A stretch of 64,000 nt of DNA from Burkholderia anthina. Its GTDB lineage: Bacteria > Pseudomonadota > Gammaproteobacteria > Burkholderiales > Burkholderiaceae. The stretch's first letter is position 1. Every line of letters begins with the position of its first letter. The notes below the pieces were generated by a model. The model ran no database searches, was not told where the DNA came from, and was given only the letters and a program-made list of their open reading frames with translations. A program made the position numbers and the translations under genes. The DNA lies in NCBI RefSeq assembly GCF_001547525.1, contig NZ_LNJP01000003.1, forward strand, positions 1,798,001 through 1,862,000, given 5' to 3'. Shown one piece after another: positions 1 to 64,000 of this stretch.

Positions 1-3000
1 GTCGCCGGTCGCCGTGTTGTTCGCGCCCATCGCCACTGCGCCGGTACCCGTGGCCACGTTCGGATCGCCGATCGCGACCGCGCCATCGCCGGACGCGGTG
101 TTGCCGGAGCCGATCGACACGGCCTTGCCGCCCGTTGCCGAGGCGTTCTGGCCGATCGCGACCGCACCTGCCGTCTGCGCGTTCGAGCCGTCGCCGACTG
201 CCACGCTGCTGGCGCCCGCCGCGCTGGCGTTCACGCCGGCGGCGAGGGCGTTGGTGCCCGTGGCGCCGTCGTTCGCGTAGTTGGCTTGCTGCACGCCGTT
301 GTCGTTGACGCTGTAGTAGTGCGTCTTCGCGGCGTTGATCGCGGTCGAAGTGGAGGTCGACAGCGACGATACCGCGCTGTTGGTGCTGCTCAGGCCGGTG
401 GACAGCGAGCCGATGCCGGTCGACGTCGAGGTCGACAGCGACGTGATCGTGCTGTCCGTGCTGCTCAGGCCGGTGGACAACGAGCTGATGCCGGTCGAAG
501 TCGAGGTCGACAGGGACGTAATGGAGCTGGTGGCCGACGAGAGGCCCGTCGAGGTCGAGGTCGACAGTGACGTCACCGAACTGTTGGTCGAGCTCAGGCC
601 GGTGGACAGCGAGTTGATACCGGTCGAGGTCGAAGTCGACAGCGACGTGATCGAACTGTTTGCGGAGGACAGGCCGGTCGAGGTCGAAGTCGAGAGCGAC
701 GTGATCGAGCTATTGGCGGACGACAGGCCGGTCGAAGTCGAGGTCGACAGCGAGGTGATGGAGCTGTTTGCCGACGAGAGGCCAGTCGACGTCGAGGTCG
801 AGAGGGACGTGATCGAGCTGTTTGCCGACGACAGGCCGGTCGACGTGGAGGTCGACAGGGACGTGATCGAGCTGTTGGCGGACGACAGGCCGGTCGACGT
901 GGAGGTCGAGAGGGACGTGATCGAGCTGTTCGCGGACGACAGGCCGGTCGACGTGGAGGTCGAGAGGGACGTGATCGAGCTGTTCGCGGACGACAAGCCG
1001 GTCGACGTGGAGGTCGACAGCGACGACACCGAGCTATCGGTCGAGCTCAGGCCGGTGGACAGCGAGCTGATGCCGGTCGAGGTCGATGTGGACAGCGATG
1101 TGATCGAGCTGGTGGCCGACGAGAGGCCAGTGGACGTGGAAGTCGACAGCGACGTCACCGAGCTATTGGTCGAGCTGAGACCCGTTGACAACGAGTTGAT
1201 GCCGGTCGAGGTCGAGGTCGACAGGGACGTGATCGAGCTGTTTGCCGACGAGAGGCCCGTCGAGGTCGAAGTCGAGAGCGACGTGATCGAGCTGTTCGCG
1301 GACGACAAGCCAGTCGACGTGGAGGTCGACAGCGACGACACCGAGCTGTCGGTCGAGCTCAGGCCGGTGGACAGCGAGCTGATGCCGGTCGAGGTCGATG
1401 TGGACAGCGATGTGATCGAGCTGTTGGCGGACGACAGGCCGGTCGAAGTCGAAGTCGACAGCGAGGTGATGGAGCTGTTGGCCGACGAGAGGCCCGTCGA
1501 GGTCGAGGTCGAGAGCGACGTGATCGAGCTGTTCGCGGACGACAAGCCGGTCGACGTGGAGGTCGACAGCGACGACACCGAGCTGTCGGTCGAGCTCAGG
1601 CCGGTGGACAGCGAGCTGATGCCGGTCGAAGTCGACGTCGACAGGGACGTGATCGAGCTGTTGGCCGACGACAGGCCGGTGGACGTTGAGGTCGACAACG
1701 ACGTCACTGAGCTGTTCGTGCTGCTCAGGCCGGTGGACAGCGAACCGATGCCGGTTGACGTCGACGTGGACAACGAACTGATCGAGCTGTTGGTCGACGA
1801 GAGGCCAGTCGAAGTCGATGTGGAGAGCGACGTGATGGCGCTGTTTGCCGACGACAAGCCGGTCGAGGTCGAAGTCGAGAGCGACGTAATCGCGCTATTG
1901 GCCGACGAGAGGCCAGTCGACGTGGAAGTCGACAGCGACGTCACCGAGCTATTGGTCGAGCTGAGACCCGTCGACAGCGAATTGATACCCGTCGAGGTCG
2001 ACGTGGACAGCGACGAGATCGAGCTGTTAGTCGAGGAGAGGCCGGTGGATGTGGACGTCGACAGCGACGAAATGGCGCTGGTCGCGCTACCGACTTGCTG
2101 GGCGACGGAATAAAGCTGGCTACCGTTGATCGCGTCGGTACTGGTCGCGCTCACCTGGCCTGCAGCGACGTTGGTGATCTGCCGTTCTTTATTGACGTCG
2201 CCGACGCTGACGGTGCCGACCGGCGTGGCGCCAGCGAATCCGCCGAACGTTACGCCGTTGACGGTCGCGCTGCTCGTGGGAGTGGCCGCGGCGGTCGTCG
2301 AATTCGCGCCGAGCGCGACGGAGTTGTTCGTGCCGGCGACAGCGCCGGTGCCGATGGCGACGGCGTCGGTGCCCGTCGCGGTGCTGTCGGGGCCCGTCGA
2401 GTTCGCGTGGAAATACTTGATGCCCTGGCTATTGATGCTGTCGATCGCCGAGCCCACGCTGTTGGCCGTCGATGTCGAGCCGTTCGCGTTGTACGTGGTG
2501 TACGCCGGGGCCGAGACCTTGCCCGTCGTCGGGTCGTACGTCGACCCGCCGCCAAGTGCCGACGCGGTGCTGCTGCCGAGGTTGTCTGTCTTCGTCGAGA
2601 CCGAGCTGAGCCCAGTAGACAGCGAGTTGATGCCCGTCGAGGTCGAAGTCGACAGCGAGGTGATCGAGCTGTTGGCCGACGAGAGGCCCGTCGACGTGGA
2701 CGACGAAAGCGACGTAACCGAGCTGTTTGCCGAGCTGAGGCCAGTAGACAGCGAATTGATGCCGGTCGAAGTCGAGGTCGACAGCGAGGTGATCGAGCTA
2801 TTCGCAGACGAGAGACCCGTCGACGTGGACGACGAAAGCGACGTGACCGAGCTGTTTGCCGAGCTGAGGCCAGTGGACAGCGAATTGATGCCGGTCGAAG
2901 TCGAGGTCGACAGCGAAGTGATCGAGCTGTTGGCCGACGAGAGGCCGGTCGACGTGGACGACGAAAGCGACGTGACCGAGCTGTTAGCCGAGCTGAGGCC

Positions 3001-5436
3001 GGTGGACAGCGAATTGATGCCGGTCGAAGTCGAGGTCGACAGCGAGGTGATCGAGCTGTTTGCCGACGAGAGGCCGGTCGACGTGGACGACGAAAGCGAC
3101 GTAACAGAGCTGTTAGCTGAACTAAGGCCGGTGGACAGCGAGTTGATGCCGGTCGAAGTCGAGGTCGACAGCGAGGTGATCGAGCTGTTGGCCGACGAGA
3201 GACCCGTCGACGTGGACGACGAAAGCGACGTCACAGAGCTGTTAGCTGTACTAAGGCCAGTGGACAGCGAGTTGATGCCGGTCGAAGTCGAGGTCGACAG
3301 CGAAGTGATCGAGCTGTTGGCCGACGAGAGACCAGTCGACGTGGACGACGAAAGCGACGTGACCGAGCTGTTAGCCGAGCTAAGGCCGGTAGACAACGAG
3401 TTGATGCCCGTCGAAGTCGAGGTCGACAGCGACGAGATCGAGCTATTGGCCGACGAGAGGCCCGTCGACGTGGAGGTCGACAAGCTGACGATGCTCGACG
3501 TCGTGGTGCTGGCCACCGCGTAAAGCTGGCTACCGTTGATCGCGTCCGTGCTGCTTGCACCGATCAAGCCGGCCGCCACATTCTGGATGCGGCGCTCGGC
3601 ACCGGCGGCGCCCACACTTACAACACCAGCGGCCGAACTCGCGCCGGCATAGGTACCGAATGTCTGACTTCCGATCGTCGTGCTGCTGACCGCACCGGTG
3701 CCGCCCGTCGCTGTACTGGCGGCAGCGGTCGTGGTCGCACCTGAGCCGAGCGCAACCGAGCCCGCCACGTTCGCGTTGGCGCCGGCCCCGAATGCCAGTG
3801 CATTCGTCGCGCCGGATACCGCGGTATCGCCGATCGCGATGCCGCCAGCCGCCGTGGTCGTATTGCTATTGCCGAGTGCAACCGAGCCCTGGCCGATCGC
3901 ACTGTTGCTGTTGCCGATTGCCACGGCACCGTTCGCGGCTGTCGTTCCCGCCGCATTGCCTGCGGCGATGTTATTTGCCCCCATCGTCACGGCGCCCGTG
4001 CCGTTCGCAATGTTCGGATCGCCGATCGCCACCGCGCCGTTACCGCTCGCCGTCTGTTGACTGCCGATCGCAACGGCGCCGACGCCGGACTTGACGGTTG
4101 AACGGTAGCCAATTGCCGTTGAACCCAAGCCGGCCGTTGACGAAACGCTCGAGGTATCGCCGATCGCAACCGACGAATTCGCCCCCGCGGTCGAAGTACT
4201 TCCCAGCGCCACAGCGGCGGAGCCCGCGGCGGTCGACTGATTGCCGGCAGCCAGCGTAGCGAAATTCGACGCGACCGTTCCGATACCCAGTGCCGTTGCG
4301 TTCGTGCCGCTTGCATTGGCGCCGAGGCCAAACGCCGATGCTTGGCCGGCCGACGCGCTAGCTGACGCGCCAACGGCGGTCGCATTGCCGGCCGTTGCGG
4401 CTGCCCTGTTGCCGAGCGCGACCCCGTTCCCGCCCGACGCAACGGCCGTCACACCGATGGCGGTATCCTGGGCCCCACTGGCAGTGGCCTGATTGCCAAT
4501 AGCCGTTGCATCGGTGTTCGACGCAACCGCGCCGAAGCCGCCCGCGTAACTGGTGGCTCCGGTGGCGCTTGCGTTGAAGCCGGTTGCCATGCTGTTGGCC
4601 CCGGATGCCTTGGCGCTACCGCCCAGTGCAATTGCATTGGCGCCTGTCGAAGATGCTGCAGCCCCGACTGCGACGTTATTCGTTATCGAGGTATTCCCGG
4701 CGACACCCGCAACCGCGCCGTCGCCCTGCGCGATGCCGTATGCACCGTTGACGGTCGCACCGCGGCCGAGTGCGATGCCCGACGTGGCGGTCGATGCGAC
4801 GGACGACTGCCCGCCGATCGCGATGCCGTCCGACGCAGCGGACTGCGCGCCCTTCGTTGCGTTGCTGCCGATGGCAACTGCGCCCGCGCCCGATGCGAGC
4901 GTCGAGTTTGCCTGCGACAGCGGCGTCGTTCCGTTGCCGCCTGCGCCGCCGATCGCGACGGAGTTCAGCGCGCTCGCCGTCGAGCCGAAGCCGAGTGCGG
5001 TTGCACCGGCACCGCTGGCGGTGGTTTCGAGGCCGGCCGCGACACCCCAGAGGCCGGCCGATGATTGCATGCCGGTGGCGACGGCGCCATTGCCGGTTGC
5101 CTGCGCGAACGAGCCGTAAACCGTGACACCGGTCCAGCCGTTGCCGTTGGAGTTACACCCGGCGACGACCGAATACGTTCCGGAGCCGTCGCCGGCCTGG
5201 TTTTGCGTACCGCCCGGATTGACGCGGCCGACCGCGCTGTTGCTTCCCGTGAAGCAGGTTTGCTGGGTGTTGAGCGTATTGGCTTCGGCCAGTCCGGGCA
5301 GGCTGATCGCCAGCGCCGCGACGGCCACCACCACGACAGCCGACTTGTTCGGCTTACCCCGTGCCGAATCGATTTCCGATGCTGCGACCCACGCGCCGAG
5401 CGCTTCGTTCCAGATCGAGCGGTATGTGCGGTTCAT
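1..5436 (-). CDS. Trimeric autotransporter adhesin (YadA/Hia type), N-terminal 1812 codons, C-terminus outside window
   Basis: A single frame stays open from ATG 5436 to the left edge. GGAGG lies 9 nt before the start. The N-terminus ([20 protein letters not shown]) is an extended signal peptide region (ESPR), followed by a hydrophobic stretch and a likely cleavage near GLAEA. Residues about 60-620 are YadA-head repeats of the type AVAIGxxAxAxG. A neck motif [12 protein letters not shown] lies at about 3525-3550, then a Ser/Thr-rich repeat block (3480-2590), a second head and neck ([12 protein letters not shown], 2100-2130), a longer repeat block (2044-344), and a third head up to position 1. 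Such proteins form surface trimers for adhesion or serum resistance. The C-terminal membrane anchor must lie to the left. The long plus-strand ORFs here are antisense artefacts of the repeats. Confidence 0.93.
344..2044 (-). repeat. Second adhesin stalk block: about 28 interspersed 54-bp and 75-bp modules
   Basis: Read module by module, the block contains 19 units of 18 codons and 9 units of 25 codons, the same two building blocks as in the 129-bp array but in irregular order, including a run of seven consecutive 54-bp units. Total 1701 bp, all in frame. The modules encode Ser/Thr-rich sequence dominated by SLSTSTSTG. The mixed order suggests repeated unequal recombination between modules rather than one clean amplification. 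Confidence 0.88.
2691..3464 (-). repeat. Six tandem 129-bp copies inside the adhesin (43-residue unit)
   Basis: The plus-strand string tcgacgtgga recurs at 2691, 2820, 2949, 3078, 3207 and 3336, exactly 129 bp apart, and again at 3465 where the next copy would begin. Each unit is 54 + 75 bp and encodes an 18-residue module (about [18 protein letters not shown]) plus a 25-residue module containing [20 protein letters not shown]. Copies differ mostly at silent third positions. A partial copy precedes 2691. The length is a multiple of three, so copy-number change would keep the frame and only alter stalk length. Confidence 0.93.
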
Positions 5437-6399
5437 ATCCTGCTACCTCCAAATGTGCACGCCACACAGCGGTCTCTTTTGTTAGAGGATTACTCCGTGC
5501 GCTCGCGTGAATCTCAAAATTGATGGGCGGAGTTTATTGGAGGCGGATTTTATAGATTGACAAACAGTGATAAATGAAGCGTTTTAAAAGTTAAAGAATG
5601 GTTAATGCAGCGGGTTTTTGCGCAAGAGAGCCGAATGAATTTGAAAGATGCAAGAATGCTTCGAGTATGGTTTGAATTCTGCGGCCGAGATTCTGGTTTT
5701 CCTATAAAAATCAATATGTTGATGCGGTTTTGTGCGGTGGATGACACACTCGGTCTAGTCAAAAGTAAGACAAATGAAATAGCAAACGTTTGCGCGTCGC
5801 CTGATTCTTTCATGTTTATAATGTTGTCTGGGTTGCGATGAGATAATGCGCTAGCCGAATTATTAACTTGTTAATATTTTGGCTTTTATTGAATTTTTGT
5901 TTTAGTGTGAAGATTATCAAGCAGTCAAATTAATCTGATTCGAGGTGCATTTGATTGTGCTGATGTGCGCATTCCGTCCGGCGCCGGGGCCCGTATGACG
6001 GGCGTTCCGGGCCGTCCGGCCGTCGAAGTTGTAAAAAATTGCTACGGAACGCCCAAATGAAACAATCTGCGCCGATTTATCGGATTTGTCCTATTGACGA
6101 TCGCGTTGACATCGGCGTTATCGCGGAATCGGCGCGTATGCCAGAGGTTGAGCGGGCGCACTCATGAGGGGTGTTTCGCGGGGTGTCGACGGGGCGGCAC
6201 AGACCGTGGGTCTGCGTCCAGTCGGAGGGGGCCGAAATGTCAGATTCGGATGCGGCAATTTGTCCGCCACGCCGCCGCGGGCCCGGCGCGGCAAAATGAA
6301 AAAAGGGAGGGATCGAATGTATCGGGCGCGCCACATTCGGCCCACGAGCGTGGGCCGAATGGGCCAGCCTGCCGCATGACCCGCGGCAAGCTTCCGGCT
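5437..6399. other. AT-rich intergenic region upstream of the adhesin; no gene supported
   Basis: About 960 bp without a convincing gene. The part from roughly 5520 to 5960 is strikingly AT-rich against the GC-rich surroundings, with many T/A runs. On the minus strand TATAAA (plus-strand 5549-5554) could be the adhesin -10 element; no good -35 was identified. A 78-codon plus-strand ORF (5605-5841) lacks a ribosome site and resembles no family known to me. From about 5970 the sequence returns to high GC and shows nothing beyond the hairpin listed at 6334. Confidence 0.6.
6334..6361 (-). terminator. Perfect 12-bp hairpin downstream of the ferritin-like gene
   Basis: CATTCGGCCCAC, loop GAGC, GTGGGCCGAATG. 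It lies about 40 bp past the stop of the minus-strand ferritin-like gene. No T-run follows immediately on the minus strand; a TTTTTT occurs about 25 nt further on. It may be a weak terminator or an RNA-stabilising hairpin. Confidence 0.4.
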
Positions 6400-7302
6400 T
6401 TACTTCTTCAGAAACCGCAGCGCGAACCGCGCCATCCGCGGCACGAACATCGGGCGCAGCAGGCGCTTGTCGTAACCGGCCATGCGCCGGTCGTTTTCCA
6501 CGAGACACAGCTCGATCAGCTCGCGCGGGTTCAGCGCATCGCCGATGTCGGCGGTGCCCGTCGCCGGAAAGTTCGCGTCACGCGCGGCGCCGTCGGCATC
6601 GATGCCGCGCGCGATGCTCATGCGATCGCGGATCAGCTGCACCCACACGGCCGCCACGCGTGCGAAGAACCACGGCCGGCGCCACCACGGCATCGTGCGC
6701 CAGTACCATGCGTACCAGTTCACGAAGAACAGGATGTGGCGGCCTTCTTCCTGGATCACGGGCTCGAAGGTCTCGACCAGTTCGGGCGGGAAATAGCCGG
6801 AGCGCTGCGCGGAGCGGAACAGGCCGAACGCGAAAAAGCTGTCGATGCACTCGCTGAAGCCCGTCATCATCCACGACCATTCGGGATCTTTCGGCGCGGG
6901 GTAGGCCGGCTCGGGCGCGAGGCGGATGCCGTACGCCTCGACGAGCTTCGACAGCACGACCTTGTGGCGGGCTTCCTCGCCGCCGTCCATCTCGAGCGCG
7001 CGGCGCAGCAGCGGATCGTCGACCGTCGCGGCGTAGGTCGCCACGCGGATCGACGCGCGGCCTTCGGTTTGCACCGCGATGTCCCAGATCGGCAGCGACG
7101 TGAGCCGCCTGAGCTCGGCCGGCTGGAGCGCCGGCCAGTCGATCACGGCCGGCTTGTACGGGTTGTGTGTGTCGAGCAGCATCCGACAGAACATCTGCTT
7201 GTGCGCATCGGAACCGATCCGGACCGGGCCTTGGGCCTCGAAGGTCCAGTTGCGCATTGCGTGATCTGCGGCTGCATGCTCTTCCTGCAGCGTGTCGGTC
7301 AT
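6400..7302 (-). CDS. Ferritin-like di-iron carboxylate protein
   Basis: 300 residues, cytoplasmic, no signal peptide. The pattern of helices with Glu and ExxH-type motifs fits a ferritin-like four-helix bundle: an early Glu in QTEGRASIR, EEARHK, then ECIDSF, and EEGRHILF in the fourth helix. These would bind two irons. The C-terminal third is aromatic and basic (WYAWYWRTMPWWRRPWFF), perhaps a membrane-associated amphipathic segment. The substrate is unknown; relatives include oxidases and hydroxylases, and nothing in the neighbourhood names one. The ATG at 7302 lacks a clear ribosome site. The gene appears monocistronic. Confidence 0.7.
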   Translation of the reverse strand: MTDTLQEEHAAADHAMRNWTFEAQGPVRIGSDAHKQMFCRMLLDTHNPYKPAVIDWPALQPAELRRLTSLPIWDIAVQTEGRASIRVATYAATVDDPLLRRALEMDGGEEARHKVVLSKLVEAYGIRLAPEPAYPAPKDPEWSWMMTGFSECIDSFFAFGLFRSAQRSGYFPPELVETFEPVIQEEGRHILFFVNWYAWYWRTMPWWRRPWFFARVAAVWVQLIRDRMSIARGIDADGAARDANFPATGTADIGDALNPRELIELCLVENDRRMAGYDKRLLRPMFVPRMARFALRFLKK

Positions 7303-7397
7303 GGCTATTGTTATGCGATTACGGATCGAAAGATTCTTGCACAGCTTCCGTCATCGCGTATTTTCGAGCGGCCATGTGCACGCCGGCCCCGCGCATG

Positions 7398-7616
7398 TCA
7401 CGCGTTCGTGTCGACCCAGAGGCGGCCCCAGCGCGATGCGTACGCGAGGGCGTGCTCTTCCTCGAAGAAGAAATCGATTGCGTCGAACGACACGGAGCGC
7501 GGCGACGGGCCGCCGCTCGCGCGTTCGATCGTCAGGTTGGCGGCGAACAGCCCGTTCGGCAACCGGGCGGCAGCGGGAGCGACTTCATAGCCCTTGTAGC
7601 GGATCGTACGGTTCAT
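7398..7616 (-). CDS. Small hypothetical protein, 72 residues
   Basis: Starts MNRTIRYKGYEVAPAAARL and ends WGRLWVDTNA. The ORF extends upstream to 7694, but the ATG at 7616 begins a better-formed protein domain; neither start has a clear Shine-Dalgarno. It looks like a small alpha/beta cytosolic protein of the kind widespread and uncharacterised in Burkholderia. No function can be assigned from sequence. It is separated by about 95 bp from the ferritin-like gene on the same strand and could be co-transcribed with it. Confidence 0.55.
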   Translation of the reverse strand: MNRTIRYKGYEVAPAAARLPNGLFAANLTIERASGGPSPRSVSFDAIDFFFEEEHALAYASRWGRLWVDTNA

Positions 7617-7848
7617 GGCATGCGCGGAAAAAGTTCGGACTTTCAGCGTACGCAAACCCGCCGGTCGGGTGAACCAATCTTTCGGCCAATGCAAATGACG
7701 CGGCGGGCTGAATCGTTATCGGGGCGGGACGCGGAACGGTGTTGTCGGGAGCCGGGACGACGCGCCCGCATGTCGGCACGCGTCGGAAGACGCGCCGCGC
7801 GCCCTCGTCGAATCCTGTCGAGCGAGGGCGCGCGGCGGAATGCGGGGA

Positions 7849-8499
7849 TTACTGGTTGGCGACCTTCAGCACGGGGGCGAGCGCATCGACCGACGCCGCG
7901 TGCGAGGCCGCCCGATGCGACGCGAACGCGAGCGCGAATTCGGCCGCTTGCGCGCCGACCGTCTCGAGTTGCGCGACGACCTTCGGATCCGAGCAGCTGT
8001 CGGCGCTGTCGAAGCGCGTTTCCAGCGTGTTGACGGTCGCGCCGAACGGCGTCGGCCAGCCGCGCAGCGCATGGACGATCGAGCGCAGCGACGTCAGCAC
8101 GGTGCCGGCCGCCTGCCAGCCGTAGGCGGTGACGATCAGGCCGACCGCGCGGCCGTCGAGATACGGGCGTTCGTCCGCGCGCAGCTCCTCGAGCGTGTCG
8201 AGTGCGTTCTTCACGAGGCCGGACACGCCGCCGTGATAGCCGGGCGTCGCGATGATGATCGCGTCGGCCTGGCGCACGGCGTCGATCAGCTCGCGCTGCG
8301 CGTCGGTCAGCGTTTTGTGTTCGGGGGCGTAGTGCGGCAGCGTGTGCAGAAACGGGCCGTCGAACAGGCGCGTGCGCGCGCCGGCGGCCTGCGCGCCGCG
8401 CAGGGCGAACGACAGTGCGCGTTCGGTGGACGACGCGGCCCGGGTGGTACCGCCGATGCCGACGACGAACGGGCGGCGGTGTTGATCGAATGCAGTCAA
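7849..8499 (-). CDS. NAD(P)H-dependent FMN reductase family protein
   Basis: 216 residues from a TTG start at 8499, chosen because AGGAG sits 8 nt upstream; the open frame continues to 8676 but without a ribosome site. Flavodoxin-like fold: the phosphate loop is GGTTRAASSTERAL near the N-terminus, and TPGYHGGVSGLVKNALD is the family's flavin-contact motif. Members reduce FMN, quinones, azo compounds or metals with NAD(P)H. The C-terminal 30 residues are Ala/His-rich and less conserved. No linked partner is visible, so the substrate is open. Confidence 0.82.
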   Translation of the reverse strand: MTAFDQHRRPFVVGIGGTTRAASSTERALSFALRGAQAAGARTRLFDGPFLHTLPHYAPEHKTLTDAQRELIDAVRQADAIIIATPGYHGGVSGLVKNALDTLEELRADERPYLDGRAVGLIVTAYGWQAAGTVLTSLRSIVHALRGWPTPFGATVNTLETRFDSADSCSDPKVVAQLETVGAQAAEFALAFASHRAASHAASVDALAPVLKVANQ

Positions 8500-8654
8500 G
8501 GGGCGCTCCTGGGAGTGGCTTGCCCGGCTAAGCACAGGCTTAAAACCAGATGGTAACGACCGCGTCGCCACTCTGAAAACGACTTTTCGTTCTATCGATA
8601 TGCCGCGTGGCGGGGCAATCGTGTGCGCGGCCGCGCAGATCGATAGCAGAAATG

Positions 8655-8761
8655 CTTGGTTGGGACGGTGCACCACGGTCGATAAGATGGGTGCGTCTCC
8701 TCCATGATGTCTCTACTGACATGGGTTGGCCCCGCCACGCGGATGCGGCGGGGCTTTTTTT
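8655..8761 (+). ncRNA. Candidate small RNA ending at an orphan terminator
   Basis: A strong plus-strand terminator at 8729-8761 has no plus-strand gene in front of it. Upstream, TTGGTT near 8661 and TCGATAAG near 8685 form a weak sigma70-like promoter that would give an RNA of about 70 nt. The transcript would carry CU-rich TCTCCTCC (an anti-Shine-Dalgarno string) and a short CCATG/CATGG hairpin before the terminator stem. The 5' end is uncertain. Alternatively it is a stray terminator shielding the neighbouring minus-strand genes. Confidence 0.35.
8729..8761 (+). terminator. Strong Rho-independent terminator, plus strand, no ORF upstream
   Basis: GCCCCGCC (8729-8736), ten-base loop region, GGCGGGGC (8747-8754), then seven T (8755-8761). 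Orientation is plus, whereas both flanking genes are on the minus strand. Confidence 0.8.
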
Positions 8762-8809
8762 CGTCCTCGGCCGGAAAACGGGGCCCGATGCGTGCCGCGG
8801 CGTGGCCCG

Positions 8810-9115
8810 TTACGCGAACACTGGCCGGAAGAAGCTGCGCTCGTAGCTGACGATGCAACGCGTGTCCTCCGCGTAGCGGAACGCGGCCTGGCAGGCCGGA
8901 TCGTCCTTCGAGCGTTCGCGGTAGCGCTCGTAGTCGGCGAGGCTCGGGAACGAGAACATCGCCAGCGCGATGTTGCTCGCGCCTTCGGATGGCAGGAAAT
9001 AGCCGTGATGCGTGCCGCCGAACCGTTCGACGAGCGGAATCCACATCTTGCCGTAGGTCTCGAATTCGACGAGTTTGTACGGGTCGACGACGTAGCGAAG
9101 GAAGCAGGTGATCAT
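8810..9115 (-). CDS. NIPSNAP family protein
   Basis: 101 residues from ATG 9115 (MITCFLRYVVDPYKLVEFET). The start is typical of NIPSNAP proteins, which open with a beta strand followed by KL..FE.Y. Later hallmarks are RFGGTHHGYFLPSEG and NIALAMFSFPSLADYERYR, the ferredoxin-like dimeric alpha/beta barrel. The open frame continues to 9238, but the extra 41 residues are low-complexity and unlike the family. Bacterial NIPSNAPs have no agreed function. No operon partner. Confidence 0.85.
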   Translation of the reverse strand: MITCFLRYVVDPYKLVEFETYGKMWIPLVERFGGTHHGYFLPSEGASNIALAMFSFPSLADYERYRERSKDDPACQAAFRYAEDTRCIVSYERSFFRPVFA

Positions 9116-9394
9116 GGGCGCTCGCGATGCAGTGGCGGAGCCGCGAGTCTGGAGCGCGGGGCGGCACGTGTCAACGGCGTGCACGCCGGCGTCGGTTTCA
9201 TTGCTTGATGCGTTGCTTGCGCGAGCAACGATCGGCACTTCGATGTGTTCGCCATGACGTGCGCATGGCCTCGAAATACACCGTACTCGCCACCTCCGCC
9301 AGCCGCGCTACCCGTGGATTTTTACGACATTTTTTCTTGCGACGGCGACCGGCGCGCTCCTAGACTTCGGGCATCTTCACCACGGAGCATGGCC

Positions 9395-10183
9395 ATGTCG
9401 ATACCCTGGAACGCGATCGCCGAACCCGCCCCTGCCGCGCCGCTTTCCGTGGGCGCCGATCGGGTGATCGTCCGGCGCTTCGATCCGGCAATCGACAGCT
9501 ACGCACAACTCACGCCGATGCTGCACCGTGCGTTCGCGCGCCTCGGTGCGATGGGGCTCAACTGCACGTGCGTCGATCAGGACGAAGACGTCACGCGCCG
9601 CCGCGCGGAAGCGGGCGAGTGCTACGTCGCCGTGCGCGGCGGGCGCGTCGTCGGCACGGCCACGCTGTATGCGACCGATCCGTCGTCGGCCTGTTCGCTA
9701 TACCGCCGTGAAGGCGTCGCGAGCGTGCGCCAGGTGGCGGTGGACCCGGCTTGCCAGAGCCGCGGGATCGGCGCGTTGCTGCTGTCGTTCGCCGAGCAGT
9801 GGGCCGCGTCGCGCGGCTATGCGCTGCTCGCGCTGGATACGCCGCATCCCGCCGCGCACCTGTTGGCGTTCTACGGCGCGCAGGGTTTCGAGGTGGTCGA
9901 CGTGATGCGCTTCGCCGGCAAGCGCTACGACAGCGCGATCCTGTGCAAGCGGCCCGTTGCACGCCCCGTGCGCCGCGTGTCGTCGGCGTCGCGGCTGGCT
10001 GCGCGCGTGGCGGCCGTGCGGCGTGTCCTGCATGCGTGGGCGCCGCGCATTGTCGTGTTGGCCCGGCGCGAGGCGGGTTTGCGTCGCGCCGGACGTTTCG
10101 CGGCGCGCCGCGCGGCCGGTGCGGCCAGTTGCCGGTCGTCGCCGTGGCGGCCGCGTCAGCACGGCCGCTTCGTGGCCCGATAG
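9395..10183 (+). CDS. GNAT family N-acetyltransferase with Arg-rich C-terminal tail
   Basis: 262 residues from ATG 9395, which has GGAG 7 nt upstream; the ATG 6 nt earlier is too close. The acetyl-CoA loop is visible in RQVAVDPACQSRGIGALLL, followed by FAEQWAASRGY and the C-terminal FYGAQGFEVVDVMRFAGK that completes the GNAT fold near residue 190. The last 65-70 residues are unusual: strongly basic and Ala/Arg-rich, with no recognisable fold. They may be a nucleic-acid-binding tail or the product of a 3' frameshift that extended the frame into noncoding GC-rich DNA. Substrate unknown. Confidence 0.75.
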   Translation: MSIPWNAIAEPAPAAPLSVGADRVIVRRFDPAIDSYAQLTPMLHRAFARLGAMGLNCTCVDQDEDVTRRRAEAGECYVAVRGGRVVGTATLYATDPSSACSLYRREGVASVRQVAVDPACQSRGIGALLLSFAEQWAASRGYALLALDTPHPAAHLLAFYGAQGFEVVDVMRFAGKRYDSAILCKRPVARPVRRVSSASRLAARVAAVRRVLHAWAPRIVVLARREAGLRRAGRFAARRAAGAASCRSSPWRPRQHGRFVAR

Positions 10184-10348
10184 CGGCGGGCGGATTCCGG
10201 TTCGTGCCGTTCGCCCGTCACGTGGGCTTCACGCGAGGACGGGACGCGGGACGCTCGACCAATCGGCGCAATCACCCGTTCCGATGGCCAGGAGAACGAA
10301 CCGGCTCGATGAACGGCGCGCCGGGCGGCACGCAACTGCTTGCGTATG

Positions 10349-11704
10349 TCACTCGTCGCTGCCGCGGGCGTCGCCGCCGCCTTTCGCAAGGCGCCACGCG
10401 ATCGTGCCGAGCATGCCGACCGCCACCACCAGCGCGCCCCACAGCACGTAGCGGCGCGCGGCGTCCGTGCCGTCGTCGGCCACCGGCGCGACCGCCGACG
10501 CCGGCAGCGCCGCGCCGACGCGCGCGGGCCGTACTTCGGGCGCCATGCCGACCAGCAGTGCGTCGCGGCTCACGGCCGACGACCCGAGCGACGCGTCGCC
10601 GACGCCGAGCGTAAACGGCGGCGCGCCGCGCGCGACGAAGGTCAGCGCGGCCGGATGCCAGCCGATCGCGACGGCCGGCTGCCCGCCGCCGAGCCCGCCG
10701 TTGCGCATGTCGACGACGATTCGCCATGTGCGGTCCGTATTCGCGACGAACTCGAGCGGCGGATTGCGCTGCTCGCCGCCCTTGCCCTGCAGCCGGAACA
10801 GCACGGCGCCCGCGACGTCGCGCCACGGCGCCGGTGCATCGGCACGGCTTTGCAGCGTCGCGCGTGCGACGGTGTTCGGTTGCGGCAGGCCGATGCGCAC
10901 GCGGTCGACCGGATACGCGCCATCGGTGTCGAACAGATACTCGCCCGGCGCACGGCCGGCGCGTACCCGCACGGCGTCGCGCCACTGACGCGGCGCGGAT
11001 GCCGTATCGGCGCCGCGAGCGTCGCGCGGATGCGTCTCGACGTCGATCGACGCGATCGCAGGCGCGTCGTCGAGCCAGTCCAGCCGCAGGTAGCGCGGCG
11101 CGGCGCCGTCGAGCGCGATGCGCTCCTGCACCAGCATGTCGCTGCCGCGGCCTACCTTCAGCAACTGCGTGCTGCCGAGCGGCCGCCAACTGCGCAGGTC
11201 GTCGCTGGCTTCGACGGACACACGCCCCTGGTAGCTGTCGTCGCTCACGTGCACGAGCAGCGCATCGATGCTGCCGTCGGTATGCGACAGGTCGACGAGG
11301 TCCGCGCCGTGCGTGGTGCGCGAAGGCGTCGCGACGGCCGCGCGCAGCGCGCCGTCCGGGCCGACCGTCACGCCGAGCGGCGCGTTGGCGTTCCCCGCGC
11401 GGGCGGGCGGCAGCGGAAACCAGTGCACCGGCGTGCGGGACGGCGGCACGGCAGGCGCGGCGGCGGGCGCGTCGAGCGAGTACGGCACCGGTTCGCCCGC
11501 GCCGTTGAAGATGCGCACGTCGCCGAGATCGTCGCGCCGGCTCGCCGCATACACGGGTTGCGGCACGGTGAGCTGGTAGTACGCGGCGCTGCCGTCGAGG
11601 TCGAGCGCGAAGCGCTGCGCGACGCGGGCTGCGTTCGGTGCATCGCCGGCCGCCGCGAACGACGCGAACAGGCTCAGCCCGAGCAGGGCGGCGAGTCGTT
11701 TCAT
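10349..11704 (-). CDS. DUF3999 family envelope protein
   Basis: 451 residues. Begins MKRLAALLGLSLFASFAAAG, a Sec signal peptide, and ends with one transmembrane helix (YVLWGALVVAVGMLGTIAW), so most of the protein is periplasmic and tethered at its C-terminus. The body is beta-rich, with repeated strand segments such as YLRLDWLDDAP. Its ATG overlaps the stop of the DUF2339 gene (ATGA), implying translational coupling. The DUF2339-DUF3999 pairing is a known conserved arrangement; the function is unknown. Confidence 0.85.
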   Translation of the reverse strand: MKRLAALLGLSLFASFAAAGDAPNAARVAQRFALDLDGSAAYYQLTVPQPVYAASRRDDLGDVRIFNGAGEPVPYSLDAPAAAPAVPPSRTPVHWFPLPPARAGNANAPLGVTVGPDGALRAAVATPSRTTHGADLVDLSHTDGSIDALLVHVSDDSYQGRVSVEASDDLRSWRPLGSTQLLKVGRGSDMLVQERIALDGAAPRYLRLDWLDDAPAIASIDVETHPRDARGADTASAPRQWRDAVRVRAGRAPGEYLFDTDGAYPVDRVRIGLPQPNTVARATLQSRADAPAPWRDVAGAVLFRLQGKGGEQRNPPLEFVANTDRTWRIVVDMRNGGLGGGQPAVAIGWHPAALTFVARGAPPFTLGVGDASLGSSAVSRDALLVGMAPEVRPARVGAALPASAVAPVADDGTDAARRYVLWGALVVAVGMLGTIAWRLAKGGGDARGSDE

Positions 11705-14700
11705 GGTTGGCCGTCCTGTTGCGCGGCTGCCTTCGGCGGCAGCGGCGAGAAATAGCCGATCAACAGCAGCAGCACGCCGATGCCGATGAACGACACGATG
11801 CGCTCGATGCCGGTGACATGCGACAGGTCGAACAGGAACAGCTTGACGACCGTGAGCGCGAGCAGCGCGGCGCCGACGAACCACAGCGGCCGCAACCCGC
11901 GGCGCGTGGCCCAGATCGCGATCGCGAGCGCGCAGACCGTCCAGTACACGGATACCGACGCCTGCACGAGCGTCGATTCGGCCATCGCGCGGAATTCATA
12001 CGGCACGCCGGCCCAGTGATGCAGCGTGCGCAGCAGGATCGCGTTCAGCCACAGGAAGCCGGTCGCGCCGGCCGCACCCAGCAGCTCGACGCGGTACTTG
12101 CCGAACGACCAGCCGAGCTTGCGCGCGCGCACGAACCACGACGCGGCGAGCGCGTAGACGACCGCGAGCACGAGATCGAGCGGATTGAACAGCGGCACGC
12201 GCGCCCAGCTTCCGCCGTCGTGCGTGAAGTTCGCGTAGAACGTCCACGCCCACATCACGACGATCAGCGGCAGCGACGCGAACGCGCAGAGACGGGCGAT
12301 GCCGTCGCGGCGCGTGAGCCACATCCCGGCGAACGCGAACAGGCTCCAGCCGACCATGAACACCTGCTGGACGCCGATCGACGAGACCACGGTGTCGACG
12401 TCGTAGCCCAGGTGGAAGCGGTGATGCAGCGTGCGCAGCATCAGCGCGTTGAACCACAGGAACACGGTCGCGATCGCCGCATAGTCGACGACGCGCGGAT
12501 GCCACGCGATGCCGAGCGTTTTCAGGCGGCGCAGCCACGCGGCGAAGGCGACGAACACGAGACCCTGCGCGACGTCGAGCGGATTGAGTAGCGGCAGCCA
12601 GAAGAGCGGCGCTGCGTCGCCGTCGCTGACCGTGCTGGCGAGGCTCCACAGCCACAGCAGCGCGGCGAGCGGCGCGGCACCCCACACCTGGTACGCGCGC
12701 GGGAACGCCGCGACGGGCCAGCGCAGGCGCGAGCCGGGGCCCGACACGAGCAGGAGCAGCGCGCCGAAGCCGTATGCCCATGCGCTCCAGCTCCACGCGC
12801 CTTCGGGGACGAACGCGTGCAGGCGCCAGAAGCCTTCGAGCGAGAGCAGCCCGCACAGGGTCCAGAACGTCAGCGTATGCAGCGGCGCGAGGATGCCTGC
12901 TGCAACGGCCGGCGCCGCGTCGTTCGCGGCAGCGGCGCGGCCCGTGTCGCGCGACTGGCGCCACAGCAGCGCGAGCCCCGCACCGGCGGCCACCGGCCAC
13001 GCGAACGCACCCATGCCCGACAGCGGCGCTTCGTGCGCATCGAACGCGCGCAGCGCGAGCAGCGCCAGCACCGGCGTGAGCGCGAGCGCGGGCCATTCGG
13101 CGAGCGGCCATGCGAGCCGGCGGCGTGCGACGTGCGCGAGCCACGCGGTACCGGCCGCGAACAGTGCGGTCGTATCGACGACGAAGCGATCGGCATGCAG
13201 GTCGACGTGGCGGCTTGCGTGGACCAGGATCTCGTGCAGCCCGCCGCTGACCCACCACAGCAGCCCCCACGCGGCGGCCGCGACACCGATCTCGGGCATC
13301 CATGCGTGCCATGCGCGTGCTTCGCCGCGCCCGTGCAGCCACCAGCCGGTGAACAGGCCGGCGAGCGCGATCAGCAGCATCGCGATGGTCGGGCCGTTGA
13401 GCACGGGCAGCGCGGTCGCGTCGGCCGGCGCGAGCAGGCTCGTGAAGAACGCGCCTGCCGCGGCGAGCTGCATCAGCAGCCCGAAGCCGAATGCGAGCAG
13501 GCGTTTCTGGCGCACGCCGAGCCACACGACGGCCGCGCCTTCGATGGCCCACGCGGCGCTGGTCGTCGGCCCCGAGAACGCGAGCGGCACCGCGAGCGTC
13601 GCGAAGATGACCGCGAGCGCGAGCATCGATTCGAACAGCAGCCCGAGGCGGTCGCGGCGCCGCGCGAGCCATGCGGCGACCGCGACGTAGAACGCCGACA
13701 GCGCGACCGCGCTCCACGCGAGCGCGAACGGCATGCCTTTCACGAGCGACGCCTGCAGCGCGGTCGCGACGATCGGCGTGCCGAACACGAGCGTGCCGTC
13801 CACGTAGTGCCGCAGCGCGAGTTCGCGTTTCACCGCATACAGCAGCGCGATACCGACATACATCAGGAAGAACAGGACGAGGAACGGCTCGGTGCTCGCG
13901 AACAGCGCGGTGCGATAGGCCGTCACGCCCCACGCGGAGCCGATCGTGAACGTGAACACGAAGCCGAGCAGGTTCAGCGGGCGCCAGGCCTTGAACCACG
14001 CGATCGCGAAAATGCCCGCGTTCAGCAGTGCGTAGTAGCTGAACAGCGCGACATGGTTGCCCTGGCCGGTCGACAGCAGGATCGGTGCGAGGAAGCCGCC
14101 CGCGCTGCCCATGAACGCGAGCGGCAGCGCGTTCTGCCGCACCGCGAGGAACGCGCTCAGCGCGCAGATCGCGACCATCAGCGGGAACGCGGCGCCGACG
14201 GGCAGCAGCGCATAAAGCTTGGTCGCGGCGAAGATCGTCAGGTACAGGATGCCGACGCCGCCGCCTTGCAGCACGAGACCGTATGCGGCGCGGCGCGCTC
14301 GCACGCGCCAGCCGATCGCGAGCAGCGTGGCCGCGGCGAGCGCTGTGCCCGCGAGGCGGAATTCGATCGGCAGCATGTCGTTGTCGGCCGCGTACTTGAG
14401 CAGGAACGCGACGCCGAAGAACAGCACGATGATCCCGACACGCACGACCGTGTTGCCGCCGAGCAGCCAGTCGCGCGCGGCGCCGAACGCGCGTTCGGCG
14501 ATGCCGGGTTCGCGCGGCGCAGGCGGTTCGGGTCGGGCAGGGCGGCTCGCGGTGGCGGGCGCGCTGGCGGTGGTGTGGGCGTGAGCGGATGCAGTGGCGG
14601 TGCGTGCCGTGGTTGCCGCTGCGGGTGCCGGCGTCGAAGCCGATGCCGGTGTGTCGACCCGTGCGGTGGCAGATCGTTGGGCGGGAGTGGCCGGAACGTG

Positions 14701-15066
14701 GGCGGGTAGCGGCGTGGAGGCACCGGCCGACGCCGTTTGCGCGAGGCCGCCGGAGGTCGCCGCGCCGACCTTCGCGCCCGCCAGTTGCGCGCGCAGCGAA
14801 TCGAGTTCGCGCGTGAGCGTGTCGACGGTGGCTTCGAGGCGCGCGACGCGATCGGCGAGCGGTAACGGGGTGGGAGGCGGCGCCGCGGAGATCGCGAATG
14901 AATCGGGCGCGGCGGGCGCGTGACGGAGCTTGCTTTGCCGCAGCGCATGCCCGACGCAGAACCCGACGGCGGCCCCGAGCAGCGAGCCGCTTCCGGCCGA
15001 GAAATCCCCGATCAAGGCGGCGATGCCGCCCACGATGAAGCCGATTACGGCGAATGCCCAGTTCAA
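11701..15066 (-). CDS. DUF2339 polytopic membrane protein
   Basis: 1121 residues from a TTG start at 15066 with GGGAG 7 nt upstream; longer forms lack a ribosome site. It opens with a hydrophobic helix (WAFAVIGFIVGGIAALIG), then a short coiled coil (RVARLEATVDTLTRELDSLR), an Ala/Pro/Thr-rich linker, and from about residue 190 some two dozen or more hydrophobic segments to the C-terminus. Such proteins sit in the inner membrane. The recurrent LRTLHHRFHL/LRTLHHWAGV-like segments suggest internal duplication. It forms an overlapping two-gene operon with the DUF3999 gene. Role unknown. Confidence 0.88.
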   Translation of the reverse strand: MNWAFAVIGFIVGGIAALIGDFSAGSGSLLGAAVGFCVGHALRQSKLRHAPAAPDSFAISAAPPPTPLPLADRVARLEATVDTLTRELDSLRAQLAGAKVGAATSGGLAQTASAGASTPLPAHVPATPAQRSATARVDTPASASTPAPAAATTARTATASAHAHTTASAPATASRPARPEPPAPREPGIAERAFGAARDWLLGGNTVVRVGIIVLFFGVAFLLKYAADNDMLPIEFRLAGTALAAATLLAIGWRVRARRAAYGLVLQGGGVGILYLTIFAATKLYALLPVGAAFPLMVAICALSAFLAVRQNALPLAFMGSAGGFLAPILLSTGQGNHVALFSYYALLNAGIFAIAWFKAWRPLNLLGFVFTFTIGSAWGVTAYRTALFASTEPFLVLFFLMYVGIALLYAVKRELALRHYVDGTLVFGTPIVATALQASLVKGMPFALAWSAVALSAFYVAVAAWLARRRDRLGLLFESMLALAVIFATLAVPLAFSGPTTSAAWAIEGAAVVWLGVRQKRLLAFGFGLLMQLAAAGAFFTSLLAPADATALPVLNGPTIAMLLIALAGLFTGWWLHGRGEARAWHAWMPEIGVAAAAWGLLWWVSGGLHEILVHASRHVDLHADRFVVDTTALFAAGTAWLAHVARRRLAWPLAEWPALALTPVLALLALRAFDAHEAPLSGMGAFAWPVAAGAGLALLWRQSRDTGRAAAANDAAPAVAAGILAPLHTLTFWTLCGLLSLEGFWRLHAFVPEGAWSWSAWAYGFGALLLLVSGPGSRLRWPVAAFPRAYQVWGAAPLAALLWLWSLASTVSDGDAAPLFWLPLLNPLDVAQGLVFVAFAAWLRRLKTLGIAWHPRVVDYAAIATVFLWFNALMLRTLHHRFHLGYDVDTVVSSIGVQQVFMVGWSLFAFAGMWLTRRDGIARLCAFASLPLIVVMWAWTFYANFTHDGGSWARVPLFNPLDLVLAVVYALAASWFVRARKLGWSFGKYRVELLGAAGATGFLWLNAILLRTLHHWAGVPYEFRAMAESTLVQASVSVYWTVCALAIAIWATRRGLRPLWFVGAALLALTVVKLFLFDLSHVTGIERIVSFIGIGVLLLLIGYFSPLPPKAAAQQDGQP

Positions 15067-15391
15067 CGCCTTGCTCCCTCTCACTATCGTTATCGTCCTT
15101 CGATCGCGGATCGCACCGGATCGAGGCGGTTTCAGCACGGCCGGCAGGCGAACCGGCATGCGCGAGTCGTACGGCCGGGCCCTCGTGCGAAAGGCCCGCG
15201 ACGGCGTCGCGATTGGCGTGTTTGCGGGCAATGTATCACAGCGCGCATGCTGCGATTTGCGGGGTTGGCGTGGTATCGCGGCGTGCGCCGTACGGTGTCG
15301 CCATCCGGCTTTCTGCACGGTCATGCTTTTTACTGACGAATGCAGTGCGCGTTTTCGTCTGAGCGAATCGACGCCGGAACGGACGTGAACT

Positions 15392-15433
15392 TGTCGCAAA
15401 ACGACGCGTGCCCGATGCGCGCTGGCGCAAAAC
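15392..15433 (+). promoter_or_regulatory. Direct repeat TGKCGCAAAAC, possible activator half-sites
   Basis: TGTCGCAAAAC at 15392-15402 and TGGCGCAAAAC at 15423-15433 differ at one base and are 31 bp apart (about three helical turns), as expected for the direct half-sites of an AraC-family activator. The GbdR-like gene two genes downstream is the obvious candidate. Binding is inference. Confidence 0.4.
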
Positions 15434-15556
15434 CTCATGTGATGCGCGCCGCGTTGCTGCGCACAAGTCCGGCGCGGAATGCCCGCCGTTGCGGGCCGTG
15501 CGCGTATTGCGCCGCCGCAATCGGCTGCGCGGCCCGCCGGGCGGGGCTGCGGGCCG

Positions 15557-15584
15557 TGTCGTATTTGCGCAAGCGTTTGTCGTA
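15557..15584 (+). promoter_or_regulatory. Direct repeat TGTCGTA spaced by two helical turns
   Basis: TGTCGTA at 15557-15563 and again at 15578-15584, start to start 21 bp, about 90 bp before the choV ATG. The spacing suits an AraC-type dimer beside a promoter. No experimental support. Confidence 0.35.
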
Positions 15585-15672
15585 ATTCGTCGGCAGGTCG
15601 GGGTTTTTTCTGGCAACTATGTAGGCACGCTATGACAAGCGCGAGTCCCCGCTACACGAGGAGAAGGTTTCG

Positions 15673-16842
15673 ATGGATGCCCCCAAGGTTGTGGTCGAAG
15701 GTCTGTGCAAGGTGTTTGGAAGCAATCCCCAGCAGGCGCTCGACATGCTCGCCGCCGGCGCGACGAAGGACGATGTGCTCAAGCGCACCGGTCAGGTCGT
15801 CGGCGTGCACAACGTCTCCTTCGATGTGCAGGAAGGCGAAATTTTCGTGCTGATGGGCCTGTCCGGCTCCGGCAAGTCCACGCTGATCCGCCTCGTGAAC
15901 CGGCTGGTCGATCCGAGCGCCGGCAAGGTGCTGATCGACGGGCTCGACGTCGCGTCGGCGCGCCGCTCGGCGCTGACCGCGCTGCGCCGCAAGGACATGA
16001 GCATGGTGTTCCAGTCGTTCGCGCTGATGCCGCATCGCACCGTCGTGTCGAATGCCGCGTTCGGCCTCGAAGTCGCGGGCATGGGCAAGAAGGAGCGCGA
16101 GCGCCGTGCGATGGAAGTGCTCGAGCAGGTCGGCCTCGCACCGTTCTCGCACAAACTGCCGTCCGAGCTGTCGGGCGGCATGCAGCAGCGCGTCGGCCTC
16201 GCCCGCGCGCTCGCCGTGAACCCGTCGCTGATGATCATGGACGAGGCGTTCTCCGCACTCGATCCGCTCAAGCGCCGCGAAATGCAGGACGTGCTGCTGC
16301 AACTGCAGAAGGAGCAGCGCCGCACGATCATGTTCGTGTCGCACGATCTGGAGGAAGCGCTGCGCATCGGCAACCGCATCGCGATCATGGAAGGCGGCCG
16401 CCTCGTGCAGGTCGGCACGCCGCAGGACATCATCGCGAATCCGGCGGACGACTACGTGCGCGCGTTCTTCGACGGCATCGACACGAGCCGCTACCTCACC
16501 GCCGGCGACCTGATGCAGACGGGCGCCGTGCCGCTCGTGTCGAAGTGCGATGCCGCGAACGTCGCGGCGTCGCTGAACGGCAGCGCCGAATACGCGTTCG
16601 TGCTCGATGCCGCACGCAAGATTCGCGGCTTCGTCACGCGCGAGGCGCTCGGTCAGGACACGCCGTCGGTGCGGCCGATCGAAAGCATCCGGCGCGATGC
16701 GTCGCTCGAACATGTCGTCGCGCGCGTCGTCGCGAGCCCGAATGCATTGCCCGTCGTCGACGACGACGGCTGCTACTGCGGCTCGGTCGATCGTGCGCTC
16801 ATCCTGAAGGCCATCACGCGTTCGCGAGGCTCCCATGTCTGA
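15673..16842 (+). CDS. choV: Choline/betaine ABC transporter, ATP-binding subunit
   Basis: 389 residues; GAGGAGAAGG precedes the ATG. An N-terminal family-specific segment (VFGSNPQQALDML) is followed by Walker A GLSGSGKST, Q-loop VFQSFALMPHRTV, signature LSGGMQQRVG, Walker B SLMIMDEAFSALD and switch FVSHDLEEA. The C-terminal 110 residues form a CBS pair, the ionic-strength sensor of ProV/OpuAA proteins. It energises uptake of quaternary ammonium compounds. Its stop lies 8 nt inside choW. The assignment to choline rather than betaine comes mainly from the binding protein downstream, which looks like ChoX. Confidence 0.9.
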   Translation: MDAPKVVVEGLCKVFGSNPQQALDMLAAGATKDDVLKRTGQVVGVHNVSFDVQEGEIFVLMGLSGSGKSTLIRLVNRLVDPSAGKVLIDGLDVASARRSALTALRRKDMSMVFQSFALMPHRTVVSNAAFGLEVAGMGKKERERRAMEVLEQVGLAPFSHKLPSELSGGMQQRVGLARALAVNPSLMIMDEAFSALDPLKRREMQDVLLQLQKEQRRTIMFVSHDLEEALRIGNRIAIMEGGRLVQVGTPQDIIANPADDYVRAFFDGIDTSRYLTAGDLMQTGAVPLVSKCDAANVAASLNGSAEYAFVLDAARKIRGFVTREALGQDTPSVRPIESIRRDASLEHVVARVVASPNALPVVDDDGCYCGSVDRALILKAITRSRGSHV

Positions 16843-17731
16843 AATGATTCCGCTCGGTACCTGGGTCGACCAGTCCGTTCACTACCTGCTCGACCACGAC
16901 GCGAAGACGTTCGACGCGATCGGTCAAGCGATCGAAGGGCTCGCCGCATTCGTCGAGCATGGCCTGCAGGCGATCCCGATGTGGCTGATGATGGCGATCT
17001 TCATCGGCGTCGGGCTGTGGCGGGTGGGCTGGCGCTTCGCGCTGTTCACGACCGCGTCGCTGCTGCTGATCTTCGCGACGGGCTTCTGGGACCAGACGGT
17101 CATCACGCTCGGCCTCACGCTGTCGTCGACGATCATCAGCCTCGTGCTCGGCATCCCGCTCGGGATCTGGGCCGCGAAGAGCAAGTGGGTGGCCGCGATC
17201 GTGCGTCCGATCCTCGACCTGATGCAGACGATGCCGGCCTTCGTCTACCTGATTCCGGCCGCGATGCTGTTCGGTCTCGGCCGCGTGCCGGGGATCCTGT
17301 CGACGGTGATCTTCGCGATGCCGCCGGCCGTGCGCCTCACGAGCCTCGGCATCCGCCACGTGAACCGCGAGATCGTCGAAGCCGGCCAGGCATTCGGCTG
17401 CACGCCGTGGCAACTGCTGTACAAGGTGCAGTTCCCGAACGCGCTGCCGTCGATCATGCAGGGTGTGAACCAGACGATCATGATGGCGCTGTCGATGGTG
17501 ATCATCGCGTCGATGGTCGGCGCGGGCGGCCTCGGCAACGACGTGCTCGCGAGTATCCAGCGCCTCGACATCGGTCTCGGCTTCGAAAGCGGTCTGTCGG
17601 TCGTGCTGCTCGCGATCATTCTCGACCGCATCACCGAGAGCTTCGGCCGCGCGCCGGGCAACGCGAAGGCGCCGCTGTTCTCTGGCCTCAAGCAGCTCTT
17701 TCGCGTGAAGGCTTCGCCCGCGCAGGCCTGA
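16835..17731 (+). CDS. choW: Choline/betaine ABC transporter, permease
   Basis: 298 residues. A cytoplasmic N-terminus (about 45 residues) precedes a hydrophobic core of six or seven helices. The ATPase-coupling EAA-type loop is EAGQAFGCTPWQLLYKVQFPN, followed by ALPSIMQGVNQTIMMALSMV, both typical of ProW/OpuAB/ChoW permeases. It overlaps choV by 8 nt, so the two are translationally coupled. The regulator gene follows after about 107 bp, then choX, so transporter and regulator are probably one transcription unit with internal promoters. Confidence 0.9.
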   Translation: MSEMIPLGTWVDQSVHYLLDHDAKTFDAIGQAIEGLAAFVEHGLQAIPMWLMMAIFIGVGLWRVGWRFALFTTASLLLIFATGFWDQTVITLGLTLSSTIISLVLGIPLGIWAAKSKWVAAIVRPILDLMQTMPAFVYLIPAAMLFGLGRVPGILSTVIFAMPPAVRLTSLGIRHVNREIVEAGQAFGCTPWQLLYKVQFPNALPSIMQGVNQTIMMALSMVIIASMVGAGGLGNDVLASIQRLDIGLGFESGLSVVLLAIILDRITESFGRAPGNAKAPLFSGLKQLFRVKASPAQA

Positions 17732-17838
17732 TCTCCGGCGGCCGGCAACGCGCCGGCCGCTCACCCTGAATGGATAACGGCTCCCGCGGCGCAAGCCGCG
17801 GGGCTGACCTTCTGCAACCTCCTCGCCAGGAGACCGAT

Positions 17839-18837
17839 GTGACGTCCGCCGTCGCTGTCGCGCCCGCTGCCTGCGTTTCACCGGTTTCGTCCCTCGCCCA
17901 TTTCGGCTTTCTGACGCTGCCGAACTTCTCGATGATCGCGTTCTCGAGCGCGGTCGAAGTGCTTCGGATGGCGAACTACGTCGGGCGGGCGGATCACTAC
18001 AAATGGTCGATCTACTCGCTCGACGGCGCACCCGTGCATGCCAGCAACGGCATCGCGGTGCGGCCCACGCAGGCGCTCGACTACGACAACCTGCCCGACG
18101 TGATGATCGTGTGCGGCGGCATCCGCATCCGCGACGTGGTCGACGACGGCGCGCGCGATACGCTCACGGCGCTCGCCGAGCGCGGGCTGCCGCTCGGCGG
18201 CATCTGCACGGGCGCGTACGCGCTGATGTCGAGCGGGCTGCTCGACGGCTATCGCTGCACCGTGCACTGGGAGAACCTGTCCGCGCTGCATTCCGAATTT
18301 CCGCAGGTGGGTTTCGCCGACGAGTTGTTCGTCGTCGATCGCGACCGGCTGACCTGCACCGGCGGTACCGCGCCGCTCGACCTGATGCTGAACCTCGTCG
18401 GCATGCGGTTCGGCCAGCAACTGGCCGCGCAGGTCTCCGAACAGTTCATCCTCGAGCGCATCCGCAGCTCGACCGATACGCAGCCGATTCCCGTCGATGC
18501 GCGGGTCGGCTTCTCGCGCGCGGAGCTGATCGAGGTCGTGCGGCTGATGGAGGCGAACATCGAGGAGCCGCTGTCGCTGGAGGAACTCGCGCGGCTCGTG
18601 CGGTTGTCGCAGCGGCACCTGCAGCGCATGTTCAAGGTGTACCTGAACGTGTCGCCGACCCACTATTACCTGACGCTGCGCCTGAAGCGCGCACGCGACC
18701 TGCTGCGCACGACCGATGCGTCGATCGCGCGCGTGACGGCGGTCTGCGGCTTTCATTCGCCGTGTCATTTCAGCAAGGCATACCGCGCGCAGTTCGGCCA
18801 TGCGCCGAGCTACGAGCGCCGGCTGCCGGGGCGCTGA
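17839..18837 (+). CDS. GATase1-like AraC family regulator, GbdR/CdhR-like
   Basis: 332 residues from a GTG at 17839, chosen for AGGAG 6 nt upstream. The N-terminal half is a DJ-1/PfpI-like domain (FGFLTLPNFSMIAFSSAVEV, LRMANYVGRADHYKW, GGICTGAYALMSSGLLDG, VHWENLSALHSEFP). The C-terminal half is an AraC HTH domain (SLEELARLVRLSQRHLQRMF, THYYLTLRLKRARDLL, VCGFHSPCHFSKAYR). This architecture and the SAVEVLRMAN and VHWE strings match the Pseudomonas glycine betaine regulator GbdR and the carnitine regulator CdhR. Between choW and choX it most likely activates choline or betaine genes. The exact inducer is not readable. Confidence 0.82.
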   Translation: MTSAVAVAPAACVSPVSSLAHFGFLTLPNFSMIAFSSAVEVLRMANYVGRADHYKWSIYSLDGAPVHASNGIAVRPTQALDYDNLPDVMIVCGGIRIRDVVDDGARDTLTALAERGLPLGGICTGAYALMSSGLLDGYRCTVHWENLSALHSEFPQVGFADELFVVDRDRLTCTGGTAPLDLMLNLVGMRFGQQLAAQVSEQFILERIRSSTDTQPIPVDARVGFSRAELIEVVRLMEANIEEPLSLEELARLVRLSQRHLQRMFKVYLNVSPTHYYLTLRLKRARDLLRTTDASIARVTAVCGFHSPCHFSKAYRAQFGHAPSYERRLPGR

Positions 18838-18887
18838 GCCGGGGCAATCGGACGGTCCGCGACGTCGCCGGGATCGCGGCGCGCGGC

Positions 18888-18919
18888 TTCAACAAACGAT
18901 CCCGCATTCAAGCAAACGA
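18888..18919 (+). promoter_or_regulatory. Direct repeat TTCAA(G)CAAACGA before choX
   Basis: TTCAACAAACGA at 18888 and TTCAAGCAAACGA at 18907, 19 bp start to start, ending just before the choX ribosome site. Possibly an internal regulatory site for choX; it differs from the repeats upstream of choV. Confidence 0.25.
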
Positions 18920-18941
18920 CATCACTTTGAGGAGAAGTAAG

Positions 18942-19889
18942 ATGAAGCGCCTATTGATCGCAGCGGTGTGCGGGATCGGGATGACCGCGCCGATGTCGGC
19001 CGTTTATGCGGCCGATCCGCCCGTGTGCAAGAACGTGCGCTTCGCCGATGTCGGCTGGTCCGACATCGCGGCGACCACGGGCCTCGCGTCGACGATGCTG
19101 CAGGGGCTCGGCTACAACCCGACGAAGACGATCGCGTCGGTGCCGATCACGTTCGCGGGGATCAAGAGCAAGCAGATCGACGTGTTCCTCGGCTACTGGT
19201 CGCCGACGATGGACCCGATCATCCAGCCGTTCACGAAGGCCGGCACGATCAAGGTGCTCGCGACGCCGAACCTCACCGGCGCGAAATACACGCTCGCGGT
19301 GCCCGACTACGTGTACCAGGGCGGCCTGAAGTCGTTCGCGGACATCCAGAAGTACGCGGACAAGCTCAACGGCAAGATCTACGGGATCGAACCGGGCAAC
19401 GACGGCAATGCGCTGATCAAGAAGATGATCGACGGCAACCAGTTCGGCCTCGGCAAGTTCAAGCTGGTCGAGTCGAGCGAGGCCGGGATGCTGGTCGAGG
19501 TGAATCGCGCGATCCGCGACAAGCAGTGGATCGTGTTCCTCGGCTGGGAACCGCATCCGATGAACGTGCAGATGAAGATCGACTACCTGACCGGCGGCGA
19601 CGACGTGTTCGGCCCGAACTACGGCGAAGCGAAAGTGCTGACGGCGACGCCGCCCGACTACGCGCAGCGCTGCCCGAACGTCGCGAAGTTCGTGTCGAAC
19701 CTGCAGTTCACGACGGCGATCGAGAACCATGTGATGGTGCCGATCATGAACAAGCAGGACCCGAACAAGGCCGCCGCCGCGTGGCTGAAGGCGAACCCGG
19801 ACGCGCTCGACAAGTGGCTGGCCGGCGTGACGACGATCGACGGCAAGCCGGGCCTGCCGGCGGTGAAGGCGTATCTCGGCGCGCATTGA
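18942..19889 (+). CDS. choX: Choline-binding periplasmic protein of the ABC transporter
   Basis: 315 residues; TGAGGAGAAGTAAG precedes the ATG. Sec signal peptide with likely cleavage after VYA (residue 23). The body matches ChoX closely: RFADVGWSDIAATT, SKQIDVFLGYWSPTMDP, NLTGAKYTLAVPDY, FLGWEPHPMN and TGGDDVFGPNYG. The aromatic box known from Sinorhizobium ChoX is present: W39, W86, Y116 and W202, with D41. This argues for choline as the main ligand. The gene is followed by a strong terminator at 19943, the end of the choline unit. It is separated from choW by the regulator. Confidence 0.92.
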   Translation: MKRLLIAAVCGIGMTAPMSAVYAADPPVCKNVRFADVGWSDIAATTGLASTMLQGLGYNPTKTIASVPITFAGIKSKQIDVFLGYWSPTMDPIIQPFTKAGTIKVLATPNLTGAKYTLAVPDYVYQGGLKSFADIQKYADKLNGKIYGIEPGNDGNALIKKMIDGNQFGLGKFKLVESSEAGMLVEVNRAIRDKQWIVFLGWEPHPMNVQMKIDYLTGGDDVFGPNYGEAKVLTATPPDYAQRCPNVAKFVSNLQFTTAIENHVMVPIMNKQDPNKAAAAWLKANPDALDKWLAGVTTIDGKPGLPAVKAYLGAH

Positions 19890-19942
19890 CGGTGACGTGT
19901 CGGGTTGGGCGGCCGCGGCGCGAAGCCTGACCTGAATGTTGA

Positions 19943-19981
19943 GCCGGCGCAAGCGGGGTGACCTGCTTGCGCCGGCTTTTT
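19943..19981 (+). terminator. Rho-independent terminator of the choline operon
   Basis: Perfect 12-bp stem GCCGGCGCAAGC (19943-19954) / GCTTGCGCCGGC (19965-19976), ten-base loop, five T (19977-19981). Located about 50 bp past the choX stop. Confidence 0.93.
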
Positions 19982-20076
19982 GCTGCCCGCTTCACGCTCG
20001 CGTCGATGGCCAGCGCAAGCCCGTTATTAGCGTGAACAGGCCCTATACTGCTCGATCCCCGATCGAGGAGACGGCA

Positions 20077-20205
20077 ATGACCCGCAACCCGCTTGATGCA
20101 TCCGGACGGCAACACGCGGCCGGCACGCGGCTGAATGGCGCGACCGCTTCGGCCGACGCAGGCTGTCACCGCGCGCTGCCGTACCGCGGCCAAACCTTCG
20201 CATGA
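20077..20205 (+). CDS. 42-residue ORF translationally coupled to the TRIC channel gene
   Basis: Starts at ATG 20077 with a very good ribosome site (GAGGAGACGGCA) and ends with TGA overlapping the next gene's ATG (ATGA at 20202-20205). The peptide begins MTRNPLDASGRQHAAGTRL, is hydrophilic and matches no family known to me. A -10-like TATACT at 20044-20049 is well placed to drive it. The channel gene has no comparable ribosome site of its own, so the small ORF may exist to deliver ribosomes to it, or be a short functional protein. Confidence 0.5.
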   Translation: MTRNPLDASGRQHAAGTRLNGATASADAGCHRALPYRGQTFA

Positions 20206-20828
20206 AGCGCATCGAGCAAGTCGTGCTCGCGGCCGATCTCGCGGGCACGGCGGTGTTCGCGATCGAGGGCGCCAATGCGGCGATCGGCGCCGGACTCGAC
20301 CTGTTCGGGGTGATGGTGCTGTCGCTCGTCGTCGCGCTCGGCGGCGGCGTGATTCGCGACCTGCTGATCGGCGCCCGCCCGCCGAGCGCCGTGAGCGACT
20401 GGCGTTATCCGGCGCTCGCGTTCGCGGCCGGGCTGTTCGCATTCGTGTTCCATGCGCGGGTCGCGTCGTTTTCGCCGTCGCTGCTGACGATGCTCGATGC
20501 GGCCGGCCTCGCGCTGTTCGCGGTCGCGGGGGCGGTGAAGGCGCTCGAATTCCGCGTGCCCCCGTTCATTGCCACGCTGATGGGCGCGGTGACCGGCTGC
20601 GGGGGCGGCGTCGTGCGCGATCTGCTGCTCGCGCGGATACCCGTCGTGCTGGTCACCGACATCTACGCGAGCGCGGCGCTGCTCGGCGCGGTCGTCGTCG
20701 TGCTGTGCCGGCGGCTCGGTTGCCCGCCCGTCGTCGCGGCCTTGCTGGGCGGGCTAGCGTGCTTCGCGCTGCGGATGGCGGCGGTGCGTTTCGGCTGGCA
20801 GTTGCCGAAAATCGCCGCGGGGGCGTAG
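20202..20828 (+). CDS. Trimeric intracellular cation (TRIC) channel family membrane protein
   Basis: 208 residues with about seven transmembrane helices. Two copies of the family's glycine-rich motif are seen: LGGGVIRDLLIG (about residues 46-57) and CGGGVVRDLLLAR (about 127-139), the paired three-helix repeat of YadS/UPF0126 proteins. Prokaryotic TRIC proteins are homotrimeric monovalent cation channels. It starts inside the stop of a 42-residue ORF. Its 3' end is only 8 bp from the convergent PACE gene. Confidence 0.88.
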   Translation: MKRIEQVVLAADLAGTAVFAIEGANAAIGAGLDLFGVMVLSLVVALGGGVIRDLLIGARPPSAVSDWRYPALAFAAGLFAFVFHARVASFSPSLLTMLDAAGLALFAVAGAVKALEFRVPPFIATLMGAVTGCGGGVVRDLLLARIPVVLVTDIYASAALLGAVVVVLCRRLGCPPVVAALLGGLACFALRMAAVRFGWQLPKIAAGA

Positions 20829-20836
20829 GCCCCGGC

Positions 20837-21262
20837 TTACGACTCCTTCGTCGCCGCCGGCACGTCGAATACCCGATCGAACGCCCACTGGAACACGAAC
20901 GCGTAGCAGAAGAAGAACGCGAACAGCCCGATATCGACGACGAACGCGTCGAACCACGAGATGTCGAGCCACCACGACACGACGGGCACGAGGATGAAGA
21001 TCAGCCCGCCCTCGAATCCGGTCGCGTGCAGGATCCGCCGTCCGAGCGTGCGCGCCGGCTGCCGGCGCGACGCTTCCCAGCGCTCGAACAGCGCGTTGAA
21101 GATCATGTTCCACAGCATCGCGATCGCCGACATCGTCGCCGACAGCGCGCCGGAATAGACGAGGTCCTGCTTGAAGATCGCCGCGATCGCGGGCGAGATG
21201 CAGGAAATGGCGATCGCTTCGTAGAGCACCGCCTGCGTGATCCTGCGCGGTAGGCCTTGCAC
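20837..21262 (-). CDS. PACE family (AceI-like) multidrug efflux protein
   Basis: 141 residues, four transmembrane helices arranged as two bacterial transmembrane pair domains. The first carries RITQAVLYEAIAI with the Glu that in AceI is essential for proton coupling; WNMIFNALFERWE is the characteristic end of a BTP domain. AceI exports chlorhexidine and related biocides. A LysR gene is divergently transcribed from the shared 146-bp region, as aceR is from aceI, so that regulator probably controls it. Confidence 0.88.
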   Translation of the reverse strand: MQGLPRRITQAVLYEAIAISCISPAIAAIFKQDLVYSGALSATMSAIAMLWNMIFNALFERWEASRRQPARTLGRRILHATGFEGGLIFILVPVVSWWLDISWFDAFVVDIGLFAFFFCYAFVFQWAFDRVFDVPAATKES

Positions 21263-21365
21263 GGGTTCCTCCGGTTCGAGGTCGACCGTCGCGGCACCAT
21301 GCCGCGACGCCCCGCAAGGCTAGTCGCGTTGCGCACCCGCTTCAATTCACCTAATCTCACCCCGA

Positions 21366-21380
21366 TTGAATCGAATTCAA
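21366..21380. promoter_or_regulatory. LysR-type palindrome TTGAATCGAATTCAA
   Basis: Perfect inverted repeat TTGAAT-CGA-ATTCAA (a T-N11-A motif) in the intergenic region between the divergent PACE and LysR genes, 28 bp before the LysR start. A related half-site TTCAATTCA lies a few bases upstream. It fits autoregulation and control of the efflux gene. Confidence 0.55.
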
Positions 21381-21408
21381 CCCGGCCGCATCCGGCCCGC
21401 GAGGCCCC

Positions 21409-22353
21409 GTGTTCTCGAAAATTCCCCTGACCGCATTGCGTGTATTCGAATCGTCGGCGCGGCTCGGCACGTTCAAGGCCGCCGCAGACGAGCTGTCCGT
21501 GACGCCGGCTGCCGTGTCGCACCAGATCAAGTCGCTCGAGAGCCGCGTCGGCGTGCTGCTGTTCGAGCGCGGCGCAGGCGGCGTGCGGCTGACGGAAGAA
21601 GGCGAGCGGCTGTTTCGCGCGAGTCACGATGCGTTGCTGGCATTGAGCCGCGGGCTCGATGCGGTGCGTCCCGATGCGGCCGACGAGCGCCCGCTCGTGC
21701 TGACCACCACGCCGGCGTTTGCGGCGATGTGGCTGATTCCGCGTCTCGGCGCGTTTCGACCCGTCGATCCGCACCTGCACATCAAGGTCGAAACGGGGAA
21801 TGCGCTCGTCGATCTCGAACGCGATGCACGCGTCGATCTCGCGATTCGCGCGACGTCGCGGCAGTTTCCCGCGTTGCACGAGATTGCGCTGATCGACGAA
21901 TATTTCGGCGCGTATGCGGCCGTCGGGTTCGACGCGCATCGCGCGGACGGGACGCTCGACCTGATCGAAACGGTGTGGGATACGCCGTTGCCCGTGTCGG
22001 TCGACTGGGCGTCGTGGTGCCGTGCGGCGGGCCGGGAGGCGTGGCTCGAACGTGCGGTCTTCCGTCATTACGACGACGAGCATTACGCGTTGCAGGCCGT
22101 GCTGCACGGGCAGGGGATCGCGCTGCTCAGCTCGGTGCTGGCCGCCGAGCACGTCGAGCGCGGCGCGTTGATGCCGATCGAGCCCGCGGTGCGGCTCGAC
22201 GGTGCGCGCTTCGTCGCGCTGTGCCGGCCGGGGCGCGAGCGCGAGCCGCAGGTCAGGCGGTTTCTCGACTGGCTCGAAGCGGAAGTCGCACGAACGCGCG
22301 ACGCGGTGGCGCGGATGGCGCCGGACGAGCACCGCGCCGCTACCCGAACCTGA
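21409..22353 (+). CDS. LysR-type regulator, GcvA-like subgroup
   Basis: 314 residues from a GTG at 21409 (FSKIPLTALRVFESSARLGT). The winged HTH is clear: FKAAADELSVTPAAVSHQIK, then LESRVGVLLFERG and VRLTEEG. The C-terminal effector domain follows (LVLTTTPAFAAMWLIPRLGAF, DARVDLAIRAT, VLHGQGIALLSSVL). The opening resembles the GcvA branch. Placed divergent to the PACE efflux gene, it is likely its regulator. Its last 14 nt overlap the 3' end of the convergent BNR-repeat gene. Confidence 0.88.
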   Translation: MFSKIPLTALRVFESSARLGTFKAAADELSVTPAAVSHQIKSLESRVGVLLFERGAGGVRLTEEGERLFRASHDALLALSRGLDAVRPDAADERPLVLTTTPAFAAMWLIPRLGAFRPVDPHLHIKVETGNALVDLERDARVDLAIRATSRQFPALHEIALIDEYFGAYAAVGFDAHRADGTLDLIETVWDTPLPVSVDWASWCRAAGREAWLERAVFRHYDDEHYALQAVLHGQGIALLSSVLAAEHVERGALMPIEPAVRLDGARFVALCRPGREREPQVRRFLDWLEAEVARTRDAVARMAPDEHRAATRT

Positions 22354-23494
22354 CGCAATACGCCGGCGGCAAATGCGCCGATACCTGTTGCCAGCGCTCG
22401 CCGCCATCGGCGGACGTCCATAACCCGCCGGTCGTCGACGCCATCGCGAGGCGCGTGCCGGAATCGTCCACCGCGAGCCCGTGCCGGTACACAAGGTCGT
22501 ACGCGGGCGCGGCCGGCAACCCGTTCGACAGGCTCTCGAAAGTGCGGCCGCCGTCGCGCGTGCGCGTGACGACGAACCGGCCGTTTACCGGGATCCGGCA
22601 CGCATCCTTCACGGCCGGTACGAACCACGCGGTATCCGGTTCGTGCGGATGCACGGCCACCGCGAAACCGAAGCTCGACGGTTGCGCCTCGATTCGCCGC
22701 CAGTGTTCGCCGCCGTCGGTCGAGCGGAAGATCGCGCAGTGATGCTGCGTCCACAGCACGTCCGGATTGGCCGCGCACTGCACGACGCGGTGCGGGTCCT
22801 GCATGTTCGGCTCGCCGCGTCGCTCGGGCGGCATGTAGTCGGCTTCCATGCCTTCCGCGGTCACGCGCCACGTCGCGCCGCCGTCCGCGGTCTGCCAGAC
22901 GCCGCCGCACGAGATGCCGACGGTGACGTGCCGGCTGTCGCGCGGATCGACCATCACCGAATGGATGCCCGGCGCGTCGTACCCGCCGCCGCCCCATTCG
23001 GCGCGTTCGGGGCGATCCCACAGCGGGCGGTTGAGTGCCCACGAATCGCCGTGATCGTCGGAACGGAACAGGCCGCCGGGAATCGTGCCGGCCCACAGCA
23101 CGCCGGGTTCGTCCGTGCCGCCGGTTTCGAGCGACCAGATTTGCTGAAGCGTCCACGGCGGTTGCGGCTGTGGCGGCCCGGGCGGCTCGTCGTCCATGGC
23201 GCCGTTGCCGGCATGCGCATCGGCGCGGGGAGGTGACGCGTCGGCGTGCTGCGGCGGATAAACCGGGACCGCGCATTCCTCCCATTCGGTGGCGCCGGCG
23301 CGCAGCCGATGCAACTTCACGCCGAAATGCCCCAGATTGAGCGCCGCATACAGCGTACCGTCGCGCGGGTCGGCGAGCGCCATGCTGACGGGCTCGCCGA
23401 TGAAATGGGGTTCGCCGAGCGTCCAGCCGCCGTTGCCGTCGGGTTGCAGGACGAACAGGCCCTTGCGGGTGGCGACGAGTAGTCGATCGTTCAT
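22340..23494 (-). CDS. BNR/WD40-like beta-propeller protein
   Basis: 384 residues, no signal peptide. Repeated Asp-box-like motifs mark propeller blades: GGLFRSDDHGDSWAL, VWQTADGGATWRV, IFRSTDGGEHWRR, TRTRDGGRTFES and LWTSADGGERWQQ. Such folds occur in sialidases and photosystem assembly factors, but no sialidase catalytic residues can be recognised, so an enzymatic name is not justified. A Pro-rich loop near residues 95-112 is probably disordered. The MoaD/ThiS-like gene lies 76 bp upstream on the same strand, so the two are probably an operon. Confidence 0.82.
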   Translation of the reverse strand: MNDRLLVATRKGLFVLQPDGNGGWTLGEPHFIGEPVSMALADPRDGTLYAALNLGHFGVKLHRLRAGATEWEECAVPVYPPQHADASPPRADAHAGNGAMDDEPPGPPQPQPPWTLQQIWSLETGGTDEPGVLWAGTIPGGLFRSDDHGDSWALNRPLWDRPERAEWGGGGYDAPGIHSVMVDPRDSRHVTVGISCGGVWQTADGGATWRVTAEGMEADYMPPERRGEPNMQDPHRVVQCAANPDVLWTQHHCAIFRSTDGGEHWRRIEAQPSSFGFAVAVHPHEPDTAWFVPAVKDACRIPVNGRFVVTRTRDGGRTFESLSNGLPAAPAYDLVYRHGLAVDDSGTRLAMASTTGGLWTSADGGERWQQVSAHLPPAYCVRFG

Positions 23495-23570
23495 GTGCGG
23501 TGTCTCCGGATGGTCCGCCTTGGCGCGACGGCGTCTGGTATCAGGGGAGTGCGCCCGTGCATCGCTCCCT

Positions 23571-23840
23571 TTATCCGCCGGTCAGCGCCTGCACGACATA
23601 CACGCGGCTGGCGTCGCCGAGCGCATCGGACAGATGCTGCCGGTCGCGGATCGGCTGGCCGTCGATGAACACCGACAGGTGCTTTCGCAGCGCGCCCTGG
23701 TCGTCGACGATGTAGCCGCGCAGCCTGGGCTGCTCGCTGAAAACGGTGTCGAATGCTTCGCCGACCGTGCGCGCGTCGATATCGCGCTCGGGCGTTTCGA
23801 CATGCCGCTGGATCGACGCGGCGAAAAAGAGGTGCGCCAT
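23571..23840 (-). CDS. MoaD/ThiS-like beta-grasp protein
   Basis: 89 residues from ATG 23840 (MAHLFFAASIQRHVETPERD); eight further codons are open upstream. The beta-grasp fold is suggested by the spacing of strands and by LRGYIVDDQGALRKHLSVFIDG and the C-terminal VYVVQALTGG. The terminal Gly-Gly is the adenylation and thiocarboxylation site in MoaD, ThiS and ubiquitin-like carriers. No E1-like MoeB/ThiF gene is nearby. It lies directly upstream of the beta-propeller gene on the same strand. Confidence 0.8.
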   Translation of the reverse strand: MAHLFFAASIQRHVETPERDIDARTVGEAFDTVFSEQPRLRGYIVDDQGALRKHLSVFIDGQPIRDRQHLSDALGDASRVYVVQALTGG

Positions 23841-23952
23841 GGCGGTAGCTGGCAGGAGCCGCACGAAGGGACGGCTTGTAGTGTAGGCGATCCGGCGGGC
23901 GCCGAAAGGTGGAACGGAGCCGCCGTGCGCGGCGCGCGCGGGGTGGCGGCGG

Positions 23953-24642
23953 CTAAACCGGAATCGACCGCCCCCTGATCCGGATCCCGAGCCGCACGAC
24001 GCCGATCACCGCATTCGACAGCCACGTGAGCCAGCGCGGCATCCCGCGTCGGCGGATGTCGAGCAGCAGCACGATCCGCACGGCGTCGCCGTCGTTCCAC
24101 ACCTCGTGCGTGAACGTGTCGTCCCATAGCAGGAAGCGGCCTTCGTCGAGCCGGTATTCGTGCCCGTCGACCTTCAGCACGGCGGCCGGCGTGCCGTCCG
24201 CGCGCCGCGGCATCGACAGCACGAGATAACCGCGCAGGATGCCGCGAAACGGCCCGCGATGCGGCGGGATGTGCTTGCCGGGCGCGAGGAACGACAGCGA
24301 CGCGGACAGTACGTCCGGCGACGCCGCGACGAGCGACGCGACGGTCGGGCAGCGCGACAGGTTGCGCGCAAACGGCTGGCCGTACGCCTGCATGATGAAC
24401 ATCCGCCAGTCGCGCGCATCGTTGGCCGAGATGTCGTACTGCTCGCGCATGATTTCGTGAAAGCGCGGGATGCGCGGCATGTCGCGTGCGACGTCGAGCG
24501 CCTCCGCGCGGATCGCGGGCCATGCGCGCACGAAACGCTCGGCATCCGGGAATGCGGCCGCGTCGAGCACCGCGCCGCTGTCGATATGGCGGTCGTACAG
24601 CGTGCGCAGCAGGGCGGCTGCATGGTCGTAGGCGGCGGACAT
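23953..24642 (-). CDS. Aspartyl/asparaginyl beta-hydroxylase (LpxO-like) dioxygenase
   Basis: 229 residues. A cupin-type Fe(II)/2-oxoglutarate site is readable: IPPHRGPFRGILRGYLVL (H128, R137), LLWDDTFTHEVWND (D175, H179) and R189 for 2-oxoglutarate. LpxO members 2-hydroxylate lipid A acyl chains; other family members hydroxylate Asp/Asn or small molecules. The C-terminus (WLTWLSNAVIGVVRLGIRIRG) is hydrophobic and basic, suggesting attachment to the inner membrane, which favours a lipid substrate. Monocistronic. The substrate remains inference. Confidence 0.8.
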   Translation of the reverse strand: MSAAYDHAAALLRTLYDRHIDSGAVLDAAAFPDAERFVRAWPAIRAEALDVARDMPRIPRFHEIMREQYDISANDARDWRMFIMQAYGQPFARNLSRCPTVASLVAASPDVLSASLSFLAPGKHIPPHRGPFRGILRGYLVLSMPRRADGTPAAVLKVDGHEYRLDEGRFLLWDDTFTHEVWNDGDAVRIVLLLDIRRRGMPRWLTWLSNAVIGVVRLGIRIRGRSIPV

Positions 24643-24853
24643 GGTCGATCGACGGGTGGCCCGGATGAAGGGGTGATCAGTCTGCCCGAAGCACGGCGGG
24701 CATTGCGTTACGTCAGGTTACGCCGGCTGACGAATGAATGACAGTTCGACGAATGTCCGGCAGGCGCGAATGAACAGGCCGGGAATAAACCGCGTTCCTC
24801 CGTCGTCATACGCGTGTAGCACGTCGTCTCATTGACTGATGAAGGAGTGGAAC

Positions 24854-25198
24854 ATGAACACGCACTGGCTGGTGGCCGCCACGGTGGCGGCGATTTCTCT
24901 CGCAGGTGTCGCGACGCAAGCGTCGGCACAGGCGCTCACGCGCGAGCAGGTCCGGCAGGAACTGATCGATGCCGAAAACAACGGGCTGCGCTTCGTGACC
25001 GATACGTCGTATCCGGACGTGAGCCCGCTGTTCCGGAATCAGGCCGAGCGGATGCCGCAGCGGCAGGCCAGCACGGCGGTCGGCAGCGATCCTGCCATGT
25101 CGTCCGAAGCGGGCAAGCCGGCGGCGACGTCGCCGCGTCGAGGCGCCGCCGCATGCGTCGGCCCCGCGAGCTTCTGCACGATCTATTTCGGAAGTTGA
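24854..25198 (+). CDS. DUF4148 exported protein (first of a tandem pair)
   Basis: 114 residues; GAAGGAGTGGAAC precedes ATG 24854. Sec signal peptide MNTHWLVAATVAAISLAGVA with cleavage near ASA-QA. The mature start ALTREQVRQELIDAENNGLR is the DUF4148 signature. The rest is polar; two Cys near the end (ACVGPASFCTI) could form a disulfide. DUF4148 proteins are abundant, small periplasmic proteins of Burkholderiales with no known role. A second member follows after about 70 bp. Confidence 0.85.
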   Translation: MNTHWLVAATVAAISLAGVATQASAQALTREQVRQELIDAENNGLRFVTDTSYPDVSPLFRNQAERMPQRQASTAVGSDPAMSSEAGKPAATSPRRGAAACVGPASFCTIYFGS

Positions 25199-25269
25199 TC
25201 CGCCCGCCTGCATTCGCAGGCCGCGTCTGTCCCGTGGTTGAGCGCTACGTCATATTGAAGGAGTTAATG

Positions 25270-25545
25270 ATGAAAAACTATATCGCAGTACTGATGATGG
25301 TCGGTACGATCGCCGGTCAGTCGGCATTCGCGCAAGCGGCCGCGCCGCTGACGCGTGCGCAGGTTCGGGACGAACTGATGCGTGTCGAAGCGGCCGGGTA
25401 CGACCCGGCGAAGGGTGACGACGGCGCGTATCCGGCCGATATCCAGGCCGCTCAAGCGAAGCTCGCCGAGCAGGACCGGGCGCGGATGGCGGCGTCCGCC
25501 GCACCGGAGGCCGGACCCGGCATGCCGGCGCAGGTCGCCAACTAG
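25270..25545 (+). CDS. DUF4148 exported protein (second of a tandem pair)
   Basis: 91 residues. Two adjacent ATGs (25267 and 25270) follow AAGGAG; the second has the better spacing of 6 nt. Signal peptide MKNYIAVLMMVGTIAGQSAFA, then PLTRAQVRDELMRVEAAGYDP, the DUF4148 motif, and ADIQAAQAKLAEQ. It is more typical of the family than its neighbour, which has diverged in its second half. No terminator was identified after it. Confidence 0.85.
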   Translation: MKNYIAVLMMVGTIAGQSAFAQAAAPLTRAQVRDELMRVEAAGYDPAKGDDGAYPADIQAAQAKLAEQDRARMAASAAPEAGPGMPAQVAN

Positions 25546-25717
25546 GTGCCGACATGTACCCGTATTGCGCGAGGCCGTCGGCATTGCGACAGAGCGAGGC
25601 ACGCGCGCAGCGTGTCGCGCGGAGACGAATCGTGGGGAGCGGTGGTGCGGCGTCGTCGCGGCGCCGATGCGCGCTTCATGCAGGCGGGCGGGGGGCGACG
25701 CGCGTCGTCGCGCGTCG

Positions 25718-25752
25718 AAAAAACGCCCGGGCCGAGTCGATGGGGCCCGGCG
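25718..25752 (-). terminator. Rho-independent terminator of the tetronate operon
   Basis: On the minus strand a GC-rich stem CGCCGGGCC...GGCCCGGGCG with a loop of about 10 nt is followed by six T (plus-strand A-run 25718-25723). It lies just past the denD stop and closes the seven-gene unit. Confidence 0.75.
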
Positions 25753-25761
25753 CGCCGCAAA

Positions 25762-26733
25762 TCAGCGCCGTTCGTCCGCGATATGGCTGCGGATCACGTC
25801 CGCGAACGACGTGTCGCCCTTCAGCCCGAGCGCTTCCGCGCGCGACGTATCCCAGCGGCCCGGCCAACTGCCGACGATCTTCTCGACGCGTTCGTCGGGC
25901 ACGTGGCGGATCAGCTTCACGACCTCGTCGCCCGCGACTTCGCGCAGCGCCGCGATCATCTCGTCGACCGATACCGACAGCCCCGGCAGGTTGATCACGC
26001 GCTTGCTGCCGAGTTGCGCGCCGTCGATTTCGCATCCGGCGACGAGCGCGTCGATCGCGCCGCGCGGCGACAGCAGCCACAGCCGCGTCGAGCCCGGCAC
26101 CGGGCACACGCTTTCCTCGCCGTTCAGCGGCTCGCGGATGATGCCGCTCGCGAACGACGACGCGGCCGCGTTCGGGCGGCCGGGCCGTACGCTGATCGTC
26201 GGCAGCCGCAGCACGCGGCCGTCGACGAAGCCGCGCCGCGCGTAGTCGCACAGCAGCAGTTCGGCGATCGCCTTCTCGGCGCCGTACGACGATTGCGGAT
26301 TCAGCGCGGTGTCGTCCTGCACGACGTCGGGTAGCGCGCCGCCGTATACCGCGACGGAGCTCGTGAACACGACGCGCGGCCGGTGGCCGCGTGCGCGGCA
26401 CACTTCGAGCAGCGTGCGCGACGCGTCGAGATTGATCCGCATGCCGAGATCGAAGTCGGCTTCGGCCTGCCCGCTGACGATCGCCGCGAGGTGGAAGATC
26501 GCGCCCGTCTGCGTGTCGATCGCGCTGTCGAGCACCGCGCGATCGGCGATGTCGCCGACGATCGACGTCACGCGCGCGTCGCCGAAATCGCTGCCCTTGA
26601 CGACGTCGAGCAGCACCAGTTCGTCGATCTTCTCGATACGGCCGTCGGGGCCCGTGAGTTCGCCGCGCTCGAGCAGCTTGCGCGCGAGACGCTGGCCGAG
26701 AAAGCCGGCGCCGCCGGTGATCAGTACTTTCAT
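25762..26733 (-). CDS. denD: D-erythronate dehydrogenase
   Basis: 323 residues, extended short-chain dehydrogenase. The Rossmann motif is MKVLITGGAGFLGQRLARKL and the catalytic Tyr-Lys is in SSYGAEKAIAELLL, with FTSSVAVYGG supplying the Ser. The string IFHLAAIVSGQAEADFDLG and the substrate loop LRLPTISVRPGRPNAAASSF match DenD, which oxidises D-erythronate at C2 to 2-oxo-tetronate. It is the last gene of the minus-strand operon, 28 bp after otnI. Confidence 0.88.
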   Translation of the reverse strand: MKVLITGGAGFLGQRLARKLLERGELTGPDGRIEKIDELVLLDVVKGSDFGDARVTSIVGDIADRAVLDSAIDTQTGAIFHLAAIVSGQAEADFDLGMRINLDASRTLLEVCRARGHRPRVVFTSSVAVYGGALPDVVQDDTALNPQSSYGAEKAIAELLLCDYARRGFVDGRVLRLPTISVRPGRPNAAASSFASGIIREPLNGEESVCPVPGSTRLWLLSPRGAIDALVAGCEIDGAQLGSKRVINLPGLSVSVDEMIAALREVAGDEVVKLIRHVPDERVEKIVGSWPGRWDTSRAEALGLKGDTSFADVIRSHIADERR

Positions 26734-26761
26734 GTTCGTTGCCCTATGTGGAATACGGGAA

Positions 26762-27538
26762 TCACAGGTACGGCTTGATCCAGCCGAGACCTTCGGACGT
26801 GCCGGCCTTCGGCCGATACTCGCAGCCGATCCAGCCGTCGTAGCCGAGCGCGTCGATCAGCGCGAACAGATACGGGTAGTTGAGTTCGCCGACATCCGGC
26901 TCGTGGCGTTCCGGCACGCCCGCGATCTGGATATGGCCGATGCCCGCGAAATCGCGCTTGAGCTTCATCGCGAGATCGCCTTCGACGATCTGGCAGTGGT
27001 AGCAGTCGAACTGCACCTTCAGGTTCGGCGCGCCGACTTCCGCGCGGATCGCCTGCGCGTCGTCCTGGCGGCTCAGGAAATAGCCCGGCATGTCGCGCTG
27101 GTTGATCGGCTCGATCAGGATCGTGATGCCGTGGGCGGCCGCGGCCTGCGCCGCATGGCGCAGGTTCGCCAGATAGGTGTCGCGATGGCGCGCGCGGTCG
27201 GCGCCCTGCGGCACCATGCCGGCCATCACGTGCAGCTTCTTGTTGCCGATCACGCGCGCATAGTCGAGCGCCCGGTCGATGCCGCGACGGAATTCGTCCT
27301 CGCGGCCCGGCAGCGAAGCAATGCCGCGTTCGCCCGCGGCCCAGTCGCCCGGCGGCGCGTTGAACAGCGCCTGTTCGAGGCCGTGCGCGTCGAGGCGCGC
27401 GCGGATGTCGTCGGCCGCGAAGTCGTACGGAAACAGATACTCGACGGCCTTGAAGCCGTCGTGGGCGGCAGCGGCGAAGCGTTCGAGGAACGCATGCTCG
27501 GTGTACATCATCGAGAGGTTGGCGGCGAAGCGTGGCAT
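26762..27538 (-). CDS. otnI: 2-oxo-tetronate isomerase (hydroxypyruvate isomerase family)
   Basis: 258 residues, TIM barrel of the xylose-isomerase-like superfamily. The N-terminus [20 protein letters not shown] and the motifs [40 protein letters not shown] and [15 protein letters not shown] are those of Hyi/OtnI proteins; the Glu, Asp, His and Glu that bind the metal sit in them. It converts 2-oxo- to 3-oxo-tetronate. The operon context (denD, ltnD, otnK, otnC) favours OtnI over hydroxypyruvate isomerase. Confidence 0.9.
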
Positions 27539-27613
27539 GGCAGCGAGTCCTGTGTATGAATGGGGCGGGGCGCCGCGCGCCCCGCGTCGAATGATGAATC
27601 GGCCAGCGGCGGA

Positions 27614-28939
27614 TCAGCGGTTCACGAGCTTGGGCGGCGTGAGCCACACGGCGATCGCGCCGATCACGAGCATCGCCGCGAGCACGTACATGCCGGACGC
27701 GGTGCTGTGCGTGACGTCCTTCAGGTAGCCGATCACGTACGGGCTCGCGAACCCGGCGAGGTTGCCGACCGAGTTGATGATCGCGATCCCGGCCGCGGCC
27801 GCGGAGCCCGCGAGGAATGCGGTCGGCAGCGACCAGAACAGCGGCGCGCAGGTCAGCACGCCGCCCGCCGCGAGCGACAGGAACACGATCGACACCGCCG
27901 TATTGTGCGAGTACGACGCGGCGACCGCAAACCCGATCGCGCCCATCAGCGCCGGCACGATCAGGTGCCAGCGGCGTTCGCGGCGCTTGTCCGCGCTGTG
28001 GCCGAAGACGTTCATCACGACGATCGCGACGACGAACGGAATCGCCGACAGCAGGCCGATCTGCAGCGTGTCGGTGATGCCGGTCGATTTCACGAGCGTC
28101 GGCATCCAGAACGTGAGCCCGTACTGGCCGGTGACGAACGCGAAGTAGATCAGCGACATCCACCACATGCGCGGGTCCGAGAACACGGCCTTCAGCGAAT
28201 GGCCGTGCTGCTGCTGTTCCTGCGGCTGCGCGGCGATTTCGTCTTCGAGCAATTGCTTCTCGCGCTCGTCGAGCCACTTCGCGCCGCGGATGCTGTTGTC
28301 GAGATACAGGATCGTCGCGATGCCGACGAGCACGGCCGGCACGGCTTCGATCATGAACATCCATTGCCAGCCGTGGAAGCCCGAGCCGCCGTGGAAGCGC
28401 TCCATGATCCAGCCCGACAGCGGGTTGCCGAAGATGCCCGACACCGGAATCGCGGACATGAACACCGCGATGATCTTCGCGCGGCGATGCGACGGGAACC
28501 AGTAGGTGAGGTACAGGATCACGCCCGGATAGAAGCCGGCTTCCGCGAGGCCGAGCAGGAAGCGCAGCACGTAGAACTGCGTCGGCGTCTTCACGAACGC
28601 GAACAGCGCGGACAGCAGGCCCCACGTGATCATGATCCGCGCGATCCAGATGCGCGCGCCAATGCGGTGCATCAGCAGGTTGCTTGGCAGTTCGAATAGA
28701 AAGTAGCCAAGAAAGAAAATCCCCGCGCCGAGCCCGAACACGGTTTCGCTGAACGCGAGATCCTGCGACATCTGCAGCTTGGCGAAGCCGACGTTCACGC
28801 GGTCGAGATACGCGACCACGTAGCAGAGCATCAGGAACGGCACGATGCGCCAGAACACTTTCTTGTAGGTGCGGTCGAGTTCGCCCGATTGGGCGGCCGC
28901 GGCGGGCGAGCGGCTTGCGGCCGCGTCGAGAGCAGTCAT
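27614..28939 (-). CDS. MFS transporter, anion:cation symporter family, probable tetronate importer
   Basis: 441 residues from ATG 28939 with AGGAG 7 nt upstream. Twelve transmembrane helices; MFS signatures VVAYLDRVNVGFAKLQM after helix 1 and RFLLGLAEAGFYPGVILYL in helix 4 place it in the ACS family with tartrate, glucarate and phthalate permeases. A central cytoplasmic loop (LDEREKQLLEDEIAAQPQEQ) separates the halves. Being inside the operon between otnC and otnI, its likely substrates are threonate and erythronate. Confidence 0.87.
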   Translation of the reverse strand: MTALDAAASRSPAAAAQSGELDRTYKKVFWRIVPFLMLCYVVAYLDRVNVGFAKLQMSQDLAFSETVFGLGAGIFFLGYFLFELPSNLLMHRIGARIWIARIMITWGLLSALFAFVKTPTQFYVLRFLLGLAEAGFYPGVILYLTYWFPSHRRAKIIAVFMSAIPVSGIFGNPLSGWIMERFHGGSGFHGWQWMFMIEAVPAVLVGIATILYLDNSIRGAKWLDEREKQLLEDEIAAQPQEQQQHGHSLKAVFSDPRMWWMSLIYFAFVTGQYGLTFWMPTLVKSTGITDTLQIGLLSAIPFVVAIVVMNVFGHSADKRRERRWHLIVPALMGAIGFAVAASYSHNTAVSIVFLSLAAGGVLTCAPLFWSLPTAFLAGSAAAAGIAIINSVGNLAGFASPYVIGYLKDVTHSTASGMYVLAAMLVIGAIAVWLTPPKLVNR

Positions 28940-29061
28940 CGTCGTCTCCTGGACTATTGTGTGCCGGCGGCGCGTACGCCGCCGGATCGTGTGTGTGCTG
29001 ACGGAAGGGCCCGCGCACACGGCGGGCATGGGAAGCAGTGCGTGATCCGTGCGGCGGCGCG

Positions 29062-29703
29062 TTACCAGCGCGCGCCGAAGGTCTCGCGCAGTTCGTCGAG
29101 CGCGGCGTCGGACAGCGGCTCGGGTTTCGGTTGCGTCATCAGCCACAGCCGCGCCGTTTCCTCCAGCTCCTCGAGCGCATACGACGCGTGCGACACCGAC
29201 GGCCCCCACATCACCGGGCCGAGACGGTCGAGCAGCACGCCGCGCACCCGGTCGGCCAGCGCCGCGACTTCGGCCGCGACGGCCGGATCGCCGGGGCGGC
29301 GGTAACGGATCAGCGGAATGTGGCCGACCTTCATCACGTAGTACGGCGTGATCGGCGGCAGCACGTCGGTGTCGCGCCACACGCCCGCGAGCGTCAACGC
29401 GACGAGATGCGTCGAATGCGTGTGGACGACGCCATGCGCCTCCGCGTTGCGCGCATAGATGCCGCGATGCAGCGCGAGCGTCTTCGACGGCTTGCCGCCC
29501 GATACGGGCTGACCGTCGGTGCCTACCTTCGCGATGTCGTTCGGGTCGAGCCGCCCGAGGCACGCGTCGGTCGGCGTGATCAGCCAGCCGTCATCCAGAC
29601 GCGCGCTGATGTTGCCGGCGCTGCCGACCGCATGGCCGCGCGCATACAGGCTCGCGCCGATCACGCAGATATCTTCGCGCAGTTTTGCTTCGTCGCTCAT
29701 CAT
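29062..29703 (-). CDS. otnC: 3-oxo-tetronate 4-phosphate decarboxylase (class II aldolase fold)
   Basis: 213 residues. Two in-frame ATGs overlap the otnK stop; 29703 gives the classical ATGA. Class II aldolase/adducin features: GSAGNISARLDDGWLITPT, SKTLALHRGIYA, VVHTHSTHLVALT (zinc His pair) and MWGPSVSHASYALEELEETA. OtnC decarboxylates 3-oxo-tetronate 4-phosphate to dihydroxyacetone phosphate and CO2. The order otnK-otnC-transporter-otnI is the expected pathway cassette. Confidence 0.9.
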   Translation of the reverse strand: MMSDEAKLREDICVIGASLYARGHAVGSAGNISARLDDGWLITPTDACLGRLDPNDIAKVGTDGQPVSGGKPSKTLALHRGIYARNAEAHGVVHTHSTHLVALTLAGVWRDTDVLPPITPYYVMKVGHIPLIRYRRPGDPAVAAEVAALADRVRGVLLDRLGPVMWGPSVSHASYALEELEETARLWLMTQPKPEPLSDAALDELRETFGARW

Positions 29704-30998
29704 GCGGCTCCGTCGAGCGCGCGCAGCGCCTTGTCGAAAAAGTCCGTGGTGCCGAAATTGCCGGATTTCAGCGCGAGGCCGAGCCGCGGCGCATCGATGG
29801 TGGCGGTGGCCGGCACGCCCGGATCGATCTGCGCGCCGATCTGCAGCGACTTCACGTCGAGCGCCTGCACGACCGCGCCGGACGTCTCGCCGCCGGCGAC
29901 GACGAACTTGCGCACGCCGAGTTCGCGCAGCCCGCGCGCGATCGCCGCGAGCGTGCTTTCGACGAGATGGCCGGCAGCTTCGACGCCGAGCGTTTGCTGC
30001 ACGGCCTTCACTTCGTCGGGCGTCGCGGTCGCGTAGATCAGCACGGGCCGCGGCAGGTGCGAGCGTGCAAAGGCGAGCGCCTGGTCGACGACGGGTTCGC
30101 CGCGCGATGCCTCGAGCGGATCGATGCGGAAGCTCGGCCGCGTCGCGTGCCATGCGGCGACCTGCGCGTTGGTGGCTTTCGATGCGCTGCCGGCGAGTAC
30201 GGCCGACGGGCCTTCGATGCGCGGCAGCGACGCCGCGTTGTCGCGCTCGGGCAATTGCTCCGCGCGGCGGAAATTCGCGGGCAGGCCGAGCGCGATGCCC
30301 GAGCCGCCGGTGACGAGCGGCAGGCCCGCGCACGCTTCGCCGAGCACGTAGAGATCGCGGTCCGACAGCGCGTCGGCGATCGCGAAACGCGCGCCTTCCG
30401 CGCGCAACTGGTCGATCCGCGCGCGCACGGCGGCCGCGCCGAGCGCGATCGTGTCGTAGCGGATCAGGCCGACCGCGGACTGCGTCTGCCGTTGCAGCAC
30501 GCGCACGAGGTTCGCGTCCGTCATCGGCGTGAGCGGATGATTTTCCATCCCCGATTCGTTCAGCAGCACGTCGCCGACGAACAGGTGGCCGCGATAGATC
30601 GTGCGGCCGTTCTCCGGGAACGCCGGGCACGCGATCGTGAAGTCGCCGTCGGCCGCATCGAGCAGCGCGTCGGCCACCGGCCCGATGTTGCCCGCGTCGG
30701 TCGAATCGAACGTCGAGCAGTACTTGAAGAAGAACTGGCGGCACCCTTGCGCGCGCAACCATTCGTACGCGGCGAGCGATTGCGCGACGGCGTCGGCGGC
30801 GGGGATCGTGCGCGACTTCAGCGCGACGACGATCGCGTCGGCGTCGACGATCGTGTCGGCGGCGGCGCCGTCAGCGGGCACGCCGATCGTCTGCACGGTG
30901 CGCATGCCGCTCTTGACGAGCATGTTCGCGAGATCGGTCGCGCCGGTGAAATCGTCGGCGATGCAGCCGAGCAGGGGACGGGAAGCGGAAGCGGTCAT
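29700..30998 (-). CDS. otnK: 3-oxo-tetronate kinase (four-carbon acid sugar kinase)
   Basis: 432 residues from ATG 30998 (a GTG 9 nt earlier is the alternative; neither has a strong ribosome site). N-terminal motif LGCIADDFTGATDLANML binds the sugar acid and C-terminal KFVVAGGETSGAVVQAL forms the ATP site; CPAFPENGRTIYRGHLFVGD is typical of OtnK. It phosphorylates 3-oxo-tetronate at O4. Its stop overlaps otnC (ATGATG). Confidence 0.9.
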   Translation of the reverse strand: MTASASRPLLGCIADDFTGATDLANMLVKSGMRTVQTIGVPADGAAADTIVDADAIVVALKSRTIPAADAVAQSLAAYEWLRAQGCRQFFFKYCSTFDSTDAGNIGPVADALLDAADGDFTIACPAFPENGRTIYRGHLFVGDVLLNESGMENHPLTPMTDANLVRVLQRQTQSAVGLIRYDTIALGAAAVRARIDQLRAEGARFAIADALSDRDLYVLGEACAGLPLVTGGSGIALGLPANFRRAEQLPERDNAASLPRIEGPSAVLAGSASKATNAQVAAWHATRPSFRIDPLEASRGEPVVDQALAFARSHLPRPVLIYATATPDEVKAVQQTLGVEAAGHLVESTLAAIARGLRELGVRKFVVAGGETSGAVVQALDVKSLQIGAQIDPGVPATATIDAPRLGLALKSGNFGTTDFFDKALRALDGAA

Positions 30999-31017
30999 GG
31001 CAGGCACGTCGTTCGAA

Positions 31018-31908
31018 TCAGCGGGCGGGCGGCAGCGTGATGCCGGGGAAAGTCTTGATCACGGCGGAATCGTCCTCGCCGCCGTGGCCGGCGCTCGATG
31101 CGCTCATGAACATCTGGTGCGCGGTGGCCGACAGCGGCAGCGGGAATTTGCTGCGGCGCGCGGTGTCGAGCACGAGGCCGAGATCCTTCACGAAGATGTC
31201 GACGGCCGACAGCGGCGTGTAGTCGCCGTTCAGGATGTGCGGCACCCGGTTCTCGAACATCCACGAATTGCCGGCGCTGTGCGTGATCACGTCGTACAGC
31301 GCGTCGGCATCGACGCCTTCGCGCAGGCCCAGCGCCATCGCCTCGGCGGCGGCCGCGATATGCACGCCGGCCAGCAACTGGTTGATGATCTTCACTTTCG
31401 AGCCGATGCCGTGCGCATCGCCGAGGCGGTACACCTTGCCGGCGATCGCGGCGAGCACGTCCTCGCAGCCCGCATACGCGGCGGCCGGGCCCGACGTCAT
31501 CATCGTCATTTCGCCGGAGGCCGCGCGCGCGGCGCCGCCGGACACCGGCGCGTCGAGCATCTGCAGGCCGGCGGCCTCGATGCGTGCGCCGAGCGCGACC
31601 GCGAATTCGGGCGCGACGGTCGCGCTCGCGATCACGACGCCGCCCGGCTTCATCGCCGCGACCGCGCCGTGTTCGCCGAACAGCACCGTTTCCGTTTGCG
31701 CGGCATTGACGACGAGCGTGACGACGACGTCGCACCGCGCACCCAGTTCGGCCGGCGTCGCGCACGCGATGCCGCCTTCGGCGGCGAACGCCTGCAGCAC
31801 GGTGTCGCGCACGTCGCATGCGTGCACGCGCAGGCCGGCGCGCAACAGCGAGCGGGCGACGCCGAGGCCCATCGCGCCGAGGCCGATGACTCCAACATTT
31901 CGTGACAT
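31018..31908 (-). CDS. ltnD: L-threonate dehydrogenase
   Basis: 296 residues from ATG 31908 with AAGG 6 nt before it. Beta-hydroxyacid dehydrogenase family: NVGVIGLGAMGLGVARSLLR (NAD loop), LDAPVSGGAARAASGEMTMM (substrate loop) and GSKVKIINQLLAGVHIAAAAE with the catalytic Lys. LtnD oxidises L-threonate to 2-oxo-tetronate, the same intermediate that DenD makes from D-erythronate. Second gene of the operon, 70 bp after the regulator. Confidence 0.88.
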   Translation of the reverse strand: MSRNVGVIGLGAMGLGVARSLLRAGLRVHACDVRDTVLQAFAAEGGIACATPAELGARCDVVVTLVVNAAQTETVLFGEHGAVAAMKPGGVVIASATVAPEFAVALGARIEAAGLQMLDAPVSGGAARAASGEMTMMTSGPAAAYAGCEDVLAAIAGKVYRLGDAHGIGSKVKIINQLLAGVHIAAAAEAMALGLREGVDADALYDVITHSAGNSWMFENRVPHILNGDYTPLSAVDIFVKDLGLVLDTARRSKFPLPLSATAHQMFMSASSAGHGGEDDSAVIKTFPGITLPPAR

Positions 31909-31978
31909 GGTCAACCTTGATCGATTCGGGAGAGGTTCATGACGGCGGCGCCGCCCGGAAAGGCCGCGGCCGCCGGCT

Positions 31979-32683
31979 TCAGCAGATGCCGGCTTCCGCG
32001 AGACGGCGAGCCGCGTTGTACATGTGCGTGCGCGCCGCGTTGCGGGCGGCCATCGGGTCGCGCGCGCGGATCGCGTCGGCGATCGCCGCGTGTTCGTCGC
32101 GCACCTGGCGCGAGAAGTCCTCGCGCGTCGCTTCGTTGCTGCGCGTGACCTTCACGCCGGCTTCGAGATACTGGTTCAGGAACTGCAGCGTCTTCAGGAA
32201 ATACGGATTGCCGGTGACGGCCGCGATCGTGCGGTGGAACGCGACGTCTTCCGCGACGCCGTCGCGCCCTTCGGCCACCGCTTCGTCGATCTTGCGCAGC
32301 GCGTCGTCGATGTCGGCCATGTCGTCGTCGGTGTGGTGCAGCGCGGCTTCGGCGGCGACTTCGGCCTCGATCGCGCGGCGCACCGCGAGCAGGTGCGGCA
32401 GCGAGCTTGCCTCGACGGCTTCCGCGTAGTCGATCCGCAGCGGCCGGATCGCGCCGTGCTGGTTCACGAACACGCCGCTGCCCTGGCGCGGCTCGACCAC
32501 GCCTTCGTTCTTCAGCCGCGAGATCGCCTCGCGGATCACGGTGCGGCTCACGCCGAATTCCTGTGCGAGCACGGCCTCGGTCGGCAGCTTGCCGGTGGCC
32601 GAGAAGCTGCCCACTTCGATCTGCTTGAGCAGTTGCTGCGCGACATGGTCGCTCATCGCGCGGGCCGGAATTTTCTCGAACAT
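31979..32683 (-). CDS. GntR/FadR family regulator of the tetronate operon
   Basis: 234 residues. N-terminal winged helix: LPTEAVLAQEFGVSRTVIRE, AISRLKNEGVVEPRQGSGVF. The C-terminal FCD helical ligand domain has the metal-binding Asp/His pattern (AEDVAFHRTIAAVTGN, DEHAAIADAIRARD, ARTHMYNAARRL). First gene of the minus-strand operon; a 29-bp imperfect palindrome lies 10 bp upstream of its start and is probably its own operator. Most likely a repressor released by a tetronate or an intermediate. Confidence 0.88.
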   Translation of the reverse strand: MFEKIPARAMSDHVAQQLLKQIEVGSFSATGKLPTEAVLAQEFGVSRTVIREAISRLKNEGVVEPRQGSGVFVNQHGAIRPLRIDYAEAVEASSLPHLLAVRRAIEAEVAAEAALHHTDDDMADIDDALRKIDEAVAEGRDGVAEDVAFHRTIAAVTGNPYFLKTLQFLNQYLEAGVKVTRSNEATREDFSRQVRDEHAAIADAIRARDPMAARNAARTHMYNAARRLAEAGIC

Positions 32684-32693
32684 GATGCTCTGG

Positions 32694-32722
32694 TTTGTAA
32701 GGTGATGTGGTCATCATACAAA
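32694..32722. promoter_or_regulatory. Predicted GntR operator (nested palindrome)
   Basis: Outer arms TTTGTA (32694-32699) and TACAAA (32717-32722) are perfect inverted repeats; nested within is TGATG-TGGT-CATCA. The site is centred 25 bp upstream of the GntR start, where a repressor would block the operon promoter. Confidence 0.6.
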
Positions 32723-32786
32723 TTTGAGCGAACATCAGCATCCGGGATAACCCGCGCTTTGCAGCGAGTAACGTCGCCTAAATTGA

Positions 32787-32802
32787 TTGGAACCGGTTCC
32801 AA
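32787..32802. promoter_or_regulatory. Perfect 16-bp palindrome TTGGAACCGGTTCCAA
   Basis: Located between the start of the GntR gene and the 3' end of the AraC-type gene, about 100 bp upstream of the GntR start. The central CCGG and overall form resemble LacI/GalR-type operators, but no such regulator is in the window. It could be an upstream control site of the tetronate operon. Confidence 0.4.
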
Positions 32803-32874
32803 ATCGCGCCTAAACCGATGCGAACGTGCGAGGTTCCGCAATCGGTCAGGAAAGGGCGCGCACCCTTGGAGCGG

Positions 32875-33948
32875 TCAGTCGGCGATGTCCTCGACCGGGT
32901 CGGCCGACGCATCGGGCATCGCGGCCACTTCGGCCACGTCGCCGCCGCGCTCGCGATAGGTCGCCGGCGGCACGCCGAACTGCTTGCGGAATTCGCGCCC
33001 GAGGTGCGACGCATCGGCGAATCCGCAGCTCGATGCGATATCGGCGACGGTGCGGTCCGAGCTCGTCAGCAGCCACGCGGCCGTGCGCAGCCGTACCTGC
33101 TTCGCGAAGGCCTGCGGGCTCTTGCCGGTCTCGGCCTTGAACAGCCGCTCGAGCTGCCGCGTCGACAGGTCGAGCTTGCACGCGAGTTCCTCGAGCGGCA
33201 GCGCGCGCCCGACGTGCTGTTCCATCAGAAGAATCGCGCGCTTGACCTTCGGGTGTGTCGCCGGCTCGAGGCCCGGCGGATGCGGTTGCGGCGCATTGCC
33301 TTTCTGCATCTCGCCCACGAGCAGGATGCGCAGCGCCTTCTGCACGGTCGCGTGATCGAAATGGCGCAGCAGGATCGCGGCGGCGACGTCGATCGACGCG
33401 CGGCCGCCCGAGCACGTGATCCGGCGCCGGTCGATCACGAACAGGCGGTCGGCGATCAGCAGGTCGGGATCGGCGGACGGGAAGCGTTCGATGAAATCCC
33501 AGTAATGGAACCAGCTCACGCAGGTGCGGTAGCCGTCGAGCACGCCGGCGCGCATCAGCGCGAACACGCCCGTGCAGATGCCGACGACCGTCGCGCCGCC
33601 CGTCGCCGCGCGGCGGATGAAGTCGAGCGTTTCAGGGCCGGCCTGCGGCCCCGAATGCAGCAAGCCGCCGACCACCACTACGTAGTCGAACGGCTCGGCC
33701 GCGTCGAACGTCTCCCACGGCGTGATCTGGATCCCGCAGCTCGCGCGCACCGGCGCGAGCGTCTCGCCGATCACGCTCCATGCGCAGCGCACGGGCTTGC
33801 TGTAGTCGCCGTCGTCGGCCGACAGCCGCAGCATGTCGACGAAGCCGGAGAAGGCCGTCAGCGTGAAGTTCGGCAGCAGCACGATGCCGAAGCGGATGCG
33901 CCGCGGCGCGGGTTCTGCGAGGGGGGAAGCGGGTACGTCGGGGGTCAT
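32875..33948 (-). CDS. GATase1-like AraC regulator, divergent from sdaA-sox (SouR-like position)
   Basis: 357 residues from ATG 33948 (a GTG 18 nt upstream is possible). The DJ-1/PfpI domain has [34 protein letters not shown] and [20 protein letters not shown]; the AraC domain has [40 protein letters not shown] and [20 protein letters not shown]. It is clearly a different subtype from the regulator at 17839. Its place next to soxBDAG recalls SouR of Pseudomonas, which responds to sarcosine, but that identity is inference. The C-terminal 20 residues are acidic and unconserved. Confidence 0.83.
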
Positions 33949-34234
33949 CGCGGCCAATCTCGTCACGCCGGGCAGGCGGTCTCACTCGTTTCAGTCTGTT
34001 TGCGGGTTGCGGCTGCCGGAGGCGGCGCGGATGCAGCCAGCGTCGCCGATCGGCCGCGGCCGGACTTGTGGTTTTCCGTCGCGAACCATCGCCAAAACGC
34101 ACTTTCCGGGCGGCCGGCGCGCCGCTTGGCGGCGCCATCCCACGCCGATGCCGTTTTTGTTCTATCGGCCGATTTTACGCTTTGATGTACTGGGGCCCAA
34201 CGACATTTCACGCATGCAACCCAAAGGAAGCCAG

Positions 34235-35620
<1,386 letters not shown>

Positions 35621-35635
35621 CGAAGGATCACTAAC

Positions 35636-36880
35636 ATGAGCCGCTACTCGATATTCAGCCTGTTCCGCAACGGCCTCTCGTATCACGAGAACTGGGAAAA
35701 GCAGTGGAAGAGCCCGGAGCCGAAGAAGGAATACGACGTCGTGATCGTCGGCGGCGGCGGCCACGGCCTCGCGACCGCCTACTACCTCGCGAAGGAGCAC
35801 GGCATCACCAACGTCGCGATCCTCGAGAAGGGCTGGATCGGCGGCGGCAACACCGCGCGCAACACGACGATCGTGCGCTCGAACTATCTGTGGGACGAGT
35901 CGGCCGCGCTGTACGAAAAGGCGATGAAGCTGTGGGAAGGGCTGTCGCAGGATCTGAACTACAACGTGATGTTCAGCCAGCGCGGCGTGATGAACCTGGC
36001 CCACACGCTGCAGGACGTGCGCGACACCGAGCGCCGCGTGAACGCGAACCGGCTGAACGGCGTCGACGCCGAATTCCTGACGCCCGCGCAAATCAAGGAA
36101 ATCGAGCCGACGATCAACCTGAACAGCCGCTACCCGGTGCTCGGCGCATCGATCCAGCGCCGTGCGGGCGTCGCACGCCACGACGCGGTGGCCTGGGGCT
36201 TCGCGCGCGGCGCGGACCGCGCGGGCGTCGACATCATCCAGAACTGCCAGGTGACGGGCATTCGCCGCGAAGGCGGCGCGGTGGTCGGCGTCGATACGGT
36301 GAAGGGTTTCATCAAGGCGAAGAAGGTCGCGGTGGTCGCGGCCGGCAACACGACGACGCTCGCCGACATGGCCGGCATCCGCCTGCCGATCGAAAGCCAC
36401 CCGCTGCAGGCGCTCGTGTCCGAGCCGATCAAGCCGGTGGTCAACTCGGTGATCATGTCGAACGCGGTGCACGCATACATCAGCCAGTCCGACAAGGGCG
36501 ACCTCGTGATCGGCGCGGGTATCGACCAGTACACGGGCTTCGGCCAGCGCGGCAGCTTCCACATCATCGAAAGCACGCTGCAGGCGATCATCGAGATGTT
36601 CCCGGTGTTCTCGCGCGTGCGGATGAACCGCCAGTGGGGCGGCATCGTCGACGTGTCGCCGGACGCGTGCCCGATCATCACCAAGACCGACGTGAAGGGC
36701 CTCTATTTCAACTGCGGCTGGGGCACCGGCGGTTTCAAGGCGACGCCGGGCTCGGGCTGGGTGTTCGCGCACACGATCGCCCGCGACGAACCGCATCCGC
36801 TGAACGCGCCGTTCGCGCTCGACCGCTTCTATACGGGCCACCTGATCGACGAGCACGGCGCAGCCGCCGTCGCGCACTAA
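35636..36880 (+). CDS. soxB: Sarcosine oxidase, beta subunit
   Basis: 414 residues. DAO-type FAD fold: [20 protein letters not shown], then the mobile loop and [20 protein letters not shown] with the His/Arg region around the covalent FMN of heterotetrameric enzymes. C-terminal [19 protein letters not shown] closes the FAD site. The beta subunit holds the sarcosine-oxidising FAD. GAAGGATCACTAAC precedes the ATG. It heads soxB-D-A-G. Confidence 0.94.
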
Positions 36881-36905
36881 CCACCGCACTGAAGGAGAAG
36901 GAAAC

Positions 36906-37205
36906 ATGTTGCTGATCGAATGTCCGTGGTGCGGGCCGCGCGCCGAATCCGAGTTCACGTGCGGCGGTGAAGCCGACATCGTGCGCCCGGTGGCGAACGA
37001 GACCATGACCGACCGCGAATGGGGCGAATACGTGTTCATGCGCGAGAACAAGCGCGGGCTGCACAAGGAGCAATGGCTGCACACGCAGGGCTGCCGCCGC
37101 TGGTTCAAGGTCACGCGCGACACGGTCACCTACGATATCAAGGGCTACGAAAAGTTCGGCGGAGCATCTGCCGGCAACGCACACGAAGAGGGCACGAGCA
37201 AATGA
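36906..37205 (+). CDS. soxD: Sarcosine oxidase, delta subunit
   Basis: 99 residues. Zinc ligands are seen in IECPWCGPRAESEFTCGGEA and HTQGCRRWFKVTRDT, as in characterised delta subunits (three Cys and a His). Small structural subunit of the alpha-beta-gamma-delta enzyme. AGGAGAAGGAAAC precedes the start. Its TGA overlaps the soxA ATG (ATGA). Confidence 0.94.
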   Translation: MLLIECPWCGPRAESEFTCGGEADIVRPVANETMTDREWGEYVFMRENKRGLHKEQWLHTQGCRRWFKVTRDTVTYDIKGYEKFGGASAGNAHEEGTSK

Positions 37206-40200
37206 GCCAGAAAGACCGCCTCGGCACCGGTGGCCGCATCAATCGCGCGATTCCGTTGACGTTCACGTTCAACGGCCGCACGTACCAGGGCTTCCAGGGC
37301 GACACGCTCGCGTCCGCGCTGCTCGCGAACGGCGTGCACTTCGTCGCGCGCAGCTTCAAGTACCACCGTCCGCGCGGGATCGTGACGGCCGACGTCGCGG
37401 AACCGAATGCCGTCGTGCAGCTCGAAACCGGCCCGTACACGGTGCCGAACGCGCGTGCGACAGAAATCGAGCTGTACCAGGGCCTCGTCGCGACGAGCGT
37501 GAACGCGGAGCCGTCGCTTGAGAACGACAAGTACGCGATCAACCAGAAGCTGTCGCGTTTCATGCCGGCCGGATTCTACTACAAGACGTTCATGTGGCCG
37601 CGCAACATGTGGCCGAAGTACGAAGAGAAGATCCGCGAAGCGGCCGGCCTCGGCAAGGCGCCCGAGGTGCTCGACGCCGATCGCTACGACAAGTGCTACG
37701 CGCACTGCGACGTGCTCGTGGTCGGCGGTGGCCCGTCGGGCCTCGCCGCCGCGCATGCGGCCGCCACGGCCGGCGCGCGCGTGATCCTCGTCGACGACCA
37801 GCGCGAACTCGGCGGCAGCCTGCTGTCGTGCCGCGCGGAGATCGACGCGAAGCCCGCGATGCAATGGGTCGAGAAGATCGAAGCCGAGCTGCGCAAGCTG
37901 CCCGACGTGACGATCCTGTCGCGCAGCACCGCGTTCGGTTACCAGGACCACAACCTCGTGACGGTCACGCAGCGCCTGACCGATCACCTGCCGGTATCGA
38001 TGCGCAAGGGCACGCGCGAGCTGCTGTGGAAGGTCCGCGCGAAGCGCGTGATCCTCGCGACCGGCGCGCACGAGCGGCCGATCGTGTTCGGCAACAACGA
38101 CCTGCCGGGCGTGATGCTCGCGGGTGCGGTCTCCACCTACGTGCACCGCTTCGGCGTGCTGCCGGGCCGCAACGTGGTGGTGTTCACGAACAACGACCGT
38201 GCCTACCAGACCGCGCTCGACCTGAAGGCGTGCGGCGCGAAGGTGACGGTCGTCGATTCGCGCGCGTCGTCGAACGGCGCGCTGCCGGCCGCCGCGAAGC
38301 GGCAGGGCGTGACGGTGATGAGCGGCGCGGTCGTCACGGCCGCATCGGGCAAGTGGCGCGTATCGTCGGTCGACGTCGCGTCCTACTCGAACGGCCAGAC
38401 GGGCGGCAAGATGCAGACGCTGCCGTGCGACCTCGTCGCGATGTCGGGCGGCTTCAGCCCGGTGCTGCACCTGTTCGCGCAATCGGGCGGCAAGGCGTGC
38501 TGGAACGACGAGAAGGCGTGTTTCCTGCCGGGCAAGCCGGTGCAGGCGGAAACCAGCATCGGCGCGGCGGCCGGCGAATTCGGGCTCGCCCGTGCGCTGC
38601 GGCTCGCGGTCGATGCGGGCGTGGAAGCGGCGAAGGCCGCGGGCTTCGCGGCCGCGCAGCGTCCGGCCGCACCGCAGGTCGCCGAAACCGTCGAAGGCGC
38701 ACTGCAGCCGCTGTGGCTCGTCGGCAGCCGCGAGGCGGCCGCGCGTGGGCCGAAGCAGTTCGTCGATTTCCAGAACGACGTCGCGGCGGCCGACATCCTG
38801 CTCGCCGCGCGCGAAGGCTTCGAGTCGGTCGAGCATGTGAAGCGCTACACGGCGATGGGTTTCGGCACCGACCAGGGCAAGCTCGGCAACATCAACGGGA
38901 TGGCGATCCTTGCGGGCGCGCTCGGCAAGACGATTCCGGAAACGGGCACGACGACGTTCCGCCCGAACTACACGCCCGTGTCGTTCGGCACGTTCGCGGG
39001 CCGCGAGACGGGCGATTTCCTCGACCCAATCCGCAAGACGGCCGTGCATGAATGGCACGTCGAGCACGGCGCGATGTTCGAGGACGTCGGCAACTGGAAG
39101 CGGCCGTGGTATTTCCCGAAGAACGGCGAGGATCTCCATGCGGCCGTGAAGCGCGAATGCCTCGCGGTGCGCAACGGCGTCGGCATTCTCGATGCGTCGA
39201 CGCTCGGCAAGATCGACATCCAGGGCCCGGACGCGGTGAAGCTGCTGAACTGGATGTACACGAACCCGTGGAACAAGCTCGAGATCGGCAAGTGCCGCTA
39301 CGGGCTGATGCTCGACGAAAACGGGATGGTGTTCGACGACGGCGTGACCGTGCGCCTCGCCGACCAGCATTTCATGATGACGACCACCACCGGCGGCGCC
39401 GCGCGCGTGCTGACGTGGCTCGAGCGCTGGCTGCAGACCGAATGGCCCGACATGAAGGTGCGGCTCGCGTCCGTCACCGATCACTGGGCGACGTTCGCGG
39501 TGGTCGGCCCGAAGAGCCGCAAGGTCGTGCAGAAGGTGTGCCAGGACATCGACTTCGGCAATGAAGCGTTCCCGTTCATGAGCTACCGCAACGGCACGGT
39601 TGCCGGCGCGAAGGCGCGCGTGATGCGGATCAGCTTCTCGGGCGAGCTGGCCTACGAAGTGAACGTGCCGGCGAATGCGGGCCGCGCGGTGTGGGAAGCG
39701 CTGATGGCGGCCGGTGCCGAGTTCGACATCACGCCGTACGGCACCGAGACGATGCACGTGCTGCGCGCCGAGAAGGGTTACATCATCGTCGGGCAGGACA
39801 CCGACGGCTCGATCACGCCGTACGACCTCGGGATGGGCGGGCTCGTCGCGAAGTCGAAGGACTTCCTCGGCAAGCGCTCGCTGACGCGCTCGGATACCGC
39901 GAAGGAAGGCCGCAAGCAGTTCGTCGGCCTGCTGACCGAAGACGAACAGTTCGTGCTGCCGGAAGGCGCGCAGATCATCGCGAAGGACACGCAGGTGTCG
40001 GCAACCGATCCGACGCCGATGATCGGTCACGTGACGTCGAGCTACTACAGCCCGATCCTGAAGCGCTCGATCGCGCTCGCGGTGGTGAAGGGCGGCCTGA
40101 ACAAGATGGGCGAGAGCGTCGTGATCCCGCTGGCCAACGGCCGCCGCGTCACCGCGAAGATCTCGAGCCCGGTTTTCTACGATACCGAAGGGGTGCGTCA

Positions 40201-40213
40201 GCATGTGGAATGA
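37202..40213 (+). CDS. soxA: Sarcosine oxidase, alpha subunit
   Basis: 1003 residues, the usual length. An N-terminal 2Fe-2S-ferredoxin-like domain without a cluster (TFTFNGRTYQGFQGDTLASA) is followed by an NAD-binding flavoprotein domain (CDVLVVGGGPSGLAAAHAAA) and, from about residue 615, a GcvT-like tetrahydrofolate domain (EWHVEHGAMFEDVG, IDIQGPDAVKLLNWMYTNPW). The last accepts the methyl carbon of sarcosine as 5,10-methylene-THF. Overlaps soxD by 4 nt and soxG by 11 nt. Confidence 0.95.
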   Translation: MSQKDRLGTGGRINRAIPLTFTFNGRTYQGFQGDTLASALLANGVHFVARSFKYHRPRGIVTADVAEPNAVVQLETGPYTVPNARATEIELYQGLVATSVNAEPSLENDKYAINQKLSRFMPAGFYYKTFMWPRNMWPKYEEKIREAAGLGKAPEVLDADRYDKCYAHCDVLVVGGGPSGLAAAHAAATAGARVILVDDQRELGGSLLSCRAEIDAKPAMQWVEKIEAELRKLPDVTILSRSTAFGYQDHNLVTVTQRLTDHLPVSMRKGTRELLWKVRAKRVILATGAHERPIVFGNNDLPGVMLAGAVSTYVHRFGVLPGRNVVVFTNNDRAYQTALDLKACGAKVTVVDSRASSNGALPAAAKRQGVTVMSGAVVTAASGKWRVSSVDVASYSNGQTGGKMQTLPCDLVAMSGGFSPVLHLFAQSGGKACWNDEKACFLPGKPVQAETSIGAAAGEFGLARALRLAVDAGVEAAKAAGFAAAQRPAAPQVAETVEGALQPLWLVGSREAAARGPKQFVDFQNDVAAADILLAAREGFESVEHVKRYTAMGFGTDQGKLGNINGMAILAGALGKTIPETGTTTFRPNYTPVSFGTFAGRETGDFLDPIRKTAVHEWHVEHGAMFEDVGNWKRPWYFPKNGEDLHAAVKRECLAVRNGVGILDASTLGKIDIQGPDAVKLLNWMYTNPWNKLEIGKCRYGLMLDENGMVFDDGVTVRLADQHFMMTTTTGGAARVLTWLERWLQTEWPDMKVRLASVTDHWATFAVVGPKSRKVVQKVCQDIDFGNEAFPFMSYRNGTVAGAKARVMRISFSGELAYEVNVPANAGRAVWEALMAAGAEFDITPYGTETMHVLRAEKGYIIVGQDTDGSITPYDLGMGGLVAKSKDFLGKRSLTRSDTAKEGRKQFVGLLTEDEQFVLPEGAQIIAKDTQVSATDPTPMIGHVTSSYYSPILKRSIALAVVKGGLNKMGESVVIPLANGRRVTAKISSPVFYDTEGVRQHVE

Positions 40214-40835
40214 AACGAGAAACCAGGCGCCGGTGGCGGGCGCGGCCGGCGTGACGCTTGAATCGCCGTTCGTCGGCGCGGCCGACGTGCTGAAGGCGCA
40301 CCAGGCGCGCGCATCGAAGAAGTTCACGCTGCGCGAGCGGCCGTTCCTCGATCTCGTCAACGTGCGCGGCGAGTTGAGCGATCCGGCATTCGTCGCCGCG
40401 TTCGAGCGCGTGGTCGGCTGCCGGCCGCCCGCGACGCCGAACACGGTCGCGCGCGGCGCCGAGTACGACGTGCTGTGGCTCGGGCCCGACGAATGGCTCG
40501 TGCGGTCGAACGGGCCGGTTCAGGCCGGCGTGCTCGAGGCCACGCTGGCGGAAGCCGTGCAGGGCTTGTACGCGGCGGCCGTCGACGTCGGCAGCGGCTA
40601 CACGGTGGTCGAGATCAGCGGCGAACGCGTGCGCGACGTGATCGCGCGCGGCTGCCCGCTCGACGTGCATCCGCGCGTGTTCAAGCCGGGCCAGTGCGCG
40701 CAGTCGCACTACTTCAAGTCGCCGATCACGCTGATCCCGACCGGCGACGACTCGTTCGAGATCGTCCTGCGTCGCAGCTTCGCCGACTATTTCGTGCGCA
40801 TCATGCTCGACGCCGCGGCGCCGCTCGCATCATGA
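40203..40835 (+). CDS. soxG: Sarcosine oxidase, gamma subunit
   Basis: 210 residues. Typical features: LRERPFLDLVNVRGELSD, VLWLGPDEWLV, VDVGSGYTVVEISGERVRDV, CPLDVHPRVFKPGQCAQS and FEIVLRRSFADYF, a GcvT-related fold. It starts inside soxA and its stop overlaps the ATG of the dihydroneopterin aldolase gene (ATGA), so the latter is translationally tied to the oxidase. Confidence 0.94.
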   Translation: MWNETRNQAPVAGAAGVTLESPFVGAADVLKAHQARASKKFTLRERPFLDLVNVRGELSDPAFVAAFERVVGCRPPATPNTVARGAEYDVLWLGPDEWLVRSNGPVQAGVLEATLAEAVQGLYAAAVDVGSGYTVVEISGERVRDVIARGCPLDVHPRVFKPGQCAQSHYFKSPITLIPTGDDSFEIVLRRSFADYFVRIMLDAAAPLAS

Positions 40836-41272
40836 AGCCGTTCGACGAACCGTTCGTGGCGATCGACGCGCCGCGCCTGCGCGGGCGCGGCTGGAGCGTG
40901 TTCGTCGACGAACTGAAGGTGCCCGCGCGGATCGGCATCCATGCGCACGAGCACGAGGCGCCGCAGCCGATCGTGATCGATGCGCGGCTCGGGTATCGCT
41001 GCGAGCCGAGCGAGCAGGGCGAGTGGATCGACTACGACGGCTATTGCGCGCGCGTCGCGTCGTTCCTGTCGCACAAGCCGCATACGCGGCTGCTGGAGAC
41101 GCTCGTTGCGGATATCGCGGTGCTGTCGTTTCGCGAATGGCCGGCGCTGGAATCGCTGACGCTGTCGGTGTACAAGCCGAAGATCCGGCCGGGGACGAAA
41201 CGCGTCGGCGTGTCGCTGGACTGGACGCGCGGCGATTACCTGCGGTGGACGGGAGCGGCGGGGCAGCTTTGA
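40832..41272 (+). CDS. folB: Dihydroneopterin aldolase-like protein in the sox operon
   Basis: 146 residues from ATG 40832. FolB fold: VFVDELKVPARIGIHAHEHE, the strand IVIDARLGY, DYDGYCARVASFLSHKP and TRLLETLVADIAVLSF, with a C-terminal ESLTLSVYKPKIRPGTKRVG. It carries about 20 extra N-terminal residues compared with housekeeping FolB. The overlap with soxG implies a role tied to sarcosine oxidation, which consumes tetrahydrofolate. It may be a second FolB to boost folate supply. Confidence 0.87.
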   Translation: MKPFDEPFVAIDAPRLRGRGWSVFVDELKVPARIGIHAHEHEAPQPIVIDARLGYRCEPSEQGEWIDYDGYCARVASFLSHKPHTRLLETLVADIAVLSFREWPALESLTLSVYKPKIRPGTKRVGVSLDWTRGDYLRWTGAAGQL

Positions 41273-41311
41273 TCGAAGGGGGCTGGATCAAGGCACGAGG
41301 GAGGTGATCCG

Positions 41312-41552
41312 GTGACTCCATGGGGCGGCGGCGCGAATGCGCCGCCGCACTCGTTTGTCTCGGCTCGAGAACGGCCGTGCCGTGGGGCTCGACAAACTGT
41401 TCAAGATACTGGACGGCCTCGGTCTCAATCTGCTCGTCGTACCCAAACGCGAAGTACCGGTCGCGCGCAGCGCATTGCGCGATCACGCGACGGCGCGCGT
41501 CACCGTCCCCGAGCCGAACGAGGGCAACAGTTACGCCCGAGATCAACGTTGA
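41312..41552 (+). pseudogene. Remnant of a HipB-like XRE HTH antitoxin or regulator
   Basis: A perfect ribosome site (GGGAGGTGATCCG) precedes a GTG at 41312, whose frame reads ...SFVS and then diverges. The other frame, open from 41337, continues LSRLENGRAVGLDKLFKILD and GLGLNLLVVPK, which is the second half of a HipB-like HTH domain. Joining the two needs a 2-nt frameshift, and most of the first HTH helices are missing. It looks like a decayed gene left in the 300-bp gap after folB. No toxin partner remains. Confidence 0.5.
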
Positions 41553-41579
41553 ACTTTGCCGGCATCAGCCTGCATGCAC

Positions 41580-42266
41580 TTACTTCGCGTTGCGGTTCAC
41601 GGCGGGCGCAGGGCCGGACGGATCGCTGACCGGCACCATGTGCGCCTTCCCGTCGTTCACCGTATTCGGGCTTTTCGCGTCATCATCGGGTTCGAGCACG
41701 AACCGGAACGAATCGACCCGCTGCATGACCTTCGCCGCATATGCACTGGATCCGCCGCTGTAGCTCTTCAGCCCGGCCAGCACGTTGCCGCCGGCCGCTT
41801 TCACGTAGCCCGACAGGATCCGCGAGCCGACTTCGACGTTCGCATTCGGCTCGGTGAGATCCTTCACGTCGCGCAGCATGCCACGGTGCGCGGACGGCAC
41901 GACCTGCATCAATCCGGTCGCGCCATGCTGGCCGCGCGCTTTTTCCTGGAAGCGCGATTCGATCGAAATAATCGCGTAAACGAGTGCCGGCGGCAGCGAA
42001 TATTTCGTCGCGGTCACGCTCACGATATCCGCGAGCTTCGCGGCCTTTTCTCTTGCGACGCCGAATTTCTTCGTCAGGTAGGTGGTGATGCGGCGGTTTG
42101 CTTCGTTAGGCTGATCGTTGGCGTTCGCGAGCGGCGCGGAGGCGACGGTCGGCGCCGATGCCAGCGCGTCGGGCGCGGACGCAGGCACTGCGGGCGCCTG
42201 CTGCGCCGCGGCCTGTTGCGCAATGCCGAGCGAGAGCACGATCAGCCAGAAAAACCGTCGTCGCAT
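41580..42266 (-). CDS. Lytic transglycosylase (SLT domain) exported protein
   Basis: 228 residues from ATG 42266. Signal peptide MRRRFFWLIVLSLGIAQQAA, a Pro/Ala-rich linker (residues 25-55), then the goose-lysozyme-like SLT domain: IISIESRFQEKARGQHGATGLMQV has the catalytic Glu (ESRF) and GLMQV motif, and LSGYVKAAGGNVLAGLKSYSGG completes it. Cleaves peptidoglycan glycan strands in the periplasm. The open frame extends to 42419 but the extra residues precede the signal peptide. Confidence 0.87.
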   Translation of the reverse strand: MRRRFFWLIVLSLGIAQQAAAQQAPAVPASAPDALASAPTVASAPLANANDQPNEANRRITTYLTKKFGVAREKAAKLADIVSVTATKYSLPPALVYAIISIESRFQEKARGQHGATGLMQVVPSAHRGMLRDVKDLTEPNANVEVGSRILSGYVKAAGGNVLAGLKSYSGGSSAYAAKVMQRVDSFRFVLEPDDDAKSPNTVNDGKAHMVPVSDPSGPAPAVNRNAK

Positions 42267-42424
42267 GGTGGAGTGCGGGGAAATGGGAGGCGCATAGTAT
42301 ATCGGCCAATTGCCCCCGATGTTCGAGCGCCGGTTCGAATGAAAGCACGCTGTAGGCTTGTGTCGATTCGGGCGGGCCGGCAAGCCGATCGTTGCGCGGA
42401 CACGCATCGCAGTCCGCACGAACG

Positions 42425-42820
42425 CTAGTTGATGATCTCGCCCATGCCGGTTTCGATGCGGCTTCTGAGCTGCTGGATGAACTCCGGATCGTAGGGTTCC
42501 CAGCTATCGAGTTCGCCAACGATCTTCAGCGGCGATGTGCTTCGATACGATCGCGTCGGATTGCCGGGGAATTTCTTGTCCGTGACGTTCGGGTCGTTTT
42601 CGAATTCGCCGGTAGGCTCGACGATGTAGACCCGCGGCCGGCCTTCGCCTTTGGCCATTTCCGCCGCCAGGCCGGCGCCTTTGGGCAGCGCCGTGAAATA
42701 AACGTGATTCATCACGACGTCATCGCGATAATTCGATCTGAAGCCTGCCGTCAGCAAGTCGCCGATCCGCAAATCCGCCTTCGTGCCATGAAAAAACGGG
42801 CCGGTGTCCAATGCAGTCAT
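42425..42820 (-). CDS. arr: Rifamycin ADP-ribosyltransferase
   Basis: 131 residues from ATG 42820, with AAGGAGAAGCC upstream. Family strings are unmistakable: GPFFHGTKADLRIGDLLTAG, VYFTALPKGAGLAAEMAKGE, VYIVEPTGEFENDPNVTDKK and FPGNPTRSYRSTSPLKIVG. Arr transfers ADP-ribose from NAD+ to the ansa-chain hydroxyl of rifamycins and inactivates them. It lies 32 bp after the yehW-type permease on the same strand and may be expressed from that operon. No mobile element surrounds it, so it seems to be an intrinsic chromosomal arr. Confidence 0.93.
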   Translation of the reverse strand: MTALDTGPFFHGTKADLRIGDLLTAGFRSNYRDDVVMNHVYFTALPKGAGLAAEMAKGEGRPRVYIVEPTGEFENDPNVTDKKFPGNPTRSYRSTSPLKIVGELDSWEPYDPEFIQQLRSRIETGMGEIIN

Positions 42821-42852
42821 GGCTTCTCCTTCGAAACATTCCGCAACGGTTT

Positions 42853-43623
42853 CTAGGCGCGCCGCGCGCTCGCCATCCGCGCAATCGCGCCGATCGCATC
42901 GCTGACGAGCACCGCGAGCAAGCCGACGATCACGCCGCCTTGCAGCACGAACGCGGTGTTCGACGTCTGCAGGCCCGCGATGATCACGTCGCCGAGCCCG
43001 CGCGCGGCGACCGTCGAGCCGATCGTCGCGGTGCCGAGATTGATCACGACGGCGAGCCGGATGCCGTTGACGATCACCGGGAACGCGAGCGGCAGCTCGA
43101 CGGACACCAGTTGCTGCCACCCGCTCATCCCCATTCCGCGCGCGGCGTCGACGACGTCGCGCGGCACGTCCTCGAGCCCCGCGATCATGCTTTCGAAAAC
43201 CGGCAGGAGCCCGTACAGCACGAGCGCGATCAGCACGGGTTTCAAGCCGAAGCCGACGGCCGGCACGGCCAGCGCGAGCACGGCGACCGGCGGGAAGGTC
43301 TGGCCGATATCGACGACGCTGCGCGCGACCGGCAGGAAATCCGCGCCGAACGGCCGCGTGACCGCGATGCCGGCCGTGACCGCGACGATCGTGCCGATCA
43401 GGCTCGACAGTGCGACCGTGCCGAGATGCGCGAGCGTGAGATCGAGCAGGCTCGCGCGATCGTAGATCACCGGCGCGCCGTTGTCCGCGAACGGCGCGAA
43501 CAGACCTTGCAGCCACCCGGGGCGCAACAGCAGCACGAGCAGCAGCGCGAGCGCGGCCGCGCGGGCGACGTACGCGGGAAGCGAAGGCTGCCTGGGGTGC
43601 ATGCTGCTGCCGGGCGCCGTCAT
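42853..43623 (-). CDS. yehW: Osmoprotectant ABC transporter permease, YehW-like
   Basis: 256 residues, about six transmembrane helices. The coupling loop is DAARGMGMSGWQQLVSVELP, then LAFPVIVNGIRLAVVINLGT and TIGSTVAARGLGDVIIAGLQ, typical of OpuCB/OpuCD/YehW permeases. Its ATG overlaps the ATPase stop (ATGA). Last gene of the four-gene yehZYXW-order unit; arr follows. Confidence 0.88.
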   Translation of the reverse strand: MTAPGSSMHPRQPSLPAYVARAAALALLLVLLLRPGWLQGLFAPFADNGAPVIYDRASLLDLTLAHLGTVALSSLIGTIVAVTAGIAVTRPFGADFLPVARSVVDIGQTFPPVAVLALAVPAVGFGLKPVLIALVLYGLLPVFESMIAGLEDVPRDVVDAARGMGMSGWQQLVSVELPLAFPVIVNGIRLAVVINLGTATIGSTVAARGLGDVIIAGLQTSNTAFVLQGGVIVGLLAVLVSDAIGAIARMASARRA

Positions 43624-44573
43624 GCGGGCTTCCTCGCGTGCGAGCGGATCGCGTCGAGCGTGATGCGGCGAGGGCCGTGTGCGTGACGGTTGCCGTCGGC
43701 CGTATCGTCGACGGGCAGCGCATCGACACCGCGCCACAACAATTCGGACACCGCATCGCGCAGCGTGCGCGTCGCGGCGATCGGTTCGCCGTCGGCATGA
43801 CCGGCTTCGGCAACGGCGTCGATCGGCGTCAGCGCGAGCAGGCGCAGCGGCCGATCGACGCCCGCGACGAGCTGTTCGACGACACCGGCCGCCGGCTTGC
43901 CGAGAATCTCGGCCGGCGTCGCGACCTGCAGCAGCCGGCCGCCGTCCATCACCGCGATCGTGTCGCCGAGCTTCAGCGCTTCCTCGATATCGTGCGTGAC
44001 GATCACGACCGTGATGCCGAGGCGGCGCTGCAGCGCGAACAGGTCGTCCTGCGCCTTGTTGCGGATGATCGGATCGAGCGCGCCGAACGGTTCGTCCATC
44101 AGCAGCATCGCGGGCTCGGCGGCGAGTGCGCGCGCCACGCCGACGCGTTGCTGCTGGCCGCCCGACAGTTCGTGCGGCAGCTTGCCTGCGAACTCGGCCG
44201 GCGCGAGATGGAACAGATCGAGCAGTTCGTTCACGCGCGCGTCGATGCGCTCGGCCGGCCAGCCGAGCAGGCGCGGCACGGTCGCGATGTTGCGCGCGAC
44301 GCTCCAGTGCGGAAACAGCCCGTGCCCCTGGATCGCGTAGCCGATGCCGCGCCGCAACTGTTCGGGCGCGACGCTTGCCGTATCGACGCCGTCGATGCGG
44401 ATCGTGCCGCTGGTCGGCGCGATCAGCCGGTTGATCATGCGCAGGAGCGTCGACTTGCCGCTGCCCGATGCGCCGACGAGCGCGGTGATCGTGCCGCGCT
44501 GCACCGTCAGCGATACGTCGTCGACGGCGACCACTTCGCCGAAGCGTTTGCCGACCCGTTCCATCTCGATCAT
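43620..44573 (-). CDS. yehX: Osmoprotectant ABC transporter ATP-binding protein, YehX-like
   Basis: 317 residues. Walker A VGASGSGKST, Q-loop AIQGHGLFPHWSV, signature LSGGQQQRVG, Walker B MLLMDEPFGALD and switch VTHDIEEAL. The Q-loop AIQ..GLFPH is the form found in OpuCA/OsmV/YehX. The C-terminal 80 residues are a shortened CBS-like region. Overlaps both neighbours by 4 nt (ATGA), so the whole operon is coupled. Confidence 0.9.
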   Translation of the reverse strand: MIEMERVGKRFGEVVAVDDVSLTVQRGTITALVGASGSGKSTLLRMINRLIAPTSGTIRIDGVDTASVAPEQLRRGIGYAIQGHGLFPHWSVARNIATVPRLLGWPAERIDARVNELLDLFHLAPAEFAGKLPHELSGGQQQRVGVARALAAEPAMLLMDEPFGALDPIIRNKAQDDLFALQRRLGITVVIVTHDIEEALKLGDTIAVMDGGRLLQVATPAEILGKPAAGVVEQLVAGVDRPLRLLALTPIDAVAEAGHADGEPIAATRTLRDAVSELLWRGVDALPVDDTADGNRHAHGPRRITLDAIRSHARKPA

Positions 44574-45748
44574 TCTGCACGTCCCTTCGCGAGCGACGTC
44601 GCGGCTTCGAACACGACGGCGGCCGCCAGTGCGAGCGCGATCGTCGGGATCGCGCCGAGCAACACGAGATCGGCGGCCGATTGCCCGATCCCCTGGAAGA
44701 TGAAGGTGCCGAATCCGCCGCCGCCGATCAGCGCGGCCACCGCGGTCAGGCCGATGTTCTGCACGAGCACGATGCGCACGCCGCTCAGGATCACCGGCAG
44801 CGCGAGCACGAGATCGACGCGCAGCAGCCGCTGCATACGTGTCATGCCCATCGCGCGTGCCGCTTCGGTCACGTGCGGCGGCACCTGTTCGAGCCCGACC
44901 ACGACGCTCGATGCGATCGGCAGCAGCGAGTAGAGGAACAGCGCGAGCACGGCCGGCGCGACGCCGATGCCGCGGATGCCGAGCGCGGCCGCGAGCGGCA
45001 CGTGCGCGGCGAGCAGGCCGAGCGGCGCCATCATCAGCCCGTACATCGCGATGCTGGGGATCGTCTGCACGACATTGAGCACGGGCATCGCGATCGTGCG
45101 CACCGTCGCGATGCGCGTGCAGGCGATGCCGAGCGGCACGCCCGCGACGAGCGCGGCGGCGACCGAGCCGCCGGCGAGCGACACGTGACGGATCGCTTCG
45201 CGCCAGAAATCGTCGCTGCGCACCGCGTATTCGCGCATCACCGAGAGGCCGTCCCACCAGCCGCTCGCGAGCGGCATCGAAACCGCCGCGATCGCGACGG
45301 CGAGCGCGGCGAGCCGCCGCCACGGGCCGAACGCGAGGCGCGCGAGCGCATCGGCGATGAGCACCGCCCACGCGAACAGCAGCAGCCAGACGCCGGCGTC
45401 GGGCGACACGCGGGCCAGCATGTCGTCGGGCGCGACGACGTGCGCCGCGGCCGCGCCGATCGCGTACGCGAGCGTCGCGAGCCCCGCGCAGCCGGCCGCG
45501 AGCCGCCACGCGGGACGGCTCGCCGTCATCACCCACAGCGCGCCGACGGTCCACAGCGCGGCGAGCGCGGCGCCCTGCATGGCGGGCAGCGCGGCGAACA
45601 CCGACAGCCCGGTGCCGGCCGCGATCCGGTTCGGTCGCAGCACCGCGAACGACAGGCCGAACACCGCGACGAGCGTCAGTACACCGATCAGGACACCGAC
45701 CTTGTCGAGCGTGATGCGCCGCGCGGACGCCGCCGCGCGGCCCGTCAT
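44570..45748 (-). CDS. yehY: Osmoprotectant ABC transporter large permease, YehY-like
   Basis: 392 residues, close to the 385 of E. coli YehY. The first half contributes four or five extra transmembrane helices (LIGVLTLVAVFGLSFAVL, ALAALWTVGALWVM, WLLLFAWAVLIADALARL) before the conserved permease core: VSLAGGSVAAALVAGVPLGI, NVVQTIPSIAMYGLMMAPLG, and the coupling loop EAARAMGMTRMQRLLRVDLV. The long N-terminal half distinguishes YehY from OpuC-type permeases. Confidence 0.88.
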   Translation of the reverse strand: MTGRAAASARRITLDKVGVLIGVLTLVAVFGLSFAVLRPNRIAAGTGLSVFAALPAMQGAALAALWTVGALWVMTASRPAWRLAAGCAGLATLAYAIGAAAAHVVAPDDMLARVSPDAGVWLLLFAWAVLIADALARLAFGPWRRLAALAVAIAAVSMPLASGWWDGLSVMREYAVRSDDFWREAIRHVSLAGGSVAAALVAGVPLGIACTRIATVRTIAMPVLNVVQTIPSIAMYGLMMAPLGLLAAHVPLAAALGIRGIGVAPAVLALFLYSLLPIASSVVVGLEQVPPHVTEAARAMGMTRMQRLLRVDLVLALPVILSGVRIVLVQNIGLTAVAALIGGGGFGTFIFQGIGQSAADLVLLGAIPTIALALAAAVVFEAATSLAKGRAE

Positions 45749-46668
45749 TTCACGAAACCCTTCGCTTTCAGATAGCTTTTCGCGACGCCGGCGGCCGGCT
45801 CGCCGTTGAGCTGGATGCGGGCGTTCAGCGATTGCAGCGTCTTCAGGTCGAGGCTCGCGAACACGGGCTTCAGCAAGTCGGCGATCTGCGGATGCGCTTT
45901 CAGCGCGGCTTCTCGGATCACCGGCGCCGGCGCGTAGACGGGCTGCACGTGCTTGTCGTCGTCGAGCACCGCGAGGCCGCTCGATGCGATGCCGCCGTCG
46001 GTGCCGTAGACCATCGCGGCGTTCACGCCGTCGGTCTGGTTCGCGGCGGCCTTGATCGTCGCGGCCGTGTCGCCGCCGGACAGCACGACGAGCTGCTCGG
46101 GCTTCAGCTTGAAGCCGTACGCCTTCTCGAACGACGGCAGCGCCGACGCGCTGTTCACGAACTCGGCCGAGGCCGCGAGCTTCACCTTGCCGCCGCCGGT
46201 CACCCACTTGCCGAAATCGGAGAAGGTCTTCAGGTGCTGCGACTGCGCGACGGGCGCGAGCAGCGCGACGCCCCACGTGTTGTTCGCGGGCGCCGGTGCG
46301 AGCCACACGAGATGGTTCGCCGCGTAGTCGAGCTTCCTGGCGGTGTCGTAGCCTTGGCTCGCGTTCTTCCATACCCGGTCGTCGGCCTTGTTGAAGAAGA
46401 ACGCGGCGTTGCCCGTGTATTCGGGGTAGATGTCGATCTCGCCGCTCGTGAGCGCCTTGCGCACGATCGGCGTCGTGCCGAGCGCGATCTTTTCGGTGAC
46501 GGGAATGCCGTGGGCCTTCAGCACCTGTGAAATGAGGTTGCCGAGCAGGTTGCCTTCGGTGTCGATCTTCGACGACACCACGACGGGCGTGTCGGCATGC
46601 GCGCCGGACGCGACGATCGCGGCGGCGAACGCGAGGCCCAGGATCCGGGCGGGCAGGGCGAGCTTCAT
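45745..46668 (-). CDS. osmF: Osmoprotectant-binding periplasmic protein, OsmF/YehZ-like
   Basis: 307 residues, signal peptide MKLALPARILGLAFAAAIVA with cleavage near AHA-DT. OpuAC-type domain: VVVSSKIDTEGNLLGNLISQ, IALGTTPIVRKALTSGEIDI, YPEYTGNAAFFF, and DGVNAAMVYGTDGGIASSGL. Gene order binding protein - long permease - ATPase - short permease equals E. coli yehZYXW, a low-affinity betaine system under stress control there. Ligand not certain. Divergent from the 2-hydroxyacid dehydrogenase gene. Confidence 0.9.
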   Translation of the reverse strand: MKLALPARILGLAFAAAIVASGAHADTPVVVSSKIDTEGNLLGNLISQVLKAHGIPVTEKIALGTTPIVRKALTSGEIDIYPEYTGNAAFFFNKADDRVWKNASQGYDTARKLDYAANHLVWLAPAPANNTWGVALLAPVAQSQHLKTFSDFGKWVTGGGKVKLAASAEFVNSASALPSFEKAYGFKLKPEQLVVLSGGDTAATIKAAANQTDGVNAAMVYGTDGGIASSGLAVLDDDKHVQPVYAPAPVIREAALKAHPQIADLLKPVFASLDLKTLQSLNARIQLNGEPAAGVAKSYLKAKGFVK

Positions 46669-46834
46669 CGGGGCCAATCTCCAGGACGGGGGCGTACGCC
46701 GAAAGTTACTTGACTGAGCCGGCTTTGGCAAACCGCGTGCGGCCGCGTGTCCACAGAAGGTGTGGGGATAACCCGCATCCATTGTGCGGGCTTGTTACAC
46801 TGAAATTCACTCCCGCCTGCGGACATTTGCTGAC

Positions 46835-47764
46835 ATGAAGCCCGAGCTGCTGGTCCTCATCGCGCTGCGCGGCGACGCGCATCGCGAGATCGCCGCGTCG
46901 TTCGACGTGCGTTACGCGCCGACTCCCGATGCGCGCGAACGCGCGATCGCCGAGCACGGCAGCACGATCCGCGCGGTGCTGACCAACGGCAGCACGGGGT
47001 TGAGCGCCGCGGAGATCGACCGGCTGCCGCGCGTGACGTTCGTCAGCGCGCTCGGCGCGGGCTACGAGCACATCGACGTCGTGCATGCGAAGGCGCGCGG
47101 CATCACGGTGGTGACGGGCGCCGGCACCAACGACGATTGCGTCGCCGATCACGCGTTCGCGCTGCTGCTGGCGGCGGTGCGCAACGTCGTGCAGCTCGAT
47201 GCGAAAACCCGCGCGGGCGTGTGGCGCGACGGGCTGTCGATGCCGCCGAACGTGTCGGGCAAGAAGCTCGGCATCGTCGGGCTAGGCAAGATCGGCGAGA
47301 AGTGCGCGCGTCGCGCGGCCGGCTTCGACATCGAGATCGGTTATCACAACCGCTCGGAGAAACCGGTGCCGTACCGCTATTTCGACCGGGTCGACGCACT
47401 CGCGCAGTGGGCCGATTTCCTGATCGTCGCGACGCCGGGCGGTGCAGGCACGCGGCATCTGATCGATCGCGCGGTGCTCGACGCGCTCGGCCCGGGCGGT
47501 TTCCTCGTGAACGTGTCGCGCGGCAGCGTTGTCGATACCGCTGCTTTGGCGGACGCGCTGCGCGAACGGCGCATCGCGGGCGCGGGGCTCGACGTGTACG
47601 AAGGCGAACCGGCGCCGCCGCGTGCGCTGACCGATCTCGACAGCGTCGTGCTCACGCCGCACATGGGCGGCTGGTCGCCCGAGGCGCTCGATCGTTCGGT
47701 GCGGCAGTTTCTCGACAACGCGGCGCGGCATTTCGCAGGGCAGCCGGTATTGACGCCGGTGTAG
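46835..47764 (+). CDS. D-2-hydroxyacid dehydrogenase (NAD(P)-dependent)
   Basis: 309 residues from ATG 46835. Catalytic domain strings FVSALGAGYEHIDVVHAKAR and GITVVTGAGTNDDCVADHAF; nucleotide fold KLGIVGLGKIGEKCARRAAG, followed by HNRSEKP, where Asn-Arg-Ser suggests NADP(H); catalytic Arg in LVNVSRGSVVDT, Glu in YEGEPAPP and His in LTPHMGGWSPEA. Probably a hydroxypyruvate or glyoxylate reductase (GhrB-like); the exact substrate cannot be read. Confidence 0.85.
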   Translation: MKPELLVLIALRGDAHREIAASFDVRYAPTPDARERAIAEHGSTIRAVLTNGSTGLSAAEIDRLPRVTFVSALGAGYEHIDVVHAKARGITVVTGAGTNDDCVADHAFALLLAAVRNVVQLDAKTRAGVWRDGLSMPPNVSGKKLGIVGLGKIGEKCARRAAGFDIEIGYHNRSEKPVPYRYFDRVDALAQWADFLIVATPGGAGTRHLIDRAVLDALGPGGFLVNVSRGSVVDTAALADALRERRIAGAGLDVYEGEPAPPRALTDLDSVVLTPHMGGWSPEALDRSVRQFLDNAARHFAGQPVLTPV

Positions 47765-47884
47765 GCGGCGATCGGTGTTGCCGGTGCGAAACGCGGTCGC
47801 GCCGGTCGCGAGACGGCGTGGTTCGGACCGCTTGCACGCCTTGCAGGCCCTCGTGAACCGAACCCGGCTCCGTCATCGATCGAA

Positions 47885-48988
47885 TCAGCTTGCGGGGCGG
47901 CCGCCCGCCAGATCCGCGGCCGCCACTTCATCGGTGGACGGTAGCGGCCCAATGGTCACCTCGCCCGAAATGAACCGTTTTCCTTTGAAATCCCTGCCGT
48001 GGTAACGCGTGCTGATCGCGTGAAATTCGGCATTGCCGGACGCCAGATGCTCGAGTTCGGTCACGTAGGCGCGCACATCCGCGTCGTCTCCGAGCGGGCC
48101 GGCGAGGACGCGGTCGCGCGCGGCGATCAGGTTGCGTTCGTTCTCGGCAACCAGCGTGGCCAGCTTGTTCAGCGCGTCCTGGAGCGTCAGGCCGTCGCGG
48201 TACATCAGCAGCCAGACGGAATTGACCGAATCGGCGATATGAATCTCTTTCCGGAATGAATACGGGTCGTTGACCAGCGTGATCGAATCGATGGCGGCCG
48301 TTCTCATTTCCGCCAGCGACCGGTCGGCGGCCAGGTGGTCGGTCATGTCCACGTCGATCGCGTATTCCGTCATGATGGCTGCCCATTCCCCGTAATTGTC
48401 GATGCGCCGCATCTCCAGATAGGCGTCGAACGTGAGCTCGTCCATCTTCAAGGCCAACGGATCCGTCTGCCTGACGATCAAGGTACGCAGCGATTCCTCC
48501 AGCCGTTGCCAGACGCGGGGCTTCGACGCCAACTGTGCCTTGACGGGCAGCAGCCCCTCGTACAGCAACTGCGCGATCGGGGCGCTGTCCGGCGGGCGCA
48601 CGCCGGCGATCGCGTCGAAGTAATGCTGCCGCAACGTCGCGCGCCTGTGCGCCTGGTCCAGCATGTCGGGGTTGGTGATGGTGTCGTCGATCAGCGTGGT
48701 GATGCTCATCATCCGTTCCAGATCGTAGATCCGGTCGTCTCGCGTGTGCGGGTAGCACAGGCCGCCGAATGACGGCATGCTTTGCGCCAGATAATGTTCG
48801 ACCGCCTTCTGGCTGCCGTAGTACGCGAGGATGTACGGGCTGTCGGTGAGCGCGATTCGGCGTTCCGCCTCGTCGTGGCGCGGATGCCACATGGGCTTCA
48901 ATTGCAGATGGAAGTCCGGGTGGAAGATTTTTTCCCCCGGCTTCGGCAGGCCAGGGAGATCGCGAACGAAGTTGGGAATCTCTTTCAT
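47885..48988 (-). CDS. Class I terpene synthase (cyclase)
   Basis: 367 residues, all alpha, no signal. Class I features: Asp-rich motif TTLIDDTITNPD (D101, D102), the upstream Arg pair R194/R195 exactly 46 residues before the NSE triad (pyrophosphate sensor), the triad itself in LVNDPYSFRKE (N240, S244, E248), and a C-terminal ISTRYHGRDF (RY pair). The third acid usual in DDxxD/E is missing (T105, N106). The methyltransferase gene is 44 bp upstream on the same strand, so the substrate is probably a C-methylated prenyl diphosphate, as for 2-methylisoborneol or sodorifen-type synthases. The product cannot be predicted. Confidence 0.87.
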   Translation of the reverse strand: MKEIPNFVRDLPGLPKPGEKIFHPDFHLQLKPMWHPRHDEAERRIALTDSPYILAYYGSQKAVEHYLAQSMPSFGGLCYPHTRDDRIYDLERMMSITTLIDDTITNPDMLDQAHRRATLRQHYFDAIAGVRPPDSAPIAQLLYEGLLPVKAQLASKPRVWQRLEESLRTLIVRQTDPLALKMDELTFDAYLEMRRIDNYGEWAAIMTEYAIDVDMTDHLAADRSLAEMRTAAIDSITLVNDPYSFRKEIHIADSVNSVWLLMYRDGLTLQDALNKLATLVAENERNLIAARDRVLAGPLGDDADVRAYVTELEHLASGNAEFHAISTRYHGRDFKGKRFISGEVTIGPLPSTDEVAAADLAGGRPAS

Positions 48989-49032
48989 GGCGGATTCTCG
49001 GGCTCAAGGTCGGGGGCCGGAAAGCGCGGCCT

Positions 49033-49995
49033 TCAGCGATCGCGCCTGAGCACGAAGCTGTAGATGGAAACCTGGCGCTTCACGATGGCGACGGCCAGGC
49101 TCTCGCACATCACGCGGAGTTCTTCCAGCGCGCCGACCGCACCGCGCGGAAAATGACGCTCGATGTTCTCCTGCACGCTCAGCAGCCAGCGCGTCGCGTC
49201 CATCCGGTCCGGCAGGATTCTCATGTCGTGGACGACAAAGCCGCTCTGCTCGAACACCTGGCGCAGGTACGCGGGCGTCTTGCGATACTTGCATGCCAGC
49301 CTGTCGACCAGATCGGGCGTATCGGACCGGTATTCCTGCAGGTCGACGTTATACAGGTTGTCCGAAACGATGACCGTTCCGTTCGCGGACAGCCGTTGCC
49401 GCAATTTGGCCATCACGATTTCGAAAAGGTCGTAGGGGAAGTGGGAAATCACCCCGCGCATGATCGCAAGGTCGTAGGGCTGGCCGAAATCCGGCAGCAA
49501 ATCGATATCGAGCGCATTGCACCGGAACAGGTTGATGCGGTCCGACAAGGCTCGCGCGGCATTGACTTCGGCGCAGTATTCGAGCTGGCGTTCGCTGATG
49601 TTGATGCCGTCCAGGCGATGACAGTCGGGAAACCGCTCGGACAGATCCCGCAGCACCGTTCCCCAGCCGCACCCGATATCGAGTATCCGGTCGACGGGCT
49701 GGCGGCCGGGCCTGTCCAGGCCGGCGAGCTCGAGTTGCCGCTCGAAATACCGGAGGCCGGATTCGTCGAGGCCGATCGGCTCCGGCGATCGGGCCGGGTC
49801 ATAGATACCGAACTGGAACCAGAGGCGATCGCCGATCACGCTGCTCCAGCTTTCCGGGTCGTCCTGGTAAGCCAGTGCGACCCGCGACTCGTAATCGTTT
49901 CGTTCCCGGCCCCGTATCGAAGCGAACGGCTTGACGGTCCGGCCATTCAATGGCGATCCCGATCCGACGGCGGTGTCCGTGCCGATATTGCTCAT
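49033..49995 (-). CDS. SAM-dependent methyltransferase paired with the terpene synthase (probable prenyl diphosphate C-methyltransferase)
   Basis: 320 residues from ATG 49995, which has GGAG 7 nt upstream; two earlier ATGs are too close to it or lack a site. Class I methyltransferase: motif [21 protein letters not shown] (residues 101-120), [31 protein letters not shown], and [20 protein letters not shown]. The N-terminal [20 protein letters not shown] and the fold resemble small-molecule and prenyl diphosphate methyltransferases. Its coupling to a terpene synthase recalls GPP methyltransferase-MIB synthase and the FPP methyltransferase of sodorifen producers. Which diphosphate it uses is unknown. 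Cytosolic. Confidence 0.82.
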
Positions 49996-50272
49996 AGCCA
50001 TTCTCCGAGGTGGGGGTACGACGTCATGCACGGGATAGCCGGACTTCCGTGTCCGGCGAGCGCGGTTGCTACTGAATTACGGTTGCATGATCGAAGCGGA
50101 CGACATTCCCTTTCCTCGACCAGGACACAAAATCAGCGGCACCCGATTCAAAAAAGACGAGCGATTACCGTGGGCCGCGACTCGGCGGCCGCCGGTCGGG
50201 CTGGAAACGGCATACAGGCAAAGGGAATCCCCGAGGGCAACCGGTTACGAATTTCCGGATTATTGAATTCCC

Positions 50273-50300
50273 AATCTAGTCGATCGGGTTTCGATGTCAA
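50273..50300 (-). promoter_or_regulatory. Sigma70-like promoter for the terpene operon
   Basis: Minus strand: TTGACA (plus 50295-50300), 16-bp spacer, TAGATT (plus 50273-50278). The -35 is a perfect consensus and the -10 matches four of six. Orientation and position fit the methyltransferase gene. Confidence 0.6.
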
Positions 50301-50356
50301 GCGACAGAATGCTGTTTCATTTTCCGATTTAAAGAATCGCTTGATTCACGAAATGC

Positions 50357-50370
50357 GGAATGATCATTCC
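50357..50370. promoter_or_regulatory. Perfect 14-bp palindrome GGAATGATCATTCC upstream of the terpene promoter
   Basis: Lies 57 bp upstream of the -35 element on the minus strand, an activator-like position. No matching regulator gene is adjacent. Confidence 0.4.
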
Positions 50371-50421
50371 GACGGGGCGGCCTTTTTAAAGAAACAGAAA
50401 ATCGAGCCGGACGATGGGAAA

Positions 50422-50457
50422 CGATCCGGGATGCGGAGGTACCGGCATCCCGGATCG
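50422..50457 (-). terminator. Terminator of the peptidase gene
   Basis: Perfect 13-bp stem CGATCCGGGATGC (50422-50434) / GCATCCCGGATCG (50445-50457) with a 10-nt loop, about 30 bp past the stop of the minus-strand peptidase; on the minus strand a short TTT and then a T-rich stretch follow. Confidence 0.65.
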
Positions 50458-50487
50458 TGTCGAAGGGGTACCGCGTGCTGCCGCGGC

Positions 50488-52446
50488 TCAGGAAGCCGCG
50501 AGCGGCACCGTCACCGACGTGCCGGCCGGATCGAGCGTCAGCCCCGTGCCCGGCGTCGGCCGAAGCGTCGCCTCATAGTCGCTGGAGAGGACCACGAGCC
50601 CCAGCCGGTGGCCGGCTTCCAGCTTGTAGTCGCGCGGCATGAACGTCAGCTTCAGGTCGTACGGCATGCCGGGCAGCACGGGCTGCGACACCCACTCGGA
50701 CAGCCGGTTGCGCGGGTCGGTCCATGCGCGCGTGACGATCGTCGCCGTGCCGTCCGGCGCGCGGTCGACCAGCAGCGCCGTCACGTTCGCCACGCCCGTG
50801 AAGGTCAGCCTGACGCGCGCGGTCGCCGTGCCGGACAGGCGTGCCGCGGCCGTCAGCGGGGCCGTCTCGAAGCGGCTGCGGTTTTCGCCGGTCGCCGTGT
50901 TCGCCAGCGTCAGCGCGGGAATGCGCGCATCGTCGGTGAAGCGCGCGAGCGGGCCGCCGGTCGGCTGCCGCAGCAGCGTGCCGGTGGTCGCGCCGTCGCC
51001 GCCGGCGAAGTACGTGACCGGCGTGGCGCGACGCGCGGCCCAGTCGGCCTCCTTCAGCAGCGAGCCGTCGGCCTGAGCGATCACCGCGCGCGGATCCTGC
51101 TCGACGCCGTTGTCGTAGCCGATCAGGTAGCGCGTGAACCAGCGGTTCACCTCGGCGGTCCACGCATCGGCCATCCCCGGCACGCGGGTCGGATCGGTGT
51201 GCTTCAGTCGATGCAGCCACAGCTGGGTCGGCACGCTCTGGCGCCGCATCGCCAGATACCACGACGTCGACTGGTCGACGCGCACGTTGTCGTCGGTCAG
51301 CCCCTGCGCGACGAGCGCCGGCGCGACCGCGAACGCGGTCGGAATGTCGCGCGCGGCCCAGAACGGCGAATAGTCGCCGGTCTTGCGGTCTTCCTGCTGC
51401 AGCGCTTCGTCGATCAGGTGCGTGCAGCGCTCCGGATGCGCGTTCGTCAGCAGCGCCTTGATGTACACGTCGACATCCTCGCCCTGATAGCCTTCCGGCG
51501 CGCGCACGAGGCCGCCCGAGCGGTAGTAGCCGTACATGTTCGACAGTCCGGCGACCGGCACGATCGCGTCGAGCCCGCGCGTGCGCAGGCTCGCGACCAT
51601 CTTCGGCAGCGTGCCGTCGTACGACACGCCGTACATGCCGACGTGGCCGGTCGACCAGTTCGCGACGACCGTCTTGCCGTTCGCGTCCTTCGCGGTCGCG
51701 TCGCGGCCGAGCCAGCGGATCACCGACGCCATCGCGACCGATTCGTCGCGCGTGAGGATCGTCGGGCAGCCGTCCGAGCCGGCGGTGCCGAGCGAATCCG
51801 CATAGACGATCGTGAAGCCGCGCGGCACGAAGTAGCTCTCGATCCACGAGCGGCCGGCGGCCGCCGCCTCGACTTGCTGCAGCATCCGGGTTTGCGGTGC
51901 GGCGGCCAGGATGCGCGTGGACGCCGATGCCGCGGCGCCGGCGGTCGCGGCCGGATGCGGCGTGCCGTCGAGTTCGACGTCGACGTCGTGGTTGGGGCTG
52001 TCGGCGAGCCCCGCGTAATACGGGCTTGCGAGCACGATGACCGGCGTGCGCGCGCCGTTCGCGGTCTCGGCCGGCCGCACGATCCGCACGTGGATGCGGT
52101 CGCGCGTGCCGTCGCCGTCGGAATCGACCGGCGTGTCGACCCACGCGTTCTCTTCGATCGTGCCGCCGGACAGCGACGGCTGCACCTGGCCGTTGCTGAT
52201 CACCGGCTTGTAGCGTCCGCCGCTCGCCGGATTCGCGTACGGCACGCCGGACGGCGAAAAGCGCGACGCGAGCGATTGCGTATTGGACTGATCGGCCGCG
52301 GCGGCGGCCCCCTCCTGTTGGCCCTGTGCGAGCGCTGACACGCCCGCCACGCTGCCGCCGTCGTCGCCGCCGCACGCGGCGAGCGTCGCGGCCGCCACGA
52401 GCGCGGGCAGCCATGCGCGCCGTACTTCGGTTCGATGAATGTTCAT
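50488..52446 (-). CDS. Lipoprotein Xaa-Pro dipeptidyl-peptidase / CocE-NonD family hydrolase
   Basis: 652 residues. Signal peptide with lipobox LAAC (C25), so a lipoprotein. S15 peptidase domain: IVLASPYYAGLADSP, VPRGFTIVYADSLGTAGSDG, nucleophile elbow in GMYGVSYDGTLPKMVA, and later LTDDNVRVDQSTSWY around the acid and LHRLKHTDPTRVP around the His. A DSDGDGTRD loop before the domain resembles a calcium site common in this family. The last 170 residues form the jelly-roll domain (ESEW-like LSEWVSQPVLPGMPYDLKLT). Probably hydrolyses proline-containing peptides or esters at the envelope. GAGG lies 8 nt before the ATG. Confidence 0.87.
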   Translation of the reverse strand: MNIHRTEVRRAWLPALVAAATLAACGGDDGGSVAGVSALAQGQQEGAAAAADQSNTQSLASRFSPSGVPYANPASGGRYKPVISNGQVQPSLSGGTIEENAWVDTPVDSDGDGTRDRIHVRIVRPAETANGARTPVIVLASPYYAGLADSPNHDVDVELDGTPHPAATAGAAASASTRILAAAPQTRMLQQVEAAAAGRSWIESYFVPRGFTIVYADSLGTAGSDGCPTILTRDESVAMASVIRWLGRDATAKDANGKTVVANWSTGHVGMYGVSYDGTLPKMVASLRTRGLDAIVPVAGLSNMYGYYRSGGLVRAPEGYQGEDVDVYIKALLTNAHPERCTHLIDEALQQEDRKTGDYSPFWAARDIPTAFAVAPALVAQGLTDDNVRVDQSTSWYLAMRRQSVPTQLWLHRLKHTDPTRVPGMADAWTAEVNRWFTRYLIGYDNGVEQDPRAVIAQADGSLLKEADWAARRATPVTYFAGGDGATTGTLLRQPTGGPLARFTDDARIPALTLANTATGENRSRFETAPLTAAARLSGTATARVRLTFTGVANVTALLVDRAPDGTATIVTRAWTDPRNRLSEWVSQPVLPGMPYDLKLTFMPRDYKLEAGHRLGLVVLSSDYEATLRPTPGTGLTLDPAGTSVTVPLAAS

Positions 52447-52999
52447 TGCAGCGACCTCGTCTCTTGTGATTGTGTGGAACCGGTCGGCTCGCGATATGCC
52501 CCCTGCGGCCTGGCCGGGTACTGCATCGGATGAAGCGGAACTGCACCATCAAAAACGGCGGGCGAGACGGAAGGGGATCTCGCCCGATGCCGGCGTGCGT
52601 CAGGCGGCGCGCATCCGGCTGGCGTCGAGGCGAGCGCATCGCCCCGAGCGGAATGCGTCAGTGCGGCGGTTCGATGCGAAAGCAGGAGTGCGAATCAAAC
52701 AGGGGCATGCCCGAGCTCCCTTCAGGTTTCGGATGAAACGGAACGGCACGATGCGAAGAGGCGGAAATGTTGCGAACGGCGGTGCTGCAACGGCAGGAAA
52801 GCGCGACGCGAGCCGGCACGCTGTTGGCCGGGATTGCTTTCCGGAAGCTTGCGCAAAAGTTATCTCAGTGAAATGCGCGTGTCAAACTTTTTTAGCTTAA
52901 GTCAAACAAAGTTTCGGTATGCGTGCGGCCGGCGACCTCAACTTCCATGGAATCCGTCCGTAAACAGCAAAAAACAGGCTGAAAACGAGAGAGAGGGCA
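52447..52999. other. Divergent intergenic region; no gene supported
   Basis: About 550 bp between the peptidase and the hypothetical gene. The stretch 52850-52915 is AT-rich and holds a direct repeat GTCAAAC at 52881 and 52901 (20 bp apart) and an inverted pair AAACTTT (52884-52890) / AAAGTTT (52908-52914). On the minus strand TTGACA (plus 52880-52885) could be a -35 with a poor -10 (TAACTT) 17 bp on. A 153-codon plus-strand ORF here (52439-52900) has no coding character. Confidence 0.5.
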
Positions 53000-53812
53000 A
53001 TGACGATTCCAGTCACGGCGGCGGGCGACCTGTCGCTCGCGCAAATGGCGCAGGCGGTGCTCGACGGGCGCCAGACATCGGACACGACCGCGTCCGGCGC
53101 GTCGCCAGACGAGCCGATCGACGTTCGGGCAGTCGATCCGCAGGCGATGCAGGCGGCGCTGGCGAAACAGTTGTCGATGGTGAGCGACCTGACGATGAAG
53201 CTGCGCGGCGTCACCGACGCGCTCGCGACGAGCCTGCAGGACATCGTCGCGAAGCGCCCCGATCTGGCCGACGCGCCATTCGACTTCGTGACCGACGACG
53301 GCCGGATCAAGATCGTATCGAAGACGCTGACCGACGGCGATCGCGCGTGGGTCGAATCGACGCTGAACGCGAACGCCGGCCTCGTGCTCGCGACCCGCGA
53401 TTTTCACGAGCAGGCGGTCGATATCGCCGCGCAACGCGCGGCCGTGCGCGGCGACACGTTCGCGGACAGCGAGCGCGCGGTGGCCAGTCAGGGCGCCGAT
53501 GCGCGCTTTCATTTCATGAGCCTGCTCAACCGGTCGGTCGCGGACAATCCGCCGCCCGTGCCGCCGGGCGGACACTTCACCACGCAGGACGGCACGACGC
53601 TGCAGATCGAGCCGTCGGCCGGCACCGCGCGCGGCACGCTCGCGCTGCTGAATACCGCGCGCCAGTTGTCGTCGGGCGCGGCGATCTTCGTCGACTCATC
53701 CGGCAAGAAGTCCTACGGGATGCGCGCGGAACTCGTCAACGTCGGCTTCGACGTGCTCGCCGCCTACGCGCCGGGCGGAGGCAACAGCGTCGGTTTCCAC
53801 GAGATCGCGTAA
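53000..53812 (+). CDS. Hypothetical protein, 270 residues
   Basis: No family recognised. GAGAGAGGG lies just before ATG 53000. The sequence begins MTIPVTAAGDLSLAQMAQAV and has no signal peptide or membrane segment. A helical first half (AALAKQLSMVSDLTMKLRGV, EQAVDIAAQRAAVRG) is followed by a Pro/Gly-rich turn (NPPPVPPGG) and a strand-rich second half ending FDVLAAYAPGGGNSVGFHEI. The N-terminal Ser/Thr/Asp-rich 45 residues could be a disordered export signal, but no secretion genes are nearby. Apparently monocistronic; convergent with the chemoreceptor gene. Confidence 0.65.
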   Translation: MTIPVTAAGDLSLAQMAQAVLDGRQTSDTTASGASPDEPIDVRAVDPQAMQAALAKQLSMVSDLTMKLRGVTDALATSLQDIVAKRPDLADAPFDFVTDDGRIKIVSKTLTDGDRAWVESTLNANAGLVLATRDFHEQAVDIAAQRAAVRGDTFADSERAVASQGADARFHFMSLLNRSVADNPPPVPPGGHFTTQDGTTLQIEPSAGTARGTLALLNTARQLSSGAAIFVDSSGKKSYGMRAELVNVGFDVLAAYAPGGGNSVGFHEIA

Positions 53813-53876
53813 CGCCGCGCCAATCGAGCCGCTCGCGGCTACTCGTCGCGCAGCGCGTCGGCCCGCCCGCGCCGGT

Positions 53877-55283
53877 TCAGACGCTGTAGCCGATCCGCAG
53901 GACGCCCCATGGCCGTCCGCCGACGACGATCGGCGCGGACACGTCCTTCATCAGCGCGAACTGGCCGTTGCCCATGTCGCGCCGATAGGTCTGCAACAGG
54001 AACGGCTTGTCGTGCGACACGGACATGCGCGCCGTCCGGTCCGTGTAGATCCGGCGATTCCGTGAGTTCGCCGCGTTCCAGGCGGCGTCCGCGCGCTGCG
54101 GCAGCGAGAACTTCCGGTTGTGGGTCGGCAGGTAGCACTGCCGGTCGAAACTCGCGCAGTAGACGATCCGTTCGTCGAGATCGAGCACCGGTTCCTGGAT
54201 GGCCGGCAGCACGCGATCGGTGAACGCCGTGAAGCGCGTCATGAACTGCTGCGGGTCGGTACCCGGAATCGGTTCGTAGTGCGTGTCGAAGAGCGCGTCG
54301 AGCGCGATATCGCCGCGGCCGACCGCGTCCTCGAAGAGCTTGCTGATCGCGGCGGCCGTGCTCCGCGCGGTGTCGATCAGGCGCGTGTCGGGCGATTCGA
54401 TGCCGGTCGCGGCCGTGAGCTCGATCAGCGTTTCGGAAACGGAGAGCAGGTTGCCGAGCCGGTCCTTGGCCTGCGAGAAATTGTCGGCCGAGTTCTCGAC
54501 GCCGGACGCCATCTCGCCCACCTGCTCGTCGAGACGGTGGCACTGCGCCTCGATCTCGTCCGTCAGCGATGCGATCTGTTCGGCCTCGCCCGCGAGCTCG
54601 GTGATCGCGTGCCCGGTTGCGTGCACGACCTCGCCGATCGTGCGGGTGCCCTCGCGCACGCGGTGCGCGCGGGCGGCGTTGTCGGTGCCTTCCGCGAGCA
54701 GGTGCTCGGTCTGCTCGGCGAGCCGCGCGAGCGTCGTCTCGATCTGGGCCGTGGCCTGCCCGGTCTTCGCGGACAGGTTCTTGACCTCGGCCGCGACGAC
54801 CGCGAAGCTGCGGCCGGATTCGCCGGCGCGCGCGGCCTCGATCGCGGCGTTCAGCGCGAGCAGGTGAGTCTGTCGGGCGATCACCGAGATCTCCTCGGAG
54901 ACGGCCCGCACGTGATCGAGCGCGTCGCGCAGCGCGCCCATCTGGTCGCTGATCGTGGTGACGCCCTCGACGAGGCCGTGAATGTCGGCGAGCGACGCCT
55001 CGATCGTCTGCTGCGACTGTCGGACCGCGTTCGATGCGTTGGCGCTGACGTCGCGCACCTGCTGCGCGGCCTCGGCGATCCGGTGGTTGCCGCGCAGCGT
55101 GAGGGCGGCCGATTCGCGCAGCGTGTGGCAGACCTCCGCCTGCCGCGCGACGCGGGCCGCGACTTCCTCGACGTGGCCCGATACGTCGCAGATCTCGATG
55201 CCGAGCCGGCCTGCCTGCTCGGCGATGTCGCCGACGAGCGCGCGCGACGAACGGCGGCCGCGGCCGATTCCGAAGAAGTTCAC
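53877..55283 (-). CDS. Soluble methyl-accepting chemotaxis protein with C-terminal sensor domain
   Basis: 468 residues from a GTG at 55283 (AAGGAG 10 nt upstream). No transmembrane helix. Residues about 20-320 form the coiled-coil signalling domain, with the hairpin tip IARQTHLLALNAAIEAARAG around residues 140-160 (His replaces the common Asn after QT). The C-terminal 130 residues are a sensor domain: PVLDLDERIVYCASFDRQCY, LQTYRRDMGNGQFALMKDVS and GGRPWGVLRIGYSV, a Cache/PAS-like pattern seen at the C-terminus of cytosolic receptors. The order signalling-then-sensor is the reverse of classical MCPs. Likely senses a cytoplasmic cue; no che genes are adjacent. Confidence 0.87.
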   Translation of the reverse strand: MNFFGIGRGRRSSRALVGDIAEQAGRLGIEICDVSGHVEEVAARVARQAEVCHTLRESAALTLRGNHRIAEAAQQVRDVSANASNAVRQSQQTIEASLADIHGLVEGVTTISDQMGALRDALDHVRAVSEEISVIARQTHLLALNAAIEAARAGESGRSFAVVAAEVKNLSAKTGQATAQIETTLARLAEQTEHLLAEGTDNAARAHRVREGTRTIGEVVHATGHAITELAGEAEQIASLTDEIEAQCHRLDEQVGEMASGVENSADNFSQAKDRLGNLLSVSETLIELTAATGIESPDTRLIDTARSTAAAISKLFEDAVGRGDIALDALFDTHYEPIPGTDPQQFMTRFTAFTDRVLPAIQEPVLDLDERIVYCASFDRQCYLPTHNRKFSLPQRADAAWNAANSRNRRIYTDRTARMSVSHDKPFLLQTYRRDMGNGQFALMKDVSAPIVVGGRPWGVLRIGYSV

Positions 55284-55519
55284 GTTGGTGGGTCTCCTTG
55301 AGGCATGCGCGCCGGGCTCCCGGCGGATTTGGGCGTGCGTTCCTGACTTGACGGCAGCACGGCCGCGGACTTGAGGCCGGGTAAACATCGAGATCGGCAT
55401 GCGGGACGGCCGGGCCGGCGCCGCCCAGCACGCGTTTGCGCCGCGTTGCCGTCGCGGCCGCGCCGAGATCCGGCGCCGAACGGGCGGCGCGCGGCGGCCG
55501 CCCGTGTACACGCGTTGCG

Positions 55520-56590
55520 TCAGAACACGTGGTGGATGCCGGCGTTGACGCCGACCGTCGTGCCGGGCAACCCATACAACGCGCCGCCCGTGATGCCGAG
55601 GCCCGTGTTCATCGCGCCGTGGTTGTTGACGACGCCGACCTGCGCATACAGGCCCGTGCGCTTCGACAGGCTGTAGTCGGCGCCGATCGCGGCAAGCAGC
55701 GAATGATTGTGCGAATCGTTGCGGTCGGTCGTGTACCACGCGCCGGTGTTCAGGTCGAGCGCCGGCGTGACGCGATAGTCGAGGCCGGCGCTGTATACGT
55801 TGTTGCTGAACGAGCCCGCGACCTTGTAGCTCGTAAACGACGCCTTGCCGGTCACCGGCCCGAACGTGTAGGCGGCGCCGATCGTGCGGCCGACGAACGC
55901 GACCGTGCTCGGCACCGGCGTCGGGGACGTGCCGCCGTTGCCGTCGTAGAGCGCCGCGTTGAGCATGAAGCCGCCGTTCGTATAGGTAAGGCTGCCGGAA
56001 TACTGGCGTCCCGCCTGGAAGTCGCCGGCCTTGCCGCCGAAGCCGAACATCGCGCTGGCCGTCAGCCCGGCGATCGTCGGGCTCGTGTACGAAATCGCGT
56101 TCGGGTTGAAGAGGCCCGTGACGAGTACGTTGTCGACGTACGGCACCAGCGCGGCGCCGAAGTGCGAGACGTTGCGCGGATCCGATCCGAGTATCGCGAG
56201 CACGAATGGCGAGAACTGCAGGCCGACCTTCGTTTCGCCGAAGCCGCCGTCGAGCCCGACCCACGCCTGGCGGCCGAAGAAGTTGCCGTTCGAATGGCCG
56301 AACGCGCCGTCCGTGATGTTGAAGCCGCTCTCCAGCTTGAATTTCGCGTGCAGCCCGCCGCCGAGATCCTCGGTACCCGTGATGCCGAAGTTGGTCGGGG
56401 TCATGCCCGTGTCGGTCAGCGCGAATTGACGTCCGGCGTTGCCGCCGGTTGCCGAATCGAGCGATCGACTCGTATAGAGCAACGCGGCGTCGAGGTCGCC
56501 GTACAGCGTGACGCTGCTCTGCGCGAAACTGCTCGTGCTGGCGGCCGCGCCGAAAAGCGCCGCGCAAATCATCCATGTCCTGCTTCTCAT
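55520..56590 (-). CDS. Outer-membrane porin (Gram-negative porin family, OpcP/Omp38-like)
   Basis: 356 residues from ATG 56590 (GGAGACATACG upstream). Signal peptide MRSRTWMICAALFGAAAST, mature start QSSVTLYGDLDAALLYTSRS, the classic Burkholderia trimeric porin opening. GTEDLGGGLHAKFKLESGFN and NFFGRQAWVGLDGGFGETKV are conserved strands, and the protein ends TTVGVNAGIHHVF with the terminal Phe needed for outer-membrane insertion. General diffusion porin. It lies upstream of the chemoreceptor on the same strand with about 236 bp between. Confidence 0.93.
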   Translation of the reverse strand: MRSRTWMICAALFGAAASTSSFAQSSVTLYGDLDAALLYTSRSLDSATGGNAGRQFALTDTGMTPTNFGITGTEDLGGGLHAKFKLESGFNITDGAFGHSNGNFFGRQAWVGLDGGFGETKVGLQFSPFVLAILGSDPRNVSHFGAALVPYVDNVLVTGLFNPNAISYTSPTIAGLTASAMFGFGGKAGDFQAGRQYSGSLTYTNGGFMLNAALYDGNGGTSPTPVPSTVAFVGRTIGAAYTFGPVTGKASFTSYKVAGSFSNNVYSAGLDYRVTPALDLNTGAWYTTDRNDSHNHSLLAAIGADYSLSKRTGLYAQVGVVNNHGAMNTGLGITGGALYGLPGTTVGVNAGIHHVF

Positions 56591-56802
56591 CGTATGTCTC
56601 CGTTTTGTGAGTGTTGTAATACGTACGACTAATTGAAAAGGCGGCGAAAGCGATGCGAGCCGCCTGCATGCCGTGCCGTCGGGGAACGCACGGCGATGCC
56701 TGTCGCCGGCGCGAAGGCGGCCGCGAGCCCGGCGTGGGAAACGGGATCGCGGCCGTGCCGCGGCGCCGCGTTGAAGCGATACGCCCGCCGTGGCGGGCGA
56801 TG

Positions 56803-58797
<1,995 letters not shown>

Positions 58798-59035
58798 GCG
58801 TTCGTGTGATTCCTGCTGCGCTCGGGAAAACGCAACATGCATGCCAGTTGCGCGACCGGGGCGCGACTGCGGCGAAAACCGCAGCAGTCGGGCGGGTGGC
58901 GCCCGATCCGACCGGCCCTGCGGTGTTGCGAATGACGGCGCGAGGCGGCGCGGCGTTCAGAAATGCAGCAGGTCGTGTTGCAGTCCTGAGCAGTGGATGG
59001 GCGAGCCGGCAGGCGGTCGCCCCGGCATGGCTGTG

Positions 59036-60896
<1,861 letters not shown>

Positions 60897-60913
<17 letters not shown>

Positions 60914-61211
60914 AGACGTTGCACCAGCCTTCGGCGGCAACCGTCTTGCCCGCGAACATCGGGCACGTACCGAAGGATTCGCCCGCGGCAGCCTTGTAGA
61001 AGCGGCAGTTCGAACACGTCTGGCCAGCCTGATACTTCGGGAACTTGCCTGCGTCGACGGCGGCCGCCTTGGCGCGGTAGCCGAGCGTCTTCGCCGTCGC
61101 ATCGTTTTCGTCGACGGGCGGGGCCGCCGCGAATGCACGGGGGCCGGCCGCGAGCGCGGCGCACAGGCCGGCGGCCTGAACGAAGAAGGTTCTGCGGTGA
61201 CGGGAGATCAT
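60897..61211 (-). CDS. High-potential iron-sulfur protein (HiPIP), Tat-exported
   Basis: 104 residues. The N-terminus [20 protein letters not shown] is a twin-arginine signal, consistent with export of a folded cluster protein. The mature part has the HiPIP cysteine pattern: [19 protein letters not shown] and [11 protein letters not shown], four Cys for one 4Fe-4S cluster. HiPIPs carry single electrons in the periplasm. CAGGA lies upstream. It sits between the cytochrome fusion gene and the sigma factor gene, which it overlaps. Confidence 0.92.
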
Positions 61212-61309
61212 GATGGGGTCCTGAATGAAATGAAAAGAAAAAGTCCGGTTCGCGCGCCGGGCAAACTGCCCGGCGCGGCGGTCGATCGAAACGAAGGTGG
61301 GCGGGCGGA

Positions 61310-62512
61310 TTACTTGCGCGGTCCGGCGATGAGCGGCGCCTTCGATGCGTTGGCGATCTCGGCGGTCAGCTTGCTCTTCGACGCGTCGTAGCCGTTCGAG
61401 TAAAGCAGGAACGCCATCAGATCCTCGTACTCCTGTGCGGTCATCTTGCCGGGGCGATCGGCGGGCATGTTGCTCGACATGTACAGGAAGATGCCGCCGA
61501 CCGTGATATGCGACTTGCCCTCGGGCGCGAACGATTCTCCGCTCAGCGCGGGCGCGGTATTGCCCTCGAGCTGATCGCCGTGGCATTTCGCGCACGCGTC
61601 GCCGTAGAGCTTCTTGCCGTGCTGCACCTGCGCCTGATCGAACGACGGGACGCCGCCGCCTTCGCTCGTCGACACCTTGATGAAGCCGCTCCTTGCCGGC
61701 CGCTGTGCGGACGCGAGCGCGCCGTCGAGAAACCGGCCGGGCACGCGTGTGGCGGCTTGCGCGATGTCGTCGGGCAGCGTCCAGCCGCGCGTGAGCGACG
61801 CGAGACGACCGTTGCCGCTCATCTGCGACAGCGTGGCGTCGATGCGCTTTTGCAGCGCGTCCTTGCCCGGCCCGAACGCGAACGACAGTTGCCAGTCGGA
61901 GTACGGCGACGACGTCGCCGCGACCTGGAACCGTTGTTTCGGATGGGCTCGCTCGTACGCGACGACGCTCGGATACCAGACGATCGCGCGCTGCGCACGG
62001 CCCGCGGCGAGCGCGCCGATCGTTTTCTCGCTCGTGTTCTCGAGGTCGAAGCGGGCGTTCGTCTGCTGCGCGGCGATCAGTTGCGACGGGCTGCCGTACG
62101 TGGCCGCGATCGTTTCCTTGGCGCCGGTCGGTGCTGGCGCGTCGCGCAGCGACACGCTGACGTAGCCGGAGCGCAGATAGCCCTGCGAGAACGTCATCCT
62201 GGATCCCGACGCATCGGCGATCGCCGAACGCGGGAAGCCGGCGATCACGTCGCAGTCGCGTTCGAGCGATTTCGTCAGCTCGCTGGCGGAGATGCCGTCG
62301 TCGTCGCCGTTGTCGTCCACGCCGTGTTTGTTGAAGGTCGCGGCGATGCCCGCGGCGCGGAACACTTCGCGCGCAACGGAGCGGTCGAGCGCGGTGGTCG
62401 GGCTGCCGGGCAGCGTGCAGACGCGCACGCCGGCCGACGCGGCTGCCGGTGTCAGCGCCACGCCCACGGCGAGCAGACTGGCGACGGTAACGGAAGTGAG
62501 GCGAGTATTCAT
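61310..62512 (-). CDS. Fusion of a periplasmic binding protein (XoxJ/MxaJ-like) and cytochrome c (XoxG-like)
   Basis: 400 residues, signal peptide MNTRLTSVTVASLLAVGVAL. Residues about 28-265 are a type II binding-protein fold: VRVCTLPGSPTTALDRSVAR, LERDCDVIAGFPRSAI, GYLRSGYVSVSLRDAP, AIVWYPSVVAYERAHPK. Residues about 300-385 are a class I cytochrome c: YGDACAKCHGDQLEGN (haem CxxCH) and FLYMSSNMPADRPGKM (Met ligand). In methanol dehydrogenase systems these are separate MxaJ/XoxJ and MxaG/XoxG proteins. It is 80 bp downstream of the PQQ dehydrogenase. An Asp-rich loop DDNGDDDG (residues 66-73) interrupts the binding-protein domain. Confidence 0.88.
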   Translation of the reverse strand: MNTRLTSVTVASLLAVGVALTPAAASAGVRVCTLPGSPTTALDRSVAREVFRAAGIAATFNKHGVDDNGDDDGISASELTKSLERDCDVIAGFPRSAIADASGSRMTFSQGYLRSGYVSVSLRDAPAPTGAKETIAATYGSPSQLIAAQQTNARFDLENTSEKTIGALAAGRAQRAIVWYPSVVAYERAHPKQRFQVAATSSPYSDWQLSFAFGPGKDALQKRIDATLSQMSGNGRLASLTRGWTLPDDIAQAATRVPGRFLDGALASAQRPARSGFIKVSTSEGGGVPSFDQAQVQHGKKLYGDACAKCHGDQLEGNTAPALSGESFAPEGKSHITVGGIFLYMSSNMPADRPGKMTAQEYEDLMAFLLYSNGYDASKSKLTAEIANASKAPLIAGPRK

Positions 62513-62592
62513 GATCGTATGTCCGGTTGAAGCAGGTGGGACGTCGCGCCCGCATCGGGCGCATGCGGGCGCGACTCGGGCGTGGCGCGTGT

Positions 62593-64000
62593 TCAGTTCA
62601 GCGCGAACACGTACAGCGTGCCGCCGCGCGGAACGTCCTTCGCGATGTCGGCCATCGGGCCGCCCCAGATCGGGTTCGCGCCGCCATAGCCGGCGAGCAC
62701 GGCGACATATTCCTTGCCGTCGACTTCATACACCGACGGTTGGGAAATGATGCCGCTCGCCAGTTGCGGGCTTTCCCACAGCACCTTGCCGGTCGCCGTG
62801 TCGAACGCGTACAGGTGGCCGTCGAGCGAGCCGCTGAACGCGAGGCCGCTCGCCGTGGTCGCGACGCCGCCGTTCCACGGCTTCTTCGACCAGTGGCTCC
62901 ACAGCTTCTTGCCGGTGTTCACGTCGATGGCCGTCAGTTCGCCGTAGCCTTCGCTGCCCGGTTCGGGCTTGATCTCGAAGCCTTCGCCGAGATACGGCAG
63001 GCCTTCCATGTAGCTGACCGACTTGCCGGTCAGGCTCATGCACGCATGCAGCGCGGGCACGACCGCGATGTTGCGTTCCTGGTCGTACGAGATCGACCAC
63101 CAGTTCTTGCCGCCGAGGAAGCTCGGGCACGTCTCGATCGTCGTGCCGGCCTTCGGGAACTTCGATGCGTCCTGGATCGGCTTGCCGTCGGCCGTGTAGC
63201 CGGTGACCGACAGCGCCTTCACGAACGGCGTCGCATAGATCAGCTTGCCGGTTGTGCGGTCGATCGCATGGAAGAAGCCGTTGCGGTCCGCGTGGATGAT
63301 CGCGTCGTAGTCCTTGCCCTTGTACTTGATGTCCGCGAGGACGGCCGCGTTCACGCCGTCGTAGTCCCACGTGTCGTTGTTCGTGTACTGGTAGTGCCAC
63401 TTCAGATTGCCGCTCTTCGCATCGAGCGCGAGCAGCGAGTCGGAATACAGGTTGTCGCCGGGGCGCAGCGCGGCGAGCCACGGGCCGGGGTTGCCGACGC
63501 CCCAGTACAGCGTGCGGGACGCGGCGTCGTACGTGCCGGTGAGCCACGCGGCGCCGCCGCCGTGGCTTTGCATGCCGTCGGGCCAGGTTTCCGCGCCCTT
63601 TTCGCCGGCGGCGGGGATCGTGTAGCGTTTCCAGACCTGTGAGCCGTCCTCCGGATTCAGCGCGGCGATGTAGCCGCGAATGCCGTATTCGCCGCCGGAC
63701 GTGCCGACGACGATCGCGCCGTCGATCGCGAGCGGCGCGAGCGAGAACGCGTAGCCGAGGCCCGGCTCGAACATCTGCTTCTTCCACACGAGATTGCCGG
63801 TCTGCGCGTCGAGCGCCGCGACTTCGCCGTTCAGCATCGCGATATAGACGTTCTTGCCGTACAGCGCGACGCCGCGGTTCACTACGTCGCAGCACGCGGT
63901 CTTGAACGAGGCCGCGCCGAGCTTCGGCTCGTATTTCCACAGCTGCTTGCCGGTCTTCGCATCGAACGCGTAGACGTTGTCCTTCGGCGTCGTCACGAAC
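62593..64000 (-). CDS. PQQ-dependent alcohol dehydrogenase, N-terminus outside window; predicted lanthanide type
   Basis: The last 469 codons are in the window, open to the right edge; the first in-window codons read FVTTPKDNVYAFDAKTG, so the true start is further right. Eight-blade propeller with repeated tryptophan-docking motifs (DAKTGKQLWKYEP, DAQTGNLVWKKQM, DAKSGNLKWHYQY). The vicinal Cys ACCDVVNRG, metal ligands Glu in GGEYGIRGY and Asn in GVGNPGPW, and the catalytic Asp in NNDTWDYDGVN are present. The second Asp two residues on (DYD) is the feature that separates lanthanide enzymes (XoxF, PedH) from calcium enzymes. Periplasmic; electrons would go to the adjacent cytochrome c. Confidence 0.9.
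   Translation of the reverse strand, partial: FVTTPKDNVYAFDAKTGKQLWKYEPKLGAASFKTACCDVVNRGVALYGKNVYIAMLNGEVAALDAQTGNLVWKKQMFEPGLGYAFSLAPLAIDGAIVVGTSGGEYGIRGYIAALNPEDGSQVWKRYTIPAAGEKGAETWPDGMQSHGGGAAWLTGTYDAASRTLYWGVGNPGPWLAALRPGDNLYSDSLLALDAKSGNLKWHYQYTNNDTWDYDGVNAAVLADIKYKGKDYDAIIHADRNGFFHAIDRTTGKLIYATPFVKALSVTGYTADGKPIQDASKFPKAGTTIETCPSFLGGKNWWSISYDQERNIAVVPALHACMSLTGKSVSYMEGLPYLGEGFEIKPEPGSEGYGELTAIDVNTGKKLWSHWSKKPWNGGVATTASGLAFSGSLDGHLYAFDTATGKVLWESPQLASGIISQPSVYEVDGKEYVAVLAGYGGANPIWGGPMADIAKDVPRGGTLYVFALN

Follow-up and report, generated by a model that had tools for sequence, protein, structure and literature searches.

A putative FPP C-methyltransferase with a third type of substrate pocket and its partner terpene synthase in Burkholderia anthina

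The window analysed here is a stretch of 64,000 nucleotides from Burkholderia anthina (contig NZ_LNJP01000003.1, positions 1,798,001 to 1,862,000). On its reverse strand a gene for a SAM methyltransferase (MT) lies 44 bp upstream of a gene for a class I terpene synthase (TS), an arrangement described in an earlier note on this DNA and confirmed here at the same coordinates; the two genes are referred to together as the window pair. The features of the locus are as follows.

49033 to 49995, minus strand: MT, putative FPP C-methyltransferase with a third pocket type (Ala267/Met296/Leu300), assigned from PDB and Foldseek matches, the pocket table and the tree
47885 to 48988, minus strand: TS, class I terpene synthase and predicted dedicated partner of MT, with a variant Asp motif, assigned from PF19086, the VenA match, the AF2 model and the tree
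48989 to 49032, minus strand: intergenic gap of 44 bp, which fits a single transcript
50273 to 50300, minus strand: promoter-like TTGACA-16-TAGATT 5' of MT, from a scan and from conservation

Both genes are intact, MT running from an ATG at 49995 to a stop at 49033 (320 amino acids) and TS from 48988 to 47885 (367 amino acids). The ATG at 49995 is favoured as the start of MT because it is preceded by GGAG with a spacing of 7 nt; longer alternatives are mechanically possible (GTG 50031). The neighbours are an S15-type peptidase gene upstream, a convergent D-2-hydroxyacid dehydrogenase gene downstream and an OsmF-type transporter gene, and no sodA- or sodB-like gene was found with Pfam and NCBIfam among the six ORFs scanned around the pair. 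The promoter scan gave one match against 0.8 expected by chance, and conservation is the better argument for this candidate site, as the TTGACA, the 16-nt spacer and the TAGATT are legible in all three aligned loci (the window and two orthologous loci of the genus). The terminator scan found none against 2.5 expected by chance, and there was no Rfam match within 44000-54000. MT and TS also adjoin on the same strand in the other members of the clade described below (3/3), and the pair probably forms a minimal two-gene operon.

Pfam assigns MT to general methyltransferase families only, and since neither protein of the pair reaches any NCBIfam cut-off, the earlier statement that MT has no housekeeping match holds. 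Scores against NCBIfam families named for other methyltransferases fall far under their cut-offs, that for the GPP methyltransferase NF041943 being 26.4 bits against 400. The best solved relatives are all FPP methyltransferases at 56-60% identity, namely 9sls (9sls_A, the best match, E 6.6e-122 and about 60% identity), 9sm0 (9.7e-118), 24ux, 9sm1 and 24uw (VbFPPMT, 9.1e-111), with the gamma-PSPP methyltransferase 9sm3 more distant. The AF2 model of MT (mean pLDDT 82.3) leads to the same group: Foldseek ranks first 9sm1, the Pseudomonas chlororaphis FPP methyltransferase with SAH and FPP (TM 0.89/0.95, rmsd 1.6, 60% identity). The GxGxG motif is present as G108/G110/G112 and the Tyr39/His191 dyad of SodC as Y43 and H185, and in the trees MT groups with PgrC and VbFPPMT and not with the gamma-PSPP methyltransferases. 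Clustering with ubiquinone or lipid methylation was looked for and is absent, the closest enzymes by sequence and by fold being the crystallised FPP methyltransferases. Kinship in both respects marks MT as a predicted FPP C-methyltransferase of the SodC family, for which FPP rather than GPP is the expected substrate. The C-methylated terpene pair that the earlier note had suggested is thereby supported in its sodorifen-type (C16) form, and a C16 pathway starting from FPP is very likely; the class of pathway, in which two genes methylate and then cyclise to give C16 terpenes, is already known.

TS belongs to Terpene_syn_C_2 (PF19086, E 7.4e-22), and among solved synthases the diterpene synthase VenA gives the best sequence score (5.2e-32). 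The AF2 model (pLDDT 89.8) has the class I fold and is nearest in Foldseek to AriE and VenA, with 9lpb among the matches. The triad and Arg pair earlier taken as signs of a working cyclase are all present: the NSE triad N240/S244/E248, the PPi-sensor Arg194, which stands 46 residues before N240, and Arg195. An RY pair is formed by R328-Y329, and N240, S244, E248, R194, R328 and Y329 are invariant across the 13 synthases of alignment A3. The first Asp motif reads DD-T-I-T-N (DDTITN), in which D101-D102 are present and the third acid is absent. This acid does not appear to be strictly required, since the active synthase PgrE is likewise without it (DDMPLG; PMC13022886, in excerpt). SodD is described with DDXXXDE and without an NSE triad (PMC4872519, in excerpt), so that TS, with NSE and DDTITN, does not resemble SodD in its metal-binding motifs. 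Because these motifs are the reverse of those of SodD and because TS is 13-18% identical to four DDxxxDE synthases from other loci (omitted from the second synthase tree), TS is placed in a synthase lineage other than that of SodD, whereas MT is SodC-like. What the window pair and the sodorifen system have in common would then be a working principle, and not a SodD-type synthase.

The residues that line the predicted pocket of MT distinguish it from its characterised relatives. SodC numbering was placed on MT by constant offsets, +4 before the SAM motif and -6 from the SAM motif on, which are backed by matching residue types flanking the variable sites; the SodC residues themselves, at sites probed by mutagenesis, were taken from excerpts of PMC7862628 and PMC9440906. 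Across 20 SodC sites compared, MT keeps 16 (Y43, W50, F60, F62, Y65, G108, G110, G112, H185, N213, V230, D231, L233, C235, D266 and E291) and differs at four (SodC E42, H45, V273 and W306), the Glu of E42 and the His of H45 being absent from every row of the 20-site table. L302, added beside these sites, differs as well, while Q57 and F58 of SodC, which also influence the product, are kept as Q61 and F62. At 273, 302 and 306, three pocket positions of SodC that control the product, MT carries Ala267 for V273, Met296 for L302 and Leu300 for W306.

The pocket table comprises 27 methyltransferase rows, 21 of FPP-methyltransferase type and 6 of gamma-PSPP-methyltransferase type. Ala/Met/Leu (A/M/L) at 273/302/306 is found in all four clade members (the window, G041, G011 and G969), Val/Leu/Trp (V/L/W) in 12 of 12 SodC-pocket rows, of which the 9sls row duplicates G042 over the printed stretch, and Val/Met/(Val or Leu) in all five gamma-type rows, including VbFPPMT, the P. 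chlororaphis FPPMT and PgrC. Ala at 273 occurs in none of these five, and the other 10 pocket residues compared are identical across all 21 FPP-methyltransferase-type rows. The G042 protein includes the whole printed stretch of 9sls and the G060 protein that of 9sm0, whose pocket was read via G060; the 24ux row was treated as the P. chlororaphis enzyme, as its printed sequence agrees with 9sm1, and locus L036 was taken to hold PgrC from its strain (P. grimontii DSM 17515) and gene order. The V/L/W rows are presumably alpha-type, given the residues that they have in common with SodC. MT falls in neither class: relative to the SodC pocket of the alpha-PSPP subtype, positions 273, 302 and 306 are all changed, and relative to the gamma-type pocket (Val273 with Met302) it has Met302 in common and Ala at 273. 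The methyltransferase of Streptomyces sp. SAT1 (L146) likewise carries Ala/Leu at 267/300, but its branch is very long and its annotated neighbourhood holds no terpene synthase; it was excluded from the second methyltransferase tree and the pocket table.

One of these substitutions has an engineered counterpart. As reported in excerpts of PMC9440906, V273A switches the main product of SodC from presodorifenyl to weylandtenyl diphosphate (WPP), with SpSodMT V273A giving 80.3% WPP products in yeast and 75.7% in vitro; V273N, V273S and V273T have WPP as main product likewise, and L302 variants lead to other building blocks. WPP is not wholly foreign to SodC, since the same excerpts describe traces (<1% WPP-derived alcohol) from the wild-type SpSodMT combined with a foreign synthase in yeast. 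W306A abolishes SodC activity (PMC7862628, in excerpt), and Leu at position 306 is native in VbFPPMT. As V273A causes this switch in SodC and MT carries Ala267, the window clade would hold a natural version of the known product switch in another background. A single-site result in SodC may not transfer to MT, whose solved relatives are 56-60% identical to it.

In the tree the four A/M/L methyltransferases form a group (100/99) that includes neither the gamma clade nor any V/L/W row, and a matching group unites the four partner synthases (97/99). Two V/L/W rows (G052 and G594a) sit on an unresolved fork of the second methyltransferase tree, and the earlier methyltransferase tree, which included the Streptomyces row, gave the clade's three members from the window's genus a place of their own. 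The clade is taken to consist of three Burkholderia genomes and one Pseudomonas genome, G969, which holds a bare methyltransferase-synthase pair at 58% (MT) and 74.5% (TS) identity to the window.

Within the A/M/L clade TS is the better conserved of the two proteins in 6/6 pairs (+6 to +14 identity points), and in the Rieske-associated clade the opposite holds in 21/21 pairs (-2 to -23); in three further pairs the difference of TS minus MT is -20, -30 and, for P. grimontii/G531, +4. These comparisons are not independent of one another. Across three loci of the genus, dN/dS is 0.06-0.10 for TS and 0.25-0.28 for MT (0.19-0.25 minus the first 42 codons), compared with 0.12-0.14 for the peptidase, 0.15-0.23 for the dehydrogenase, 0.09-0.16 for the transporter gene and 0.5-0.7 for an unrelated 270-aa gene. 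MT thus evolves faster than TS and faster than the flanking genes for the peptidase, the dehydrogenase and the transporter. The two ORFs are not a chance pairing, because both are conserved at the same site in two other genomes of the genus with low dN/dS. The inverted conservation would follow if the end product is fixed and the first enzyme tolerant; a weaker need for MT would account for it as well. The fast evolution of MT could also reflect weaker constraint.

With a threshold of E at most 1e-40, homologues were found in 12 of 65 genomes of the genus, in 12 of 398 sampled in the family (every one in the window's genus), in 3 of 398 in the phylum sample, in 1 of 369 in the class sample (the window's own), in 1 of 146 in the genus of G594 and in 3 of 398 sampled in the genus of G531, taken as Pseudomonas. 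These samples overlap and yield 16 different genomes with a match, 4 of which have the A/M/L type. Among the 65 genomes of the genus, 55 have the peptidase gene, and the 30 peptidase loci returned divide into 22 with the dehydrogenase adjoining and no pair, 3 with the pair (the window, G041 and G011) and 5 unjudged. Since the same peptidase-dehydrogenase site is empty in 22 loci and occupied in 3, the pair is a variable insert at a fixed site, by gain or loss. No remnants of the pair were found in the 13 intergenic stretches examined at empty sites, where a single tblastn match (E 0.14) was taken as chance. A single-protein scan of genome contigs matched 19 stretches and gave no confirmed relative. 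Among the best 80 loci of an alignment-based scan, a sample in which named relatives are under-represented, there was one close relative, P. grimontii L036 (57%); the other 79 were methyltransferases at 21-37% and were left out.

A second pair lies elsewhere in the host genome, on contig C2, with its methyltransferase at 929166-930062 (55%) and its synthase at 928055-929059 (46%). This pair has the V/L/W pocket and an adjoining Rieske-type gene, and sod-like clusters with a Rieske protein are known from B. pyrrocinia (PMC6366047, in excerpt); the C2 region matches plasmid records of Burkholderia cenocepacia and B. arboris at 90-92% identity over parts of its length, which would place the host in the B. 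cepacia group. Two PF00348 genes were found in the host, one an FPP synthase above its NCBIfam cut-off and the other octaprenyl-type at 383.8 bits, just below the cut-off of 412. No gamma-PSPP methyltransferase was found in the four clade genomes (G000, G041, G011 and G969), the sole matches to the gamma-PSPP-methyltransferase query being FPP-type loci at 42-46% identity, and a C17 product is disfavoured for this reason.

Taken as a whole, the locus is probably best explained as a two-gene operon in which a C16 homosesquiterpene is made via a diphosphate other than alpha-presodorifenyl diphosphate (alpha-PSPP) by a dedicated synthase. Homology and the conserved catalytic residues suggest that MT would methylate FPP at its distal double bond, with SAM as donor, and that the resulting cation would close a ring with the diphosphate kept, as in SodC. 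The reshaped pocket (Ala for V273, Met for L302, Leu for W306) would then quench the cation differently, and we favour the view that the C16 diphosphate so formed would be something other than alpha-PSPP. TS would ionise this cyclic diphosphate with Mg2+ and cyclise it to one conserved C16 product, which is probably volatile. A second methylation is unexpected, because no gene for it was found in the clade genomes. The leading candidate for the intermediate is WPP or a close isomer, because V273A alone switches SodC, and a weylandtenyl-like product in particular may be proposed, if tentatively. A point against this reading is that, according to a review, the methyltransferases characterised in the wide mining of C16 clusters by Duan et al. 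2023 mainly made presodorifenyl diphosphate (PMC11070974, in excerpt). The literature searched, partly as excerpts, contained no report of a natural weylandtenyl-based pathway and no paper joining presodorifen (so spelt) with Burkholderia.

The strongest alternative is that MT makes ordinary alpha-PSPP and that the novelty lies in TS alone, which would give another homosesquiterpene of the "Greek philosophers" type. Characterised homologues commonly yield alpha-PSPP, the fungal NdiMT included (PMC12723460, in excerpt), and MT keeps the catalytic dyad and most pocket residues; however, none of the three variable pocket positions matches SodC, and one carries the very change of the WPP-making mutant, which makes this alternative unlikely. 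A route in which MT makes gamma-PSPP and TS takes it as it is, skipping the second methylation known from the chlororaphen and grimophan pathways, appears more doubtful still. VbFPPMT and the P. chlororaphis FPPMT are reported as gamma-PSPP makers (PMC10881772, in excerpt), as is PgrC (PMC13022886, in excerpt), and MT has Met302 and Leu306 as in VbFPPMT, which makes gamma-PSPP a real competitor. A synthase is able to act on gamma-PSPP, since PgrC and PgrE without PgrD gave sodoritriene via diphosphate loss from it, according to the same excerpt of PMC13022886. Against this, both trees separate the window clade from the gamma clade, Ala273 is foreign to the gamma-type rows, and the four clade genomes yielded no gamma-PSPP methyltransferase.

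The better conservation of TS could also be read to mean that it converts plain FPP to a canonical sesquiterpene, with MT as a loosely coupled or fading neighbour. This is very improbable, as in the three loci of the genus MT is intact and subject to purifying selection, and it keeps its catalytic residues; it accompanies TS in Pseudomonas also, and the closest synthases of other loci likewise adjoin FPP methyltransferases. Least credible is a larger MT pocket that takes GPP or GGPP to C11 or C21 products, to which the two smaller residues (Ala for V273, Leu for W306) and the VenA match might point, since the genome search gave no third PF00348 gene beside the FPP and octaprenyl-type synthases, the GPP methyltransferase score is far too low, and the VenA match is uninformative on substrate because the L022 synthase, from another such locus, has the same best match.

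The preferred reading, a C16 route through a diphosphate other than alpha-PSPP, bears on how nature diversifies these building blocks. Engineering of SodC has yielded nine further C16 building blocks, and the natural SodC-family methyltransferases with published products have alpha- or gamma-PSPP as main product in the literature covered, some of it in excerpt. If the clade makes a third diphosphate, three pocket positions would be tied to natural product choice, TS would be a synthase evolved for that building block and a new C16 skeleton would be predicted; nature may already make, as a main building block, one known chiefly from engineering. It is conceivable, though we would not yet lean towards it, that this is the first natural pathway with WPP (or another unreported C16 diphosphate) as main intermediate, which would amount to a third SodC-family product branch beside alpha- and gamma-PSPP with a co-inherited synthase lineage across Burkholderia and Pseudomonas. 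The host also shows that a single bacterium can keep two such pairs, which differ in pocket type and lie on separate large contigs.

Among known systems, SodC/SodD of Serratia plymuthica, which makes sodorifen, has the same order of methyltransferase and then synthase, and the SodC dyad and most of its pocket residues recur in MT, but the pocket is A/M/L where SodC has V/L/W, no sodA- or sodB-like gene is among the six ORFs scanned around the window pair, and TS differs from SodD in its metal-binding motifs. The FPP methyltransferases of the chlororaphen and grimophan pathways (PcFPPMT, VbFPPMT and PgrC) are of the same family at 54-60% identity with Met302, and VbFPPMT also has Leu306, whereas all three keep Val273 and work with a second methyltransferase partner towards C17 products. 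The enzymes 9sls (Burkholderia sp.) and 9sm0 (B. territorii) likewise belong to the FPP methyltransferase family but have the V/L/W pocket and adjoining Rieske-type genes, with a synthase-methyltransferase fusion in G060. The C6-FPP methyltransferases (SvaMT family, prekantenyl diphosphate) also methylate FPP naturally before cyclisation by a partner synthase, but published descriptions set them apart as a separate family with a linear diphosphate (PMC12929941 and PMC12723460, in excerpt). In the 2-methylisoborneol pathway a prenyl diphosphate is likewise methylated and then cyclised, although its GPP C2-methyltransferase is of another family and the product is C11. The engineered WPP synthase SpSodMT(V273A) (PMC9440906, in excerpt) has the same Ala at SodC position 273 but is a laboratory variant of SodC, whereas MT is a natural enzyme that differs from it also at 302 and 306.

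Genes for Rieske-type oxygenases, one or two per locus, adjoin other FPP-methyltransferase loci (L022, L023, L025, L026, L028-L030, L147 and L148), where the assignment rests on Pfam matches (Rieske, KshA_C) for the two L022 genes and on similarity to those two elsewhere. The presence of these oxygenase genes suggests that the products of such loci are oxidised. Rieske-type genes also adjoin two further features, one in the G060 cluster and the other a second methyltransferase-synthase pair in the genome that carries the window:

L025:3664-5229, minus strand: 521-aa gene of the G060 cluster, with a faint match to the prenyltransferase alpha-alpha toroid (E 6.6e-4, below the Pfam cut-off)
Contig C2 of G000, 928055-930062 (L027:4962-8111): second methyltransferase-synthase pair, with a SodC-like V/L/W pocket

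The G060 cluster also encodes one of two proteins in which an N-terminal terpene synthase is fused to a C-terminal domain resembling the gamma-PSPP methyltransferase:

L025:6504-8537, minus strand, G060: fusion in a single ORF, 677 aa
L149:5379-7427, plus strand, G594: fusion in a single ORF, 682 aa

Because the catalytic histidine (H191 of SodC) is replaced by glutamine and the equivalent of SodC N219 is threonine in both methyltransferase domains, these may perform a different methylation or serve only as a scaffold.

Where the window's pair is absent from the peptidase-dehydrogenase site, these two flanking genes are often about 540 bp apart (L118 and similar loci), and a small NUDIX-like gene seems to occupy the interval at L118, as read by eye. 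The window itself encodes a further protein:

Window 53000-53812, plus strand: 270-aa protein with no Pfam or NCBIfam match

The position of this gene is conserved and its sequence is fast-evolving, with dN/dS of 0.5-0.7 across the three loci of the genus.

A SodC-related methyltransferase is also found in Streptomyces sp. SAT1:

L146:6037-6948, plus strand: SodC-related methyltransferase, on a plasmid

Two adenylation-domain genes flank it, and no terpene synthase is annotated nearby. With alanine and leucine at SodC positions 273 and 306, it perhaps acts on a different substrate.
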